Part shown: one piece after another, positions 1 through 54,070 of the stretch
How positions within the stretch are numbered: the first letter of the stretch is position 1
How the letters are laid out: the number at the start of each line of letters is the position of its first letter
Assembly (NCBI GenBank): GCA_004293485.1
Contig: RDYW01000044.1
Span: 1 to 54,070, forward strand
DNA: 54,070 bases
Source of the DNA: Sphingobacteriales bacterium
GTDB taxonomy: Bacteria; Bacteroidota; Bacteroidia; Sphingobacteriales; Sphingobacteriaceae
Direction of reading: 5' to 3'
Position numbers and translations under genes: made by a program
The notes under the pieces: generated by a model
What the model was told of the DNA's origin: nothing
The model's database searches: none
What the model saw: the letters and a program-made list of their open reading frames with translations, nothing else

Positions 1-244
1 AATCAATAACATACTTAATTCCCATTATTTGTAACTTTAATTTACTGATTTAATTCTCGGCTAAAATTGCCTCTATTTCTGTTATTTTTTATCCATTTTA
101 CTTAACATTTTTTAATACCCTTTTTTTAATCTAATAATTAAGTATAGTTGTATAAATAAAAAAATATAAACAAAAATTATTTTTCACACCATTAAACCTT
201 TTACTACATTGCAAGTCTTCAACCTACAAAGGTTTATTTAATTT

Positions 245-790
245 ATGCTAGACGATGCGCTTATTATTTCGAAATTTAACGACGATAAAACCCGTGAACA
301 AGCTTTTAACCTACTCATAAATAAATACCAGCAAAAAATATACTGGCAAATACGTCGCATTGTAATTAACCACGACGATGCCGATGATGTGATACAAGAA
401 GTGTTTATTAAAATTTGGAAAAACTTAAGCTCTTTTAGGCAAGATTCGCAATTATACACTTGGCTTTACCGAATTGCCACCAACGAAAGCCTAACTTTTA
501 TAAAAAAAAAGCAAACTAAAAACAATATATCACTCGATGATTTATCGATTAAAATGAGCGAAAGTTTGAACTCCGACCCTTATTTTACTGGTAACGAGAT
601 AGAAAAAAAATTACAACAAGCCCTAATAGGCCTTCCCGAAAAACAACGTTTGGTTTTTAATATGCGCTATTATGATGACTTAAAATTTCAAGAAATATCA
701 GACATTTTAGGAACAAGCGTAGGTGCACTTAAAGCATCGTACCATTTGGCCGCAAAAAAAATAGAACAATTTGTAAAAACCAACGATTAA
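245..790 (+). CDS. ECF-family RNA polymerase sigma-70 factor
   Basis: An alternative sigma factor of 181 residues, the usual ECF length, that would redirect RNA polymerase to a small regulon. Sigma region 2 is visible at about residues 23-80 (DDADDVIQEVFIKIW at 44-58, the core-binding and -10 recognition helices). Region 4 is at 123-175, with LPEKQRLVFNMRYYDDL followed by a helix-turn-helix (FQEISDILGTSVGALKASYH). No region 1.1 or 3 is present, as expected for ECF factors. It is the first gene of a cluster with a small membrane protein 41 bases downstream and a secreted LTxxQ protein overlapping that one, the arrangement often seen in Bacteroidota in place of a FecR-type anti-sigma. The inducing signal cannot be told from sequence. 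Confidence 0.95.
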   Translation: MLDDALIISKFNDDKTREQAFNLLINKYQQKIYWQIRRIVINHDDADDVIQEVFIKIWKNLSSFRQDSQLYTWLYRIATNESLTFIKKKQTKNNISLDDLSIKMSESLNSDPYFTGNEIEKKLQQALIGLPEKQRLVFNMRYYDDLKFQEISDILGTSVGALKASYHLAAKKIEQFVKTND

Positions 791-831
791 CTAAACTAAA
801 GAGTGTAAATAAAATTTAAAAAAGTAAAACC

Positions 832-1314
832 ATGGCCACACACGATAAAATAGATGGATTTACAGTTCCAAACGATTATTTCGATACGTTACCAAGCCGT
901 ATAAACACACATATTTTTATAACTAAGCTAAACGAAAGCAAATTAGCTTCGGGTTTTACAACCCCAAATTTATATTTCGATAATTTAGAAATTAAACTAT
1001 CGCACCTAGCAAAAACAAATTATCATACACCAAAAGCATTAAAAATTTCCCCTCTTTACATTTCAAAATATGCTGCTGCCGCTTGCATTTTATTGGTTAC
1101 ATCTGTTGGTGTTTTTATAAACACTTCGTACCAATCAAAAACCCAAAACCTATTAACTAGTGTATCAAACGAAGAAATCGAACTATTTTTACAAAACGAA
1201 ACAAATACGGCTGATATGCCTTTAATCATCGAAAATGTAGAAAACACGTATTTACAAGTTAACAAAAGCATAAGCAATAAAGACTTAAACGATTACCTAA
1301 ACGAACCTATATAA
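832..1314 (+). CDS. small single-span membrane protein, probable partner of the ECF sigma factor
   Basis: A 160-residue protein of unknown function. The cytoplasmic half has two related motifs, GFTVPNDYFDTLPSRI (residues 9-24) and GFTTPNLYFDNLEIKL (41-56), that is, a repeated GFxxPxxYFDxL element. One hydrophobic segment follows at about 79-97, and the rest would lie outside the cytoplasmic membrane. Repeats of this kind are common in proteins encoded directly after ECF sigma genes in Bacteroidota. An anti-sigma or sigma-tethering role is therefore plausible, but it rests on position and topology only. Its stop codon overlaps the start of the next gene (TAATG at 1312-1316), which suggests translational coupling. 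Confidence 0.75.
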   Translation: MATHDKIDGFTVPNDYFDTLPSRINTHIFITKLNESKLASGFTTPNLYFDNLEIKLSHLAKTNYHTPKALKISPLYISKYAAAACILLVTSVGVFINTSYQSKTQNLLTSVSNEEIELFLQNETNTADMPLIIENVENTYLQVNKSISNKDLNDYLNEPI

Positions 1315-1721
1315 TGACGAAAATTATTAAACCAATTATCACGATCATTTTGTTTTGCCTTTCGGCAGATTTTACCATTGCGCAAGAACACAGAAAAGAA
1401 AAAATAGAAGCCATAAAAGTGGCTTTTATTACCAACAAACTAAATTTAACCCCCGATGAAGCACAAAAATTTTGGCCAGTATACAACCAATACCATAAAG
1501 AATTAACCGAACTATTCGAGCTACGCCGCGAAGCCCGCAAAAACGACGACAATTCTTTAGATGAAGATTTAGAATACGACATTAAAATAGTTGCCGTACG
1601 AAAAAAATATAGAAACGAATTTTTAAAAGTATTATCACCCGAAAAAACCAGCCATTTTTACCAAGCCGAACGAGAGTTTAGAGAAGAACTAATAAAACAA
1701 CTTAAAAATAGACGCCAATAA
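1314..1721 (+). CDS. secreted LTxxQ-type protein ('sensor of ECF-type sigma factor' family)
   Basis: A 135-residue, highly charged, helical protein with a signal peptide ending near residue 23 (TIAQ). The mature part holds an LTPDEAQKFWPVYNQYHKEL element at residues 45-64 and a second helix pair with LSPEKTSHFYQAER at 107-120. This repeated LTxxQ/LSPEK pattern recalls periplasmic Spy/CpxP-like proteins. Bacteroidota relatives encoded after ECF sigma genes are often annotated as sigma-factor sensors. As the last gene of the three-gene cluster it most likely works in the periplasm, monitoring envelope or metal stress. That role is inferred from family resemblance and neighbours, not from any catalytic motif. 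Confidence 0.8.
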   Translation: MTKIIKPIITIILFCLSADFTIAQEHRKEKIEAIKVAFITNKLNLTPDEAQKFWPVYNQYHKELTELFELRREARKNDDNSLDEDLEYDIKIVAVRKKYRNEFLKVLSPEKTSHFYQAEREFREELIKQLKNRRQ

Positions 1722-1746
1722 AAAACAATTTTGGTTGTAAACACAC

Positions 1747-2127
1747 ATGAAAACTTACAAAAAATACTATACCATACCCGCCCCTCCAGATGAAGTATAT
1801 TTGGCATTAACCAACCCATTAAGCATTAAACTATGGACCGGAGCCGAAGCCATAATGAGTACCGAAACAAATTCGGAGTTCTCTTTATTTGATGGCGATA
1901 TTATTGGAAAAAATATAGCTTTCGAAGAAAATAAAAAAATAACACAACAATGGTATTTTGATGGGCAAAACGAAGCGTCGCTTGTTACCATTAAATTGCA
2001 CCAACACCCCAAAGGAACATCGGTAGAATTACATCACACCAACATACCCGAACAAATTTATGATGAATTTGTAGACGGCTGGAACAGCAGCTACTTCGCT
2101 GAATTACACGAGTTTTTTGAAGATTAA
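1747..2127 (+). CDS. START/SRPBCC-like domain protein (AHSA1-type)
   Basis: A 126-residue soluble protein consisting of a single START-like (SRPBCC) fold. The start IPAPPDEVYLALTNPLSIKLWTG is the typical first strand and helix, and W..DG..IGKN...E...I.Q.W is the middle of the sheet. A long C-terminal helix (FVDGWNSSYFAELHEFFED) closes the ligand cavity. Bacteroidota proteins of this size are close to the activator of Hsp90 homologue 1 (AHSA1) family, but no ligand or Hsp90 role has been shown for most of them. It lies 25 bases after the ECF operon on the same strand and may be transcribed with it. Confidence 0.85.
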   Translation: MKTYKKYYTIPAPPDEVYLALTNPLSIKLWTGAEAIMSTETNSEFSLFDGDIIGKNIAFEENKKITQQWYFDGQNEASLVTIKLHQHPKGTSVELHHTNIPEQIYDEFVDGWNSSYFAELHEFFED

Positions 2128-2181
2128 AGCACCTCTACCCTATCGGTATTTTATAAACAAAAAAACATTTTACTTTTCAAC

Positions 2182-2211
2182 TTTGATATTAAGCTTAAAA
2201 AGTTATTTTTG
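2182..2211 (+). promoter_or_regulatory. promoter of atpD-atpC
   Basis: TTTG at 2182-2185 and TATTTTTG at 2204-2211 match the Bacteroidota -33 (TTTG) and -7 (TAnnTTTG) elements with an 18-base spacer. Transcription should start near 2217, leaving a leader of about 60 bases before the atpD start at 2277. Confidence 0.65.
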
Positions 2212-2270
2212 CAAAAATTAAACGTAACCTCGCTTTGTAAAGCAAAGCAATACACATAAAAAATATATAA

Positions 2271-3785
<1,515 letters not shown>

Positions 3786-3797
3786 TCCTTTTTTTTA

Positions 3798-4046
3798 ATG
3801 ATTTTAGAAATATTAACCCCCGATAAAAAAGTATTTGAAGGCGAAGTTACTTCGGTTACAGTACCAGGTAAGCAAGGTTTATTTGAAATTTTAAATAACC
3901 ATGCTCCTATAATTTCGACCTTAGATGATGGTAAAATTACCGTTCGAAGCCATAAAAACGAGCAATTTTTTACTATTTCGGGTGGTGCCGTTGAAGTAAT
4001 AAACAATAAAATAATTGTATTAGCCGAAAGTGTTTTATCAAAATAA
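3798..4046 (+). CDS. atpC: F1F0 ATP synthase subunit epsilon (short form)
   Basis: The 82-residue epsilon subunit of the rotor stalk. It contains the N-terminal beta-sandwich (ILTPDKKVFEGEVTSVTVPGKQG, then LFEILNNHAPIISTLDDG and FFTISGGAVEVINNKIIVLAE). It stops where longer epsilon subunits continue into a C-terminal helical hairpin that brakes ATP hydrolysis in E. coli-type enzymes. This short form is, as far as I recall, normal in Bacteroidota and not a truncation. The terminator 18 bases downstream closes the atpD-atpC unit. Confidence 0.96.
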   Translation: MILEILTPDKKVFEGEVTSVTVPGKQGLFEILNNHAPIISTLDDGKITVRSHKNEQFFTISGGAVEVINNKIIVLAESVLSK

Positions 4047-4064
4047 ACTTAATGTAAGTTACCT

Positions 4065-4100
4065 AAAAGCCCGATGTTAAAAAACATCGGGCTTTTTTTT
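4065..4100 (+). terminator. Rho-independent terminator of atpD-atpC
   Basis: A perfect 14-bp stem (AAAAGCCCGATGTT at 4065-4078 against AACATCGGGCTTTT at 4083-4096) with an AAAA loop, followed by a T run ending at 4100. It is the strongest intrinsic terminator in the window. The remaining part of this 317-base gap (4101-4363) is AT-rich; beyond the bamD -7 element nothing else is recognisable in it. Confidence 0.93.
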
Positions 4101-4351
4101 GCCCATTATAGGGTTAATGATTATATAAGGCCTTAAAGCAGTTTTAAGCGTTTATAAAACCCAAATTATACTTTAGTTTAAAAGAATAGATATTCGAACA
4201 TCTTTACAAAGTTTTAAATAAAATAAACCCATTTTCTTCGTTTTTTAGTAAATTACAAGTACTAATTTTCGGTTTAATATTTGAAACGCCAGATAACATG
4301 TTTAAACAATATCTGTTTTTATTAAAAATTTAGATTTATTATTTATTAATC

Positions 4352-4359
4352 TATCTTTG
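4352..4359 (+). promoter_or_regulatory. -7 element of bamD promoter, adjacent to start codon
   Basis: TATCTTTG fits the Bacteroidota -7 consensus TAnnTTTG and ends only four bases before the bamD ATG at 4364. No good TTTG -33 element is seen upstream; only T-rich sequence lies there. If this is the real promoter, transcription starts at or next to the A of the start codon and the message is leaderless. Confidence 0.45.
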
Positions 4360-4363
4360 CAAG

Positions 4364-5230
4364 ATGTTTAAAAACAAGCTATTCTTTTTTTTAATTGCTT
4401 CGGTTTTGTGTTTTACCGTTTTTACGGGATGTAAAAGCCGTTTCGAAAAGTTAAAAGCCAGTACCGATGTATCAAAAAAATATCAAGAAGCCATCCGATT
4501 GTATAATAATAAAGATTATGCAAAGGCTTTAATTTTATTTGATGATTTAACACAACGTTACCGAGGTAGGGCCGAAGCCGAAGATTTATATTATTATTAT
4601 TCGTTTACAAATTATAAGTTAAAAGATTATTTATCAGCTAGATATCATTTTAAAACCTTTGCCGAAACGTACCCAACCAGCAACAGAGCCGAAGAGTGTA
4701 GGTTTATGGCTGCGTATTGTTTTTACCAAGACTCACCTAATTTTTCGCTCGACCAAGAAAACACCTACAAAGCCATTGAAGCATTGCAACTATTTATAAA
4801 CTTGTACCCTCAAAGTACACGAATAGCCGAAGCAAGTAAATTAATACAGGATTTAAGAGACAAATTAGAAAAAAAATCGTATGCTAATGCCAACTTATTT
4901 TTATTAATAGGCGATTATCAATCAGCAGTAATTGCTTTTCGTAATTCGATACGCGATTACCCTGATACAAAATTTGCTGAAGAAATGGAGTTTTTAACCA
5001 TAAAATCTTTATACCTTTACGCAAAAAATAGTTACGAAACTAAACAAGAAGATCGCTATACCGAAACTATTGATGAGTATAACCGCTTTATAGAAAAATA
5101 TCCTAAAAGCACTTACACTAAAGAAGCCGATAAGTTAAAATACGATTCGGAAAAAGGTATCGAAAAAGCAAAAAACATTTTGGCATTAAGCCTCGAATAT
5201 AAAAAAGTACAAAATGACACAAAACAATAA
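4364..5230 (+). CDS. bamD: outer membrane protein assembly factor BamD (lipoprotein)
   Basis: A 288-residue periplasm-facing lipoprotein of the BAM complex, which inserts beta-barrel proteins into the outer membrane together with BamA. A type II signal peptide ends in the lipobox FTGC, with the lipidated Cys at residue 23. The mature part is a series of tetratricopeptide-like helix pairs. YQEAIRLYNNKDYAKALILFDDL is the first, and motifs of the type YPxSxxAEE recur (TYPTSNRAEEC, YPQSTRIAEA, YPDTKFAEEM, YPKSTYTKEA). It opens the conserved Bacteroidota run bamD-rpoZ-coaBC-DUF4835-recN and overlaps rpoZ by 17 bases. Confidence 0.95.
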   Translation: MFKNKLFFFLIASVLCFTVFTGCKSRFEKLKASTDVSKKYQEAIRLYNNKDYAKALILFDDLTQRYRGRAEAEDLYYYYSFTNYKLKDYLSARYHFKTFAETYPTSNRAEECRFMAAYCFYQDSPNFSLDQENTYKAIEALQLFINLYPQSTRIAEASKLIQDLRDKLEKKSYANANLFLLIGDYQSAVIAFRNSIRDYPDTKFAEEMEFLTIKSLYLYAKNSYETKQEDRYTETIDEYNRFIEKYPKSTYTKEADKLKYDSEKGIEKAKNILALSLEYKKVQNDTKQ

Positions 5231-5549
5231 CGATAAACCAACCGTTGCAAGCTCAACGGTTACCCGAGATTTGAGAGAGTTTGATAAAACTACTGAAAAT
5301 ACCTACGAATCGTTGGTAATTATTAGTAAAAGAGCTAACCAAATTGCCTCAAACATCAAAGAAGAACTGCATGGTAAACTATCCGAATTTACCAACTCAA
5401 ACGACAATTTAGAAGAAGTGTTTGAAAACAGAGAACAAATAGAAATATCTAAATTTTACGAAAAAATGCCTAAACCTACTTTGGTGGCCATCGACGAATT
5501 TTTACACGATAAAGTGTATTTCAGAAATCCTGCCAAAGAAGAAGCTTAA
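5214..5549 (+). CDS. rpoZ: RNA polymerase omega subunit (RpoZ, Bacteroidota type)
   Basis: A 111-residue protein matching the divergent Bacteroidota omega subunit, which helps assemble and stabilise the beta-prime subunit of RNA polymerase. The Rpb6/omega core is ENTYESLVIISKRANQIASNIKEEL (residues 28-52), where the NxYE...ISKRANQI element is the conserved helix. The C-terminal part, with FYEKMPKPTLVAIDEFLHDKVYF, is the lineage-specific tail. Its start lies inside the end of bamD (17-base overlap), implying translational coupling. A perfect 8-bp hairpin lies at 5240-5261 in the early coding region. Confidence 0.88.
   Translation: MTQNNNDKPTVASSTVTRDLREFDKTTENTYESLVIISKRANQIASNIKEELHGKLSEFTNSNDNLEEVFENREQIEISKFYEKMPKPTLVAIDEFLHDKVYFRNPAKEEA
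5240..5261 (+). other. hairpin just after the bamD stop, inside early rpoZ
   Basis: AACCGTTG (5240-5247) and CAACGGTT (5254-5261) form a perfect 8-bp stem with a six-base loop. It starts nine bases after the bamD stop codon and within the first 16 codons of rpoZ. It has no T run, so it is not a terminator. It could affect coupling of rpoZ translation or could be chance. Confidence 0.4.
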
Positions 5550-5577
5550 TTTTTTATCTTTAAGTAATTATAAAATT

Positions 5578-6774
5578 ATGCTTAAAGATAAAAATATAAT
5601 TATTGCAGTATGTGGCAGTATTTCGGCTTATAAAGCTGCCGAACTTATAAGAATTTTTGTAAAAGCAGGCTCAAATGTAAAAGTGGTAATGACAGCTAGT
5701 GCTACCACTTTTATAAGTCCACTTACCCTTGCTACGCTATCAAAAAACCCTGTTTTGGTGAATTATTTTAACACCGAAACAGGCCAATGGCATAACCATG
5801 TAGAACTTGGTTTGTGGGCACATGCCATTATTATTGCGCCAGCAACAGCAAATACCTTAGCCAAAATGGCAAACGGCATTTGCGATAATTTACTTACAGC
5901 AGTATATTTATCGGCCAAATGTCCGGTGTTTTTAGCCCCAGCCATGGATGTTGATATGTGGCAACATCCATCTACACAAAAAAACATTAAGCAACTAATT
6001 GGTTATAACAACATACTTATCCCTCCTACTCATGGCGAACTAGCTAGTGGTTTAATTGGGCAAGGGCGATTAGCCGAACCTACAGATATTTTTAATTTTA
6101 CTGAAAATTATTTTTTAAATAACCAAACACTAAAAGGTAAAAACATACTTATTACTGCAGGCCCTACCCAAGAAAATATCGACCCTGTAAGGTATATAAG
6201 TAACCAATCTTCGGGTAAAATGGGCTATGCTATTGCCCAATGCTGTGCCAATTTAGGTGCCCAAGTAACCTTAATAAGCGGCCCTACAACGCTAAACATC
6301 CAACACCAAAACATCAATAAAATAAGTGTTATTACTGCCGATGATATGTTTACAGCCGTTCATCAATATTTTGCTGGGGCCGATGCTTGTATAATGTGCG
6401 CCGCCGTAGCCGATTATGCCGTTAAAAATATTGCAAGCCTAAAAATTAAAAAAAACAAGCAAAATTTAACCCTACAGCTAGTAAAAACAAAAGATATTTT
6501 GGCCAGCCTAGGTAAAACAAAAACCGTTAAACAATTATTAATAGGCTTTGCCCTAGAAACCAACGATGAAGAAAACAACGCCATAAAAAAATTAAAACAA
6601 AAAAATTTAGATTTAATTATCCTCAATTCATTAAACGATAACGGGGCAGGTTTTAAAACCGAAACAAATAAAATTACTATAATTGATAAAAACTTACAAA
6701 AAACAACGTTTAGTTTAAAAAGTAAACATGAAGTGGCCAAAGATATTTGTACAAAAATTATCGAATTGTTTTAA
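5578..6774 (+). CDS. coaBC: bifunctional phosphopantothenoylcysteine decarboxylase / phosphopantothenate-cysteine ligase
   Basis: Two consecutive steps of coenzyme A synthesis in one 398-residue protein. The N-terminal CoaC flavoprotein domain (about 1-180) shows GSISAYKAAELI, the ATANTLAKMANGICDNLL segment and the motif PAMDVDMW. Many CoaC proteins have Asn where this motif has its first Asp; I recall Asp in other Bacteroidota, so it is probably a lineage trait. The C-terminal CoaB domain (about 185-398) carries ITAGPTQENIDPVRYISNQSSGKMG and CAAVADYAVK, and uses nucleotide to join 4'-phosphopantothenate and cysteine. It sits 28 bases after rpoZ and one base before the DUF4835 gene. Confidence 0.97.
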   Translation: MLKDKNIIIAVCGSISAYKAAELIRIFVKAGSNVKVVMTASATTFISPLTLATLSKNPVLVNYFNTETGQWHNHVELGLWAHAIIIAPATANTLAKMANGICDNLLTAVYLSAKCPVFLAPAMDVDMWQHPSTQKNIKQLIGYNNILIPPTHGELASGLIGQGRLAEPTDIFNFTENYFLNNQTLKGKNILITAGPTQENIDPVRYISNQSSGKMGYAIAQCCANLGAQVTLISGPTTLNIQHQNINKISVITADDMFTAVHQYFAGADACIMCAAVADYAVKNIASLKIKKNKQNLTLQLVKTKDILASLGKTKTVKQLLIGFALETNDEENNAIKKLKQKNLDLIILNSLNDNGAGFKTETNKITIIDKNLQKTTFSLKSKHEVAKDICTKIIELF

Positions 6775-6775
6775 T

Positions 6776-7675
6776 ATGAAAATATACTGCACCATATTAT
6801 TGGCTATTTTTTTAAGTACTAATTGCCTAGCTCAAGATTTAAACGCTAGGATACAAATACTATCGCCCAAAATACAAAGCAATAATAAACGGGCGTTAGA
6901 TGTACTTGAACTTGCCATACGCGAATTTTTAAATAACCGTAAATGGACTACCGACCCCATAAAATCAAACGAGCGCATTGATTGTAATTTTGTTATAAAC
7001 ATTACCGAATGGGATGGCTCTAACGTGTTTAAAGCCGAGGCGCAAATAGTATCCAGTAGGCCTATTTTTGGGTCATCGTATAATAGCCCTTTATTAACTG
7101 TAAACGATAGAAACTTTGAATTTAACTACTCAGAGGGTGAAACATTAGAATATAACGACCAAAATTTTACCTCTAACATAACCTCGTTGTTAGCATTTTA
7201 TGCCAACATCATAGTAGGTATGGATTACGATAGTTTTTCGAAACTGGGCGGTTCGGCTTATTTTGCCAAGGCTCAATTAATTGTAAATAATGCTCAAAAT
7301 GCAAATTTTGTAGGCTGGAAAGCATTTGATAACCTACGCAACCGCTATTGGATTTCAGAAAACTTTAACAGCGCAACCTACACACCCCTACGAGAATTGC
7401 AATACACTTACCACCGCTTAGGTTTAGATGTTATGGCCGCTAATAACACCGAAGCCAAACAAATAATAGCAAAAGCACTGCCCGATTTGGCCACTATTGA
7501 TAAGCAAAAACAAGGTTCGATTATTAATCAAATATTTTTTTCGGCTAAGGCCGAAGAAATTATTGGTGTATTTTTAAAGGCCGACCCATCCGAAAAAATT
7601 AAAATATACAACCTACTGGCCGAGGTTGACCCACTTAATTTAACCAAATACGAAGAATTAAAAAAAGGTAAATAA
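6776..7675 (+). CDS. DUF4835 family secreted protein
   Basis: A 299-residue protein of unknown function starting at ATG 6776, directly after the coaBC stop at 6774. This start gives a clean signal peptide (MKIYCTILLAIFLSTNCLAQ), while a longer in-frame reading from 6728 would overlap coaBC and bury it. The body matches, from memory, the Bacteroidota family DUF4835: QILSPKIQSNNKRALDVLE near the start, FNYSEGETLEYND, and LLAFYANIIVGMDYDSFS. The gene is regularly found between coaBC and recN in this phylum. It is presumably periplasmic or outer-membrane associated; there are no catalytic motifs or predicted membrane spans after the signal. Confidence 0.88.
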   Translation: MKIYCTILLAIFLSTNCLAQDLNARIQILSPKIQSNNKRALDVLELAIREFLNNRKWTTDPIKSNERIDCNFVINITEWDGSNVFKAEAQIVSSRPIFGSSYNSPLLTVNDRNFEFNYSEGETLEYNDQNFTSNITSLLAFYANIIVGMDYDSFSKLGGSAYFAKAQLIVNNAQNANFVGWKAFDNLRNRYWISENFNSATYTPLRELQYTYHRLGLDVMAANNTEAKQIIAKALPDLATIDKQKQGSIINQIFFSAKAEEIIGVFLKADPSEKIKIYNLLAEVDPLNLTKYEELKKGK

Positions 7676-7693
7676 TTATCGTTAACCAATACT

Positions 7694-9352
7694 ATGCTTC
7701 TACACCTTTCTATAAAAAACTACGCATTAATAGATAACCTCGAAATACATTTCGATAAAAACTTAAATATAGTTACTGGCGAAACAGGTGCAGGTAAATC
7801 AATTATACTAGGTGCACTTTCGCTAATATTGGGGCAGCGGGCCGATAGCAAATATTTTTTTAACCAACAAAAAAAATGCGTAATAGAAGGTTTTTTTAAC
7901 ATTAACCAATACCACCTTAATGCTTTTTTTGATGATAATGATTTGGATTATAATGCCGAAACTATATTACGGCGTGAAATATCAACCGATGGAAAATCGC
8001 GGGCCTTTATAAACGATAGCCCCGTAAACTTAAACACACTTAAAAACCTGGGTCAAAAATTAATTGATATACACTCGCAACACGCAAATTTAGAAATTAA
8101 CCAAGCTGATTTTCAGTTAATGGTGGTAGATGCTATAGCAAACCACCAGCCTTTGCTTAATAACTATAACACAAGTTTTAAAACTTACAAAGCATCCCAC
8201 AATAAGCTAAAAGAAATATTGGCGCAAAACGAAAAACAAAAACTAGAGCTTGATTATTTAACGTTTCAGTTTACCGAACTCGAAAACGCAAAAATTTTAC
8301 CTAACGAGCAAGAGATTTTAGAAAATGAATTAAACGCCCTAACCCATGCCGAAGAAATAAAACGTAACCTACTTACAGCCAGTATGCTGCTGCAAGCACA
8401 AGAGCAAAACGCATTATTGCTTTTAGAAACGGCTGCACAACAATTACAAAGCATCGAAAAATACATCCCCAACATTACCGAACTTTATTTGCGCCTAAAA
8501 AGTAGTAGGATAGAAGTAAAAGATATAGCCTCCGAAATAGAAAATTTAGAACAAATTACCATTTTTGACGATGCAAAATCAAACCAAATAAACGAACGTT
8601 TGGGCTTACTTTACACCTTACAAAAAAAGCATCATGTAACTACCAACTCCCAATTGTTGCTTTTGCAAGAAGAGTTATCGATAAAACTAAATAAAATTTT
8701 GTTTACCGATGAGGCTATTACACAGTTACAAGCATCGCTACAAAAGCAAAAAGAGGAGTTAATAACACTGGCAAAGCAAATATCAAACAACCGTAAAAAG
8801 GCTATACCTGATATCGAAAAATATGTTCAAGATAATTTGTTTGAAATAGGAATGCCAAACGCTAAAATAAACATAAACCAAGTAATTGCACACGCTAACG
8901 ATTTTGATAGCCATGGCATAGATACGATAAAATTTTTGTTTTCGGCAAATAAAGGACAGCAACTAAGTGAACTGAGTAAAATAGCTTCGGGTGGCGAGCT
9001 ATCGCGATTAATGCTGGCTATAAAATCGCTAATAGCGAAAAAAACTGCTTTACCAACCATAATTTTTGATGAAATAGATACCGGCATATCGGGCGAAGTA
9101 GCCAACCGAGTAGGAAAAACAATGGAATTACTAGCGCAAAATATGCAAGTTATTGCCATAACGCATTTACCACAAATTGCAGTAAAAGGCCAAGCACATT
9201 ATTTTGTATTTAAAGAAATTAAAAACGATTTTACTTACACACAATTAAAAAGGCTAAATCATGAAGAAAGAGTGCTTGAAATAGCCAAAATGCTAAGTGG
9301 CGAAAACCCTAAACTAGCAGCTATGCAAAACGCTAGAGAATTATTAAATTGA
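7694..9352 (+). CDS. recN: DNA repair protein RecN
   Basis: An SMC-like ATPase of double-strand break repair, 552 residues, full length. The head is split. The N-terminal half holds the P-loop TGETGAGKS at about residues 29-37. The C-terminal half holds the signature LSKIASGGELSRLMLAIKSL and the Walker B segment TIIFDEIDTGISGEVA, followed by ITHLPQIA. The central ~300 residues are coiled coil, rich in Gln, Glu and Lys. It closes the bamD-rpoZ-coaBC-DUF4835-recN run and starts 18 bases after DUF4835. No LexA-like operator is obvious upstream, as expected for an internal operon gene. Confidence 0.97.
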   Translation: MLLHLSIKNYALIDNLEIHFDKNLNIVTGETGAGKSIILGALSLILGQRADSKYFFNQQKKCVIEGFFNINQYHLNAFFDDNDLDYNAETILRREISTDGKSRAFINDSPVNLNTLKNLGQKLIDIHSQHANLEINQADFQLMVVDAIANHQPLLNNYNTSFKTYKASHNKLKEILAQNEKQKLELDYLTFQFTELENAKILPNEQEILENELNALTHAEEIKRNLLTASMLLQAQEQNALLLLETAAQQLQSIEKYIPNITELYLRLKSSRIEVKDIASEIENLEQITIFDDAKSNQINERLGLLYTLQKKHHVTTNSQLLLLQEELSIKLNKILFTDEAITQLQASLQKQKEELITLAKQISNNRKKAIPDIEKYVQDNLFEIGMPNAKININQVIAHANDFDSHGIDTIKFLFSANKGQQLSELSKIASGGELSRLMLAIKSLIAKKTALPTIIFDEIDTGISGEVANRVGKTMELLAQNMQVIAITHLPQIAVKGQAHYFVFKEIKNDFTYTQLKRLNHEERVLEIAKMLSGENPKLAAMQNARELLN

Positions 9353-9362
9353 TAAAAAGATT

Positions 9363-9386
9363 GTAGTAAATTTGATTTTTTACTAC
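9363..9386 (+). promoter_or_regulatory. inverted repeat overlapping the predicted fabI promoter
   Basis: GTAGTAAA (9363-9370) and TTTACTAC (9379-9386) are perfect 8-base inverted repeats eight bases apart. The left arm overlaps TAAATTTG at 9367-9374, a match to the Bacteroidota -7 element, about 50 bases before the fabI start. No T run follows, so it is a poor terminator for recN. An operator for a fatty-acid regulator is possible but unproven. Confidence 0.4.
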
Positions 9387-9424
9387 TATTAAATAAAAAT
9401 ACTTTAAACTAAAACAAAAACAAA

Positions 9425-10246
9425 ATGGCATACAACTTATTAAAAGGGAAAAGAGGAATTATTACAGGTGCTTTAGATGCAAATTCTATAGCTTGGAAAG
9501 TGGCACAAAAAGCACATGATGAAGGGGCAACCTTTGTATTAACCAATGCCCCAATTGCTATGCGCATGGGCGAAATAAATAAACTGGCCGAAGAAACAGG
9601 ATCAACAATTGTACCTGCCGATGCTACCAGTATCGACGATTTAACCAACCTATATACCAAAGCACAAGAGGTCTTAGGGGGTAAAATAGATTTTGTTTTA
9701 CACTCTATTGGTATGAGTGTAAATATCCGTAAGAATATACCCTACACCGAATCTAACTACGATTATTTTGCCAAAGGTATTGACGTTTCGGCTATGTCGT
9801 TTCATAAAATGCTGGCTGTAGCTAAAAAATTAGATGCCATAAACGAAGGAGGCAGCGTGGTAGCTTTAACCTATATGGCAGCCCAACGTACCTACCCATT
9901 TTATACCGATATGGCCGATATTAAAGCAATGTTAGAAAGCATTGCCCGTAGTTTTGGCTACCATTACGGGTTGGATAAAAAAGTGCGTATTAATACCGTA
10001 TCGCAATCGCCTACTAAAACCACCGCTGGTACAGGTATTAAAGGCTTTGGCGATTTTTACGATTATGCCAACGCTATTTCGCCGCTAGGCAATGCCGATG
10101 CCGAATCGTGTGCCGATTATTGCATTTCCTTATTCTCTGATTTAACTCGTATGGTAACCATGCAAAATCTTTTTCACGATGGTGGATATTCATCAACTGG
10201 GGTAAGTATGGATGTGATGCAAAAATTAGGTATTGCCAACCAATAA
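9425..10246 (+). CDS. fabI: enoyl-[acyl-carrier-protein] reductase (NADH)
   Basis: FabI reduces the enoyl-ACP double bond in the last step of each fatty acid elongation cycle (273 residues). It has a Rossmann-fold SDR-type scaffold with the FabI variant of the cofactor loop (KGKRGIITGALDANSIAWKVA). HSIGMSV lies in the middle, and the catalytic Tyr-x6-Lys appears in YTDMADIKAML. VSQSPTKTTAGTGIKGF is the substrate-binding loop region. The gene stands alone between a candidate promoter with an inverted repeat and a hairpin terminator, so it is probably monocistronic. Confidence 0.96.
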   Translation: MAYNLLKGKRGIITGALDANSIAWKVAQKAHDEGATFVLTNAPIAMRMGEINKLAEETGSTIVPADATSIDDLTNLYTKAQEVLGGKIDFVLHSIGMSVNIRKNIPYTESNYDYFAKGIDVSAMSFHKMLAVAKKLDAINEGGSVVALTYMAAQRTYPFYTDMADIKAMLESIARSFGYHYGLDKKVRINTVSQSPTKTTAGTGIKGFGDFYDYANAISPLGNADAESCADYCISLFSDLTRMVTMQNLFHDGGYSSTGVSMDVMQKLGIANQ

Positions 10247-10260
10247 AAATGTATTAAAAA

Positions 10261-10301
10261 AAAATGTCTATTTATAACTTAATAAATAGGCATTTTTTTT
10301 T
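10261..10301 (+). terminator. Rho-independent terminator of fabI
   Basis: A 15-bp stem with one G-T pair (AAAATGTCTATTTAT at 10261-10275, ATAAATAGGCATTTT at 10282-10296) and a six-base loop, followed by a run of T. It is AU-rich but correctly placed 15 bases after the fabI stop. Confidence 0.82.
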
Positions 10302-10373
10302 AAATATGTATTTTACAACACTTTTGTGTTTATTTTTATGGCTCATACAATTTGTTAAATATTACCACTACCC

Positions 10374-12830
10374 ATGAGCGAAAACCCACAGCTTGATTTG
10401 GCTTTTAACTATGTAGCACACACCAATAAAAATATTTTTTTAACGGGCAAAGCAGGCACAGGCAAAACTACTTTTTTACATCATCTTAAAAAAACTACAC
10501 CCAAGCGAATGGCAATAGTTGCACCCACAGGTGTAGCCGCAATTAATGCTGGGGGTGTTACCATTCACTCGTTTTTTCAGCTACCTTTTGGCCCCTACAT
10601 ACCACAAACGGCAGGTAGCAAACGCCCCTCAACCTTGCAAAGGAAATTTAGTAACGATAAAATTAATTTAATACGTAGCCTTGATTTGTTGGTTATTGAT
10701 GAAATAAGTATGGTACGGGCCGATACTTTAGATGGTATAGATGAAGTATTACGACGCTACAAAAACCCCAACCAGCCTTTTGGCGGTTTACAATTATTAA
10801 TGATAGGCGATTTGCACCAGCTATCGCCCGTTATTAAAGATGATGAATGGCAAATATTACAACCCTACTACCCCAATATTTATTTTTTTAGTAGCCATGC
10901 CTTACTTAAATCGATACCCGTAAGCATCGAATTAAAACATATTTACAGGCAAAGCGATACCCTGTTTATTGAATTATTAAATAGCATACGCAATAACCAA
11001 TTATCCGAAACGGTTTTAAATAAACTAAACGAAAGATACATACCTAATTTTTCGCCCAGCAAGGATGAAGGTTACATTACACTTACTACCCATAATTATA
11101 CCGCACAAAGCATTAACGATACAAAATTAGCCCAATTAAAGCAAGACACTAAAATATATACCGCTATTATAAATGGCGATTTCGACGAAAAAACTTACCC
11201 AACATTACTAAATTTAGAATTAAAACTGGGTGCGCAGGTAATGTTTGTTAAAAACGATCCGACGGCAAGTAAGCAATTTTATAATGGTAAAATAGGTAAA
11301 ATTACCCGCATAAGTTACGATGTTATACATGTACAATGCCCTAATGAGGATAAAGAAATAGCAGTTACAGCCCTTGATTGGACAAACATAAAATTTACAT
11401 TAAACACAAGTACCAAGCAGGTAGAAGAGCAAATAATGGGCTCGTTTACACAATTTCCCTTAAAACTGGCTTGGGCCATAACCATACATAAAAGCCAAGG
11501 CTTAACTTTCGATAAAGCTATTATTGATGCTAATTTAGCCTTTGCATTTGGACAAGTATATGTGGCTTTAAGCCGATGCAAAAGTTTTGAAGGCATGGTT
11601 TTACGGTCGCCAATAATAGCCGATAGTGTAAAAACCAGCACCACAGTAAGCGATTATACCAAAAATAACGAACAAAATCCGCCTAGCGAAACCCATTTAA
11701 TGATAGCTAAAATTGCTTACCAACAAAGCTTATTGCTTGATTTAATAGATTTTAGCAAAATAAAATACCGCATATTTGGCGTAGGTAAACTGGTGGAAGA
11801 AAACTATAGTATATTTTTACCAAGCTTACTCAGCGAAATTACTTTTATGAAAACTGCAACTGATAAACATATTTATGCTGTTGCTAGTAATTTTAAAAAC
11901 CAACTAAACCAATTATTTAAACCCGATGTACAGCCCGAATTAGATGAAAATTTACAAACAAGGGTACAAAAAGCCAGTGCCTACTTTTCACAAAAGTTAG
12001 ATGAAATTGTAGCTCAACCGCTTATAAAATTAAATATAAGCACCGATAATACGGCTATAAAAAAATCGATAAGTGAAGCAATTGAGCAGTTAAAAAAAGA
12101 AGTTTTTGTTAAAATAACAGTATTAAAAAACTGTATCGGTGGCTTTAGTAGCCTTACCTATTTACAAAGTATCAGCAATGCCGAAATTGATTATTTGGCT
12201 TTAAATAGTAATACAAATTCTAAAGAGGTAAGTATTGATATAAGCAATATTTCACATGGTAATTTATATAAAACGCTTACATTGTGGCGAAATAAAGAAG
12301 CAAACGAAAAAAAAATACCTATTTATATGGTACTTTCGCAAAAATCACTCTTATCTATCCTCGAGTTTTTACCTGCCAATATTAAAGAGCTTGAACATAC
12401 CAAAGGAATAGGTAAAAGTACCGCCAACCGTTATGGTAAAGTAATTTTAGATATGGTAAACAATTATTGTACCGAAAATAAAGTAGAACGGGGCGAATTT
12501 TTACTACCCAAAATAAAAATAGATACCAAGCAGGTATCGTTCGATTTATTTAAAGCAGGCAAAACCATACAACAAATAGCCACCGAACGAAACCTTGCCA
12601 CATCTACCATACAAGCACACTTGGCACACTATATACTTGATGGTAAAATACTTGTAACCGAAATTATGGATGTAGAAAAATTAAAAATAATAATGGCTCA
12701 TTACCAACAATTTCCTGATATGTCCAACGGCGAAAGAAAAATAGCACTAGGCGAAACCATAAGCTACCCCGACTTAAAAGCAGTAAGTAACCATATTGCG
12801 TTTACCGAACAGGCCAACCATTTAAAATAA
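10374..12830 (+). CDS. PIF1-like DNA helicase with HRDC and C-terminal helix-turn-helix
   Basis: An 818-residue superfamily 1 helicase, with 5'-3' polarity expected from the PIF1/RecD type. The P-loop GKAGTGKT lies at residues 25-32, followed by PTGVAAINAGGVTIHSFF (motif Ia), LLVIDEISMV (Walker B, near 105), GDLHQLSPV (motif III), and late motifs AITIHKSQGLTFDKAIID and VYVALSRC. After about residue 430 come a linker, an HRDC-like domain (about 640-705, with LEHTKGIGKSTANRYGK), and a helix-turn-helix (FDLFKAGKTIQQIATERNL... at 722-755). The HRDC-HTH tail is like that of RecQ proteins and is usual for this Bacteroidota family. It lies 64 bases before the restriction-modification gene, but its wide distribution argues for a housekeeping repair role. 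Confidence 0.9.
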   Translation: MSENPQLDLAFNYVAHTNKNIFLTGKAGTGKTTFLHHLKKTTPKRMAIVAPTGVAAINAGGVTIHSFFQLPFGPYIPQTAGSKRPSTLQRKFSNDKINLIRSLDLLVIDEISMVRADTLDGIDEVLRRYKNPNQPFGGLQLLMIGDLHQLSPVIKDDEWQILQPYYPNIYFFSSHALLKSIPVSIELKHIYRQSDTLFIELLNSIRNNQLSETVLNKLNERYIPNFSPSKDEGYITLTTHNYTAQSINDTKLAQLKQDTKIYTAIINGDFDEKTYPTLLNLELKLGAQVMFVKNDPTASKQFYNGKIGKITRISYDVIHVQCPNEDKEIAVTALDWTNIKFTLNTSTKQVEEQIMGSFTQFPLKLAWAITIHKSQGLTFDKAIIDANLAFAFGQVYVALSRCKSFEGMVLRSPIIADSVKTSTTVSDYTKNNEQNPPSETHLMIAKIAYQQSLLLDLIDFSKIKYRIFGVGKLVEENYSIFLPSLLSEITFMKTATDKHIYAVASNFKNQLNQLFKPDVQPELDENLQTRVQKASAYFSQKLDEIVAQPLIKLNISTDNTAIKKSISEAIEQLKKEVFVKITVLKNCIGGFSSLTYLQSISNAEIDYLALNSNTNSKEVSIDISNISHGNLYKTLTLWRNKEANEKKIPIYMVLSQKSLLSILEFLPANIKELEHTKGIGKSTANRYGKVILDMVNNYCTENKVERGEFLLPKIKIDTKQVSFDLFKAGKTIQQIATERNLATSTIQAHLAHYILDGKILVTEIMDVEKLKIIMAHYQQFPDMSNGERKIALGETISYPDLKAVSNHIAFTEQANHLK

Positions 12831-12894
12831 TGTGTTACTTGCTTTAAATGGTTTGCTTATCTTAACCGACCGAAAAAAGAATATAAAATTGTAG

Positions 12895-15800
12895 ATGAAA
12901 ATAATAGAATTGAAACCCCGAAAGGCATTAAACAAAGCCTTTTTAAAAGTAAAACCGAACAGGACTGAAATTGAAGGTTTCAAGACCAATCTCATTGCTT
13001 TACTTGACAGGATAAATGACACCGAAAGCGAAGAGTTTCATAAAAACCTTGTTATTGACTTTTTAAAGAAAACATATTACGAACCAAACCATTATATAAA
13101 TACTAAAGGACGAAACGACCTTGTTATACACAATGGCAATACGTTTAAAAGTTCCGTTGGTGTAATCATTGAAGCTAAAAAGCCTACCAATAAATCGGAA
13201 ATGCTTACCACTAAAAAACTGAATGTAAAAGCGTTTCAGGAATTAGTGCTTTACTATTTACGAGAAAGAATTACGCACAAAAATATTGAAGTAAAACATT
13301 TGGTAGCAACCAACATTAACGAATGGTTTATTTTTGACGCTACCCTATTCGAAAGGCTTTTTGCACAAAACAAAAACCTTGTAAAACAATTTACAGAATT
13401 TGAAGACGGACGTTTGGCAGATACAAAAACCGATTTTTTTTACAAACAAATTGCCGAGCCTTTTATCAACCAAATATTGGCCCCACACCCTTCGGGCTGG
13501 GTTGGTGGTGGGCTTGAATTTACGTACTTTAATATTCAGGACTATCAAAAACCGTTACGCAATACTAACAAGGCAGACGATAATTCGCTTATTGCTTTAT
13601 TCAAACTTTTATCGCCACAACATCTTTTAAAACTTCCTTTCACTAACGATAGCAACAGCCTTGACAAACGCTTTTACAGCGAGTTATTGCACATTATTGG
13701 CTTAACCGAAACCAAAGAAGGAAACAAGAAACTTATTGAACGAAACAAAACTGGCGAAAGACATTCGGGAACTATACTCGAAGATGCCATTATTCAGCTT
13801 GACAGTTTAGATAAACTAAGCCGATTAAACAAACCAAACCAATTTGGTAGCACACAACAAGAAAGGCTTTTTAATGTAGCCCTCGAACTTTCTATCACTT
13901 GGATAAACCGCATACTGTTTTTAAAGTTGCTAGAAGCCCAACTTATTACTTACCACAAAGGCAACAAATCGTATTCGTTTTTAAACCTTCAGAAAATCAA
14001 AAACTATGATGACCTAAATAACTTGTTTTTTCAGGTATTGGCTCGTAAGTATAGTAACAGAAATGATGATGTAAAAAAAGCTTTTGAAAAAGTTCCTTAC
14101 CTAAATAGTTCGCTTTTTGAACCAACAGAAATTGAGCAAGTAACCTTTTTTATAAGCAATTTAAACGACGATAAGAAAATACCAATTATTTCAACCACCG
14201 TATTAAAAAACAACCAAGGCAAAAAGCGAACAGGAAGTTTAAATACATTGGAATATATGTTTGAGTTTTTAAACGCATATGATTTTAGCAGTGAAGGTTC
14301 TGAAGAAATACAGGAAGATAACAAAACACTTATTAATGCTTCGGTTCTCGGATTAATTTTCGAGAAAATAAACGGCTACAAAGACGGTTCATTTTTTACT
14401 CCGGGTTTCATTACGATGTATATGTGTCGCGAAACTATTCGCAAAGCGGTGGTTCAAAAATTTAACGATTATTGTTTGAAATATGATTTAATGATAAACA
14501 AGATTGAAGACATTTACGAACTAATACCACTAAAGATTTCGAGAAAAAAAGCCAATGAGATAGTTAATTCTCTAAAAATTTGTGACCCTGCGGTAGGTTC
14601 GGGGCACTTTTTAGTCTCGGCACTCAATGAAATGATTGCCATAAAAAATGATTTAAAAATTTTAGAAGATAAAGAAGGAAAATCGTTGCACCGATACGAA
14701 ATAGAAGTAGTAAATGATGAATTGATTGTAACAGACGAAGAAGGAGAACTTTTTGAATACAACCCAAGTAACAAAGAAAGCCAACGCATACAAGAAACAC
14801 TTTTCCACGAAAAGCAAACCATTATTGAAAACTGCCTTTTTGGTGTAGATATTAATACCAACTCGGTAAAAATTTGCCGTTTGCGTTTGTGGATTGAATT
14901 ATTAAAAAACGCTTATTACAAAACCGATATAACCCACGGTTTAAACCGTGAACTATGGGAATTAGAAACACTACCAAATATCGACATCAATATAAAATGT
15001 GGTAACTCATTAGTAAGCCGTTTTGCTATTGATGCTGATTTAGCCCACGGTTTAAACAGTGGGCTAAAAAGCAAATGGAATATAGATACCTATAAAATAG
15101 CAGTATCTACATACCGTAACGCCGAAAGCAAAGAACAGAAAAGAGAAATGGAACGACTAATTGCCGATATAAAATCGGATTTTAGAAGTGAAATTTCGTT
15201 GAACGACCCCAAAGTAAAAAAGCTACGGAAACTATCAGGCGAATTGTTTCAAATGACACATCAGACACAACTTTTTGAAATGAGCAAAAAAGAAAAAGCC
15301 GACTGGAACAAAAAAGTAACACAGCTATCCGATGAAATCAAAAAATTAGAAATAGAAATTGAAGATATAAAAGCCAACAAGATTTTTGAAAATGCTTTTG
15401 AATGGCGTTTTGAATTCCCAGAAGTGCTAAACGATGATGGCGATTTTGTGGGCTTTGATGTAGTGATTGGAAATCCGCCGTATTTTACAATTTCAAACCT
15501 TGAAAAGCAATTTTTGAATTATTTTGAAAGCATAAATTTAAAAACTTTTATAAAAAGTACTGACATTTATTGTGTATTCATTGAACTTGCGAAAAAAATT
15601 GGAAGTAAACTCGGAAGAAATCACTTTATAGTTTCAAATAAATGGCTTACAGCAAACTATGGCGAAAAAACACGAACTTTTTTATCAGAACACACCAGCA
15701 ATATTTTTATTATTGATTTTAATAAGCATCAAATATTTGAAGAAGCACTAGTTGATGCTTGTTTATTGTCGTTTTCAAACCAAAATGGCAAAAGAACTGA

Positions 15801-16719
15801 TTACTTAGAGTTTGATGTAAAAGAAAAATCTGAAAACATAACAGATTTTTTAAATGAAATCCAATCTTCAACAAAAATTATTAATCTAAACGATACTTGG
15901 AATTTGGGGGGATTTCAATACGAAAGTATTAGAGAAAAAATCGAAAAAAATGGTAGAGTTTTAAATACTTGGGATGTAAAGTTTTACAGAGGAATTACAA
16001 CTGGTTTCAACGATGCATTTGTAATTGACTTAGAAACTAAAAATAGATTAATAAATGAAAATAAAAAAAATGCTGAAATCATAAAACCACTTTTGAGGGG
16101 TAGAGATATTAAAAAATATGGGTTTGAAAAAAGATTACTTTGGTTAATTAACACACATAATGGTTTAAAATCAGAAAAACTAAATCCAGTTAATGTGCCA
16201 GAAACTTTCCCTTCAATTTACAATTACTTGAATAATTTTAAGGAAAAACTTTTAAACAGAATAGATAAAGGTAACGATTGGTTTAATTTAAGAAATTGTA
16301 CCTATTTAAAAGAATTTGAGAAAGAAAAACTAGTTTTCACAAAAGCCTCAAAAATACAAGCTTTTGCCTATGATAACAAAGGACATTTTGTGCTCAATAC
16401 AAGTTATATTTTAGTAGGAGAAAAGTTAAAATATCTTTTGGGAATTTTAAATTCTAAGTTTTTTCAGTTTGCTTTTATTAAATTTTATCAAAGTGGAGGT
16501 ATTGATGGCGAAATTACTGTTCAAGCCATTGAGAAAGTGCCAATTTTTTATCCAAACCCAAAAGAAGAAAATTTGATGATAAAACTTGTTGATAAAATCA
16601 TAGAATTGAAAGAAAAAAATAAAAACACCACCGCTTTAGAAACCCAAATAAACCAATTGGTTTACCAGCTTTACAACCTAACCGAAGAAGAAATAAAAAT
16701 TGTGGAAGGAAATGGTTAA
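12895..16719 (+). CDS. Eco57I-like type IIG restriction-modification enzyme (fused nuclease-methyltransferase-specificity)
   Basis: A single 1274-residue polypeptide that would both cut and methylate DNA. The N-terminal nuclease part shows a PD-(D/E)xK-like signature, NDLVIHNGN followed by VGVIIEAKK (about residues 79-103). The adenine methyltransferase has motif I DPAVGSGHF at 564-572 and motif IV NPPY at 860-863. The C-terminal ~350 residues resemble a TaqI-type target recognition domain, ending in LTEEEIKIVEG, a common tail in this family. Two REP palindromes are inserted in frame (residues 679-688 and 716-725). The 3' end recurs as repeats downstream, and the stop codon lies inside a small hairpin. 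There is no separate methylase or specificity gene nearby. Probably acquired horizontally. Confidence 0.93.
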   Translation: MKIIELKPRKALNKAFLKVKPNRTEIEGFKTNLIALLDRINDTESEEFHKNLVIDFLKKTYYEPNHYINTKGRNDLVIHNGNTFKSSVGVIIEAKKPTNKSEMLTTKKLNVKAFQELVLYYLRERITHKNIEVKHLVATNINEWFIFDATLFERLFAQNKNLVKQFTEFEDGRLADTKTDFFYKQIAEPFINQILAPHPSGWVGGGLEFTYFNIQDYQKPLRNTNKADDNSLIALFKLLSPQHLLKLPFTNDSNSLDKRFYSELLHIIGLTETKEGNKKLIERNKTGERHSGTILEDAIIQLDSLDKLSRLNKPNQFGSTQQERLFNVALELSITWINRILFLKLLEAQLITYHKGNKSYSFLNLQKIKNYDDLNNLFFQVLARKYSNRNDDVKKAFEKVPYLNSSLFEPTEIEQVTFFISNLNDDKKIPIISTTVLKNNQGKKRTGSLNTLEYMFEFLNAYDFSSEGSEEIQEDNKTLINASVLGLIFEKINGYKDGSFFTPGFITMYMCRETIRKAVVQKFNDYCLKYDLMINKIEDIYELIPLKISRKKANEIVNSLKICDPAVGSGHFLVSALNEMIAIKNDLKILEDKEGKSLHRYEIEVVNDELIVTDEEGELFEYNPSNKESQRIQETLFHEKQTIIENCLFGVDINTNSVKICRLRLWIELLKNAYYKTDITHGLNRELWELETLPNIDINIKCGNSLVSRFAIDADLAHGLNSGLKSKWNIDTYKIAVSTYRNAESKEQKREMERLIADIKSDFRSEISLNDPKVKKLRKLSGELFQMTHQTQLFEMSKKEKADWNKKVTQLSDEIKKLEIEIEDIKANKIFENAFEWRFEFPEVLNDDGDFVGFDVVIGNPPYFTISNLEKQFLNYFESINLKTFIKSTDIYCVFIELAKKIGSKLGRNHFIVSNKWLTANYGEKTRTFLSEHTSNIFIIDFNKHQIFEEALVDACLLSFSNQNGKRTDYLEFDVKEKSENITDFLNEIQSSTKIINLNDTWNLGGFQYESIREKIEKNGRVLNTWDVKFYRGITTGFNDAFVIDLETKNRLINENKKNAEIIKPLLRGRDIKKYGFEKRLLWLINTHNGLKSEKLNPVNVPETFPSIYNYLNNFKEKLLNRIDKGNDWFNLRNCTYLKEFEKEKLVFTKASKIQAFAYDNKGHFVLNTSYILVGEKLKYLLGILNSKFFQFAFIKFYQSGGIDGEITVQAIEKVPIFYPNPKEENLMIKLVDKIIELKEKNKNTTALETQINQLVYQLYNLTEEEIKIVEGNG
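14929..14956. repeat. REP palindrome copy inside the restriction-modification gene (in frame)
   Basis: A 28-base stretch matching the intergenic palindrome (half-site ATAGCCCACGGTTT and its mirror) at 25 of 28 positions; the changes are at 14932, 14951 and 14952. It is read as ITHGLNRELW (residues 679-688), directly before a conserved ELETLPNIDINIKCGNSL segment. From memory of the family, relatives run from the preceding NAYY segment to this one with a shorter join, so this looks like inserted sequence. Confidence 0.8.
15041..15066. repeat. second REP palindrome copy inside the restriction-modification gene (in frame)
   Basis: A 26-base copy with a single change (AAACAGTGGG for AAACCGTGGG), the same variant as the copy at 17515. 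It is read in the same frame as the first copy, giving LAHGLNSGLK (residues 716-725), and begins 84 bases after the first copy ends. Confidence 0.85.
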
Positions 16720-16822
16720 AACCATTCAAACAACATTGTTTACTAAACATAGCCCACGGTTTAAACCGTGGGCTATGTAAAAGCGAGTAAAACAAACCGT
16801 TTCAACGGTTTATGAATTAAAA
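16684..16822. repeat. repeat unit 1 (overlaps the 3' end of the restriction-modification gene)
   Basis: In order: the last codons of the restriction-modification gene (EEEIKIVEGNG); palindrome AATGGTT-AA-AACCATT at 16711-16726, which contains the gene's TAA stop at 16717-16719; the perfect 32-base palindrome at 16747-16778; and a short hairpin AAACCGTT-TC-AACGGTTT at 16794-16811. Unit 2 follows directly. Confidence 0.85.
16747..16778. repeat. REP palindrome, perfect 32-base copy
   Basis: ACATAGCCCACGGTTT followed at once by its exact reverse complement. It is 28 bases after the restriction-modification stop codon. As RNA it could act as a hairpin, but there is no T run, so terminator function is unlikely. 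Confidence 0.9.
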
Positions 16823-16952
16823 GAAGAAGAAATAAAAATTGTGGAAGGAAATGGTTAAAACCATTCAAACAACATCGTTTACTAAACATAGCCCACGGTT
16901 TAAACCGTGGACTATGTAAAAGCGAGTAAAACAAACCGTTTCAACGGTTTAT
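16823..16952. repeat. repeat unit 2 (tandem copy)
   Basis: A near-exact copy of unit 1 shifted by 139 bases: the non-coding duplicate of the gene end (EEEIKIVEGNG reading), palindrome AATGGTT-AA-AACCATT at 16850-16865, the 32-base palindrome at 16886-16917 and the short hairpin at 16933-16950. It ends 25 bases before the transposase start codon. Confidence 0.85.
16886..16917. repeat. REP palindrome, 32-base copy with one mismatch
   Basis: Same as the copy at 16747 except for GGACTATGT in place of GGGCTATGT in the right arm, which leaves one unpaired position in the stem. Confidence 0.88.
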
Positions 16953-16976
16953 CAAACATAAAAAAATGAAATAATT

Positions 16977-17411
16977 ATGCCACATTCATTCAATAAAATA
17001 TGGATACACGCCATTTGGGCAACAAAAGAAAGAGAACCATTTATTCATATAAGTCTTGAACAAAAGGTACATCAATATATTGCCGAGCAATTGCGAGAAC
17101 AAGGTTGTCCTGTAAGAATCATCAATAGCATGCCCGACCATATTCATTGTTTGTTTTTGTTGAATCCACAAAAATCTATAGCAGAAGTAATCAAACAAAT
17201 TAAAGGCAGCAGCTCTCATTTTATAAATCAAAATGATTTGATTTCGGAAAAATTTGCCTGGCAAACAGGTTATGCCGCATTTTCAGTTTCCGAATCGGGT
17301 GTTGAAAAAGTTTTTCAATACATTAAAAATCAGAAATCACACCATCAAAAAAAAATGTTCCAACAGAAATACGATGACTTTATAAAATTATATGGCCTAA
17401 ATAATGATTGA
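16977..17411 (+). CDS. IS200/IS605-type Y1 transposase (RAYT-like)
   Basis: A 144-residue single-strand DNA transposase of the Y1/HUH class. The metal-binding HUH motif is MPDHIHCLF (residues 44-52). The catalytic tyrosine is expected in the helix VFQYIKNQKSHHQKKMF, the YIxNQxxHH pattern of REP-associated tyrosine transposases. The N-terminal FNKIWIHAIWATKEREPFI is the first strand and helix of the fold. It appears intact. No TnpB/IscB gene accompanies it, and palindromic repeats flank it on both sides. That favours a RAYT that processes REP hairpins over an autonomous IS200, although a solo tnpA IS200-like element cannot be excluded. Confidence 0.88.
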   Translation: MPHSFNKIWIHAIWATKEREPFIHISLEQKVHQYIAEQLREQGCPVRIINSMPDHIHCLFLLNPQKSIAEVIKQIKGSSSHFINQNDLISEKFAWQTGYAAFSVSESGVEKVFQYIKNQKSHHQKKMFQQKYDDFIKLYGLNND

Positions 17412-17487
17412 TTTAGAAACCCAAATAAATCTATTGGTTTACGAACTTACCGAAGAAGAAATAAAAATTGTGGAAGGAAATGGTTAA
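17412..17487 (+). pseudogene. duplicated 3' fragment of the restriction-modification gene
   Basis: Immediately after the transposase stop, the sequence aligns with the last ~85 bases of the restriction-modification gene (16636-16719) with small deletions. It reads LETQINLLVYELTEEEIKIVEGNG and stop; the gene itself reads LETQINQLVYQLYNLTEEEIKIVEGNG. A start codon at 17404 would give a 27-residue peptide, but a relic of the gene end, or of a lost second enzyme gene, is far more likely. Confidence 0.8.
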
Positions 17488-17594
17488 AACCATTCAAACA
17501 ACATCGTTTACTAAACATAGCCCACGGTTTAAACAGTGGGCTATGTAAATGAGTGAAATAATAACAACCCGTTTCAACGGTTTTTGAATTAAAA
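17452..17594. repeat. repeat unit 3, downstream of the transposase
   Basis: Contains the gene-end duplicate, palindrome AATGGTT-AA-AACCATT at 17479-17494, the 32-base palindrome at 17515-17546, and a degenerate short hairpin (CCCGTTTCAACGG core) near 17569-17580. A partial fourth copy of the gene-end sequence follows at 17595-17625 and diverges at TTATAGAAACACC. From 17626 to the next gene at 17762 I see nothing recognisable. Confidence 0.8.
17515..17546. repeat. REP palindrome, 32-base copy with the CAGTGGG variant
   Basis: One mismatch in the right arm (AAACAGTGGG), identical to that of the in-gene copy at 15041. This suggests these two copies share a recent common source. Confidence 0.88.
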
Positions 17595-17761
17595 GAAGAA
17601 GAAATAAAAATTATAGAAACACCATAAACAAACAACACCAGCCAGTTGGTATGCAAGTTTGTGTTAAAAATGCGCCAGTAGGCAAAGCCGCAATCCATTA
17701 TAAATACAAAAAAAATAAAATAATAGGTAAATAATTGCAATAATTTGCGTTATTTAAAACA

Positions 17762-20700
17762 ATGATTAAAAAGGCTTTATCAATTGTTATATGCTTGCTG
17801 GCAATGCAACAAGTGCGGGCGCAATTTAAAACCGATTTTTTTGTAAAAAAACTAGCCATAACCGATACCCTACAAATTGATAGTTTAAGTATTTTGCCCA
17901 ATTCGTTGCGGCTATCTATCAACAATATAGCTATTGATACCGCTAGTTATAAAATTAATTTTTCGGCTTCGTACATTACTTGGCTGGTAAAACCAATTGC
18001 AGATTCGGTACAAATAAGCTACCGTGTTTTCCCGCTTTTATTTACTAAAAAGTACGCCAATAAAAACCTAAACTTAATAGCTCCTACAACTATTAGTGGC
18101 TACAAAGGCTTAGTTTACCGAGTTAACAATAACGAAAACACCGTTTTTAGCCTTTCGGGATTTGATAAAAGTGGTAGCATATCTCGCAGTGTAGGCTTTG
18201 GTAACAACCAAAATCTTACCTTAAACTCTAATATGGTATTACAGCTTTCGGGCAAAATAAATAAAGAAATAGAAATATTGGCCGCCATTTCCGATGATAA
18301 TTTACCCATACAACCCGATGGCAATACCCAACAGCTAAACGATTTCGACCGTGTATTTATCCAGCTAAAACGAAAACAAGCCACCCTTATAGCTGGCGAT
18401 TACGAACTGCGTAAGCCCGATAGCTATTTCATGAACTATTTTAAACGTACCCAAGGAGCGTATGTATCCAATATTTTTAAAGATAAAAAGCAAAATATGT
18501 ACACCAGCCAGCTGGCAGGTGCCATAGCCAAAGGCCGAAGTGCCCGCAACCAAATTACCGCTATTGAGGGTAACCAAGGTCCTTATAGGTTATTGGGCAA
18601 TAATGGCGAACAGTTTATTGTGATATTATCGGGTACCGAGCGGGTTTTTATTGATGGCGAATTAGTGTTGCGTGGGCAAGATAACGATTATGTAATTGAT
18701 TATAATACCTCCGAACTTACCTTTACCACCAAACGCTTAATTACCCAAAACCTGCGAATTAACGTAGAGTTTGAGTACTCGGATAAGGTATTTGCCCGAA
18801 GTTTGGTTTTTGCGAACCAAAATTTTGAAAGCAAAAAACTAAAAATTGGCTTTAATTATTATAACGAACAAGATAACCCCAACCAGCCATTTTTACAAAC
18901 CCTTAGCCAACCCCAAAAAGATTTTTTAAAAACCATAGGCAACAACATTAACCAAACTTTTTTTAGTAATGTAAACGAAGTAGCATTTAACCGTAACGAA
19001 ATACTTTACCGCCTTGTAGATAGTTTAAATACAAGCATTTATATATACAGTACCGATTCGTTAAAAGCAAAATATAGGCTAGGTTTTACCCTGCTAGGTA
19101 GCGGAAAAGGAAACTATAAACTTAAAACCGATGCTAACGCCAATGGCAGGGTATTCGAGTATGTGCCACCCATTAATGGCATAATGCAGGGCGATTACGA
19201 GCCTATTACCCTATTGGTAACCCCAAAAAAACAACAATTAATTACCCTAAATACCAATTATAAACTGGGCAAACGCACCGCTATATTTACCGAAACAGCC
19301 TTTAGCAATAACGATGTAAACCTGTTTTCGCCCGTAAACAATGCCCAAAACCAAGGCATAGCCTACAAAATTATAGCCAACCATGCCCACCTTATTAACG
19401 GTAACGACAGCACAGGCCTACAACTAAAAAGCCAAATAGCTTACGAGTATGTAAACAAACAGTTTAAACCGCTAGAAAGGTACCGAACCGTAGAGTTCGA
19501 CCGAGATTTTAACCTTGCCGGGATAAATAATGCCACCGCAGGCAACGAAAACTGGCTAAGTGCCCAGCTACAATTATACAAATCGCCCTTAAAACAAGTA
19601 CTTTACCGCATTAATAATTTTAATAGGCAAAATGTTTATACAGGGTTTCAACACGCTATTAATGCCAATTACGAAATAAAAAGCCACCAAATTACCTATA
19701 CCGCCAGCTTGCTAAACTCCCACAACAACCTTAACCAGCAAGGCAGTTTTTTACGGCAATACCTCAAATACCTTAAAAAATTTAAAAGCCTAGAAACTGG
19801 TTTTAACTTTGAGCAGGAGCAAAATAAAACCAAAGATATGGCCACCAATATATATAGCTTACAAAGTTTTGCTTACCGCCAATACCAGTTGGTGCTACAA
19901 AATACGCCTATATCTAAAAATAAATTTTCGTTTGCATACACCACAAGGTTTGATAATTTGCCTTTCGGCGATAACTTAAAAGCGTTTAGCAAAGGCAATA
20001 TTTATAGCGCTAGGGCGGAGTTTAATAAAAACCCGAATTCGCAATTATCCTTTAACACATCGTACCGAACTGTATTATACACCCAAAAAGACAGCCTAAA
20101 AAACGACGAAAAAACCCTGCTAGGCCGTGTTGATTATAATTTTAAAGCCTTACGGGGATTTATCATCCTTAATACTTTTTACGAATTAGGCACAGGGCAA
20201 GAGCCCAAGCGAGAGTTTACCTACCTAGAAGTACCCGCCGGCCAAGGCATATACGCCTGGAACGATTATAACCAAAATGGCATTAAAGAGCTAAACGAAT
20301 TTGAAATATCACGCTTTACCGACCAAGCAAAATATATACGCATATTTAGAACCACCAGCCAATTTATACGGTCTAATTTTACCGCTATTAACCAAAACCT
20401 AGCCTTAAACCTAGCATCGTTATTTAAAACCAAGCAAAGTAATTTTTACACCTTCATTAAAAAAATAAGCACCATTACCGCCCTCCGAATTGATAAAAAA
20501 CTACTATTAGGTAACGATGGTGTGGCAGCTTTTAACCCTTACCAAACCAATATTAATAACGATAAACTATTGGCTTACAATCAGTTTTTTAGAAACACAC
20601 TGTTTTTTGACCGCATAAACCCAATATTTGGTATTGATATAAATTACCAACAAACCGCCAGCCGCATATTGCTAACCAACGGTTTTGATAGCCGTAAGCG

Positions 20701-21223
20701 CAGCGAAAACAGCCTACGCCTGCGCTGGAACTTTGTACAAAAAGCCAATTTTATGGTAGAAATAAAACAGGGAAACAAACTGTATTTATCCGAACTTTTT
20801 GGTGCCAATAACTATGTAGTTAAATTTTACGAAACCCAGCCCGAGTTTAGCTACCAATTTACCACCGATTTTAAAACCATATTTTCGGGCGCATTAAGCC
20901 AGCAAAAAAACGATGCGCAATATGGTGCCGAAAGTACCCTCAACTTTAGGCTTAGCACCGAAGTAAAATATAATTTACTTAAAAAAGGTGTGTTTTCGGC
21001 CCGTGTAAATAGTATTAACAACAAGTTTAAGGGTAAAAATAATACCGCTGTAGCTTACGAATTATTAGATGGCTTACAACCTGGCAACAACCTAACTTGG
21101 GCTATAAGTTTTCAGCGCACCATATCCAATGGCATACAGCTAAACCTAAGCTACGAAGGCCGAAAAGCCGCCGATGTACGCACCATACATACAGGTGGCA
21201 TGCAGGTACGGGCGTTTTTTTAA
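17762..21223 (+). CDS. large outer-membrane beta-barrel-like protein, function unknown
   Basis: A 1153-residue secreted protein with a signal peptide ending near residue 20 (QQVRAQ). Residues about 30-340 look like a beta-rich N-terminal region with the conserved elements AGDYELRKPDSYFMNYFKR and VFIDGELVLRG followed by DNDYVIDYNTSELTFT. The remaining ~800 residues alternate polar and aromatic positions, as in long beta-barrel strands. The protein ends in VRAFF, a C-terminal Phe as expected for BAM substrates. There is no TonB box or plug domain, so it is not a SusC-type receptor. I recognise it only as a conserved Bacteroidota hypothetical. It is preceded by the repeat locus and has no operon partner. 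Confidence 0.75.
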   Translation: MIKKALSIVICLLAMQQVRAQFKTDFFVKKLAITDTLQIDSLSILPNSLRLSINNIAIDTASYKINFSASYITWLVKPIADSVQISYRVFPLLFTKKYANKNLNLIAPTTISGYKGLVYRVNNNENTVFSLSGFDKSGSISRSVGFGNNQNLTLNSNMVLQLSGKINKEIEILAAISDDNLPIQPDGNTQQLNDFDRVFIQLKRKQATLIAGDYELRKPDSYFMNYFKRTQGAYVSNIFKDKKQNMYTSQLAGAIAKGRSARNQITAIEGNQGPYRLLGNNGEQFIVILSGTERVFIDGELVLRGQDNDYVIDYNTSELTFTTKRLITQNLRINVEFEYSDKVFARSLVFANQNFESKKLKIGFNYYNEQDNPNQPFLQTLSQPQKDFLKTIGNNINQTFFSNVNEVAFNRNEILYRLVDSLNTSIYIYSTDSLKAKYRLGFTLLGSGKGNYKLKTDANANGRVFEYVPPINGIMQGDYEPITLLVTPKKQQLITLNTNYKLGKRTAIFTETAFSNNDVNLFSPVNNAQNQGIAYKIIANHAHLINGNDSTGLQLKSQIAYEYVNKQFKPLERYRTVEFDRDFNLAGINNATAGNENWLSAQLQLYKSPLKQVLYRINNFNRQNVYTGFQHAINANYEIKSHQITYTASLLNSHNNLNQQGSFLRQYLKYLKKFKSLETGFNFEQEQNKTKDMATNIYSLQSFAYRQYQLVLQNTPISKNKFSFAYTTRFDNLPFGDNLKAFSKGNIYSARAEFNKNPNSQLSFNTSYRTVLYTQKDSLKNDEKTLLGRVDYNFKALRGFIILNTFYELGTGQEPKREFTYLEVPAGQGIYAWNDYNQNGIKELNEFEISRFTDQAKYIRIFRTTSQFIRSNFTAINQNLALNLASLFKTKQSNFYTFIKKISTITALRIDKKLLLGNDGVAAFNPYQTNINNDKLLAYNQFFRNTLFFDRINPIFGIDINYQQTASRILLTNGFDSRKRSENSLRLRWNFVQKANFMVEIKQGNKLYLSELFGANNYVVKFYETQPEFSYQFTTDFKTIFSGALSQQKNDAQYGAESTLNFRLSTEVKYNLLKKGVFSARVNSINNKFKGKNNTAVAYELLDGLQPGNNLTWAISFQRTISNGIQLNLSYEGRKAADVRTIHTGGMQVRAFF

Positions 21224-21350
21224 ACGTATTAACGATATTAGCGTAAGTGCCTTTATATAGGTGTTTGATGGTATACTATTATAAAAACAGTAATGCTAAT
21301 TATTAGCACCTGTGTTATACAACATTAAATACACATTTAATACAAATGTT

Positions 21351-21391
21351 ATTAACCTATTTGTTAATTGTGTTAACATTATTTATACTTG
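21351..21391 (+). promoter_or_regulatory. predicted Fic promoter with overlapping inverted repeats
   Basis: TTTG at 21360-21363 and TATACTTG at 21384-21391 fit the Bacteroidota promoter with a 20-base spacer and one mismatch. Two overlapping inverted repeats lie here: ATTAAC-N6-GTTAAT (21351-21368) over the -33 element, and TGTTAA-N5-TTAACA (21362-21378), mostly within the spacer. Such placement is typical of repressor operators. The rest of the gap 21224-21477 shows nothing else. Confidence 0.5.
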
Positions 21392-21477
21392 CAAAGTATT
21401 GATAAATAATGTTTTTAATACTATATATGTTAAATGTTTATTATTAGTTTTTTAAATGTTATAAATATAAAAATCAA

Positions 21478-22641
21478 ATGTTGGCCGCACAATTTTTACA
21501 TTACGATTTAAAACTGATAGAGCCGTCTTTCGGTTCATTACTTACCGATTTAATTATTGAGCTAGATTATCTCCGAAAAAAACCGCTTGGAGGTTCTACA
21601 CACCCGAAAGTTTTTTTTCAGCTGAAACATATTTTTCACACACTTGAAAGTATTGGATCGGCAAGGATTGAAGGAAACAATACAACTATTGCAGCATATA
21701 TTGAAACTAAACTTACTGAAATCACTAAAGTTTCGCCCAGTATTAAGGAAATTCAGAACATTGAAAAAGCGATGGCTTTTGTTGAGGAAAATGTAAAAGA
21801 TTATCCCATAAACAAAGCTTTTTTAAGTGAGATGCATAAAATGATTGTTTACGGATTATTACCACCTCCAAATGGAGAAGGTGATACAACTCCTGGAGAA
21901 TACAGAAAAGTAAACTTAAAAATAAATAAATCAACGCATAGGCCACCAGATTGGTTAAAGGTGGATGATTATATGAAAGAGTTGATAGATTTTGTTAATA
22001 GCGAAGATAGTCCTAAATACGATTTACTTAAAGTCGCAATCGCACACCATCGCTTAGTATGGATTCACCCTTTTGGAAACGGTAATGGGCGAACTGTACG
22101 ATTATTTACCTATGCAATGCTGGTTAAAACAGGGTTTAATGTTAATGTTGGACGAATTATAAATCCTACTGCTGTATTTTGCAGCAATAGAAACGATTAT
22201 TATGCAAACTTATCAGAGGCCGATAAGGGAACCAATGAAGGAATAATTACTTGGGTTGAATATGTTTTAAGAGGGCTGAAAGAAGAAATCGAAAAAATTG
22301 ATAGGTTGTTAGATTATAATTTTTTGAAAAAGGAAATTCTAATTCCTACAATTAACCATTCATTAGACAGAAAACATATTACAGATGTAGAAGCAAAGAT
22401 TTTAAAAAAAGCCATCGATTTGCAAATAGTACAAGCGGCGGATATAAAAGAGTTTTTTAGAGGTAAGGCCGATGCAGAAGTATCAAGGCAAATAAAAAAA
22501 CTAATTGATAAAAAAATGCTTATGCCCGAAAAAGAAGGCACACGAAAATATGTTTTGCGATTTAATAACAATTATCTTTTTAGAAGTGTTGTTAAATCAT
22601 TAGGTGAAAAAGGATTTCTTCCTGTGCGTGATGAAATTTAA
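21478..22641 (+). CDS. Fic domain protein with N-terminal inhibitory motif
   Basis: A 387-residue Fic protein that would transfer AMP or another nucleotide part to target proteins. The catalytic motif HPFGNGNGRTVR starts at His197 and matches HPFxxGNGRxxR. The autoinhibitory helix motif (S/T)xxxE(G/N) is present as SARIEGN at 61-67, before the Fic core, making this a class II Fic with built-in inhibition that needs no separate antitoxin. The C-terminal ~110 residues look like a winged helix (VEAKILKKAIDL... EVSRQIKKLIDKKML), so it may bind DNA, perhaps its own operator. Wording of codons differs from neighbouring genes, consistent with acquisition. Confidence 0.93.
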   Translation: MLAAQFLHYDLKLIEPSFGSLLTDLIIELDYLRKKPLGGSTHPKVFFQLKHIFHTLESIGSARIEGNNTTIAAYIETKLTEITKVSPSIKEIQNIEKAMAFVEENVKDYPINKAFLSEMHKMIVYGLLPPPNGEGDTTPGEYRKVNLKINKSTHRPPDWLKVDDYMKELIDFVNSEDSPKYDLLKVAIAHHRLVWIHPFGNGNGRTVRLFTYAMLVKTGFNVNVGRIINPTAVFCSNRNDYYANLSEADKGTNEGIITWVEYVLRGLKEEIEKIDRLLDYNFLKKEILIPTINHSLDRKHITDVEAKILKKAIDLQIVQAADIKEFFRGKADAEVSRQIKKLIDKKMLMPEKEGTRKYVLRFNNNYLFRSVVKSLGEKGFLPVRDEI

Positions 22642-22780
22642 TAGTTATTAAAAGTGTTTGCACCTAAGCATGTAAAAGTTAGTTTAAAAACTAATCAATT
22701 TGAATGATGATGTATTGACGACCTGAAGCCACATAGCCTTAAAAAATATTTTAATTAGGCTTAAATATCCTGATAAGATG

Positions 22781-22788
22781 TATTTTTG
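22781..22788 (+). promoter_or_regulatory. -7 promoter element of the cystathionine synthase/lyase gene
   Basis: TATTTTTG matches TAnnTTTG 24 bases before the start codon. No good TTTG is seen at the -33 spacing. I see no clear SAM riboswitch fold in the 170 bases upstream. Confidence 0.4.
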
Positions 22789-22812
22789 AAATCAAACAAG
22801 TAAAAAAAAATT

Positions 22813-23952
22813 ATGAAATTTGCCACCAAAGCCATACACGCCGGCCAACACCCCGACCCTAGCACAGGAGCCGTAATGACCCCCATTTACCAAACATCAA
22901 CCTACTGGCAAAAAAGCCCAGGCGATAATAAAGGCTACGAATATAGCAGAGGCACCAACCCTACCCGCAAGGCGTTAGAAGATTGCTTGGCGGCAATAGA
23001 AAACGGCAAATATGGCCTAGCTTTTAGCAGCGGAATGGGTGCTACCGATGCTGTGATGAAACTTTTACAACCCGGCAACGAGGTAATTACAGGCAACGAT
23101 TTGTACGGCGGCTCGTACCGAATATTTACCAAAATATTTGCCAATTATGGCATAAAATTTCATTTTTTAGATTTAAGCAATCCCGAAAATATTTTACCAT
23201 ACATAAACACAAACACCAAACAAGTATGGATAGAAACACCTACCAACCCTACCATGCAAATTGTGGATATTGCAGGTATTGCCAAAATAACCAAAGCCCA
23301 CCATTTACTGCTAACCGTTGATAATACCTTTGCATCGCCCTACCTACAAAACCCCTTAGATTTAGGTGCCGATGTGGTAATGCACTCGGTAACCAAATAT
23401 ATTGCTGGCCATAGCGATGTGGTAATGGGTGCCCTAATTACCAATAACGAGGAACTGTACAAAAAACTTTGGTTTATATACAATGCCTGTGGCGCAACCC
23501 CTGGCCCGCAAGATTGTTTTTTGGTGCTGCGAGGCATAAAAACCCTTCACCTGCGTATGCAGGCACACTGCCAAAACGGCGAAAAAATTGCCCATTTTTT
23601 AAAAACACACCCCAAAATTGATAAAATTTATTGGCCAGGTTTTACCAACCACCCCAACCACGCTATTGCAAAACAACAAATGCGGGGTTTTGGTGGGATG
23701 ATTTCTATCACCCTAAAAAATGCCGATTTGCAAGAAACTTTTCGCATTTCGTCGATATTTAAAGTTTTTACCCTAGCCGAAAGCTTGGGCGGTGTAGAGT
23801 CGCTAATTAACCACCCCGCCAGCATGACCCACGGCTCGATACCCAAAACCGAAAGAGAAAAAGTAGGCGTAACCGATAATTTATTGCGCCTAAGCGTAGG
23901 TATCGAAGATATTGACGATTTGCTAGACGATTTAAAACAAGCCTTGGCCTAG
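22813..23952 (+). CDS. cystathionine gamma-synthase / gamma-lyase family PLP enzyme
   Basis: A 379-residue member of the Cys/Met metabolism PLP family (aspartate aminotransferase fold). YSRGTNPTRKALE near the N-terminus is the family's tyrosine-arginine motif from the neighbouring subunit. SSGMGATDAVM lies at the cofactor phosphate, and VDNTFASPYLQNPL carries the PLP-ring Asp. SVTKYIAGHSDVVMG contains the Schiff-base Lys195. Gamma-synthase and gamma-lyase cannot be separated reliably by eye; the overall sequence is compatible with either transsulfuration direction. A TIGR02757 gene follows 10 bases later, so the two are probably co-transcribed. Confidence 0.93.
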   Translation: MKFATKAIHAGQHPDPSTGAVMTPIYQTSTYWQKSPGDNKGYEYSRGTNPTRKALEDCLAAIENGKYGLAFSSGMGATDAVMKLLQPGNEVITGNDLYGGSYRIFTKIFANYGIKFHFLDLSNPENILPYINTNTKQVWIETPTNPTMQIVDIAGIAKITKAHHLLLTVDNTFASPYLQNPLDLGADVVMHSVTKYIAGHSDVVMGALITNNEELYKKLWFIYNACGATPGPQDCFLVLRGIKTLHLRMQAHCQNGEKIAHFLKTHPKIDKIYWPGFTNHPNHAIAKQQMRGFGGMISITLKNADLQETFRISSIFKVFTLAESLGGVESLINHPASMTHGSIPKTEREKVGVTDNLLRLSVGIEDIDDLLDDLKQALA

Positions 23953-23962
23953 TTTTTTAAGG

Positions 23963-24779
23963 ATGGTAAAAAACCTAAAAGATTTTTTAGATGCCAAAGT
24001 TGCCCAATACAACCAACCCAACTTTATAGCTAACGACCCTGTGTGCATACCGCACCTGTTTAGCAAAAAGCAGGATATAGAAATTATGGGTTTTTGGGCA
24101 GCAATATTGGCTTGGGGGAAACGCATTACCATTATCAACAAAAGTAAAGAACTAATAAATTTGATGGATGGCGCACCCCACGATTTTATCATCAACCACC
24201 AAGAGGCCGATTTAAAGCCATTTTTAAACTTTAAGCACCGCACTTTTAACGCTACCGATACCCTATATTTTATTCATTTTTTAAAACATCATTACACCCG
24301 TTTTAACAGTTTAGAAGATGCTTTTTTACCTTTCGGCAATCGGGCTTTCGGGCAGCCAGCTGCGGGCAATGCTAGTAGTACAATTGAAATGAACTTGAAT
24401 ATTGAAAGCCATTTAAACCATTTTAGAGATTATTTTTTTTTCGTTGGATGATTTTCCGCATCGTACCCAAAAACATGTTTCTTCTCCTAACCAAAAATCA
24501 ACCTGTAAACGCTTAAATATGTTTTTACGCTGGATGGTGCGTAACGATAATTGCGGTGTTGATTTTGGTATTTGGCAGCGCATTTTGCCTGCACAATTGA
24601 TATGCCCTTGCGATGTACATGTGGATAGGGTTGCCCGATTATTGGGCTTAATTAACCGCAAACAAACCGACTGGCTTACCGCCGTAGAACTTACACAAGC
24701 CCTCAAAAACTTTAACACACATGACCCTGTTAAATACGATTTTGCCTTATTTGGCCTAGGCGTAGAAGGAATTTTATAA
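23963..24779 (+). pseudogene. TIGR02757 (DUF2400) family gene split by a one-base frameshift
   Basis: The first frame (23963-24451) reads the N-terminal half (KDIEIMGFWAAILAWGKR-type segment, actually KQDIEIMGFWAAILAWGKR) and ends shortly after a T9 run at 24433-24441. Removing one T continues the reading as FFSLDDFPHRTQKHVSSP, then KSTCKRLNMFLRWMVR and LPAQLICPCDVHV to the stop at 24779. Together they give a full family-length protein of about 270 residues. These proteins resemble HhH-type DNA repair folds but have no firm function. It may be a true pseudogene, a homopolymer sequencing error, or a slippage site. Confidence 0.88.
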
Positions 24780-24863
24780 CGTTTAATTTTATTTATAAAA
24801 ATTTAAAAAATCTTCTATCCAACATGGTTTACCAAAGGTTAATATTAAAATCAAAAATAAAAA

Positions 24864-24893
24864 AAAGGACGAAGCAAAATTGCCTCGTCCTTT
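24864..24893 (-). terminator. Rho-independent terminator of the minus-strand LTxxQ gene
   Basis: Stem AAAGGACGAAGCAA / TTGCCTCGTCCTTT with one mismatch and a two-base gap. On the minus strand it is followed by a T-rich run (complement of the A run at 24848-24866). It lies 25 bases after the minus-strand gene end at 24918. It could work weakly for the plus-strand gene ending at 24779 as well. Confidence 0.75.
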
Positions 24894-24917
24894 ATCTTCA
24901 TCAACAATAAACAAATA

Positions 24918-25379
24918 CTAATTCAAACTATCTTTTTTACTTTCTGCTTTCATCTTTTTATGCTTTTCTATCCATTCGGAAGATTTTTTTTTCAATAGTA
25001 GCTTTTGCTCGGGGCTTAATGTTTTGGCTAAAGCCTGCCTGTTATCTCTAGCTTGTTCCTTATTTTTTTGCCACATTAATTTTTGCTCGGCTGTTAAAGT
25101 TGGTTCAAGTTTTTTTATTTTTTCTTCTCTCGTAAGCGATTTATCGGCCATAATGTTTTTTTGCTCGTCGGTAAATGTAGCTCTAAACTCTTGTTTAGCA
25201 GCTTTTTTTTGTTCCATATTGGCTTTTACTAAAGCTTTTTGTTCATCGTTAAATCTAGCGGCCGAATTGTATTTTTCGCTTTTTGCTTTTTCTATACCAG
25301 TATCTTGGGCTAGTGTAGTTAAAGATAACGTCATTGTACAAACGGTTATAAAGGCAATTTTTTTTAGAGAATTTTTCAT
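24918..25379 (-). CDS. secreted LTxxQ / Spy-like protein
   Basis: A 153-residue, very Lys-rich protein. The start at 25379 gives a proper signal peptide (MKNSLKKIAFITVCTMTLSLTTLAQ); an upstream in-frame start at 25442 would put 21 polar residues ahead of it. The mature protein repeats FNDEQKALVKANMEQKKAAK, FTDEQKNIMADKSLTREEK, LTAEQKLMWQKNKEQ and LSPEQKLLLKKKSSE, four copies of the [LF]xxEQK helix start. This is the Spy/CpxP LTxxQ pattern in a more regular form. A periplasmic chaperone-like or metal-binding role is plausible. It stands alone with its own terminator. Confidence 0.8.
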   Translation of the reverse strand: MKNSLKKIAFITVCTMTLSLTTLAQDTGIEKAKSEKYNSAARFNDEQKALVKANMEQKKAAKQEFRATFTDEQKNIMADKSLTREEKIKKLEPTLTAEQKLMWQKNKEQARDNRQALAKTLSPEQKLLLKKKSSEWIEKHKKMKAESKKDSLN

Positions 25380-25447
25380 GTTTTTATATTGTTTAATTTT
25401 ATTGTCTGAACAATAAAAAAACAAAAGGTTTAAGCTAGTCAAAAAAA

Positions 25448-25714
25448 TTAAAGCAAATAATTGATGTATGATTTAGCAATGCGTTGCAATTCTGAACAAG
25501 GTAAATCATTGGGGCTACTTTGTAAGTTTGTTAAACTGTTGGCTTTAATTTTAAAAAAACCATTGCTAAGTTTAACCAAAATATCTTTTTCGGTTATCAA
25601 GTAATGTTCTATATAGGCACCTATGGTTGGTTTTATAGAATTTAATTTTTTAACTATCAAAACAATAGCTTTTTTTTCGTTATCAGCATCTATAATTATA
25701 TGATTTTTTTTCAT
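25448..25714 (-). CDS. small protein of unknown function
   Basis: An 88-residue soluble reading frame with an ATG start at 25714. It has a beta-alpha-beta look (IIIDADNEKKAIVLIVKKL, then TEKDILVKLSNGFFKIKA) and a C-terminal helix (LQRIAKSYINYLL). No motif is recognised. It lies 68 bases upstream of the LTxxQ gene on the same strand, so the two could share a promoter in the divergent region 25715-25897. Whether it is expressed is uncertain. Confidence 0.5.
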   Translation of the reverse strand: MKKNHIIIDADNEKKAIVLIVKKLNSIKPTIGAYIEHYLITEKDILVKLSNGFFKIKANSLTNLQSSPNDLPCSELQRIAKSYINYLL

Positions 25715-25897
25715 ACCGCTAAACTAAGCAGCCAGCTATTAGCAAACAATTAATTTAGCATTAATTTTACAAAAATTTAACATTTACTTTACAACCGAGC
25801 TGTAATTTTTATCCAAAAAATTAAGTTCGAAACACCAATAATAATTAGCACAAAAATTATATTTTTAGTTAAGTTTGACTTCGAAATTATTACTTAG

Positions 25898-26662
25898 ATG
25901 GCTAAAATTTTAAATTATTTAATTTCTCCCGAATTTAGGAAACAGTTACTTATCGCTGTGGCTTTAATAGCCACACTTATTATAGTTTTGGTAGTAAGTT
26001 TAAGGTTTTACACTCGCCATGGCGAAGGAAAAGCTGTACCCAATTTAAAAGGGCTAAACATTGCCAATGCAATAGAAATTTTAGATGCCGAAGGCTTTAG
26101 TTATCAATTAGATTCGGTATTTATTTTAGATAAAAAACCAGGTATAGTAGTAGAACAAGACCCCGACCCAAACACACAAGTAAAAATTAATCGTATTATT
26201 TATTTAACTATTGTTTCATCGCTTACTCCCGATGTTAGCTTCCCTGATATTGATGATAAAACGTTTAGAGAAGCCATAGCAATATTAGAAAATTACGGAT
26301 TAAAACTAGGCGATACAATTTATAAAAACGATATAGCCCGCGATGCTGTACTAGCTTATAGTTATGCAGGTGGTGTGGTAAAAATTGGGCAAAAAATACC
26401 AAAAGGTACTAAAATAAATTTAGTTTTGGGCGATGGCATGGGTGCCGAGGCTGTTGAAATTCCTAGTTTATTGGGCTTAACGCTTAGCGAAGCTATGTTT
26501 TCGCTAAAAGGTGCATCATTAAATTTAGGGATGGTTACTTACGAAGGTATGGTTAAAGATAGTGCATCGGCAATTATTGTAGCTCAAAAACCAAGCCCAA
26601 GCGATACTTCGTCAAAAGTTACCATGGGTACTAAAATTAATTTAATTTTATCAAATAAGTAA
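25898..26662 (+). CDS. PASTA domain membrane protein
   Basis: A 254-residue protein with a short cytoplasmic N-terminus, one membrane span (about residues 17-37, LLIAVALIATLIIVLVVSL) and three PASTA domains outside: VPNLKGLNIANAIEILDAEGF, FPDIDDKTFREAIAILENYGL and IPSLLGLTLSEAMFSLKGASL. PASTA domains bind peptidoglycan fragments or beta-lactam-like ligands. There is no kinase or transpeptidase domain, unlike the Ser/Thr kinases and penicillin-binding proteins where PASTA is best known. The neighbouring mltG fits a cell-wall role. TAAGTTTG at 25870-25877 is a possible -7 element. Confidence 0.9.
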   Translation: MAKILNYLISPEFRKQLLIAVALIATLIIVLVVSLRFYTRHGEGKAVPNLKGLNIANAIEILDAEGFSYQLDSVFILDKKPGIVVEQDPDPNTQVKINRIIYLTIVSSLTPDVSFPDIDDKTFREAIAILENYGLKLGDTIYKNDIARDAVLAYSYAGGVVKIGQKIPKGTKINLVLGDGMGAEAVEIPSLLGLTLSEAMFSLKGASLNLGMVTYEGMVKDSASAIIVAQKPSPSDTSSKVTMGTKINLILSNK

Positions 26663-26723
26663 TAAATAGGAATAAAAACGAGAGCCAAGTTTATATTTGA
26701 AGCAAAAAATACAATGTGCATTT

Positions 26724-27764
26724 ATGTTAAAAAAACAAAAAAAAACACTTTTTTTAATTTTTGGATTGATATTTATACTTATAGCCACCTTTAAAAGCTA
26801 TAAACTTTATACTACATATTTTGCATCAAACAATAAAAATATCCATAAAATTTACTTATACATACCTAGCAATGCTACTTATCAGCAAGTTTTAGATAGC
26901 ATAACTGCTCGAGATTTTCTTAAAAATTCAGATACTTTTATTGAATTAGCTAACCAAAGAAATTTAAAAACACGGTTTAAACCTGGTAAATATCCTATTA
27001 AACCTAACATGAACAACCGCCAAATACTTAATATGTTATTGGCAGGTAACCAAGAAGCTGTAAATATTGCGTTTCAAAATATACGCTTAAAAGAAAGCTT
27101 TGTAGCTTTGGTAACCCGTAAAATCGAATGCGATTCGGTTATGTTAATGCGCTTGTTAGATTCTACTTCGTTTATTTCAAAATATGGCTTTACTAAAGAA
27201 AATAGTTATACCATGTTTATCCCAAATTCGTACCAGCTTTTTTGGAATACCAGTGCCGAAAAATTTTTCGATAAAATGCACCAAGAATACCTTAGATTTT
27301 GGAACAAAAATCGCTTACTAAAAGCAAAATATTTAAACCTTAGCCCACAGCAAGTAAGTATTTTAGCTTCGATTGTAGATAGCGAAGCCTTAATGGATAA
27401 CGAAATGCCAACCATCGCTGGCTTGTATTTAAATAGGTTACAAAAAGGCATAAAACTAGAAGCCGACCCTACCGTAATATTTGCTAATAATGATTTTACC
27501 ATTCACAGGGTGTTAAATAGGCATTTGCGCACCCCATCTCCTTACAATACATATTTAAACTTTGGCCTTCCCCCAGGCCCAATAACTATGCCATCTATAA
27601 AAGCCATTGATGCCGTTTTAAATCACGAAAACCACAATTATATTTACATGTGTGCTAAAGAAGATTTTTCGGGTTATCATAATTTTGCTTCCTCGGTTAC
27701 CCAGCATCTAATAAATGCTAAAAAATTTCAACATGCTTTAGACCAACGTAACATAAAGAAATAA
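26724..27764 (+). CDS. mltG: endolytic transglycosylase MltG
   Basis: MltG (346 residues) cuts nascent peptidoglycan strands at the membrane and so sets glycan length. I take ATG 26724; a TTG at 26697 would only add nine residues ahead of the membrane anchor. One N-terminal span (LFLIFGLIFILIATF) is followed by a LysM-like part (IYIPSNATYQQVLDSI pattern, RFKPGKYPI). The catalytic YceG domain has ILASIVDSEA, which aligns with the family's ASIVEKE motif, then GLYLNRL, LEADPTVIFA, SPYNTYLNFGLPPGPI and NYIYMCAKEDFSGYHNFA. It lies between the PASTA gene and a thioesterase whose ATG directly follows its stop. Confidence 0.94.
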   Translation: MLKKQKKTLFLIFGLIFILIATFKSYKLYTTYFASNNKNIHKIYLYIPSNATYQQVLDSITARDFLKNSDTFIELANQRNLKTRFKPGKYPIKPNMNNRQILNMLLAGNQEAVNIAFQNIRLKESFVALVTRKIECDSVMLMRLLDSTSFISKYGFTKENSYTMFIPNSYQLFWNTSAEKFFDKMHQEYLRFWNKNRLLKAKYLNLSPQQVSILASIVDSEALMDNEMPTIAGLYLNRLQKGIKLEADPTVIFANNDFTIHRVLNRHLRTPSPYNTYLNFGLPPGPITMPSIKAIDAVLNHENHNYIYMCAKEDFSGYHNFASSVTQHLINAKKFQHALDQRNIKK

Positions 27765-28172
27765 ATGTTTGTTTTTGAAACTTATATACGTGTACGCTAC
27801 GCCGAAACCGACCAAATGGGTTATATGTATTACGGCAATTATGCTGCTTTTTACGAAGTAGCTCGTACCGAAATGTTGCGTAGCCTAGGCATGAGTTACA
27901 GTGCTATGGAAAAAAATGGCATCATGCTACCCGTTTCCGAATTAAAAACAAAATACCTTAAACCTGCCTTATACGACGAAAATATTTTAATAAGAGTAAG
28001 CATAAACAAAAAACCATCGGTACGTATAGTTTTTAATTACGAATTATTTAACGAAAATAAAGAACTAATTAATACAGGAGAAACCACTTTAGTGTTTTTT
28101 AGTATATCAAAAAATAAACCCTGCCTACCACCACCTGTTTTTTTAGATAAAATGAATACTTTTTTTAATTAA
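27765..28172 (+). CDS. YbgC-type acyl-CoA thioesterase
   Basis: A 135-residue single hot-dog-fold domain of the 4-hydroxybenzoyl-CoA thioesterase / YbgC class. The motif RYAETDQMGYMYYGNYAAFYEVARTEMLR carries the catalytic Asp (in ETDQMG) and the YGNY element of the substrate pocket. It hydrolyses acyl-CoA thioesters in the cytoplasm; the physiological substrate is unknown. The start codon abuts the mltG stop, and the YihY gene starts eight bases after its own stop, so all are probably in one operon. In proteobacteria YbgC sits with Tol-Pal envelope genes, which fits this cell-wall context. Confidence 0.92.
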   Translation: MFVFETYIRVRYAETDQMGYMYYGNYAAFYEVARTEMLRSLGMSYSAMEKNGIMLPVSELKTKYLKPALYDENILIRVSINKKPSVRIVFNYELFNENKELINTGETTLVFFSISKNKPCLPPPVFLDKMNTFFN

Positions 28173-28180
28173 TTTTAAAA

Positions 28181-29143
28181 ATGTTACCTATACATCGCTT
28201 TTTAAAAAAGTTAAAATTTTATAGATACTTTATATTGTGGACAAAATATATTGTTTTGCCAGGTTTTGCTCCGCTTCCGTTGTACACAGTTGTTGTTTTT
28301 TTTGTCAAAGAAATCCAAAAAGAATCGTTGGTAAATAAAGCATCAGCGCTGTCTTATAATTTTATGATGGCTATTTTTCCCTCTATTATTTTTTTATTTA
28401 CCCTAATACCTTATATTCCTATTCAAAATTTTCAAAATCAGTTATTGGCTTTAATTGGCTTAATATTACCCAAAAACGCTTACTTAGCTTTCGAAGCCAC
28501 CTTTGAAGATATCGTAAAAAACCAAAATGGTAAACTGCTATCGGTGGGTTTTATTTTGGCTTTGTTTTTTTCTACCAATGGTACACATACATTAATGCAA
28601 GCTTTTAACAAATCGTCTTTGGTAACCGAAACTCGGTCGTGGTTAAAACAGCGTTTAGTAGCTTTAAATTTAACTTTGCTTACCGCTTTTGCTTTAATAT
28701 TGGGCGTAGGTGTTATGGTTGTTGGCGAGTTTATTATTAATGGTATAAAATCAACTTTACGCTTTAACGATTCAAATTTTTGGATTTATTTAATTGCTAT
28801 TAGCCGCTGGGCAATTGTTGTAGCCGTATATTTTGTTACCACATCTATATTGTATAGATACGGCCCATCTAATCCAAAAAAATGGAAATTTTTTAGCCCA
28901 GGTTCGTGGTTGGCTACCATTTTAGCTATTGTTACATCCGTTGGTTTTGCTTATTATATTAATAATTTTGCAAATTACAATAAAGTTTATGGCTCTATTG
29001 GCACTCTACTGGTAATTATGGTTTGGTTATACCTTAATTCTATTATTATTTTGGTGGGATATGAGTTAAATGCCAGCGTAGATTTATCAAAGCGTAGTAT
29101 TTCTCTTGAAAAACCTAACAAAATAAATTCTTTTAAACATTGA
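28181..29143 (+). CDS. YihY/BrkB family inner membrane protein
   Basis: A 320-residue integral membrane protein of the YihY/UPF0761 family with about six membrane spans: ALSYNFMMAIFPSIIFLFTLIPYIPI, LLSVGFILALFFSTNGTHTLM, LTLLTAFALILGVGVMVV, WAIVVAVYFVTTSILY, LATILAIVTSVGFAYYINN and GTLLVIMVWLYLNSIIILVGYEL. Conserved family features are the SALSYN/TLxPxI start of the first helix pair, WKFFSPGSWLAT, and YNKVYGSIG. The family is widespread, with no settled biochemical role. The early annotation as ribonuclease BN is known to be wrong. It is the last gene of the PASTA-mltG-thioesterase group. Confidence 0.93.
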   Translation: MLPIHRFLKKLKFYRYFILWTKYIVLPGFAPLPLYTVVVFFVKEIQKESLVNKASALSYNFMMAIFPSIIFLFTLIPYIPIQNFQNQLLALIGLILPKNAYLAFEATFEDIVKNQNGKLLSVGFILALFFSTNGTHTLMQAFNKSSLVTETRSWLKQRLVALNLTLLTAFALILGVGVMVVGEFIINGIKSTLRFNDSNFWIYLIAISRWAIVVAVYFVTTSILYRYGPSNPKKWKFFSPGSWLATILAIVTSVGFAYYINNFANYNKVYGSIGTLLVIMVWLYLNSIIILVGYELNASVDLSKRSISLEKPNKINSFKH

Positions 29144-29220
29144 CTCGGTTAGTTATCGAGCTATAGGGTTTGATATAAAGTTTACTAAAATCTAAACTTA
29201 AAAAATCATCTATTTTAATT

Positions 29221-29847
29221 TTATCTAAACCCCTCAAGATGTTGTAAACTATTAAATACTTCTATCTCAAACATATCTCCATAATAATTAAGTACATAAA
29301 GCGAAGTGTTTTGATGCGGAAATTCATCCATATTGGATAGTGGTTTTTTTAGTAATAAACATAATAACAGGCGTATAGCCCTGCCATGCATACATATTAA
29401 AACCGTTTTTTCGTTTTTATGTTTAAGCACATAATCTATCGCTTTATGTTGCCTAGCGTACACTTCGTTAGGGCTTTCGCCATCTTCTATTTTAACATCT
29501 AGGTACCCATTTGCCCAGCTGTCTATCAATATTTTAAAATCCTCACGCAATTGCGGAGTGCTTGTTTTTCCTTCGTAAATTCCCCAAGCAAGTTCATCAA
29601 ACCCTTCTAGTTGCTCCCAAGCAATACCTTTTGCAATAAACTGGGCAGCCGTTTGGTGCGTTCGTTTTAGGGTAGAAGTATATATTTTATCGAATGCAAT
29701 AGTTTGGTACATTTTAAAAAAAGCCTTGCTTTGCGCAATACCAGTTTGGTTTAAATCGGAGTTTATACCTCTCCCTTGTACTATTCCATCTTTATTTAAG
29801 TCGGTTTCACCGTGGCGAATAATATATATTTTTTTTTGTATCTGCAT
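29221..29847 (-). CDS. histidine phosphatase family protein (phosphoglycerate mutase-like)
   Basis: A 208-residue histidine phosphatase. The phospho-histidine motif is IIRHGETDLN near residue 10, followed by the arginine in YTSTLKRTHQTA and the catalytic glutamate region ELAWGIYEGKT. The second histidine is in LICMHGRAIRLLL. The substrate cannot be assigned; relatives act on phosphosugars, alpha-ribazole phosphate and others. It starts three bases after the end of mqnE on the same strand, so they are co-transcribed, but a role in menaquinone synthesis is not established. Confidence 0.93.
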   Translation of the reverse strand: MQIQKKIYIIRHGETDLNKDGIVQGRGINSDLNQTGIAQSKAFFKMYQTIAFDKIYTSTLKRTHQTAAQFIAKGIAWEQLEGFDELAWGIYEGKTSTPQLREDFKILIDSWANGYLDVKIEDGESPNEVYARQHKAIDYVLKHKNEKTVLICMHGRAIRLLLCLLLKKPLSNMDEFPHQNTSLYVLNYYGDMFEIEVFNSLQHLEGFR

Positions 29848-29850
29848 GTT

Positions 29851-31044
29851 TTAATTTAAAACGGGTAAAGCATAATAGCTTGGTTTTGCGTCATCGGTAA
29901 AGGCTACATTTTCGTAATCGGTAATAATATGGTATAAAGTATCTCGCTCTAAAGGTTTTTTACCAACACTTTTTATTAAATCTACCAGTTCGCGTGTACT
30001 CATGGCTGGGTGTTGTTCTTCTGCACCAGCCAAACTATAAATTTTGGTTGTATCATCAAGGGTACCGTCAATATCATCAACCCCAAAGTTGAGCGATAGC
30101 TGTGCTGTGTTACGCCCTATCATTGCCCAATAGCTTTTAATATGGTCGAAATTATCCAAATAAATCCGAGAAATAGCATAGTTGCGTAAATCTTCCACCA
30201 CGGTCGATTCGGTAATATGCGACATTTGGTTATCGTGGTTTCTGAATTTTAAGGGTATAAAAGCCTGAAAACCTTTTGTTTCGTCTTGTAAATTCCTCAA
30301 CTGCTCTAAATGGTCAACCCTGTGCTTAAATTCTTCGATATGGCCGTAAAGCATGGTAGCGTTTGAGCGCATCCCCAGCTTATGCCACTCGCGGTGTATT
30401 TGTAACCATTGCTGGCCCGTACATTTGTCTTTAGCAATTATTTGGCGTATTTCGGGTGCAAAAATTTCGGCACCACCACCAGGCATCGAATCCAAACCTG
30501 CATCTTTCATTATTTGCATACCTGTAGCATAATCAACTTTTGCTTTTTTAAAAATATAATGGTACTCTACTGGTGTTAAAGCTTTTATATGTAAGCTGGG
30601 GCGATGGTTTTTAATGTTTTTAAATAAATTAATGTAAAACTCCATATCGTACTGTGGCAATACACCGCCTACAATATGTACCTCGCTTACTGCTTGGCTA
30701 TCGTAATTTTTAACTATGGTTAACATTTCATCCATGGTATATTCCCAACCTTCTGCTTTTTGTTTTATAAGTTTCGAGTACGAACAAAATTTACAATCAT
30801 AAACACACAAGTTTGTAGGTTCTATATGAAAATTTTTGTTAAAATAAGTGTTGTTTCCATGGCGCTTTACGCGGATATAATTAGCCAGTACACCTAAAAA
30901 AGGTAAATTGGCGTGTTGGTATAAATAAACACCCTCATCAAAGCTAATACGTTGGTTATTATATACTTTTTGTGCAATAATTTTATGCCTTTGGGCGATG
31001 CTGGTATCGTTTAACAGTATTTGTAATAGATGCTTTGGTTGCAT
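29851..31044 (-). CDS. mqnE: aminofutalosine synthase (radical SAM)
   Basis: A radical SAM enzyme of the futalosine route to menaquinone (397 residues). It joins a 3-carboxyvinyloxybenzoate unit to the adenosyl moiety of SAM. The 4Fe-4S cluster motif CxxxCxxC is CVYDCKFC near residue 78. SEVHIVGGVLPQ and the family motif DSMPGGGAEIFAPEIRQ fit MqnE and its close relative MqnC. I choose MqnE from the SMPGGGAEIF form and the C-terminal IGRNTAQLSLNFGVDDIDGTL, although MqnC cannot be entirely excluded by eye. Other mqn genes are not in the window. Confidence 0.88.
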   Translation of the reverse strand: MQPKHLLQILLNDTSIAQRHKIIAQKVYNNQRISFDEGVYLYQHANLPFLGVLANYIRVKRHGNNTYFNKNFHIEPTNLCVYDCKFCSYSKLIKQKAEGWEYTMDEMLTIVKNYDSQAVSEVHIVGGVLPQYDMEFYINLFKNIKNHRPSLHIKALTPVEYHYIFKKAKVDYATGMQIMKDAGLDSMPGGGAEIFAPEIRQIIAKDKCTGQQWLQIHREWHKLGMRSNATMLYGHIEEFKHRVDHLEQLRNLQDETKGFQAFIPLKFRNHDNQMSHITESTVVEDLRNYAISRIYLDNFDHIKSYWAMIGRNTAQLSLNFGVDDIDGTLDDTTKIYSLAGAEEQHPAMSTRELVDLIKSVGKKPLERDTLYHIITDYENVAFTDDAKPSYYALPVLN

Positions 31045-31218
31045 AAATTGTGTTGGATATTTATTTATAATTTAACAATAGATGCTAAAATAAGTTTAAA
31101 AAAATATTTTCATACTTATTTTGAGTAATAAAATGCTACTATGAAGTGATTGATGCTAGACAATAGCAAAAAAAAGGTTTTACGCTTTTTTTTAAACGCC
31201 GGTGCTATAAAAATTAAA

Positions 31219-32811
31219 TTACTTTTTATGTAACCTACCTCCAATCATCCCTTTAAACTCTGTATCGTTTATGGGGCTGTACGAAACTAAATCGTTAGCC
31301 ATACTTTGTCCTTTTACCATCATATATTTTTTAGAGGCAATAGCTGGTGAACTACCTGTAAGTACCGATAAAGCCATAGCAAGGTTGGTTTCTTTGGTAT
31401 CGCCAAATAGTTTGGTAAGGTCGTCGCTTATTATATAATCAGGGGTAAGGCCAGAGAAGTAATCGCCCTCGCCTCTCGAGTTTTTTACATTAAACATCGA
31501 ATAATATACATCATACTTATCAATACGGATAGGAAAAAAACCAATTGGTTTGCCAAAAGTAGTAGTACCTACCGTTTTTACATTCATATAAGGTTTTAAG
31601 GCGTTTATTACCAATTCGCTAGCCGATGCCGTATAATCAGAAACTATAAATACCACATTTTCGATATTGTTTAATGGCCCTATTTTGTTAAATCGGGTAA
31701 CATAATTTTCGGCTTTGTACGAGTACTGGTTAAGCGTAATTGGTTTACCATTTTCATATATAATATTTCCATTTCCATCTCTTTCTGGTTGGTTTTTTAA
31801 AAAACTAACATCTCCATTTTGCATTTTTGCATTGTAATGTTCTGAAAACAAGGGGCTATTATTAGGTATTCGGCTTGGGCCTATAAGTTCGATTAAATAC
31901 TCGGCGGTAGAAATTAGTCCACCTCCGTTATAACGTAAATCAATCACCAAATCGGTAACACCGTTACTTGCAAATTCATTAAAAATGGCATTAAATTTAA
32001 GTATCGAATTGTTTGAGTTCGAAAATCGGGCGTAAGCCATGTAACCAATTTTTTTTGCTCCTAAAGTGTAAATACTATCTAAATAAATAGGGTTTGCATT
32101 ATAAAAACTTTTGCTTAAAGTAGTGTTAAAGGTGGTTCCATCTTGTTTTCTTCCTTCAATGGTAAGGCTAAATTTATTTAACTCTGCTATTATTCTATCA
32201 ATTTCTAAACTATAATTATTGCCAAAACTAAATCCGTTTATTTTGTTAAAATAATATCCACGAGTAAATTTAGCCCTTTCGGCGGGCGACCCTGGCGTTA
32301 CATATCTGATATATAAAGAGTAATTGCTGGGTGTACCAACAAACTGGTAACCTAAGCCAACATCGTTAGCTTCACCGTTCCAGCTTATTGCTTGTTTGTT
32401 ATACTGTGTAATAGCTAAGCTACCATTGGCAACCAAATCTTCGATATAAGAATATTTAGTTTCTTGGGGATTTTTTTTGTAATATTCGTAAGGGTGGTTG
32501 GTATTGGGGTCTATCCCATAACGGGTAATTTGAAACAATACCTTGTTAAAATTATCATAATCGTTACCTGCATTGGTGTATTGCCTAGGTTTAAATACGC
32601 CATAAGTGGGCAGGGCATCGTACCAGTAATATACTTGCTGTGCGTATAAAAAAATCGAGTCTTTAATAAGGTCGGCTTTACTGCCTGTGCTGGGTATATT
32701 ATTATCTACATTTTTTGTTATGGTGCTTTTACGGCATGATAAGGCCATAGTTGCAAAACCCAAGATGGTGGTTATGTAAAATATTTTTATTGGTACTAAA
32801 AATTTTTTCAT
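31219..32811 (-). CDS. S41 family peptidase, lipoprotein
   Basis: A 530-residue C-terminal-processing-type serine protease anchored as a lipoprotein. The start at 32811 gives MKKFLVPIKIFYITTILGF followed by the lipobox ALSC; an upstream ATG at 32838 would add nine unhelpful residues. The PDZ-like region is near YIRYVTPGSPAERAKFTRGYYFNKING. The protease core has LVIDLRYNGGGLISTAEYLIELIG and the catalytic Ser in SDYTASASELVINALK, with GTTFGKPIGFF carrying the likely general-base Lys. It probably acts at the outer membrane or periplasm; the substrate is unknown. Confidence 0.92.
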   Translation of the reverse strand: MKKFLVPIKIFYITTILGFATMALSCRKSTITKNVDNNIPSTGSKADLIKDSIFLYAQQVYYWYDALPTYGVFKPRQYTNAGNDYDNFNKVLFQITRYGIDPNTNHPYEYYKKNPQETKYSYIEDLVANGSLAITQYNKQAISWNGEANDVGLGYQFVGTPSNYSLYIRYVTPGSPAERAKFTRGYYFNKINGFSFGNNYSLEIDRIIAELNKFSLTIEGRKQDGTTFNTTLSKSFYNANPIYLDSIYTLGAKKIGYMAYARFSNSNNSILKFNAIFNEFASNGVTDLVIDLRYNGGGLISTAEYLIELIGPSRIPNNSPLFSEHYNAKMQNGDVSFLKNQPERDGNGNIIYENGKPITLNQYSYKAENYVTRFNKIGPLNNIENVVFIVSDYTASASELVINALKPYMNVKTVGTTTFGKPIGFFPIRIDKYDVYYSMFNVKNSRGEGDYFSGLTPDYIISDDLTKLFGDTKETNLAMALSVLTGSSPAIASKKYMMVKGQSMANDLVSYSPINDTEFKGMIGGRLHKK

Positions 32812-32893
32812 TGTTTTGTAAGTTAAATTAAGCAGCATTTTTATATCTCAACGTTAATATTAAAAAAAAAGTTTTAACGCTGAAAATCAATAG

Positions 32894-33691
32894 TTAAACT
32901 TTTTTAGCTTCGTTCCAAAAAACATCCATTTCGGCTAGGCTCATATCTTGTAATAATTTACCTTTTTCTACCGCTTTTGCCTCTAAGTATTGAAACCTTT
33001 TTATAAATTTTTTATTGGTTTTTTCTAAAGCATCTTCGGGGTTAATATCAATAAACCGGGCAAAGTTAATTAATGAAAATAGCAAATCGCCAAATTCGGC
33101 TTCGGCTTTTATTTTATCTACGGCATTGTTTGTAAAGGTATTAAATTCGGCTTTAAATTCGGCCAGTTCTTCTTCTACTTTTAGCCATACGTCTTCTTTT
33201 TTATCCCAATCAAAACCTACGCCTCTGGCTTTTTCTTGTATGCGTGATGCTTTAATTAAAGCAGGTAACGATTTGGGTACACCCGATAGTACCGATTTGT
33301 TTCCTTCCTTTAACTTTATTTGTTCCCAATTTTGTTTTACTTGTTCTTCGGTTTCTGCTATGGCGTTGCCGTAAATGTGTGGATGCCTGTTTATTAGTTT
33401 TTCGCATATACTGTTGGCTACATCTGTTATATCAAAATCGTTAGTTTCGGAGCCTATTTTGGCATAAAAAGCTAGGTGTAACATCATATCGCCCAGTTCT
33501 TTTTTCACCTCTTGCATATCGCCTCCAAGTATAGCATCCGAAAGTTCGTACGTTTCTTCGATGGTTAAGTGGCGTAAAGTTTCTAAGGTTTGTTTTTTAT
33601 CCCAAGGGCACTGTGTCCTTAAATCGTTCATAATGTTTAGCAACCTATCAAAGGCGTTGGCTGGGGTGTATTGGGTTTCAAAAATATTCAT
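32894..33691 (-). CDS. mazG: nucleoside triphosphate pyrophosphohydrolase MazG
   Basis: A 265-residue MazG with two tandem all-alpha domains, as in E. coli. The N-terminal half has CPWDKKQTLETLRHLTIEETYEL and ELGDMMLHLAFYA; the C-terminal half has LKVEEELAEFKAEF and EFGDLLFSLINFARF. These supply the ExxE...ExxD metal sites that hydrolyse nucleoside triphosphates to monophosphates, cleaning nucleotide pools. Despite the name it is unrelated in function to the MazEF toxin pair, and no mazEF is present. It is the last gene of a probable four-gene minus-strand operon, five bases after the methyltransferase. Confidence 0.96.
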   Translation of the reverse strand: MNIFETQYTPANAFDRLLNIMNDLRTQCPWDKKQTLETLRHLTIEETYELSDAILGGDMQEVKKELGDMMLHLAFYAKIGSETNDFDITDVANSICEKLINRHPHIYGNAIAETEEQVKQNWEQIKLKEGNKSVLSGVPKSLPALIKASRIQEKARGVGFDWDKKEDVWLKVEEELAEFKAEFNTFTNNAVDKIKAEAEFGDLLFSLINFARFIDINPEDALEKTNKKFIKRFQYLEAKAVEKGKLLQDMSLAEMDVFWNEAKKV

Positions 33692-33696
33692 TGCTT

Positions 33697-34599
33697 TTAT
33701 TTTATATTAAAAGTACTAAACCTTCCCCACACGCCTAAGGGTAAATTAACGCCGCTTTTGGCTGCCAAATACAACTCGCCGATAGCAAGGTTTTTTACTT
33801 TTGGAAATGCGCCTTTAATTATGTTTTCGACAATAATGGGCGAAAACCCAAGCGAATAGGTGTTAAGTATTAAAAAATGTTCGTTGGGGTTTAGCAGTTG
33901 TACCACATCTTTCATCATCGTTTGTATATGGTCTTCTAGCTTCCATTTTTCGCCCTTAGGGCCATGGCCATAAGCAGGTGGGTCCAGTATAATGCCGTTG
34001 TATTTGTTTCCTCGTTTTAGTTCGCGTTGTACAAACTTTAAGGCATCCTCTACCACCCAGCGCATATCTTTTAAACCCGATAATTCTTGGTTTTCGCTAG
34101 CCCAGCTTACCACTTGCTTTATCGAATCCACGTGGGTAATATCGGCACCAGCCGCCTTGGCTATTAATGATGCACCGCCTGTGTAGGCAAATAGGTTAAG
34201 AATTTTGGGTTTAGGTGTTTTAAACGCCGCAATAGCGGTTGAAATATAATCCCAATTTACCGCCTGTTCTGGAAAAATACCCACATGCTTAAATGATGTT
34301 AAAGCAAGCCGAAACTTTATTTTTACATCGGGGTTGGCATAGCTAATATGCCACCTATCAGGTACGTCTTTTGTTTTTTTTACCCACTCGCCACTGGTGG
34401 CACTACGGCCTTTAAAGCGTATATGGTGTTGCTTTGTCCACTCGCTTTCGGGCAATATTTTGGGCCATACGGCTTGTGGCTCGGGGCGTATTAAAATTAA
34501 TTCGCCAAAGCGTTCAAGTTTTTCAAAATCGCCACAATCTAATAATTCGTAATCTTGCCAATATTGCGAACTAAGCGCAGTAATAATGGGTACAGCCAT
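33697..34599 (-). CDS. class I SAM-dependent methyltransferase (RlmI/RlmK-like)
   Basis: A 300-residue Rossmann-fold methyltransferase. Motif I is ILNLFAYTGGASLIAKAAGA, the acidic residue of motif II is in THVDSIKQVV, and motif IV is ILDPPAYGHGPKGEKWKL. This DPPxxGxG form and FAYTGGAS are typical of the rRNA methyltransferase RlmI/RlmK (COG1092) group. The N-terminal ~150 residues replace a PUA domain with a beta-rich segment. The likely substrate is therefore RNA, but the site is unknown. It follows MlaF by 15 bases and precedes MazG. Confidence 0.85.
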   Translation of the reverse strand: MAVPIITALSSQYWQDYELLDCGDFEKLERFGELILIRPEPQAVWPKILPESEWTKQHHIRFKGRSATSGEWVKKTKDVPDRWHISYANPDVKIKFRLALTSFKHVGIFPEQAVNWDYISTAIAAFKTPKPKILNLFAYTGGASLIAKAAGADITHVDSIKQVVSWASENQELSGLKDMRWVVEDALKFVQRELKRGNKYNGIILDPPAYGHGPKGEKWKLEDHIQTMMKDVVQLLNPNEHFLILNTYSLGFSPIIVENIIKGAFPKVKNLAIGELYLAAKSGVNLPLGVWGRFSTFNIK

Positions 34600-34614
34600 T
34601 GCTATATTTTTGTT

Positions 34615-35364
34615 TTATTTTTTAAGTAATGTTTCCATAAGTTTGGTAGCAAATACAAACTCGTTAAGTTCTTTATTATAGGTAGCGGTAATTTGTTTAT
34701 TAGAGCCCTCCCACCATTTTTGCCCTTGGTGTAAAAATATAATATGCTCGCCTATACCCATTACCGAGTTCATATCGTGTGTTACAACAATAGTAGTTAT
34801 ATTGTATTCGATGGTAATTTCTTGTATCAATTCATCAATTAAGATAGATGTTTTAGGGTCGAGTCCCGAGTTTGGCTCATCGCAAAACAAATATTTAGGG
34901 TTCATGGCAATGGCTCGGGCTATGCCTACCCGTTTTTTCATCCCACCCGAAAGCTCGGCTGGGTAAAGTTTATTTTTACCCGCTAGGTTTACCCGTTCTA
35001 ATACAAAATTTACCCTATCTCGTTTTTCGCTTTTGGGCATATTGCTAAACATATTTAGCGGAAACAGTATATTTTTTTCTACCGACATTGAGTCGAACAA
35101 AGCCGAGCTTTGAAACAACATCCCAATTTCTTTTCTAATATCAATTCTTTCCTCAAAAGATAATGAAGTAAAATCTCGGCCATCATATGCCACATTTCCC
35201 ATATTAGGCTCATGCAACCCTACCATACATTTCATTAAAGTAGTTTTCCCTGAACCCGAGCCACCAATAATAAGCGTACTTACACCTGGTTTAAAACTGG
35301 CACTTATATCTTTTAAAACTTGGTTTTCGCCAAAGTTTTTTTTTATATTTTTAATATCTATCAT
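34615..35364 (-). CDS. MlaF-type ABC transporter ATPase
   Basis: The ATP-binding subunit of an MCE-type phospholipid transporter (249 residues). The start is ATG 35364, which overlaps the MlaE stop (ATGA); a longer reading from 35412 lies inside mlaE. Walker A is GGSGSGKTTLM, the Q-loop is LFQSSALFDSMSV, the signature is LSGGMKKR, Walker B is YLFCDEPNSGLD, and the H-loop is VVTHDMNS. The LFQSSALFDS and EPNSGLDP wording fits the MlaF/Ttg2A group. Together with MlaE it would power lipid movement between the membranes. Confidence 0.93.
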   Translation of the reverse strand: MIDIKNIKKNFGENQVLKDISASFKPGVSTLIIGGSGSGKTTLMKCMVGLHEPNMGNVAYDGRDFTSLSFEERIDIRKEIGMLFQSSALFDSMSVEKNILFPLNMFSNMPKSEKRDRVNFVLERVNLAGKNKLYPAELSGGMKKRVGIARAIAMNPKYLFCDEPNSGLDPKTSILIDELIQEITIEYNITTIVVTHDMNSVMGIGEHIIFLHQGQKWWEGSNKQITATYNKELNEFVFATKLMETLLKK

Positions 35365-36095
35365 AATAATAGTTGTGCTATAATATAATCGGCAGCCAAA
35401 ATGGCAATACAACTTATTACTACCGCCTTGGTGCTTGCTTGGCCTACTTCCAATGCGCCACCATTGGTATAAAAACCTTGGTAAGCAGATACCGTAGTAA
35501 TAATAATGGCAAAAACTACCGCTTTAACCATGGCAATAGTTACCGTAAATGGGTTAAAATTGGTGGTAAGGCCTTGTATAAATTCGACTGATGTTACCGC
35601 ACCCGATGCTGTACCTGCCAAATAACCTCCCGTAATACTCAAAAAAATAGAAATAATTACCAACATAGGTATCATCATTACCCCAGCTGCAACCTTGGGC
35701 AAAATTAAATAACCAGGTGCATTTATGCCCATTATTTCTAGCGCATCTATTTGCTCGGTTACCCGCATAGTGCCTATTTGCGAAGCTATGCTAGAGCCTA
35801 TTTTACCCGCCAGTACCAACGAACAAATGGTAGGGCTAAGTTCTAAAATGGTAGAATCGCGGGTAATACCGCCAATAACCGATTTGGGTATTAAATCGCT
35901 AACAAGCTGAAAAGCAGTTTGTACCGTTGTAACCGCCCCAATAAAAACCGAAATAATGCTTATAATACCTAACGAGCCTAAGCCAATTTCTACCATTTCC
36001 CTAAAAATTTCGTCTTTATAAATACTTAATTTTTCGGGTTTCCTAAAAACAGATTTTAATAATAATATATATTTGCCAAAATGATGAAACACCAT
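35361..36095 (-). CDS. MlaE-type ABC transporter permease
   Basis: The inner-membrane permease of an MCE phospholipid transport system (244 residues). About five hydrophobic spans are visible: LGSLGIISIISVFIGAVTTVQTAF, SLVLAGKIGSSIASQIGTM, LPKVAAGVMMIPMLVIISIFLSITG, VTIAMVKAVVFAIIITTVSAY and VVISCIAILAADYIIAQLLL. The conserved elements are the ELSPTICSLVLAGKIGSSIASQIGTMRVTEQIDALEIMG region and the coupling loop after it. No MlaD/MCE gene follows MlaF here, so the substrate-binding ring subunit must be encoded elsewhere. It opens the minus-strand operon and is divergent from the SDR gene. Confidence 0.94.
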   Translation of the reverse strand: MVFHHFGKYILLLKSVFRKPEKLSIYKDEIFREMVEIGLGSLGIISIISVFIGAVTTVQTAFQLVSDLIPKSVIGGITRDSTILELSPTICSLVLAGKIGSSIASQIGTMRVTEQIDALEIMGINAPGYLILPKVAAGVMMIPMLVIISIFLSITGGYLAGTASGAVTSVEFIQGLTTNFNPFTVTIAMVKAVVFAIIITTVSAYQGFYTNGGALEVGQASTKAVVISCIAILAADYIIAQLLL

Positions 36096-36163
36096 AAAAA
36101 AAATTTTTCTAAATTAATATTTTTTATTGATTGCTATTATTAAACCTAAAAACGAAAATATAA

Positions 36164-36862
36164 ATGAACATATTAATAACTGGTGCAAGCAAAGGTATTG
36201 GCAAAGCAATAGCTATCGAAATGGCTAAAAATGGCCATAATTTGGCACTTTGTGCCCGTAATATCCACGATTTAGAATTACTTAAAGCCGAACTTAATTT
36301 AACCCAAAAGCAACAAATATTTATTGGTACTTGCAATTGTGACATAAAAACAGATGTACAGTCATTTAACCAATTGGCTAATAATACTTTGGGTAAAATA
36401 GATGTATTGATAAATAATGTGGGTGTATTTAAGTATTCATTTATATTAGATGAGGAAGATGATGTTATGCTTTCGCAGATGCAAACCAACTTATTATCGG
36501 CTTATTTTTTTTATAAAGAAATAGGTAAAAGTATGCGTAAAAACCAGGCAGGGCATATTTTTAATATTTGTTCGGTAGCAAGTATCGAAACCTTGGCACA
36601 TGCTGGCTCGTATTGTGTAACAAAGGCAGCTATGCTAAGTCTTAACAACGTAATGCGAGAAGAGTTAAAAAAATATGGCGTAAAAGTAACTGCAATATTA
36701 CCAGGGGCTACCTATACACACTCGTGGGAAGGTTTTACAAACGTACCCCAAAATTTTGTACAGCCACAAGATATAGCCAGGGCCATTACCCATACTTTAC
36801 AAATGACTGCCCATGCCTATACCGAACAAATTATTGTAAAATCACTTTTAGTTAAATCTTAA
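36164..36862 (+). CDS. short-chain dehydrogenase/reductase
   Basis: A 232-residue classical SDR oxidoreductase. The cofactor motif is TGASKGIG at residues 6-13, the NNVG motif is LINNVGVF, the catalytic Ser is in ICSVAS, and the catalytic YxxxK is YCVTK. The wording ALCARNIHDLELLKAEL after the first strand suggests NADPH, since an Arg follows the second strand. The substrate is unknown. It is divergent from mlaE and 25 bases before the PspC gene; these may be co-transcribed. Confidence 0.93.
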   Translation: MNILITGASKGIGKAIAIEMAKNGHNLALCARNIHDLELLKAELNLTQKQQIFIGTCNCDIKTDVQSFNQLANNTLGKIDVLINNVGVFKYSFILDEEDDVMLSQMQTNLLSAYFFYKEIGKSMRKNQAGHIFNICSVASIETLAHAGSYCVTKAAMLSLNNVMREELKKYGVKVTAILPGATYTHSWEGFTNVPQNFVQPQDIARAITHTLQMTAHAYTEQIIVKSLLVKS

Positions 36863-36887
36863 ATAATACCAAATAATTATATAAAAA

Positions 36888-37457
36888 ATGTCGAAAAAAT
36901 TAACAAGAAACCTGAACGATAAAATGCTGGCAGGTGTGGCAGCAGGTATAGCCGATTACTTTCAATTAGAAGTAACATGGGTACGTATAGCCTTTGTATT
37001 GGCCACTTTTTTTGGTGGTGGAGGTTTATGGATATACATTATTTTATGGATTGCCGTACCCGAAAATAGTTTTTCGACTATTTACGAACCTTCGGTAAAT
37101 AACGATTCGGTTTTTAGTAACCTAAATAAACGCAAAAGAAGCAAAGAAAAAATTAATGGTAGCCTAATAGGTGGTTTAATTATGATTGCCTTGGGCTCGT
37201 ACTTTTTGCTGGACGAATTTAATATTATACCCGATTGGTTTAATGTAGGCAAGCTTTGGCCTTTAATATTTGTATTTATAGGATTAAGTATTTTGTTTAA
37301 AGGTGCCAAGCAAGAGGCTGCAGCCAAAGAATTTGATACAAGCGATTTTAAAAAATATACCGACCACGAACCTGTTAAACACGAAGAGGAAAAGCCTTTT
37401 ATTGACACCGAAATCGATAAAACACAAACCGAAAACAAAAACACCGAAACACTTTAA
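36888..37457 (+). CDS. PspC domain membrane protein with LiaI-like C-terminal half
   Basis: A 189-residue protein. Residues 1-60 are a PspC domain (LTRNLNDKMLAGVAAGIADYFQLEVTWVRIAFVL, then GGGGLWIYIILWIAVPE). After a linker comes a LiaI/DUF5668-like pair of spans (LIGGLIMIALGSYFLLDEFNIIPDW and LWPLIFVFIGLSILF), then a charged tail. PspC proteins sense or respond to membrane stress. LiaI/LiaF-type segments belong to cell-envelope antibiotic responses in Firmicutes. It lies 12 bases before a second LiaF-like gene. Confidence 0.9.
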   Translation: MSKKLTRNLNDKMLAGVAAGIADYFQLEVTWVRIAFVLATFFGGGGLWIYIILWIAVPENSFSTIYEPSVNNDSVFSNLNKRKRSKEKINGSLIGGLIMIALGSYFLLDEFNIIPDWFNVGKLWPLIFVFIGLSILFKGAKQEAAAKEFDTSDFKKYTDHEPVKHEEEKPFIDTEIDKTQTENKNTETL

Positions 37458-37469
37458 TATACCTATATT

Positions 37470-38420
37470 ATGAAATCTAAAAAAATATTTTGGGGCATTA
37501 TCCTTATATTTTTCGGTACTATTTTGCTGCTCGAAAACTTTAATATTATCGAATTTTACTGGTCGCAAATATGGCGATTTTGGCCAGTATTACTTATTTT
37601 GGTAGGTATAAATACTATCACGGCAAAATCAAACCCTAAAATTGGCGTTCCAATAGTAATTATATTTACACTATTATTATTGGGTTTATTAACCTATAAA
37701 GGCATGCGTACCTGTACCAAAAACAAAAATGATACAGTTGTTATTTTTGAAGAAGAAGATGAAGAAAGTGAAACTACTACCACTTTAGATAGTACCGAAG
37801 CTACTACGTATAGTGAAGATTACGATACCCGCTATAAAACCGCCAAACTAATTATAAATGGTGCAGCAGGTTCGTTTGCCATAAACGATAGTACCACACA
37901 ACTTTTAGATGCCAACGTTAAAGGAGCTTTTAAAAAATTTATGCTCAAAAAAACCGAAACCGATACCAGTGCGATAATTGAATTAAATAATAATAAGAGT
38001 TATGGTAATACTTTTAAAAGCAATAAGTTAAGCGATATAGATGTAGCTTTAAATGTAAACCCTTTATGGGATATTGAAGCCAATATAGGTGCAGGCGAAA
38101 TAAATTTAGATTTATCAAATTTTAAAATTGATACTGCCATTCTTAAAGGTGGTGCAGCTGCTTTTAGTGTTACTCTTGGCAATAAATATAACCATACAAC
38201 ACTAACGGCCGAAACTGGAGTTGCAAGTGTTGAAATTAAAGTCCCCGAATTATCGGGCTGCCGAGTGTATGTAAATTCGGGACTTTCGGCTAAAGAGTTT
38301 AATGGCTTTAACAATTTGGGTAAGGGAGTTTACGAAACTTCAAATTTTAAAAAATCTACCAACAAGGTGTATATAAATTTAAAAGGTGGTTTAAGTAGCT
38401 TTGAAGTAACTCGTTACTAA
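37470..38420 (+). CDS. LiaF-like (DUF5668 plus beta-helical C-terminal) membrane protein
   Basis: A 316-residue protein with two N-terminal hairpin spans (IFWGIILIFFGTILLLENFNII, RFWPVLLILVGINTI) and a third (VPIVIIFTLLLLGLLTY). An acidic linker (EEEDEESE) follows. The C-terminal ~190 residues form a repetitive beta domain (LIINGAAGSFAIND, NIGAGEINLDLSNFKI, LKGGAAAFSVTLG, ETGVASVEIKVP, LKGGLSSFEVTRY), similar to the cell-wall-active-antibiotics response domain of LiaF. It shares its first span pattern with the preceding PspC protein and is likely its partner in an envelope stress module. Confidence 0.88.
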   Translation: MKSKKIFWGIILIFFGTILLLENFNIIEFYWSQIWRFWPVLLILVGINTITAKSNPKIGVPIVIIFTLLLLGLLTYKGMRTCTKNKNDTVVIFEEEDEESETTTTLDSTEATTYSEDYDTRYKTAKLIINGAAGSFAINDSTTQLLDANVKGAFKKFMLKKTETDTSAIIELNNNKSYGNTFKSNKLSDIDVALNVNPLWDIEANIGAGEINLDLSNFKIDTAILKGGAAAFSVTLGNKYNHTTLTAETGVASVEIKVPELSGCRVYVNSGLSAKEFNGFNNLGKGVYETSNFKKSTNKVYINLKGGLSSFEVTRY

Positions 38421-38618
38421 TAGCTTGTGATAACACAAAAGAATTTATCTCAAAAATATTATGCAAAGAGGCAAAAAATTTATTCTCGAAAAATCAAAAA
38501 AATTAAACAAATTTCTTAAGTAAGTTTTACGAAAAAAAAGGCTACAATCCTAAACCCAATAGCATCATACATTTAAATTATAAATTGTAAACCTACAATA
38601 AAGCTTTGAAATCCAAAT

Positions 38619-38656
38619 AACCAACTAACCAACTAACCACTAATCAACTAACCACT
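38619..38656. repeat. short tandem repeat of an 8-base AACTAACC unit
   Basis: The sequence AACCAACTAACCAACTAACC and following imperfect copies run up to and into the stop codon of the minus-strand arginine decarboxylase gene. It is a low-complexity repeat in its 3' flank. The remaining gap (38421-38618) is AT-rich with nothing recognisable apart from a weak 20-codon basic reading frame at 38461. Confidence 0.6.
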
Positions 38657-40046
38657 ACAAATACCCTAAAATTTTCATTACCTGCTTGCTATTTTGTTCT
38701 TCTCCAAATACTTCGTAGTTAAACGTTTCGTCGCGGTTACGCCTAATAATTACATGCTTAGGCGATGGTAATAAGCAATGGTGTATGCCACCATAACCGC
38801 TTAATACTTCTTGATAAGCACCTGTATTAAAAAATCCCAAATATTGCACTTTGCGGGTTTTGGGCATAAAAATACTGTCCATGTGGGCTTCTTGGTTGTA
38901 ATAATCTTGCCCATCGCAGGTTATGCCACCAAGGTTTACTCGTTCGTATTCGTTATCCCAATTATTAATAGGTAATAAAATATAGCGTTGGTTTAATGCC
39001 CAAACGTCGGGCAGGTTGGTAATAAACGAACCATCAAGCATCAGCCATTTTTCGCGATCGTTTTGCTGTTTACGCCCTAGTACTTTATACAATATTCCTG
39101 ATGCTTCGGCAACGGTATATTTACCAAATTCGGTAATAATATCAGGTTCGATAACATCGTGTTCGGCACATATTTGTTTGATACGTAATACTATTTCGTT
39201 AATCATGTATTCGTAATCAAAATCAAAAACTAACGAATCTTTAAAAGGCATACCTCCACCAATATCTAGGGTATCTAAGTCGGGGTTTATTTTTTTAAAC
39301 TTGCAGTATAGTGTTACATACTTTTCTAATTCGTTCCAGTAATAAGGTGTATCGGAAATGCCCGAATTGATAAAAAAATGTAAAAGTTTAACTTTAAAGT
39401 AGGGGTTATTAGCTATTTTATTGTTGTAAAAATCAATAATATCTTCCATACGTACTCCTAAGCGAGAGGTGTAAAATTGCGAATCGGGTTGTTCTTCGGC
39501 AGCAATTCTAATACCTAAATTACAAGGTGTATCGATATCTACTTCATCATCATAAATATTAAATTCTTCTTTATTATCTAATACGGGTATAATGTTTTTA
39601 AAGCCATCATGCAACATATCAATAATATAAGTTTTGTATTGAAACGTTTTATATCCATTGCATATTACAGTAACATCTTTTGTAAGTGCTCCTTTTTTTT
39701 CTAAAGCATCAATCATAGGCATATCAAAAGCCGATGAAGTTTCTAAGTGTATTTCGTTTTTTAAAGCCTCTTCAACAATATGCTTAAAGTGCGAGCTTTT
39801 GGTACAGTAGCAATATTTGTACGAGCCACGGTAGTTATTTTTTACAATGGCACTATGAAATTGTAGCTTGGCTTGTTGAATTTTTTTACTAATAATAGGT
39901 AAATAGGTAAACCTTAGTGGTGTACCATAAGTTTCTATCATTTCCATAAGGTTGAGGTCATGAAAATATAGCTCATCATCTATTATTTCGAATCCATCTT
40001 GTGGAAAACCAACACTTAAATCTAAAAATTCTTCGTAGCTCTGCAT
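38655..40046 (-). CDS. arginine decarboxylase (PLP, fold III)
   Basis: A 463-residue decarboxylase of the alanine-racemase/ornithine-DAP-arginine decarboxylase fold. I choose ATG 40046, as the upstream TTG at 40064 would only add six residues. The PLP lysine is expected in YCYCTKSSHFKHI (Lys83). LETSSAFDMPM and DTLDIGGGMPF are the glycine-rich and phosphate-binding segments, and GAYQEVLSGYGGIHHCLLP is near the C-terminal active-site tyrosine. Bacteroidota proteins of this size and wording are usually annotated as biosynthetic arginine decarboxylase (agmatine, hence polyamine synthesis). The substrate is family-based, so diaminopimelate or another amino acid is not strictly excluded. Confidence 0.85.
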   Translation of the reverse strand: MQSYEEFLDLSVGFPQDGFEIIDDELYFHDLNLMEMIETYGTPLRFTYLPIISKKIQQAKLQFHSAIVKNNYRGSYKYCYCTKSSHFKHIVEEALKNEIHLETSSAFDMPMIDALEKKGALTKDVTVICNGYKTFQYKTYIIDMLHDGFKNIIPVLDNKEEFNIYDDEVDIDTPCNLGIRIAAEEQPDSQFYTSRLGVRMEDIIDFYNNKIANNPYFKVKLLHFFINSGISDTPYYWNELEKYVTLYCKFKKINPDLDTLDIGGGMPFKDSLVFDFDYEYMINEIVLRIKQICAEHDVIEPDIITEFGKYTVAEASGILYKVLGRKQQNDREKWLMLDGSFITNLPDVWALNQRYILLPINNWDNEYERVNLGGITCDGQDYYNQEAHMDSIFMPKTRKVQYLGFFNTGAYQEVLSGYGGIHHCLLPSPKHVIIRRNRDETFNYEVFGEEQNSKQVMKILGYL

Positions 40047-40429
40047 GGATAATATTTTTCGCAAAAGTGTAATAAAATTTTGAAATAAAACTAGCTAATC
40101 TTAAAATTTTATTAAATGTTTAATTGTTTAACTTCGAAAAGTTACTTTAATAAGATTGATTGAAAAAAAGCAATTTTCTCTTTTACAAAAAATCATTTAT
40201 TTAAACAAGCTATTTAAACTTATTAACACCAATAAATTTTATTAACAATTAAAAACTAATATGATTTTGAATAACTTACTAAATTATTAACATGTTATCA
40301 ACAAACTGTGTTGAAACATAAGTACTGTAATAGCTTTACCACACAAATAAATAAAATTATACACTACTTATTAAATAACTGTTAAAAAAATAAGTATTTG
40401 AGCCCAAAAAAAACTATATTTTTGTATTT
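40047..40429. other. AT-rich divergent intergenic region upstream of dnaB
   Basis: A 383-base gap between the divergent arginine decarboxylase and dnaB genes, very rich in A and T. Visible elements are an inverted repeat TCAACA-N5-TGTTGA (40298-40314), TTATCAACA (40295-40303, one change from the DnaA box TTATCCACA) and the dnaB promoter near its end. No gene, RNA or terminator is recognised. Confidence 0.5.
40397..40424 (+). promoter_or_regulatory. promoter of dnaB, adjacent to start codon
   Basis: TTTG at 40397-40400 and TATTTTTG at 40417-40424 match the Bacteroidota elements with a slightly short 16-base spacer. The -7 element ends five bases before the dnaB ATG at 40430, so transcription would start at or next to the start codon, giving a leaderless mRNA. 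Confidence 0.5.
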
Positions 40430-41971
40430 ATGAATACCGAACCCGATGTAACAAAATCTGCTTTAGCTAAAGAAAAAAGAAATCGTTTTACCACTGCTGT
40501 TTCGGGATTAGGAAAACTGCAACCCCAAGCCCGCGATTTAGAGGAAGCAGTTTTGGGTGCTTTAATGTTAGAAAAAGATGCACTATCTGCAGTTGTAGAA
40601 ATACTTAAACCAGAGGTATTTTATGTAGATGCACATCAAAAAATATTTCAGGCCATTATTACTTTGTTTTCTAACACTTCACCAGTAGATATATTAACCG
40701 TTACTGCACAACTACGTAAGCAAGGCGATTTAGAAATGGTAGGTGGCGCTTATTACATTACCGAACTTACCAATAGGGTGGTTTCGGCAGCCAATATCGA
40801 ATACCATGCCCGTATAGTTTCGCAAAAATATATTCAGCGTGAACTTATTAGAATATCTACCGATGTTATTAACCAATCGTACGAAGATACAAGTGATATT
40901 TTTGAATTACTGGATTTTGCTGAACAAAACTTGTTTCAAATAGCACAAAATAATTTGAGGCGAGATTCGCGTAAGATGGATGATTTATTAAAAGAATCTA
41001 TCAAACAGTTAGAGTCGCTTCGTAATAAAGAAGATGCCTTAACGGGTGTACCTTCGGGCTTTACAGCTTTAGATAGGATGACTAATGGTTGGCAAAAATC
41101 GGATTTAGTGATTATTGCCGCCCGCCCAGCGATGGGTAAAACAGCTTTTGTACTTAGTTGCGCCCGAAATGCGGCCGTACAGTTTAATAAGCCTGTTGTA
41201 GTATTTTCGTTAGAAATGTCGTCGGTACAGCTAACCAATCGTTTAATATCAGGCGAAACCGAAATTGAGCAAGAGAAAATAAGAAAAGGGCAATTAATGG
41301 ATTGGGAGTGGCAACAGTTAACCTCTAAAATTGGGGCTTTAAACGAAGCCCCGCTAATTATTGATGATACACCCGCTTTAAACGTATTTGAGTTTAGGGC
41401 TAAATGCCGAAGGTTAAAAGCGCAATACGATATACAAATGATTATAATTGATTATTTGCAATTGATGCAAGGCCGAGCCGATGGTAAAAGCGGAAACAGG
41501 GAGCAAGAAATAAGCAGTATATCAAGGGCATTAAAGCAGGTAGCCAAAGAGTTAGAGGTACCTGTTATTGCACTATCGCAGTTAAGTAGGGCAGTAGAAA
41601 ATAGGCCTGGAGGCTCTAAAAGGCCTATGCTTTCGGATTTACGCGAATCGGGGGCGATAGAACAAGATGCCGATATGGTTTTATTTTTATACCGCCCCGA
41701 GTATTATGGGCTAGACCAAGATGAAAACGGAAATTCTACCGCAGGTATTGGCGAAGTAATTATTGCCAAACATCGTAATGGCGAAACAGGTACAGTACCC
41801 CTTAAGTTTATTGGTAAATATGTAAAATTTGCCGATTTAGAACCTGGGTATAGTAGCGAAGTAGGCATCAGGCAAGACCCTTTTAGTAATATTTCGCCAT
41901 CAACACAGTTCGAAAGTATTACCTTAAAGCCTAACTGGGATAATGCAAACGACGATGATGCGCCTTTTTAA
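40430..41971 (+). CDS. dnaB: replicative DNA helicase
   Basis: The hexameric 5'-3' helicase that drives the replication fork (513 residues). The N-terminal primase-interacting domain (about 30-140) begins PQARDLEEAVLGALMLEKDAL. After the linker, the RecA-like motor has SGFTALDRMTNGWQKSDLVIIAARPAMGKTAF (Walker A), VVFSLEMSSVQL, MIIIDYLQLMQG (Walker B) and LSQLSRAVENRPGGSKRPMLSDLRESGAIEQDADMV. The C-terminus continues past the fold into an Asp/Asn-rich tail ending DDDAPF. No intein is inserted, although dnaB is a common intein host. It ends four bases before the convergent hemF. Confidence 0.98.
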   Translation: MNTEPDVTKSALAKEKRNRFTTAVSGLGKLQPQARDLEEAVLGALMLEKDALSAVVEILKPEVFYVDAHQKIFQAIITLFSNTSPVDILTVTAQLRKQGDLEMVGGAYYITELTNRVVSAANIEYHARIVSQKYIQRELIRISTDVINQSYEDTSDIFELLDFAEQNLFQIAQNNLRRDSRKMDDLLKESIKQLESLRNKEDALTGVPSGFTALDRMTNGWQKSDLVIIAARPAMGKTAFVLSCARNAAVQFNKPVVVFSLEMSSVQLTNRLISGETEIEQEKIRKGQLMDWEWQQLTSKIGALNEAPLIIDDTPALNVFEFRAKCRRLKAQYDIQMIIIDYLQLMQGRADGKSGNREQEISSISRALKQVAKELEVPVIALSQLSRAVENRPGGSKRPMLSDLRESGAIEQDADMVLFLYRPEYYGLDQDENGNSTAGIGEVIIAKHRNGETGTVPLKFIGKYVKFADLEPGYSSEVGIRQDPFSNISPSTQFESITLKPNWDNANDDDAPF

Positions 41972-41975
41972 AAAA

Positions 41976-42878
41976 CTACTTTGCTACCCAATTTATCCCT
42001 TTACGTAATAAATCCAAAGTTTTTGCTTCGTTGCTGTTAGCTGATGCTTGATAATTATACACCCAAGCGGCCATAGGTGGCATGCTCATCAGTATCGATT
42101 CTATTCGACCATCGGTTTCTAAACCAAATTTTGTACCCGAATCGTACACTAAATTAAATTCGGCGTAGCGACTTCGTCGTTGGTATTGCCAGTTTTTTTG
42201 CTGGGCGGTAAAGGGGAGTTTGCGTGTTTGGCTAACTAAGTTTTCATATATCGGGATAAAAGTATTGCCTATGGTTTTCGAAAACTCAAAAATTTGTTCC
42301 CAACTTAGATCGGTATTTTGGGGCGTTAGCCTATCGTAAAAAATACCTCCAATTCCTCGGGTTTCGTTTCGGTGTTTAATGTAAAAATAGTCATCGGCCC
42401 AAGCCTTAAATTTAGTATAAAAAGTACTTTGGTAATTATCGCACACATGTTTTAAATGTTTATGAAAACGTATAGCATCAGCCTCTATAACATAATGCGG
42501 TGTTACATCTATACCTCCACCAAACCATTTAAGGTCGTTATCCATCTCAAAATACCTTATATTAAGGTGTATAATAGGTACCCATGGGTTGTTCGGATGT
42601 AATACGATAGAAATACCAGTGGCAAAAAAATTGTTGTTTTTTGTTTTAAACAATTTTTTAATTGCATCGGGTAGTATACCATGTACCGCCGAAAAATTTA
42701 CACCACCTTTTTCTATTAAATCGCCGTTTTGTATTACTCGGCTACAGCCACCACCACCGCCTTTACGTTGCCAGTTTTCTGTTTCGAATACAGCTTTACT
42801 ATCTAAAAACTCGAGCTTTTCGCATATAGTATTTTGTATTTGCTGGTATTGGGTTGCAATGTTGTGTTTATCTAACAT
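41976..42878 (-). CDS. hemF: oxygen-dependent coproporphyrinogen III oxidase
   Basis: HemF (300 residues) oxidatively decarboxylates coproporphyrinogen III to protoporphyrinogen IX in haem synthesis, using O2 and no iron-sulfur cluster. Visible family signatures are ENWQRKGGGGGCSRVI and GVNFSAVHG near the N-terminus, ATGISIVLHPNNPWVPIIHLNIRYFE, KWFGGGIDVTPHYV, and RGIGGIFYDRL, with RRSRYAEFNLVYDSGTKFGLETDGRIESILMSMPP near the end. Its presence points to an aerobic or oxygen-tolerant life. It is co-transcribed with the MFS gene, which ends two bases upstream of its start. Confidence 0.97.
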   Translation of the reverse strand: MLDKHNIATQYQQIQNTICEKLEFLDSKAVFETENWQRKGGGGGCSRVIQNGDLIEKGGVNFSAVHGILPDAIKKLFKTKNNNFFATGISIVLHPNNPWVPIIHLNIRYFEMDNDLKWFGGGIDVTPHYVIEADAIRFHKHLKHVCDNYQSTFYTKFKAWADDYFYIKHRNETRGIGGIFYDRLTPQNTDLSWEQIFEFSKTIGNTFIPIYENLVSQTRKLPFTAQQKNWQYQRRSRYAEFNLVYDSGTKFGLETDGRIESILMSMPPMAAWVYNYQASANSNEAKTLDLLRKGINWVAK

Positions 42879-42880
42879 GA

Positions 42881-44116
42881 TTAATTTTCTTCTAAATAAT
42901 CTAAATCTTTACCAAAGGTTTCATCTAATTGGTAGGCCGCAATAAAAGCAATAGCTAAAGTGGTTAAACCTACTGCAAAGGCAGCGTTTATAATACCTAA
43001 GGGCTGTTTTAACCATTGAAAACTTAACGTAATAAGTACCACCGACCCACGTACAAAATTAGGTACTGTAGTAGTTACTGTTGCCCTAATGTTAGTGCCA
43101 AATTGTTCGGCAGCTATAGTAACAAATATTACCCAAAAACCAGTTGAAAAGCCTAAAAGTACACAAATAACCAAAAACTGTGTTTCGTTTATTTGGCTCG
43201 AAAATAAAAACAACAAAACACTAGCCAAAGTAGCGGTTAAAAATAAAATAATAATTTTTTTTCGGGTTTTAAATAATTGGCTTAGTACACCTGCCATAAT
43301 ATCGCCTAGCGAAATACCTATATATGTAAAAATAACACCTTTACCAGCACTTAAAGGCTGTGTAGCACCCATAGCTTTGCCAAATTCTGGTGCAAAAGTA
43401 ATTAACACACCCACCACAAACCATACAGGCAAAGCAATTAAAATACAATTAATATATTTTTTAAAAAGATTAAATTTTTTAAATAGCAACATAAAATCGC
43501 CTTTGTGCACAGTAGTTTTATTTTCGGTTTTTTGGTATAAGTTTGATTCGAAAACCCCTAAGCGCAACAACAATAACAGCAAACCTAAGCCACCTCCAAT
43601 AAAATAAGAAGTTTGCCAAGCAAATTTATCGCCAACTAAACCAGCCGCCACTGCACCTAGCAAACCTACTGCGGCTACTATCATAGTGCCATAACCTCGT
43701 ATTTCTTTACGCATACTTTCGGCCACAAGGGTTATACCTGCACCTAGTTCGCCTGCTAAACCTACACCAGCAATAAACCTAATTGTAATGTATGCCGGCA
43801 CATTAGTTACAAAACCATTTGCGATATTAGCTAGCGAATACATAATGATAGAGCCAAATAGCACTTTTAACCTTCCTTTTTTATCGCCCAAAATCCCCCA
43901 TAAAATCCCACCCAAAAGCATACCCAACATTTGTGCATTAATAAGCGTTACTCCTGTATCAAGCATGTGGGCTTCGGCTACGCCAATACCTTTTAGGCTA
44001 GCTACCCTTATTACCGAAAATAATACCAAATCATATATATCTACAAAATAGCCTAAAGAAGCAACTATAATTAATAAAACTAAATTTTTGTTTTGGTAAT
44101 AAAATGATGGCCCCAT
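42881..44116 (-). CDS. MFS transporter
   Basis: A 411-residue major facilitator with about 12 membrane spans. Between spans 2 and 3 is the MFS loop motif GILWGILGDKKGRLKVLFG (the GxxxDxxGRR type). Spans 4-5 contain RFIAGVGLAGELGAGITLVAESMRKEIRGYG, which resembles the metabolite-H+ symporter/sugar acid group. The substrate cannot be told. It is operon-linked with hemF and divergent from the alcohol dehydrogenase gene. Confidence 0.93.
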   Translation of the reverse strand: MGPSFYYQNKNLVLLIIVASLGYFVDIYDLVLFSVIRVASLKGIGVAEAHMLDTGVTLINAQMLGMLLGGILWGILGDKKGRLKVLFGSIIMYSLANIANGFVTNVPAYITIRFIAGVGLAGELGAGITLVAESMRKEIRGYGTMIVAAVGLLGAVAAGLVGDKFAWQTSYFIGGGLGLLLLLLRLGVFESNLYQKTENKTTVHKGDFMLLFKKFNLFKKYINCILIALPVWFVVGVLITFAPEFGKAMGATQPLSAGKGVIFTYIGISLGDIMAGVLSQLFKTRKKIIILFLTATLASVLLFLFSSQINETQFLVICVLLGFSTGFWVIFVTIAAEQFGTNIRATVTTTVPNFVRGSVVLITLSFQWLKQPLGIINAAFAVGLTTLAIAFIAAYQLDETFGKDLDYLEEN

Positions 44117-44227
44117 AAATTTGTTATACTTTTACACTAGTAAACATATACATTTAGAATTAAAAAAAAACATCTTAACTAATTTAAAATAAAGCAAACA
44201 ATAAATAAAAATACTGGTTTAAAAAAA

Positions 44228-45388
44228 ATGGAAAATTTTAAATATTATAACCCTACTAAGGTTTTTTTTGGTAAAGATGTGTTAGAGCAATTGTGTACCG
44301 AAATTAGCCCTATGGGTAAAAAAGCACTTTTGGTTATTGGTAAAAATTCTGTAAAAACAAGTGGATTGTATGCTAGAGTAGTATCGTTGATGAATATTTG
44401 TGGGGTTAGCCATTACACTTACGAAGGAATAAAGGCAAACCCAATAGTACAACATGCCGATGAAGCTGTTGCACTTGCCAAAGAAAAACAAGTGAGTATG
44501 ATTATCGCCATAGGTGGAGGTTCGGTTATTGATACTGCAAAAGCCATTGCAATTGGTTATTACGTAAACCACTCGGTTTGGGATTTTTATACCCAAAAAG
44601 TTGCCAAACCAACGCAGGCATTACCCTTGTTTACTATTTTAACCCTAGCGGCTACAGGTACCGAAATGAATTCGGGTTCGGTATTGCAGCATAATGCCTC
44701 AGGTATGAAACTAGGATATAGTGCTCCTTGCATGTTTCCAAAAGTATCGTTTTTAGACCCCCACTTAACCCTTACAGTACCAGCAAACCAAACCGCTTTT
44801 GGAATTTCGGATTTGATATCGCATGCGTTAGAACAGTTTTTTGGCAAAGGCGAATCTCCTTTATCCGATTTATATACCGCCTCCGTAATTAAATTAGCTA
44901 TCAAATATGGCCAAAAATTAATGTTAAACTTGCAAGATTATGAGGCTAGAGAACAAATAATGTGGCTAGCTACCAATGCATTAAACGGAACTTTAAAAGC
45001 AGGCAAAAACGCAGGCGACTGGGGCGTACACGATTTTGAACATACACTAAGCGTATTGTACGATATAGCCCATGGGGCAGGTTTATCAATAGTTTACCCT
45101 GCTTGGCTAAGGCACCATCAGCCTATTATAAACGCTAAATTAGCTTTTTTAGCCACAAAGGTTTTTGATATTGATGAAAGTGATGAAAATTTAGCAGCAA
45201 GCATTTTTATCAAAAAATTAGAAAGTTTTTATAAACTAATTGGTACGCCTGTAAAGCTAAACGAAGTGGGTATTTTACCCTCTGAACGTAATACCATTTT
45301 ATCAAACTTAAAATTTAATAAGGTAAATGGCTCGGTATATACCCTTAACGAAACCGATTACGAACAAATACTGGATAGGATGTGGTAA
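44228..45388 (+). CDS. iron-containing alcohol dehydrogenase (BDH/YqhD-like)
   Basis: A 386-residue group III alcohol dehydrogenase. Nucleotide binding is by IAIGGGSVIDTAKAIAIGYY. The metal ligands are expected in FGISDLISHALEQFF and DWGVHDFEHTLSVLYDIAHGAGLSIVYPAWLRH (Asp and three His). The sequence FKYYNPTKVFFGKDVLEQL and the VxHxxEHxLS-type metal segment resemble NAD(P)H-dependent butanol dehydrogenase and E. coli YqhD, which reduces aldehydes. The likely role is reduction of short-chain or reactive aldehydes with NAD(P)H. It stands alone, divergent from the MFS-hemF operon. Confidence 0.95.
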   Translation: MENFKYYNPTKVFFGKDVLEQLCTEISPMGKKALLVIGKNSVKTSGLYARVVSLMNICGVSHYTYEGIKANPIVQHADEAVALAKEKQVSMIIAIGGGSVIDTAKAIAIGYYVNHSVWDFYTQKVAKPTQALPLFTILTLAATGTEMNSGSVLQHNASGMKLGYSAPCMFPKVSFLDPHLTLTVPANQTAFGISDLISHALEQFFGKGESPLSDLYTASVIKLAIKYGQKLMLNLQDYEAREQIMWLATNALNGTLKAGKNAGDWGVHDFEHTLSVLYDIAHGAGLSIVYPAWLRHHQPIINAKLAFLATKVFDIDESDENLAASIFIKKLESFYKLIGTPVKLNEVGILPSERNTILSNLKFNKVNGSVYTLNETDYEQILDRMW

Positions 45389-45536
45389 GCATTTTAAACC
45401 AATTATCTTAATTTTTTTGAAAATTTTAATTCTTATTATTTTGAACTGCAATTATTAAACCTGTGTAACAATTTTAATTTCTGATAATTAGATACAAATA
45501 GTAAATTTAATTTTTACATTTTTATCTAAAAAATAT

Positions 45537-46475
45537 ATGCAAGACCCACGTTTTAAAGCCAAGCCAAACCAAGATTTAGGTTTTGGGCAACAGCCTACCC
45601 AAAATAACCAGCGGATGATGAACAAAGATGGTTCGTCAAATTTAAAGCGTAAAGGTTTACCATTTTTTAAACCTCACGAAGCTTATAACTCGTTAATTTA
45701 CATGAGTTGGTATAGGTTTTGGGTAATTATTTTAACTGTATATTTTTTAATAAATACGCTTTTTGCAAGTATATACCTTTGCTTGGGTAAGCAAGCTTTG
45801 GCAGGTAGTAAGGCTAAAAACAATTTCGAACAATTTTTTGATGGTTTCTTTTTTTCGGCACAAACCATATCAACAGTAGGTTATGGGCATTTAAGTCCGT
45901 CGGGTATGGCTGCCAGTGGTGTAGCAGCTTTCGAGTCGTTATTGGGCTTATTGGCATTTGCTATGGCCACAGGTTTATTGTATGGGCGTTTTTCGAGGCC
46001 AAACTCTAAAATTACTTACAGCCATAATATGCTGGTAAGTCCGTATAAAAATACCGAGGCCTTAATGTTACGGTTGGCTAATTACCGTAGCAACCAATTG
46101 TTAGACGTAGAAGCCGAACTATACTTAGCTTACAATTTAGTTATTGAAAACAATAAAACAAGGCAGTTTTTAAAATTAAACCTCGAACGTGATAAAGTAG
46201 CTATTTTGGCCACCAGCTGGACAATTGTACACCCTATTACCGATGATAGCCCTATTTTGGATTTAACATTACAACAATTGAAAGATAGCGATGCCGAATT
46301 TTTGGTTATAATAAAATCATTTGATGACGCATTTGCCCAAGTGGTACACTCGCGTACTTCGTATAAAGCCAGCGAAATTGTATATGGTGCCAAGTTTATA
46401 AGCATGACTAGTACACACGAGAATGGGCTTATAGAATTTGATGTTTCAAAAATAGGAGAGTTTTATTTGATTTAA
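45537..46475 (+). CDS. inward-rectifier-type potassium channel (KirBac-like)
   Basis: A 312-residue bacterial Kir channel subunit, active as a tetramer in the inner membrane. Two spans (WVIILTVYFLINTLFASIY, then the post-pore helix FESLLGLLAFAMATGLLYGRF) flank the pore loop with the selectivity filter TVGYGH. The C-terminal ~150 residues form the cytoplasmic immunoglobulin-like domain typical of Kir (ANYRSNQLLDVEAELYLAYN, then TIVHPITDDSPILDLTLQQL). Upstream is a 40-residue N-terminal slide region. It is monocistronic, ended by a strong terminator. Confidence 0.94.
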   Translation: MQDPRFKAKPNQDLGFGQQPTQNNQRMMNKDGSSNLKRKGLPFFKPHEAYNSLIYMSWYRFWVIILTVYFLINTLFASIYLCLGKQALAGSKAKNNFEQFFDGFFFSAQTISTVGYGHLSPSGMAASGVAAFESLLGLLAFAMATGLLYGRFSRPNSKITYSHNMLVSPYKNTEALMLRLANYRSNQLLDVEAELYLAYNLVIENNKTRQFLKLNLERDKVAILATSWTIVHPITDDSPILDLTLQQLKDSDAEFLVIIKSFDDAFAQVVHSRTSYKASEIVYGAKFISMTSTHENGLIEFDVSKIGEFYLI

Positions 46476-46491
46476 TTGCCTTATGGTTTTT

Positions 46492-46515
46492 AAGGTCGGC
46501 GTACGCCGACCTTTT
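46492..46515 (+). terminator. Rho-independent terminator of the Kir channel gene
   Basis: A perfect 22-base palindrome (AAGGTCGGC-GTAC-GCCGACCTT, effective loop GTAC) at 46492-46513, followed by T residues. It is much more GC-rich than its surroundings. It lies between convergent genes, so it may also act on the minus strand, where A residues upstream give a T run. Confidence 0.85.
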
Positions 46516-46581
46516 TCTGATAACTTTTAACTTCCACACTTTTAGAAACACTAGATTTTAAAAATTGATAAAAAACTAAAA

Positions 46582-48864
46582 TTATTGTTTTATAACTGTT
46601 TTTGATAAACTATTTTGTAAACCTGATACATTTAATAAATAAACTCCAGAGGGTAGTTTACTCATTTCTGATAGCACAATAGTATTGTTACCTTCGTTTA
46701 AAACGATACTTTTGGTAATTTCAAGTTTACCCGATGAATTAAAAATGAAGATTTTTACAATCTCTTTTTTACTCCAATTTAGTGAAATATTGGCAACATC
46801 GGCTAATGGGTTAGGGAAAATACTTAAACCTTCAACTACAGTTCTGTTGGCTACTTTAACATTAGGCGACCAAGTTTCGCCATTGGTATCAATACCTTTT
46901 AGGCGGTAATATGTTGTTTTTGCTACCAAAGCATCAAAAAAAGTATATTGTAAGCTGCTGCTAGCTGGTATATAAGTAATTTTTGTAAAGTTAATGCCAT
47001 CAGTGCTTGATTCTACTTCAAATCCACTAAGGTTTGTAAGGGTATTCAAAGTCCATCGTAACTTATTACCAGTAGCTTCAACTTTTATATCAAAATTTTG
47101 TAATGATGATAATGGGAGCACCGCATTAGATTGATGTGCACCAATATCGAAAGACATAACACCTGCTAAACTACCTTTAAAATAATCGGTTGCACCTACA
47201 TTTATACCAAACATAGTATTTAAGTTGATACCTTTAGTTTTAGCTTCGGCCGATGTAGTAAGTTTATATTGGGTAAGTGTACTAAGGCTTGCCCCTGTAG
47301 AGGGTAAAGGAATTGCTTGATTTGAAGCTGAGTTATTAAAAGTTGCCGCAAGTTGAGGAGCAGTTCCTGCAGCACTAAAGCCTGGGTTTAAGGCATAGCC
47401 ATAATTGGTTTCACCACTTTTTTCTTGCAATGTACCGTTTCTAAAATCGGTAAGTGTGTTATATAAATTGCCCCACGAAAATTTAGAACCACCACCTGCA
47501 TTATGGTACATATTGTTTAGCATTAAAACTTCGCCAGGTAAAATATTCAAAGGCTGATTAATTAAACTAACAGATCTTGTAAAATCTAGGTTGTTATCCA
47601 TATAAAATGCATTATTCATAAATTTTACATTTTGGATGTGGTTTCCAAGAATTCTTAAACCTACAGGAGGTTCGTTAATATCAACTAAATTTTGGTCGTT
47701 TACATAAACAGAGTTTCCATATACATTATCGTTAGTTACTTTGTGTGAGTTGTTTACGCCCCATACTTTGAATGCACCAAAAGCATTTTTTCGGCCATCG
47801 TTTTGGCTTATGTTATATCGTATGGTATTATTGGTATGAGGATTTACACTTCCATACTCGAACAATCCATAACCAGCACCTTCATTATCGTGGCTATAGC
47901 AGTATTGAATAGTACAATTTTGGCACCCGCCATCAATACCAAAACCATTACCATCGGCATTTTGACCAGCAAAATTACCGAACGATTCGCAATTTTGAAT
48001 TAAGCCCCCATTTACATTATAAAACCATATACCAGCAATACCCACACCTAGGGTACTATTTAATGCCCCATTATCATCGGCAACACAATTTTCGATTAAA
48101 GCGTTACTTGCTGATGATACCACTATACCGTTACCTGTTGCATACTCGGTAAAACCGTTAGAACCTGCGTTTCCAGTGGCTCTTACATTTCTAATAACAA
48201 TATTGTTGTGCATAAATGCATGCCCAAAATCGCCGAATGCACCAATGTTTATACCAGCTCTGCCGCAATTAACAATGATAGTGTTAGTAATTGTAATATC
48301 TGAAAATCCTTTTTGGTTGGCATCCACATTGTTCCACGATTGTATTAAAATACCTTGCATTCCAAAACCTTCAAGCCTACAACTGTCGATTGTGATTGTT
48401 GATTTGTAGTTAGTACTTGCGCCAGTATAAAAATTTATACCGTTTGCTGTATTTGCACCTCCAAAAGTTCGGCCTCCGTAAAAGTTGATATTTTTGATAA
48501 TAATGGATGCTGTTTCACCTGCATAAACTCCTTGCACACCGTCGCACCATACGTTTGCAACTGCATTTGGCCCATATTTAGATACTGTAATAGGGTTTGC
48601 CGGTGTACCAGTATCATCAGTGCCAAATACAAAATTACCTCCATGCCAGCTACCATCAGAAAATAACAATATTTTATCGCCTGCTTTAAAGCTGGTACTA
48701 TTTGCTTTAGCAATAGTTTTCCAAGCCAAAGCGGGCGAAAGACCACTATTTGCATCATTACCTCCACCATTTTCGGGAGTATTTTGGTTAATGTAATAGG
48801 TTTTGTTTTGTGCCAATGCAGTTACGGATACTAGCATTAATAAGGCAGATAATAGTTTTTTCAT
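46582..48864 (-). CDS. secreted right-handed beta-helix protein with T9SS type A sorting domain
   Basis: A 760-residue secreted protein. A signal peptide (LLSALLMLVSVTALAQ) leads into DANSGLSPALAWKTIAKANSTSFKAGDKILLF, the usual opening of parallel beta-helix polysaccharide lyase-like proteins. The coil runs to about residue 480 with many N-rich turns (VIRNVRATGNAGSNG, NCVADDNGALN, NCTIQYCYSHDNEGAGYG). After a fibronectin-like segment near 590-670, the last ~75 residues (SIFPNPLADVANISLNWSK ... GVYLLNVSG) are a type A T9SS sorting domain, so it is exported across the outer membrane. It follows SusD on the same strand and is probably the locus's surface carbohydrate-binding or lyase-type protein; the catalytic residues are not obvious. 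Confidence 0.9.
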   Translation of the reverse strand: MKKLLSALLMLVSVTALAQNKTYYINQNTPENGGGNDANSGLSPALAWKTIAKANSTSFKAGDKILLFSDGSWHGGNFVFGTDDTGTPANPITVSKYGPNAVANVWCDGVQGVYAGETASIIIKNINFYGGRTFGGANTANGINFYTGASTNYKSTITIDSCRLEGFGMQGILIQSWNNVDANQKGFSDITITNTIIVNCGRAGINIGAFGDFGHAFMHNNIVIRNVRATGNAGSNGFTEYATGNGIVVSSASNALIENCVADDNGALNSTLGVGIAGIWFYNVNGGLIQNCESFGNFAGQNADGNGFGIDGGCQNCTIQYCYSHDNEGAGYGLFEYGSVNPHTNNTIRYNISQNDGRKNAFGAFKVWGVNNSHKVTNDNVYGNSVYVNDQNLVDINEPPVGLRILGNHIQNVKFMNNAFYMDNNLDFTRSVSLINQPLNILPGEVLMLNNMYHNAGGGSKFSWGNLYNTLTDFRNGTLQEKSGETNYGYALNPGFSAAGTAPQLAATFNNSASNQAIPLPSTGASLSTLTQYKLTTSAEAKTKGINLNTMFGINVGATDYFKGSLAGVMSFDIGAHQSNAVLPLSSLQNFDIKVEATGNKLRWTLNTLTNLSGFEVESSTDGINFTKITYIPASSSLQYTFFDALVAKTTYYRLKGIDTNGETWSPNVKVANRTVVEGLSIFPNPLADVANISLNWSKKEIVKIFIFNSSGKLEITKSIVLNEGNNTIVLSEMSKLPSGVYLLNVSGLQNSLSKTVIKQ

Positions 48865-48895
48865 CGTTTTTTTGTTTTAATAGTTTATTAATTTT

Positions 48896-50410
48896 TTAAT
48901 TTTCGTATCCAGGATTTTGTTTGATTATATTTTTTGATTCATCTACAACATTAAATGGAATTGGGAATAGTACATGGTAAGGTTTAGCATTTGTGCGTCC
49001 TCTGGCAATGGCGTTTGAAATTAGTTTACCTACACGTATTAAATCTTGTCGGCGATTACCGTTTTCTAAATAAAGTTCTTTACCTCGTTCTTCAATTACA
49101 TAGTCTCTAAATTTTTCTTTTGATAATTTGGGATCTATGGCTGGGTCGGTTGATATAGTTACCCCTGCCCTATCGGTAATTTGTTTTAAAAAACCGATTG
49201 CTTCGGATGTTGGGCCGTCTATTTCGTTAATTATTTCGGCCATATAAAGTAAAACATCCGAGTAACGGAACATAACCCAGTCATAACCTCCACTTACATC
49301 CACATATTTTAAATATTTAAGTGGTATAGCATATTTTAACCCGTTGGCTCGGGTAACCATTCTTCCTGCATCATTTCGGTATCTATCAGCAATAGTTTCG
49401 AGGCGTTTATCGCCAGTTTGATATTTATCATAATATTCCCAATTCATACCTAATCCTCCCCAGCCGGGCTTAACTGTTACACCTAACATACTTATAGCAT
49501 TGGCAGGTATAACAGTTTGAAACCACCAATTGTAGGTACCAGCATTACCAGGCACAGCATATATAATTTCGGAATTGGCTTTATTTATAAATACATCTTT
49601 GTACGAAGGTAGTAAAGAGAAACCCATGGTAGTTAATGTTGTACCTAGTGTTTTGGCTTTTTGCCAATCGGTAGTTGTTTTGGCAGTGTTTACATACATT
49701 TTTAAAAGTACCATACTAGCCACAGCTTTAGATACTCGGCCCCAGTTATTAGCATCGCTGTTGTATTTAGTAACAGGAAGTAAAGCTATCGCATCGGTTA
49801 AATCGTTTTCAGTTGCTTTTAAGTAGTCTTCTGATGTCATACGAGGCTGCATCTCTTTATCTGCAAGTTTAGCTGGGTCTAAAATAGGATTTAACGGGCC
49901 GTATAAATCGTACAAAATCCACATTAGCCAACCTCGCATACATTTTAATTCGCCTAAATATTGATTTTTAACTTGCTGATTTACACCTTCTAGTTTGTTT
50001 ATTAAATCGATAAGCTTGGTAGCTCTGGCTATAAATTGTATTCTAGAGTAAAAAACCTGCTGGTTGTCTCTAGAGTTAAACGTTGCAGGCCCAAAAGCAT
50101 ACATACCTAAAGGTGGATTTTGCCAAACATCATACATCTGGTCGGTAAGTTTTGAAGTTGTCCAATCAAGCCCTCCTAAGGCAACATTAAACGAACCTAT
50201 GTACCTGTTTGAAGCAACGTCGGCAGCGCCCCAATCGGTGCCAAAAAGCGAATAAAAAGGAGTAATTGCAGCTTGAATATCGGCTTCGGTTTTTAAAAAA
50301 TTAGTTTCGGAGTATTGGTCGTAAATTTTGGGTTTTAAAATATCTTTTTTGCAAGATGATACACTTAAAACAAATGCTGTAATTGTAAATATTATTTTAA
50401 ACTTTTTCAT
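48896..50410 (-). CDS. SusD/RagB family outer-membrane lipoprotein
   Basis: A 504-residue nutrient-binding lipoprotein that caps its SusC partner on the cell surface. The signal peptide ends in the lipobox SVSSC, with Cys at residue 20. The SusD fold is seen as the N-terminal helical repeat region (ETNFLKTEADIQAAITPFYSLFG, QVKNQYLGELKCMRGWLMWILYDLYG) and the C-terminal RagB/SusD domain (FRYSDVLLYMAEIINEIDGPTSEAIGFLKQITDRAG, FRDYVIEERGKELYLENGNRRQDLIRVGKL). The substrate is unknown. It starts 11 bases after SusC ends and 31 bases before the beta-helix gene. Confidence 0.97.
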   Translation of the reverse strand: MKKFKIIFTITAFVLSVSSCKKDILKPKIYDQYSETNFLKTEADIQAAITPFYSLFGTDWGAADVASNRYIGSFNVALGGLDWTTSKLTDQMYDVWQNPPLGMYAFGPATFNSRDNQQVFYSRIQFIARATKLIDLINKLEGVNQQVKNQYLGELKCMRGWLMWILYDLYGPLNPILDPAKLADKEMQPRMTSEDYLKATENDLTDAIALLPVTKYNSDANNWGRVSKAVASMVLLKMYVNTAKTTTDWQKAKTLGTTLTTMGFSLLPSYKDVFINKANSEIIYAVPGNAGTYNWWFQTVIPANAISMLGVTVKPGWGGLGMNWEYYDKYQTGDKRLETIADRYRNDAGRMVTRANGLKYAIPLKYLKYVDVSGGYDWVMFRYSDVLLYMAEIINEIDGPTSEAIGFLKQITDRAGVTISTDPAIDPKLSKEKFRDYVIEERGKELYLENGNRRQDLIRVGKLISNAIARGRTNAKPYHVLFPIPFNVVDESKNIIKQNPGYEN

Positions 50411-50421
50411 ATTTATTAAAA

Positions 50422-53400
50422 TTAAAATCTAGTATTAAATCCAAAGGCTATTGTACGAGCTATCGGGTAAGGGCCATTGTTTCGTTCCATTTCGGGATCT
50501 AAGCCTACATAATTTGTTATTACGCCTAAATTGGCAACATCAACAAATAACCTGGCTGATTGTAAAATTTTCTTTTTGCCTAATATTTTATTTGGTAAAG
50601 TATAACCTAGCGTGATGTTTTTTAATCGGGCGAAATAAGTTTTTTTCATCGTATAATCGTTTGCGCCTGCTGAATTATTAGCCGCAGTTAAATCATTTGC
50701 TATGCTTGGATATTTACCATTGGTATTAAATGAAGTAAATATATCGGCCGAATAAACGCTTGCATTTGAAGGTGTTACAGTACCAAAATCAAAACCTCTT
50801 GTAAAATCTCTCCAACCATCCCAGCTTAAACCACCGTAATTACCATATATAAAAAACGATAAGTCGATATTTTTAAAAGCAAAAGTATTGTTTATACCAA
50901 AAGTTCCTTTAGGATTAAAATCTCCTAAATTAACTATATCGTCTTTGTTCATTTTACCATCCCCATTTACGTCTATGTAGCGTAAGTTTCCAATAACTGC
51001 ATTAGGCTGTAAAGATTTTATAGCATCTAATTCGGTTTGTGTTCTAATGATGCCATTGGTTTTCCAGCCGTATACAGATTGCATAGGGTCGTTTTCTTTT
51101 ATCCAAGGAGATAGTTGGTTATCGGGGTTTCTACTTACCCAAGTTGCCTTAAATGTACCAAGTGTTAAGTTTGTGTTCCACGAGAAGTTTTTGGTTAAAA
51201 TATTTTTGGTATTTAAAGCAATTTCAATACCAGTACTTCGGGTACTTCCCACATTGGTTCCAATACGTTGAATTGCTGAGTTAGAATTTAAATTTGCAAA
51301 ATCTAATAGGTTTTTAGCTGTACGGTTAAAGTATTCTACACTTCCCGTAATTCGATCTTTAAAAAGTCCAAAATCAATACCTGCATTAAATGTAATATTG
51401 GTTTCCCAAGTTATAGATTGATTACCTTGTTGTGTTTGTAAAATTCCTGTAGCAATTTGGTTACCAAAAAGAAAGTTCCATGGTGCAGTAGAATAACCAG
51501 GGCCGTATAAAGATAGGGTTTGGTTACCCGTAATATTATCGTTACCCGAAGTACCATAACTTGTTCTAAATTTTAACTCGCTTATGGTATTATTTGTACC
51601 TTTCATAAACTTTTCGTTATGTATTTTCCAAGCAAATGATGCGCCAGGAAAAAAGCCAACTTGGTTGTTAGTACCAAATTTATTAGATGCATCAAACCTA
51701 GCACTAGCATTAAATAAATATTTATCGTTAATGCTGTAATTTAGCCTTGTAAACTGAGATAATTTTACGGGAGGTACAATTTTATTGGATGATAATCTGT
51801 TTAAATCTTTATTTGCTGCTAAGGCCATATTTGCAGTGCCAAATACATCTGTGGCAAAGTTTACACCATCTAAAGCAAAATCATTTCCGGTAGCGGTATA
51901 ATATCCACCTCCCAAAACTACTGTTATGCGGTGGCTATTTTTAAGTAAATTTTTATCAAAGTTTAAAAAACCCTCCATGCTATAATTATTACGAGCCTGG
52001 TAACCTATTTGACCGTTACCTGTTGGGGCATTCCAAAACCTAGATTTTCGTGGAATAAAAAAATCACTTGTTGTACTAGTTTGATCTATACCGCCAACAA
52101 TAGTGGCTCGTAGTTCATCGGTAATTTTAACCTCAAGGCTAGGGTTTATAAACAATCGCTTATTTTGCGATTTATCGGTTATCATAAAATATCCTAATGG
52201 GTTATTAACCTTTGTATCATAGGTTAAATTTAATTCTCCCCTATCGTTAAACGGCTGTATTGATGGTGCAAATGCCATGGCATCTCTTAATAAAGAAGGA
52301 GAGTTTCTGTCGTTACCTGTTTGGTTACCTGTAGATACATTATTATTATTTATTTGGGAATAGCTAAGCCCTAGTTTAAAATTGATAGCCGAGCCAATTC
52401 TTTGGTCTAAATTAACCCTACCAATTATACGCGTAAGCGATGAATTAGCTAGCATAGCTTTTTGATCGAAAATATTAAATGATGAAAAAACTTTGGTATT
52501 TTCGTTGCCTCCGGATAATGAAATGTTGTGATCAGATATACGACCACGCCTAGTAATTTGATCAATATAATTAGTGCCCATACCCGCATTAGCTATATCA
52601 GTTTCCGAAAAAACTTTAGCATTTTGAGGAATTGAACCATCATCAACTTTAGTGCCGTAATAAGGTGCAAATCCATTTGTGTATAACCTATTTTCATCTC
52701 TCCACAAATTAGCTTGCTGCATAAATTCTTGTGCATTAAATACCTTTATGTAAGGAGCCATATTTTGTACCGACTCTGTAGCATTGTAACTTACACTTAC
52801 CTTACCCGCTTTCCCTCGTTTTGTAGTAATTAATATTACCCCATTTGCTGCAGCCGAACCATAAATAGCTGTTGCACTAGCATCTTTTAAAACAGTTACT
52901 GTTTCTATATCATTTGGGTTAATGTTATTTAAAGGGTTTCTATCTACAAAGCCACGCATACCCGTATTTGCACTACTTGCCGTAAAATCTGTTGATGCGT
53001 TATTGGTAATTTGTACACCATCAATTACATACAATGGGTTACTACCGCCTAACGGCGATATTGAACCCCTAATGTTAATAGATATACCGCCCCCTGGTTG
53101 TGAAGTGTAGGTATTTACATTTAACCCAGCAACTCTACCCTGTAATAAGTTATCTATTGATACGGCATTGGTAGTATTTAAGTCTTTGGTTTTTACCGAT
53201 ACAGCAGAACCTGTAACATCTTTTTTTCGTTGGCTACCATACCCTACCACTACTACTTCATCCAAAGCCGCAGTAGTACTTTTTAAAACAAAATCTATGT
53301 TTGTTTTACCCTCAATAGATATTTCGGCTTTATCAAAACCTATGTAGGTAAATATTAATGTGCCATTGCTTGGTGCGCTAATATTATATACTCCATCGGC

Positions 53401-53580
53401 ATCGGTAAAGCCACCTCCTTTGCTGCCTTTAACTTTTACAGATACACCTGGTAATGGTTCGCCATTTTCGTCGGATAATTTACCGGATATTGCAGTTTGG
53501 GCTAGTAAACTTGTATTTAATGCAAGTGAAAAAAGCATAAATAACAAGTACTTAAATTTTTTAGAGTAAAAATTTTTCAT
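50422..53580 (-). CDS. SusC/RagA family TonB-linked outer-membrane protein
   Basis: A 1052-residue TonB-dependent importer of oligomers. After a signal peptide (SLALNTSLLAQ) comes a carboxypeptidase-D-like domain (ISGKLSDENGEPLPGVSVKVKGSKGG ... FTYIGFDKAEISI). The SusC signature region follows, with DEVVVVGYGSQRKKDVTGSAVSV and the TonB-box-like segment, then the plug (LLQGRVAGLNVNTYTSQPGGGISINIRGS, PLYVIDGVQI, DIETVTVLKDASATAIYGSAAANGVILITTKRG). The remainder is a 22-strand barrel ending in FGFNTRF. No anti-sigma-binding N-terminal extension is present. It is the first gene of the three-gene uptake locus. Confidence 0.98.
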   Translation of the reverse strand: MKNFYSKKFKYLLFMLFSLALNTSLLAQTAISGKLSDENGEPLPGVSVKVKGSKGGGFTDADGVYNISAPSNGTLIFTYIGFDKAEISIEGKTNIDFVLKSTTAALDEVVVVGYGSQRKKDVTGSAVSVKTKDLNTTNAVSIDNLLQGRVAGLNVNTYTSQPGGGISINIRGSISPLGGSNPLYVIDGVQITNNASTDFTASSANTGMRGFVDRNPLNNINPNDIETVTVLKDASATAIYGSAAANGVILITTKRGKAGKVSVSYNATESVQNMAPYIKVFNAQEFMQQANLWRDENRLYTNGFAPYYGTKVDDGSIPQNAKVFSETDIANAGMGTNYIDQITRRGRISDHNISLSGGNENTKVFSSFNIFDQKAMLANSSLTRIIGRVNLDQRIGSAINFKLGLSYSQINNNNVSTGNQTGNDRNSPSLLRDAMAFAPSIQPFNDRGELNLTYDTKVNNPLGYFMITDKSQNKRLFINPSLEVKITDELRATIVGGIDQTSTTSDFFIPRKSRFWNAPTGNGQIGYQARNNYSMEGFLNFDKNLLKNSHRITVVLGGGYYTATGNDFALDGVNFATDVFGTANMALAANKDLNRLSSNKIVPPVKLSQFTRLNYSINDKYLFNASARFDASNKFGTNNQVGFFPGASFAWKIHNEKFMKGTNNTISELKFRTSYGTSGNDNITGNQTLSLYGPGYSTAPWNFLFGNQIATGILQTQQGNQSITWETNITFNAGIDFGLFKDRITGSVEYFNRTAKNLLDFANLNSNSAIQRIGTNVGSTRSTGIEIALNTKNILTKNFSWNTNLTLGTFKATWVSRNPDNQLSPWIKENDPMQSVYGWKTNGIIRTQTELDAIKSLQPNAVIGNLRYIDVNGDGKMNKDDIVNLGDFNPKGTFGINNTFAFKNIDLSFFIYGNYGGLSWDGWRDFTRGFDFGTVTPSNASVYSADIFTSFNTNGKYPSIANDLTAANNSAGANDYTMKKTYFARLKNITLGYTLPNKILGKKKILQSARLFVDVANLGVITNYVGLDPEMERNNGPYPIARTIAFGFNTRF

Positions 53581-54001
53581 AAAATTGGTTAAATAAGTAT
53601 AAATAATTGGTTGGCAACACTTAATGTAAGCAGAGAGTAATTAAGTAAATGCTAATCAAATAAGAAAAATAAATTTGATAATTGCAAATATTTATTGTGT
53701 TATTTTATAAATAGCTCGAATGATAACTCTAAAAAAACAAAGAAATATTTAATTTTTAACATGCTTAACTATAAAACGTTTTCAAAAAGGTTTATACTTT
53801 ATAATTTGTTCTGATTAGGGTTTACATACATTAATTATACATTTTTGCTACTTAATTAAAACATATTGAGCAAAACTTGGTAACAACTTATAAAGTACAA
53901 AATCGGTGGCTAGCAAATTTTATCGTAACCAAAAGCAAATCTGAAAAGGTTTTTTTTTGGTAAAATTTAGCTTTTGTAAGTTCAATTGATAAGTGCAACA
54001 G
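53581..54001. other. AT-rich intergenic region upstream of the SusC gene
   Basis: A 421-base stretch with no convincing reading frame, RNA or terminator. It must hold the promoter of the minus-strand uptake locus, but I cannot place a TTTG/TAnnTTTG pair on that strand with confidence. Confidence 0.5.
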
Positions 54002-54062
54002 GCATAAATCCTATGGGAACAAAGTTGAGCGTAGCGAAACGAAGTTCCCATAGGATTTATGC
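54002..54062. repeat. long hairpin with 19-base perfect arms
   Basis: GCATAAATCCTATGGGAAC at 54002-54020 and its exact reverse complement at 54044-54062 flank a 23-base loop containing GAGCGTAGCGAAAC. There is no T run. This looks like a REP/MITE-type palindromic repeat of a family different from the one at 14.9-17.6 kb. Confidence 0.75.
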
Positions 54063-54070
54063 TGACAATA

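What the first reader, a model, noticed from the sequence alone, without database searches (positions are those of the whole stretch)
14929..15066. Two REP palindromes inserted in frame inside a type IIG restriction-modification gene
Copies of the intergenic palindrome lie at 14929-14956 and 15041-15066 within the coding sequence, between methyltransferase motif I (residues 564-572) and motif IV (860-863). Both are read in the same phase and each adds a peptide with the core HGLN (ITHGLNRELW and LAHGLNSGLK). The palindrome is open in this frame but has TAG and TAA stops in one other, so frame choice matters. Coding palindromic inserts are best known from Rickettsia (RPE). I do not know of a described case for a RAYT-linked REP inside the host's own restriction enzyme.
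Basis: partly seen in the sequence, partly recalled or inferred. Interest (0 to 1): 0.85.

Follow-up and report, generated by a model that had tools for sequence, protein, structure and literature searches.

The report
Palindrome hot spot inside restriction gene
Short mobile DNA palindromes have repeatedly landed, without breaking the reading frame, in one loop of a family of bacterial restriction enzymes, and different lineages carry unrelated palindromes there, so mobile DNA keeps adding small peptides to what looks like a working defence enzyme.

Summary
Two copies of the palindrome that flanks a neighbouring transposase gene lie in frame in an Eco57I-like restriction-modification (RM) gene (12895-16719): site 1 at 14929-14956, site 2 at 15041-15066. 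A third, different insert lies near 13480-13513.

Site 1 is a hot spot. Of 157 distinct homologues, 39 have nine or more residues there; 18 of these 39 are significant palindromes, of at least eight families by my grouping, against 1 of 118 short forms. Outside the RM locus, 45 of 46 sampled copies of the window's palindrome or its variants are not inside a frame.

"RAYT" is the wrong label: the neighbour has the Y---Q--HH signature of subclass 1.2 TnpA. In-gene REPs are already in print, so this is a new variant of a known kind. Most likely palindromes insert widely and survive where a loop tolerates them; insertion itself was not observed. Six other RM genes carry a whole Y1 transposase domain in frame; the close pairs that could be scored show purifying selection.

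The parts
12895..16719 (+). Eco57I-like type IIG RM gene, 1274 aa (P0001), host of the inserts
   Evidence: Pfam DUF7149, DUF7814, Eco57I, TaqI_C; motif I 564-572 and NPPY 860-863; dN/dS 0.055-0.137 against six homologues
13480..13513 (+). Site 0: in-frame insert HPSGWVGGG after residue 197, imperfect CCC(T)CCCTTCGGG-type palindrome, shared only with L045 among 103 aligned
14929..14956 (+). Site 1: in-frame palindrome (ITHGLNRELW), arms partly decayed; the insertion hot spot
15041..15066 (+). Site 2: in-frame palindrome (LAHGLNSGL), near-perfect, identical over 26 bases to the copy at 17518-17543; also occupied in L279
16749..16776 (.). Intergenic palindrome copy, perfect
16888..16915 (.). Intergenic palindrome copy, one arm change
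16977..17411 (+). Y1 HUH transposase gene (P0002, 144 aa), subclass 1.2 signature
   Evidence: Pfam Y1_Tnp 98.7 bits; NCBIfam; HIH and YIKNQKSHH
17517..17544 (.). Intergenic palindrome copy, with the same asymmetric A as site 2
16633..17539 (+). Three copies of a 139-base unit (16633-16771, 16772-16910, 17401-17539): the RM gene's 3' end plus palindrome, with the TnpA gene between the second and third
   Evidence: family D1

Best explanation
The segments are REP-like palindromes of about 26-30 bp that entered the RM gene in frame. The source of the window's family is most likely the subclass 1.2 TnpA unit directly downstream: the same palindromes flank that gene, and site 2 is identical to one of them. 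Across Bacteroidota several unrelated palindrome families, each probably moved by its own host's system, have entered the same loop (after NAYYK, between MTase motif I and NPPY). Insertions elsewhere in the gene are mostly lost; this loop tolerates them, so in-frame survivors accumulate, the enzyme stays under purifying selection, and the palindrome then decays as ordinary coding sequence. Shown: insertion relative to homologues, several families at one site, link of palindrome and TnpA, low dN/dS. Inferred: movement by TnpA, tolerance as the cause of the hot spot, retained enzyme activity.
For: Gap in homologues exactly at the segments. 18 of 39 long against 1 of 118 short site-1 forms are significant palindromes (at the stricter cut 15 of 39 against 0 of 118). 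Of 15 strongest hairpins in 133 homologous ORFs, 6 lie at residues 677-689; one codon shuffle gave 2 in all. In G389 the in-gene palindrome has six other copies in the genome. In G113 (three copies at 0-1 mismatch) and G084 (six copies) every such copy lies at the RM-TnpA locus. A TnpA lies within 1.5 kb downstream of 5 of 104 homologues with room to see it; 4 of the 5 carriers of the (H/D)GLN insert have one, against 1 of 99 others. Copies outside the RM locus: 45 of 46 sampled not inside a frame. Junctions vary by several bases between families, as expected from a tolerant loop rather than one fixed target. dN/dS 0.055-0.137 for the window's gene in seven homologue comparisons. Model: site 1 is a low-confidence turn between two short strands.
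Against: No movement was observed. The window's gene, L090/L061 and L029 sit in different parts of the tree (q with L027, support 0.988; deeper nodes weak), yet share the same junction KT(D/N)I..LWE, so that allele either spread by recombination or re-entered the same spot; one search did not decide. 21 of 39 long site-1 forms are not significant palindromes. At a lower hairpin score (8 or more) the region is not special: bins at residues 490-499 (15) and 50-59 (12) are as full as 690-699 (13). L094 and G289 have the TnpA but another palindrome at site 1, and L029 has the insert without a TnpA in 1.2 kb. L090 against L099 gives dN/dS 0.385 over residues 550-860. Site 2 replaced ancestral codons rather than being a clean insertion. 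The structure model is weak (mean pLDDT 69.4).
Confidence: 0.7

Rival explanations
1. Target preference: site 1 is hit because its DNA (TATTAYAAA at the NAYYK codons) is a favoured target of Y1 transposases, not because the loop is tolerant.
For: Concentration of many families at one place. TTAY stands upstream of most inserts; IS608 targets TTAC (recalled).
Against: The distance from TATTAY to the palindrome differs between families. The TATTAY codons encode a conserved YY and are as common in uninserted genes. Other positions are used too: site 0, site 2, codon 106 of L268.
Confidence: 0.15
2. Adaptive diversification: the inserted peptides change the enzyme (recognition, activity, escape from phage anti-restriction proteins) and are selected.
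For: Several independent families at one loop close to catalytic motifs; related folds are targets of the phage inhibitor Ocr (BrxX entries).
Against: Inserted peptides share no sequence across families. Within the insert codons changes are too few to show selection: 2 synonymous and 0 other (L090/L099), 3 and 2 (window/L090). 118 of 157 homologues do without.
Confidence: 0.1
3. Ancestral protein sequence that happens to be encoded by a palindrome.
For: A few unrelated homologues also have long, non-palindromic loops there (21 of 39 long forms).
Against: 84 of 134 have five residues; carriers of (H/D)GLN are 5 of 157; the DNA equals intergenic copies next door.
Confidence: 0.02
4. One insertion allele, spread among RM genes by recombination, explains the HGLN carriers; there was no repeated insertion of this family.
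For: Same junction in five genes; the window's gene is a mosaic whose nearest relative changes along its length; window and L279 are most alike (0.93) at residues 660-699.
Against: Does not explain the other families at the same site; flanks of the window's copy are nearest to non-carriers as often as to carriers.
Confidence: 0.5

Closest known systems
REPs inside ORFs, GTAG and CGTC families (PMC3733652; passages seen)
   Same: Short palindromes in frame inside many genes; different REPs at about the same site in recB of two Xanthomonas species; loops or linkers proposed as tolerant places.
   Different: No GTAG/CGTC tag in the window's element; words 'restriction', 'methylase' and 'methyltransferase' have 0 occurrences in that main text; here many families share one site in one enzyme family.
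In-frame REPs inside tnpA_REP genes, subclass 2.4 (PMC6006769; passages seen)
   Same: Palindromes in frame next to a Y1 transposase, in Bacteroidetes among others, between two catalytic motifs.
   Different: There the host gene is the transposase; here it is the RM gene beside it, and the TnpA has the subclass 1.2 signature.
Rickettsia palindromic elements (PMC10969869, passages; original papers not held)
   Same: Repeats read in frame within proteins.
   Different: RPEs are about 150 bp and spread over many genes; this element is 26-30 bp and elsewhere extragenic in the sample.
Subclass 1.2 TnpA_Y1 (PMC6006769, passages)
   Same: Y---Q--HH signature, short protein, low copy number, Bacteroidetes.
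   Different: Described as generally without terminal structures; here and in 25 of 30 relatives' loci strong hairpins are present (no background control run).

Membership tests
Class 2 TnpA_REP / RAYT | RAYT model score over cut-off; class 2 tyrosine motif | tested here: not met
   NF047646 38.8 bits against cut-off 80; motif is YIKNQKSHH
Subclass 1.2 TnpA_Y1 | HUH plus Y---Q--HH | tested here: met
   HIH and YIKNQKSHH in P0002 against the signature in PMC6006769
Subclass 1.2 TnpA_Y1 | Specific C-terminal domain profile | not tested
   The profile is in that paper's supplement, not available
GTAG/CGTC REP | GTAG or CGTC tag at one end | tested here: not met
   Copies read ACATAGCCCACGG..CCGTGGGCTATGT, no GTAG or CGTC
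REP-like element (broad sense) | Dispersed palindrome of 20-40 bp, mainly extragenic, paired with a Y1 transposase | tested here: met
   Flanks TnpA; 45 of 46 sampled copies not inside a frame; 11 of 18 genus genomes have matches
Rickettsia palindromic element | About 150 bp element in many unrelated genes | tested here: not met
   26-30 bp; only the RM gene among sampled copies
Eco57I-like type IIG RM enzyme | MTase motifs and C-terminal specificity domain in one chain | tested here: met
   Eco57I 125.2 and TaqI_C 53.1 bits, over cut-offs; motifs
Eco57I-like type IIG RM enzyme | DNA cutting and methylation | not testable with these tools
   No assay; an EAK-type nuclease motif near residue 93 is my reading from recall

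The most novel reading that the evidence does not exclude
Eco57I-like RM genes of Bacteroidota are a standing partner of HUH single-strand transposase systems. They take up palindromes of many families in one loop, sit directly upstream of a TnpA in some lineages, and in sister enzymes have absorbed a whole Y1 transposase domain in frame before motif IV, with HUH and tyrosine kept, palindromes alongside in five of six, and purifying selection on the domain. The fused or neighbouring HUH enzyme and the RM enzyme would then work together, for example with the RM gene protecting the element while the HUH domain joins or processes DNA ends made by the RM enzyme.
Probability: 0.2. Interest if true: 0.88.

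Novelty: new variant of a known kind. Interest (0 to 1): 0.7.

Why it matters
It gives a natural insertion experiment: one loop of one enzyme family, hit by several palindrome families, with uninserted relatives as controls. That makes two open questions testable: how REP-like palindromes move, and whether they alter proteins they enter. It also proposes cognate palindromes for subclass 1.2 TnpA, described as mostly lacking them, and points to RM enzymes with an embedded, conserved transposase domain, for which I found no report in the searches run.

Tried and rejected
Rejected: chance repeat; ancestral peptide; RAYT in the strict sense. The reading that this palindrome often enters genes in this genus is not supported by the sample (1 of 46, in a 120-aa frame overlapping a gene end; two more, L258 and L261, overlap a frame's end within my 30-base margin). 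These 46 come from 20 stretches in six genomes chosen from the matches, and include variants such as CCCAAGG and TTTTAA; other matches were not fetched.

Led nowhere: viral contigs gave no relative; plasmids gave distant relatives only, not used. (palindrome of L045, 0 of 5 genomes) is uninformative: my pattern was one base too short in the middle and could not match even L045, so the copy number of that family is untested. The structure model is weak, so the fold hits to BrxX/PglX and CamA (TM about 0.2) support only the MTase assignment; paper not held.

Rows dropped: three divergent and four duplicate homologues before the tree and insert scan (110 to 103); L014 has no residues at site 1; duplicates by identical context. 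Palindrome families were grouped by eye; sites of G389's six other copies: four not in a frame, two inside stop-to-stop frames of 121 and 423 aa, not resolved.

Full report
What was checked. The palindrome copies are at the coordinates given, in frame, in the same phase, within ORF 12895-16719. The protein has DUF7149, DUF7814, Eco57I and TaqI_C domains. Three more copies stand beside a 144-residue Y1 transposase gene downstream (16977-17411).

Homologues. tblastn-based extraction gave 109 homologues plus the window protein (loci). Between NAYYK and LETLPN, 80 of 110 have five residues, usually KNATE or like it; the window has KTDITHGLNRELWE. At site 2 the others read DL(K/S)QALKKSKW or variants without HG(L/F)N, the window DLAHGLNSGLKSKW. 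At the DNA level site 2 is a replacement with a net gain of nine bases against L027, not a clean insertion. A third insert, after residue 197, has an imperfect CCC(T)CCCTTCGGG-type palindrome and is shared only with L045 among 103 aligned.

The hot spot. Other homologues carry other palindromes at site 1: AGACCTTGAAGGTTTTGAAAACCTTCAAGGTCT (L045), AACCCTCCAAGGGTTCGAAACCCTTGGAGGGTT (L124), AAACCTATAAGGTTTCAGAAAACCTTATAGGTTT (L127), TGTAGAGACGGGGCATGCCCAGTCTCTACA (L068), GGGCGTATGGCAATACGCCC (L035), a GC-rich CCCTCTCC type (L062, L094, L106, L064, L018, L129), TGCTGAACTTGATACTGAATCGAGTTCAGCA (L179), and a CCCGGA..TCCGGG type (L130, L180). In the final tally of 157 distinct homologues, 118 have at most eight residues and 39 have nine or more; with hairpin score 7 or more and base-shuffle p of 0.02 or less, 18 of 39 and 1 of 118 pass; at p 0.01, 15 of 39 and 0 of 118. 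The 18 include four of the window's family. The other 21 long forms are not significant; some may be decayed palindromes (L029 clearly belongs to the window's family), others are ordinary long loops.

An unguided scan of 133 homologous ORFs found 15 hairpins of score 12 or more (2 after one codon shuffle); six lie at residues 677-689 and one is the window's site 2. At score 10 or more it is 40 against 25, and at 8 or more 270 against 208, with other bins as full as this one, so the hot spot is one of strong hairpins only.

Where the palindromes come from. In G389 the in-gene palindrome has six other copies in the genome: four not inside a frame and two inside stop-to-stop frames. G075 and G114 have about ten matches each to the CCCTCTCC type with up to two mismatches. 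For the window's family, G113 has three copies at 0-1 mismatch and G084 six, all at the RM-TnpA locus. In the own genome four of five such copies are there, one is on contig 79. Of 46 copies of the family and its variants outside the RM locus, sampled in six genomes, 45 are not inside a frame of 100 codons or more. So in this sample the family is extragenic except in this RM gene.

The neighbour. P0002 has HIH and YIKNQKSHH. PMC6006769 (passages only) gives Y---Q--HH for subclass 1.2, an IS200-related group of Cyanobacteria and Bacteroidetes, distinct from class 2 TnpA_REP (RAYT), and says it generally lacks terminal structures. Among the 30 best relatives in 395 genomes of the class (108 genomes have a match), 24 show the signature by my text pattern and 25 of 30 loci hold at least one hairpin of score 11 or more, many with a GGTTTAAACC core beside the gene. 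No background was run for that count and terminators may be among them. An RM gene end stands next to TnpA in only 2 of these 30 (own and G289). Among RM homologues with at least 600 bases held beyond the gene, 5 of 104 have a P0002 relative within 1.5 kb downstream: window, L061, L090, L094 (76-80% for the three) and L279 (38%); G289 is a sixth, its RM gene lying across contigs (85%). Four of five (H/D)GLN carriers have a TnpA next door, against 1 of 99 others; L061 and L090 are close relatives, so this is not a clean test.

History of the allele. On residues 1-960 without the insert sites the window protein groups with L027 (support 0.988), which has no insert; L090/L099 and L029 lie elsewhere, though deeper nodes are weak. 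The five carriers share the junction KT(D/N)I..LWE. The window's gene is a DNA mosaic. Spread by recombination and repeated entry at one spot both remain open. L279, from the Cytophagales genome that also holds L029, has palindromes at both sites, 111 bases apart as in the window.

Is the host enzyme alive? dN/dS is 0.055-0.137 for the window's gene against six homologues over two regions, and 0.081 between carriers L090 and L099 over residues 1-520; over 550-860 that pair gives 0.385, where the alignment or recombination may disturb it. The frames are open and motifs I and IV intact. Activity itself is untested. In the model, site 1 is a low-confidence turn between two short strands and site 2 is at the end of a short helix (mean pLDDT 69.4).

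Mechanism. Shown: insertion relative to homologues, one site with several families, a link to a TnpA unit for the window's family. Inferred: TnpA moves the palindrome on single-stranded DNA; most gene insertions are lost; this loop tolerates them in frame; the palindrome then decays (site 1 of the window and L029 are less symmetrical than L279 and L090). Variable junctions between families speak against one fixed target. An adaptive role cannot be excluded.

A wider link. The own genome's second Eco57I-like gene (L267:921-4379) has a Y1_Tnp domain in frame just before NPPY (43.6 bits, cut-off 23), and so do L268, L275, L276, L277 and L278. In 395 genomes of the phylum the query domain was found in 5, each time in a frame of 767 codons or more; in the family of G225 in 3 of 92, the same genes. 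All six keep H-x-H and the tyrosine region. Five of six hold hairpins of score 9.5 or more in the same frame, such as two copies of AACAAGGGGTTTAAACCCCTTGTT in L275; L267 has instead CCCTCTCCTTGGGAGAGGG in its N-terminal part. dN/dS of the domain is 0.06-0.10 in the three comparisons among L276-L278 and 0.15 between L268 and L275; most more distant pairs were saturated.

Known work. REPs in ORFs, including different REPs at about the same place in two recB genes, are in PMC3733652 (passages); in-frame REPs within tnpA_REP genes in PMC6006769 (passages); RPEs in PMC10969869 (passages). Searches (listings) showed no paper on palindromes in RM genes or on a Y1 domain inside one; the library holds open-licence papers only. 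Verdict: new variant of a known kind.

Noticed in passing
L267:921-4379 (own genome, contig 83); L268:121-2727; L275, L276, L277, L278: Eco57I-like RM genes with a whole Y1_Tnp (HUH transposase) domain in frame just before motif IV NPPY; 5 of 395 phylum genomes; domain dN/dS 0.06-0.10 among L276-L278.
   Followed up: partly
L268 codons 106, 705, 773; L275 codons 625, 721; L276-L278 codon 638: Hairpins of a shared ACAAGG..CCTTGT style lie in frame in the same fused genes, next to the Y1 domain and, in L268, also near the N-terminus.
   Followed up: partly
L217-L246: Relatives of P0002 are mostly accompanied by strong hairpins, many with a GGTTTAAACC core (25 of 30 loci), although subclass 1.2 was described as generally lacking terminal structures.
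   Followed up: partly
window 16633-17539: The RM gene's 3' end with a palindrome is repeated three times as a 139-base unit, and the TnpA gene lies between the second and third copies.
   Followed up: no
L256:1240-2406 (G113): Eleven copies of CCCAAGG/CCCTAGG-TTTAAACC palindromes in about 1.2 kb of intergenic DNA, spaced mostly 107-112 bases.
   Followed up: no
L186 / G113:C1:1067921-1071672: A second RM homologue in G113 is split in two frames, with a TAA in one hit; left as it is.
   Followed up: no
G809 (L027, L029, L279): One Cytophagales draft genome holds three homologues of this RM gene: without site-1 insert, with a decayed one, and with near-perfect palindromes at both sites.
   Followed up: partly
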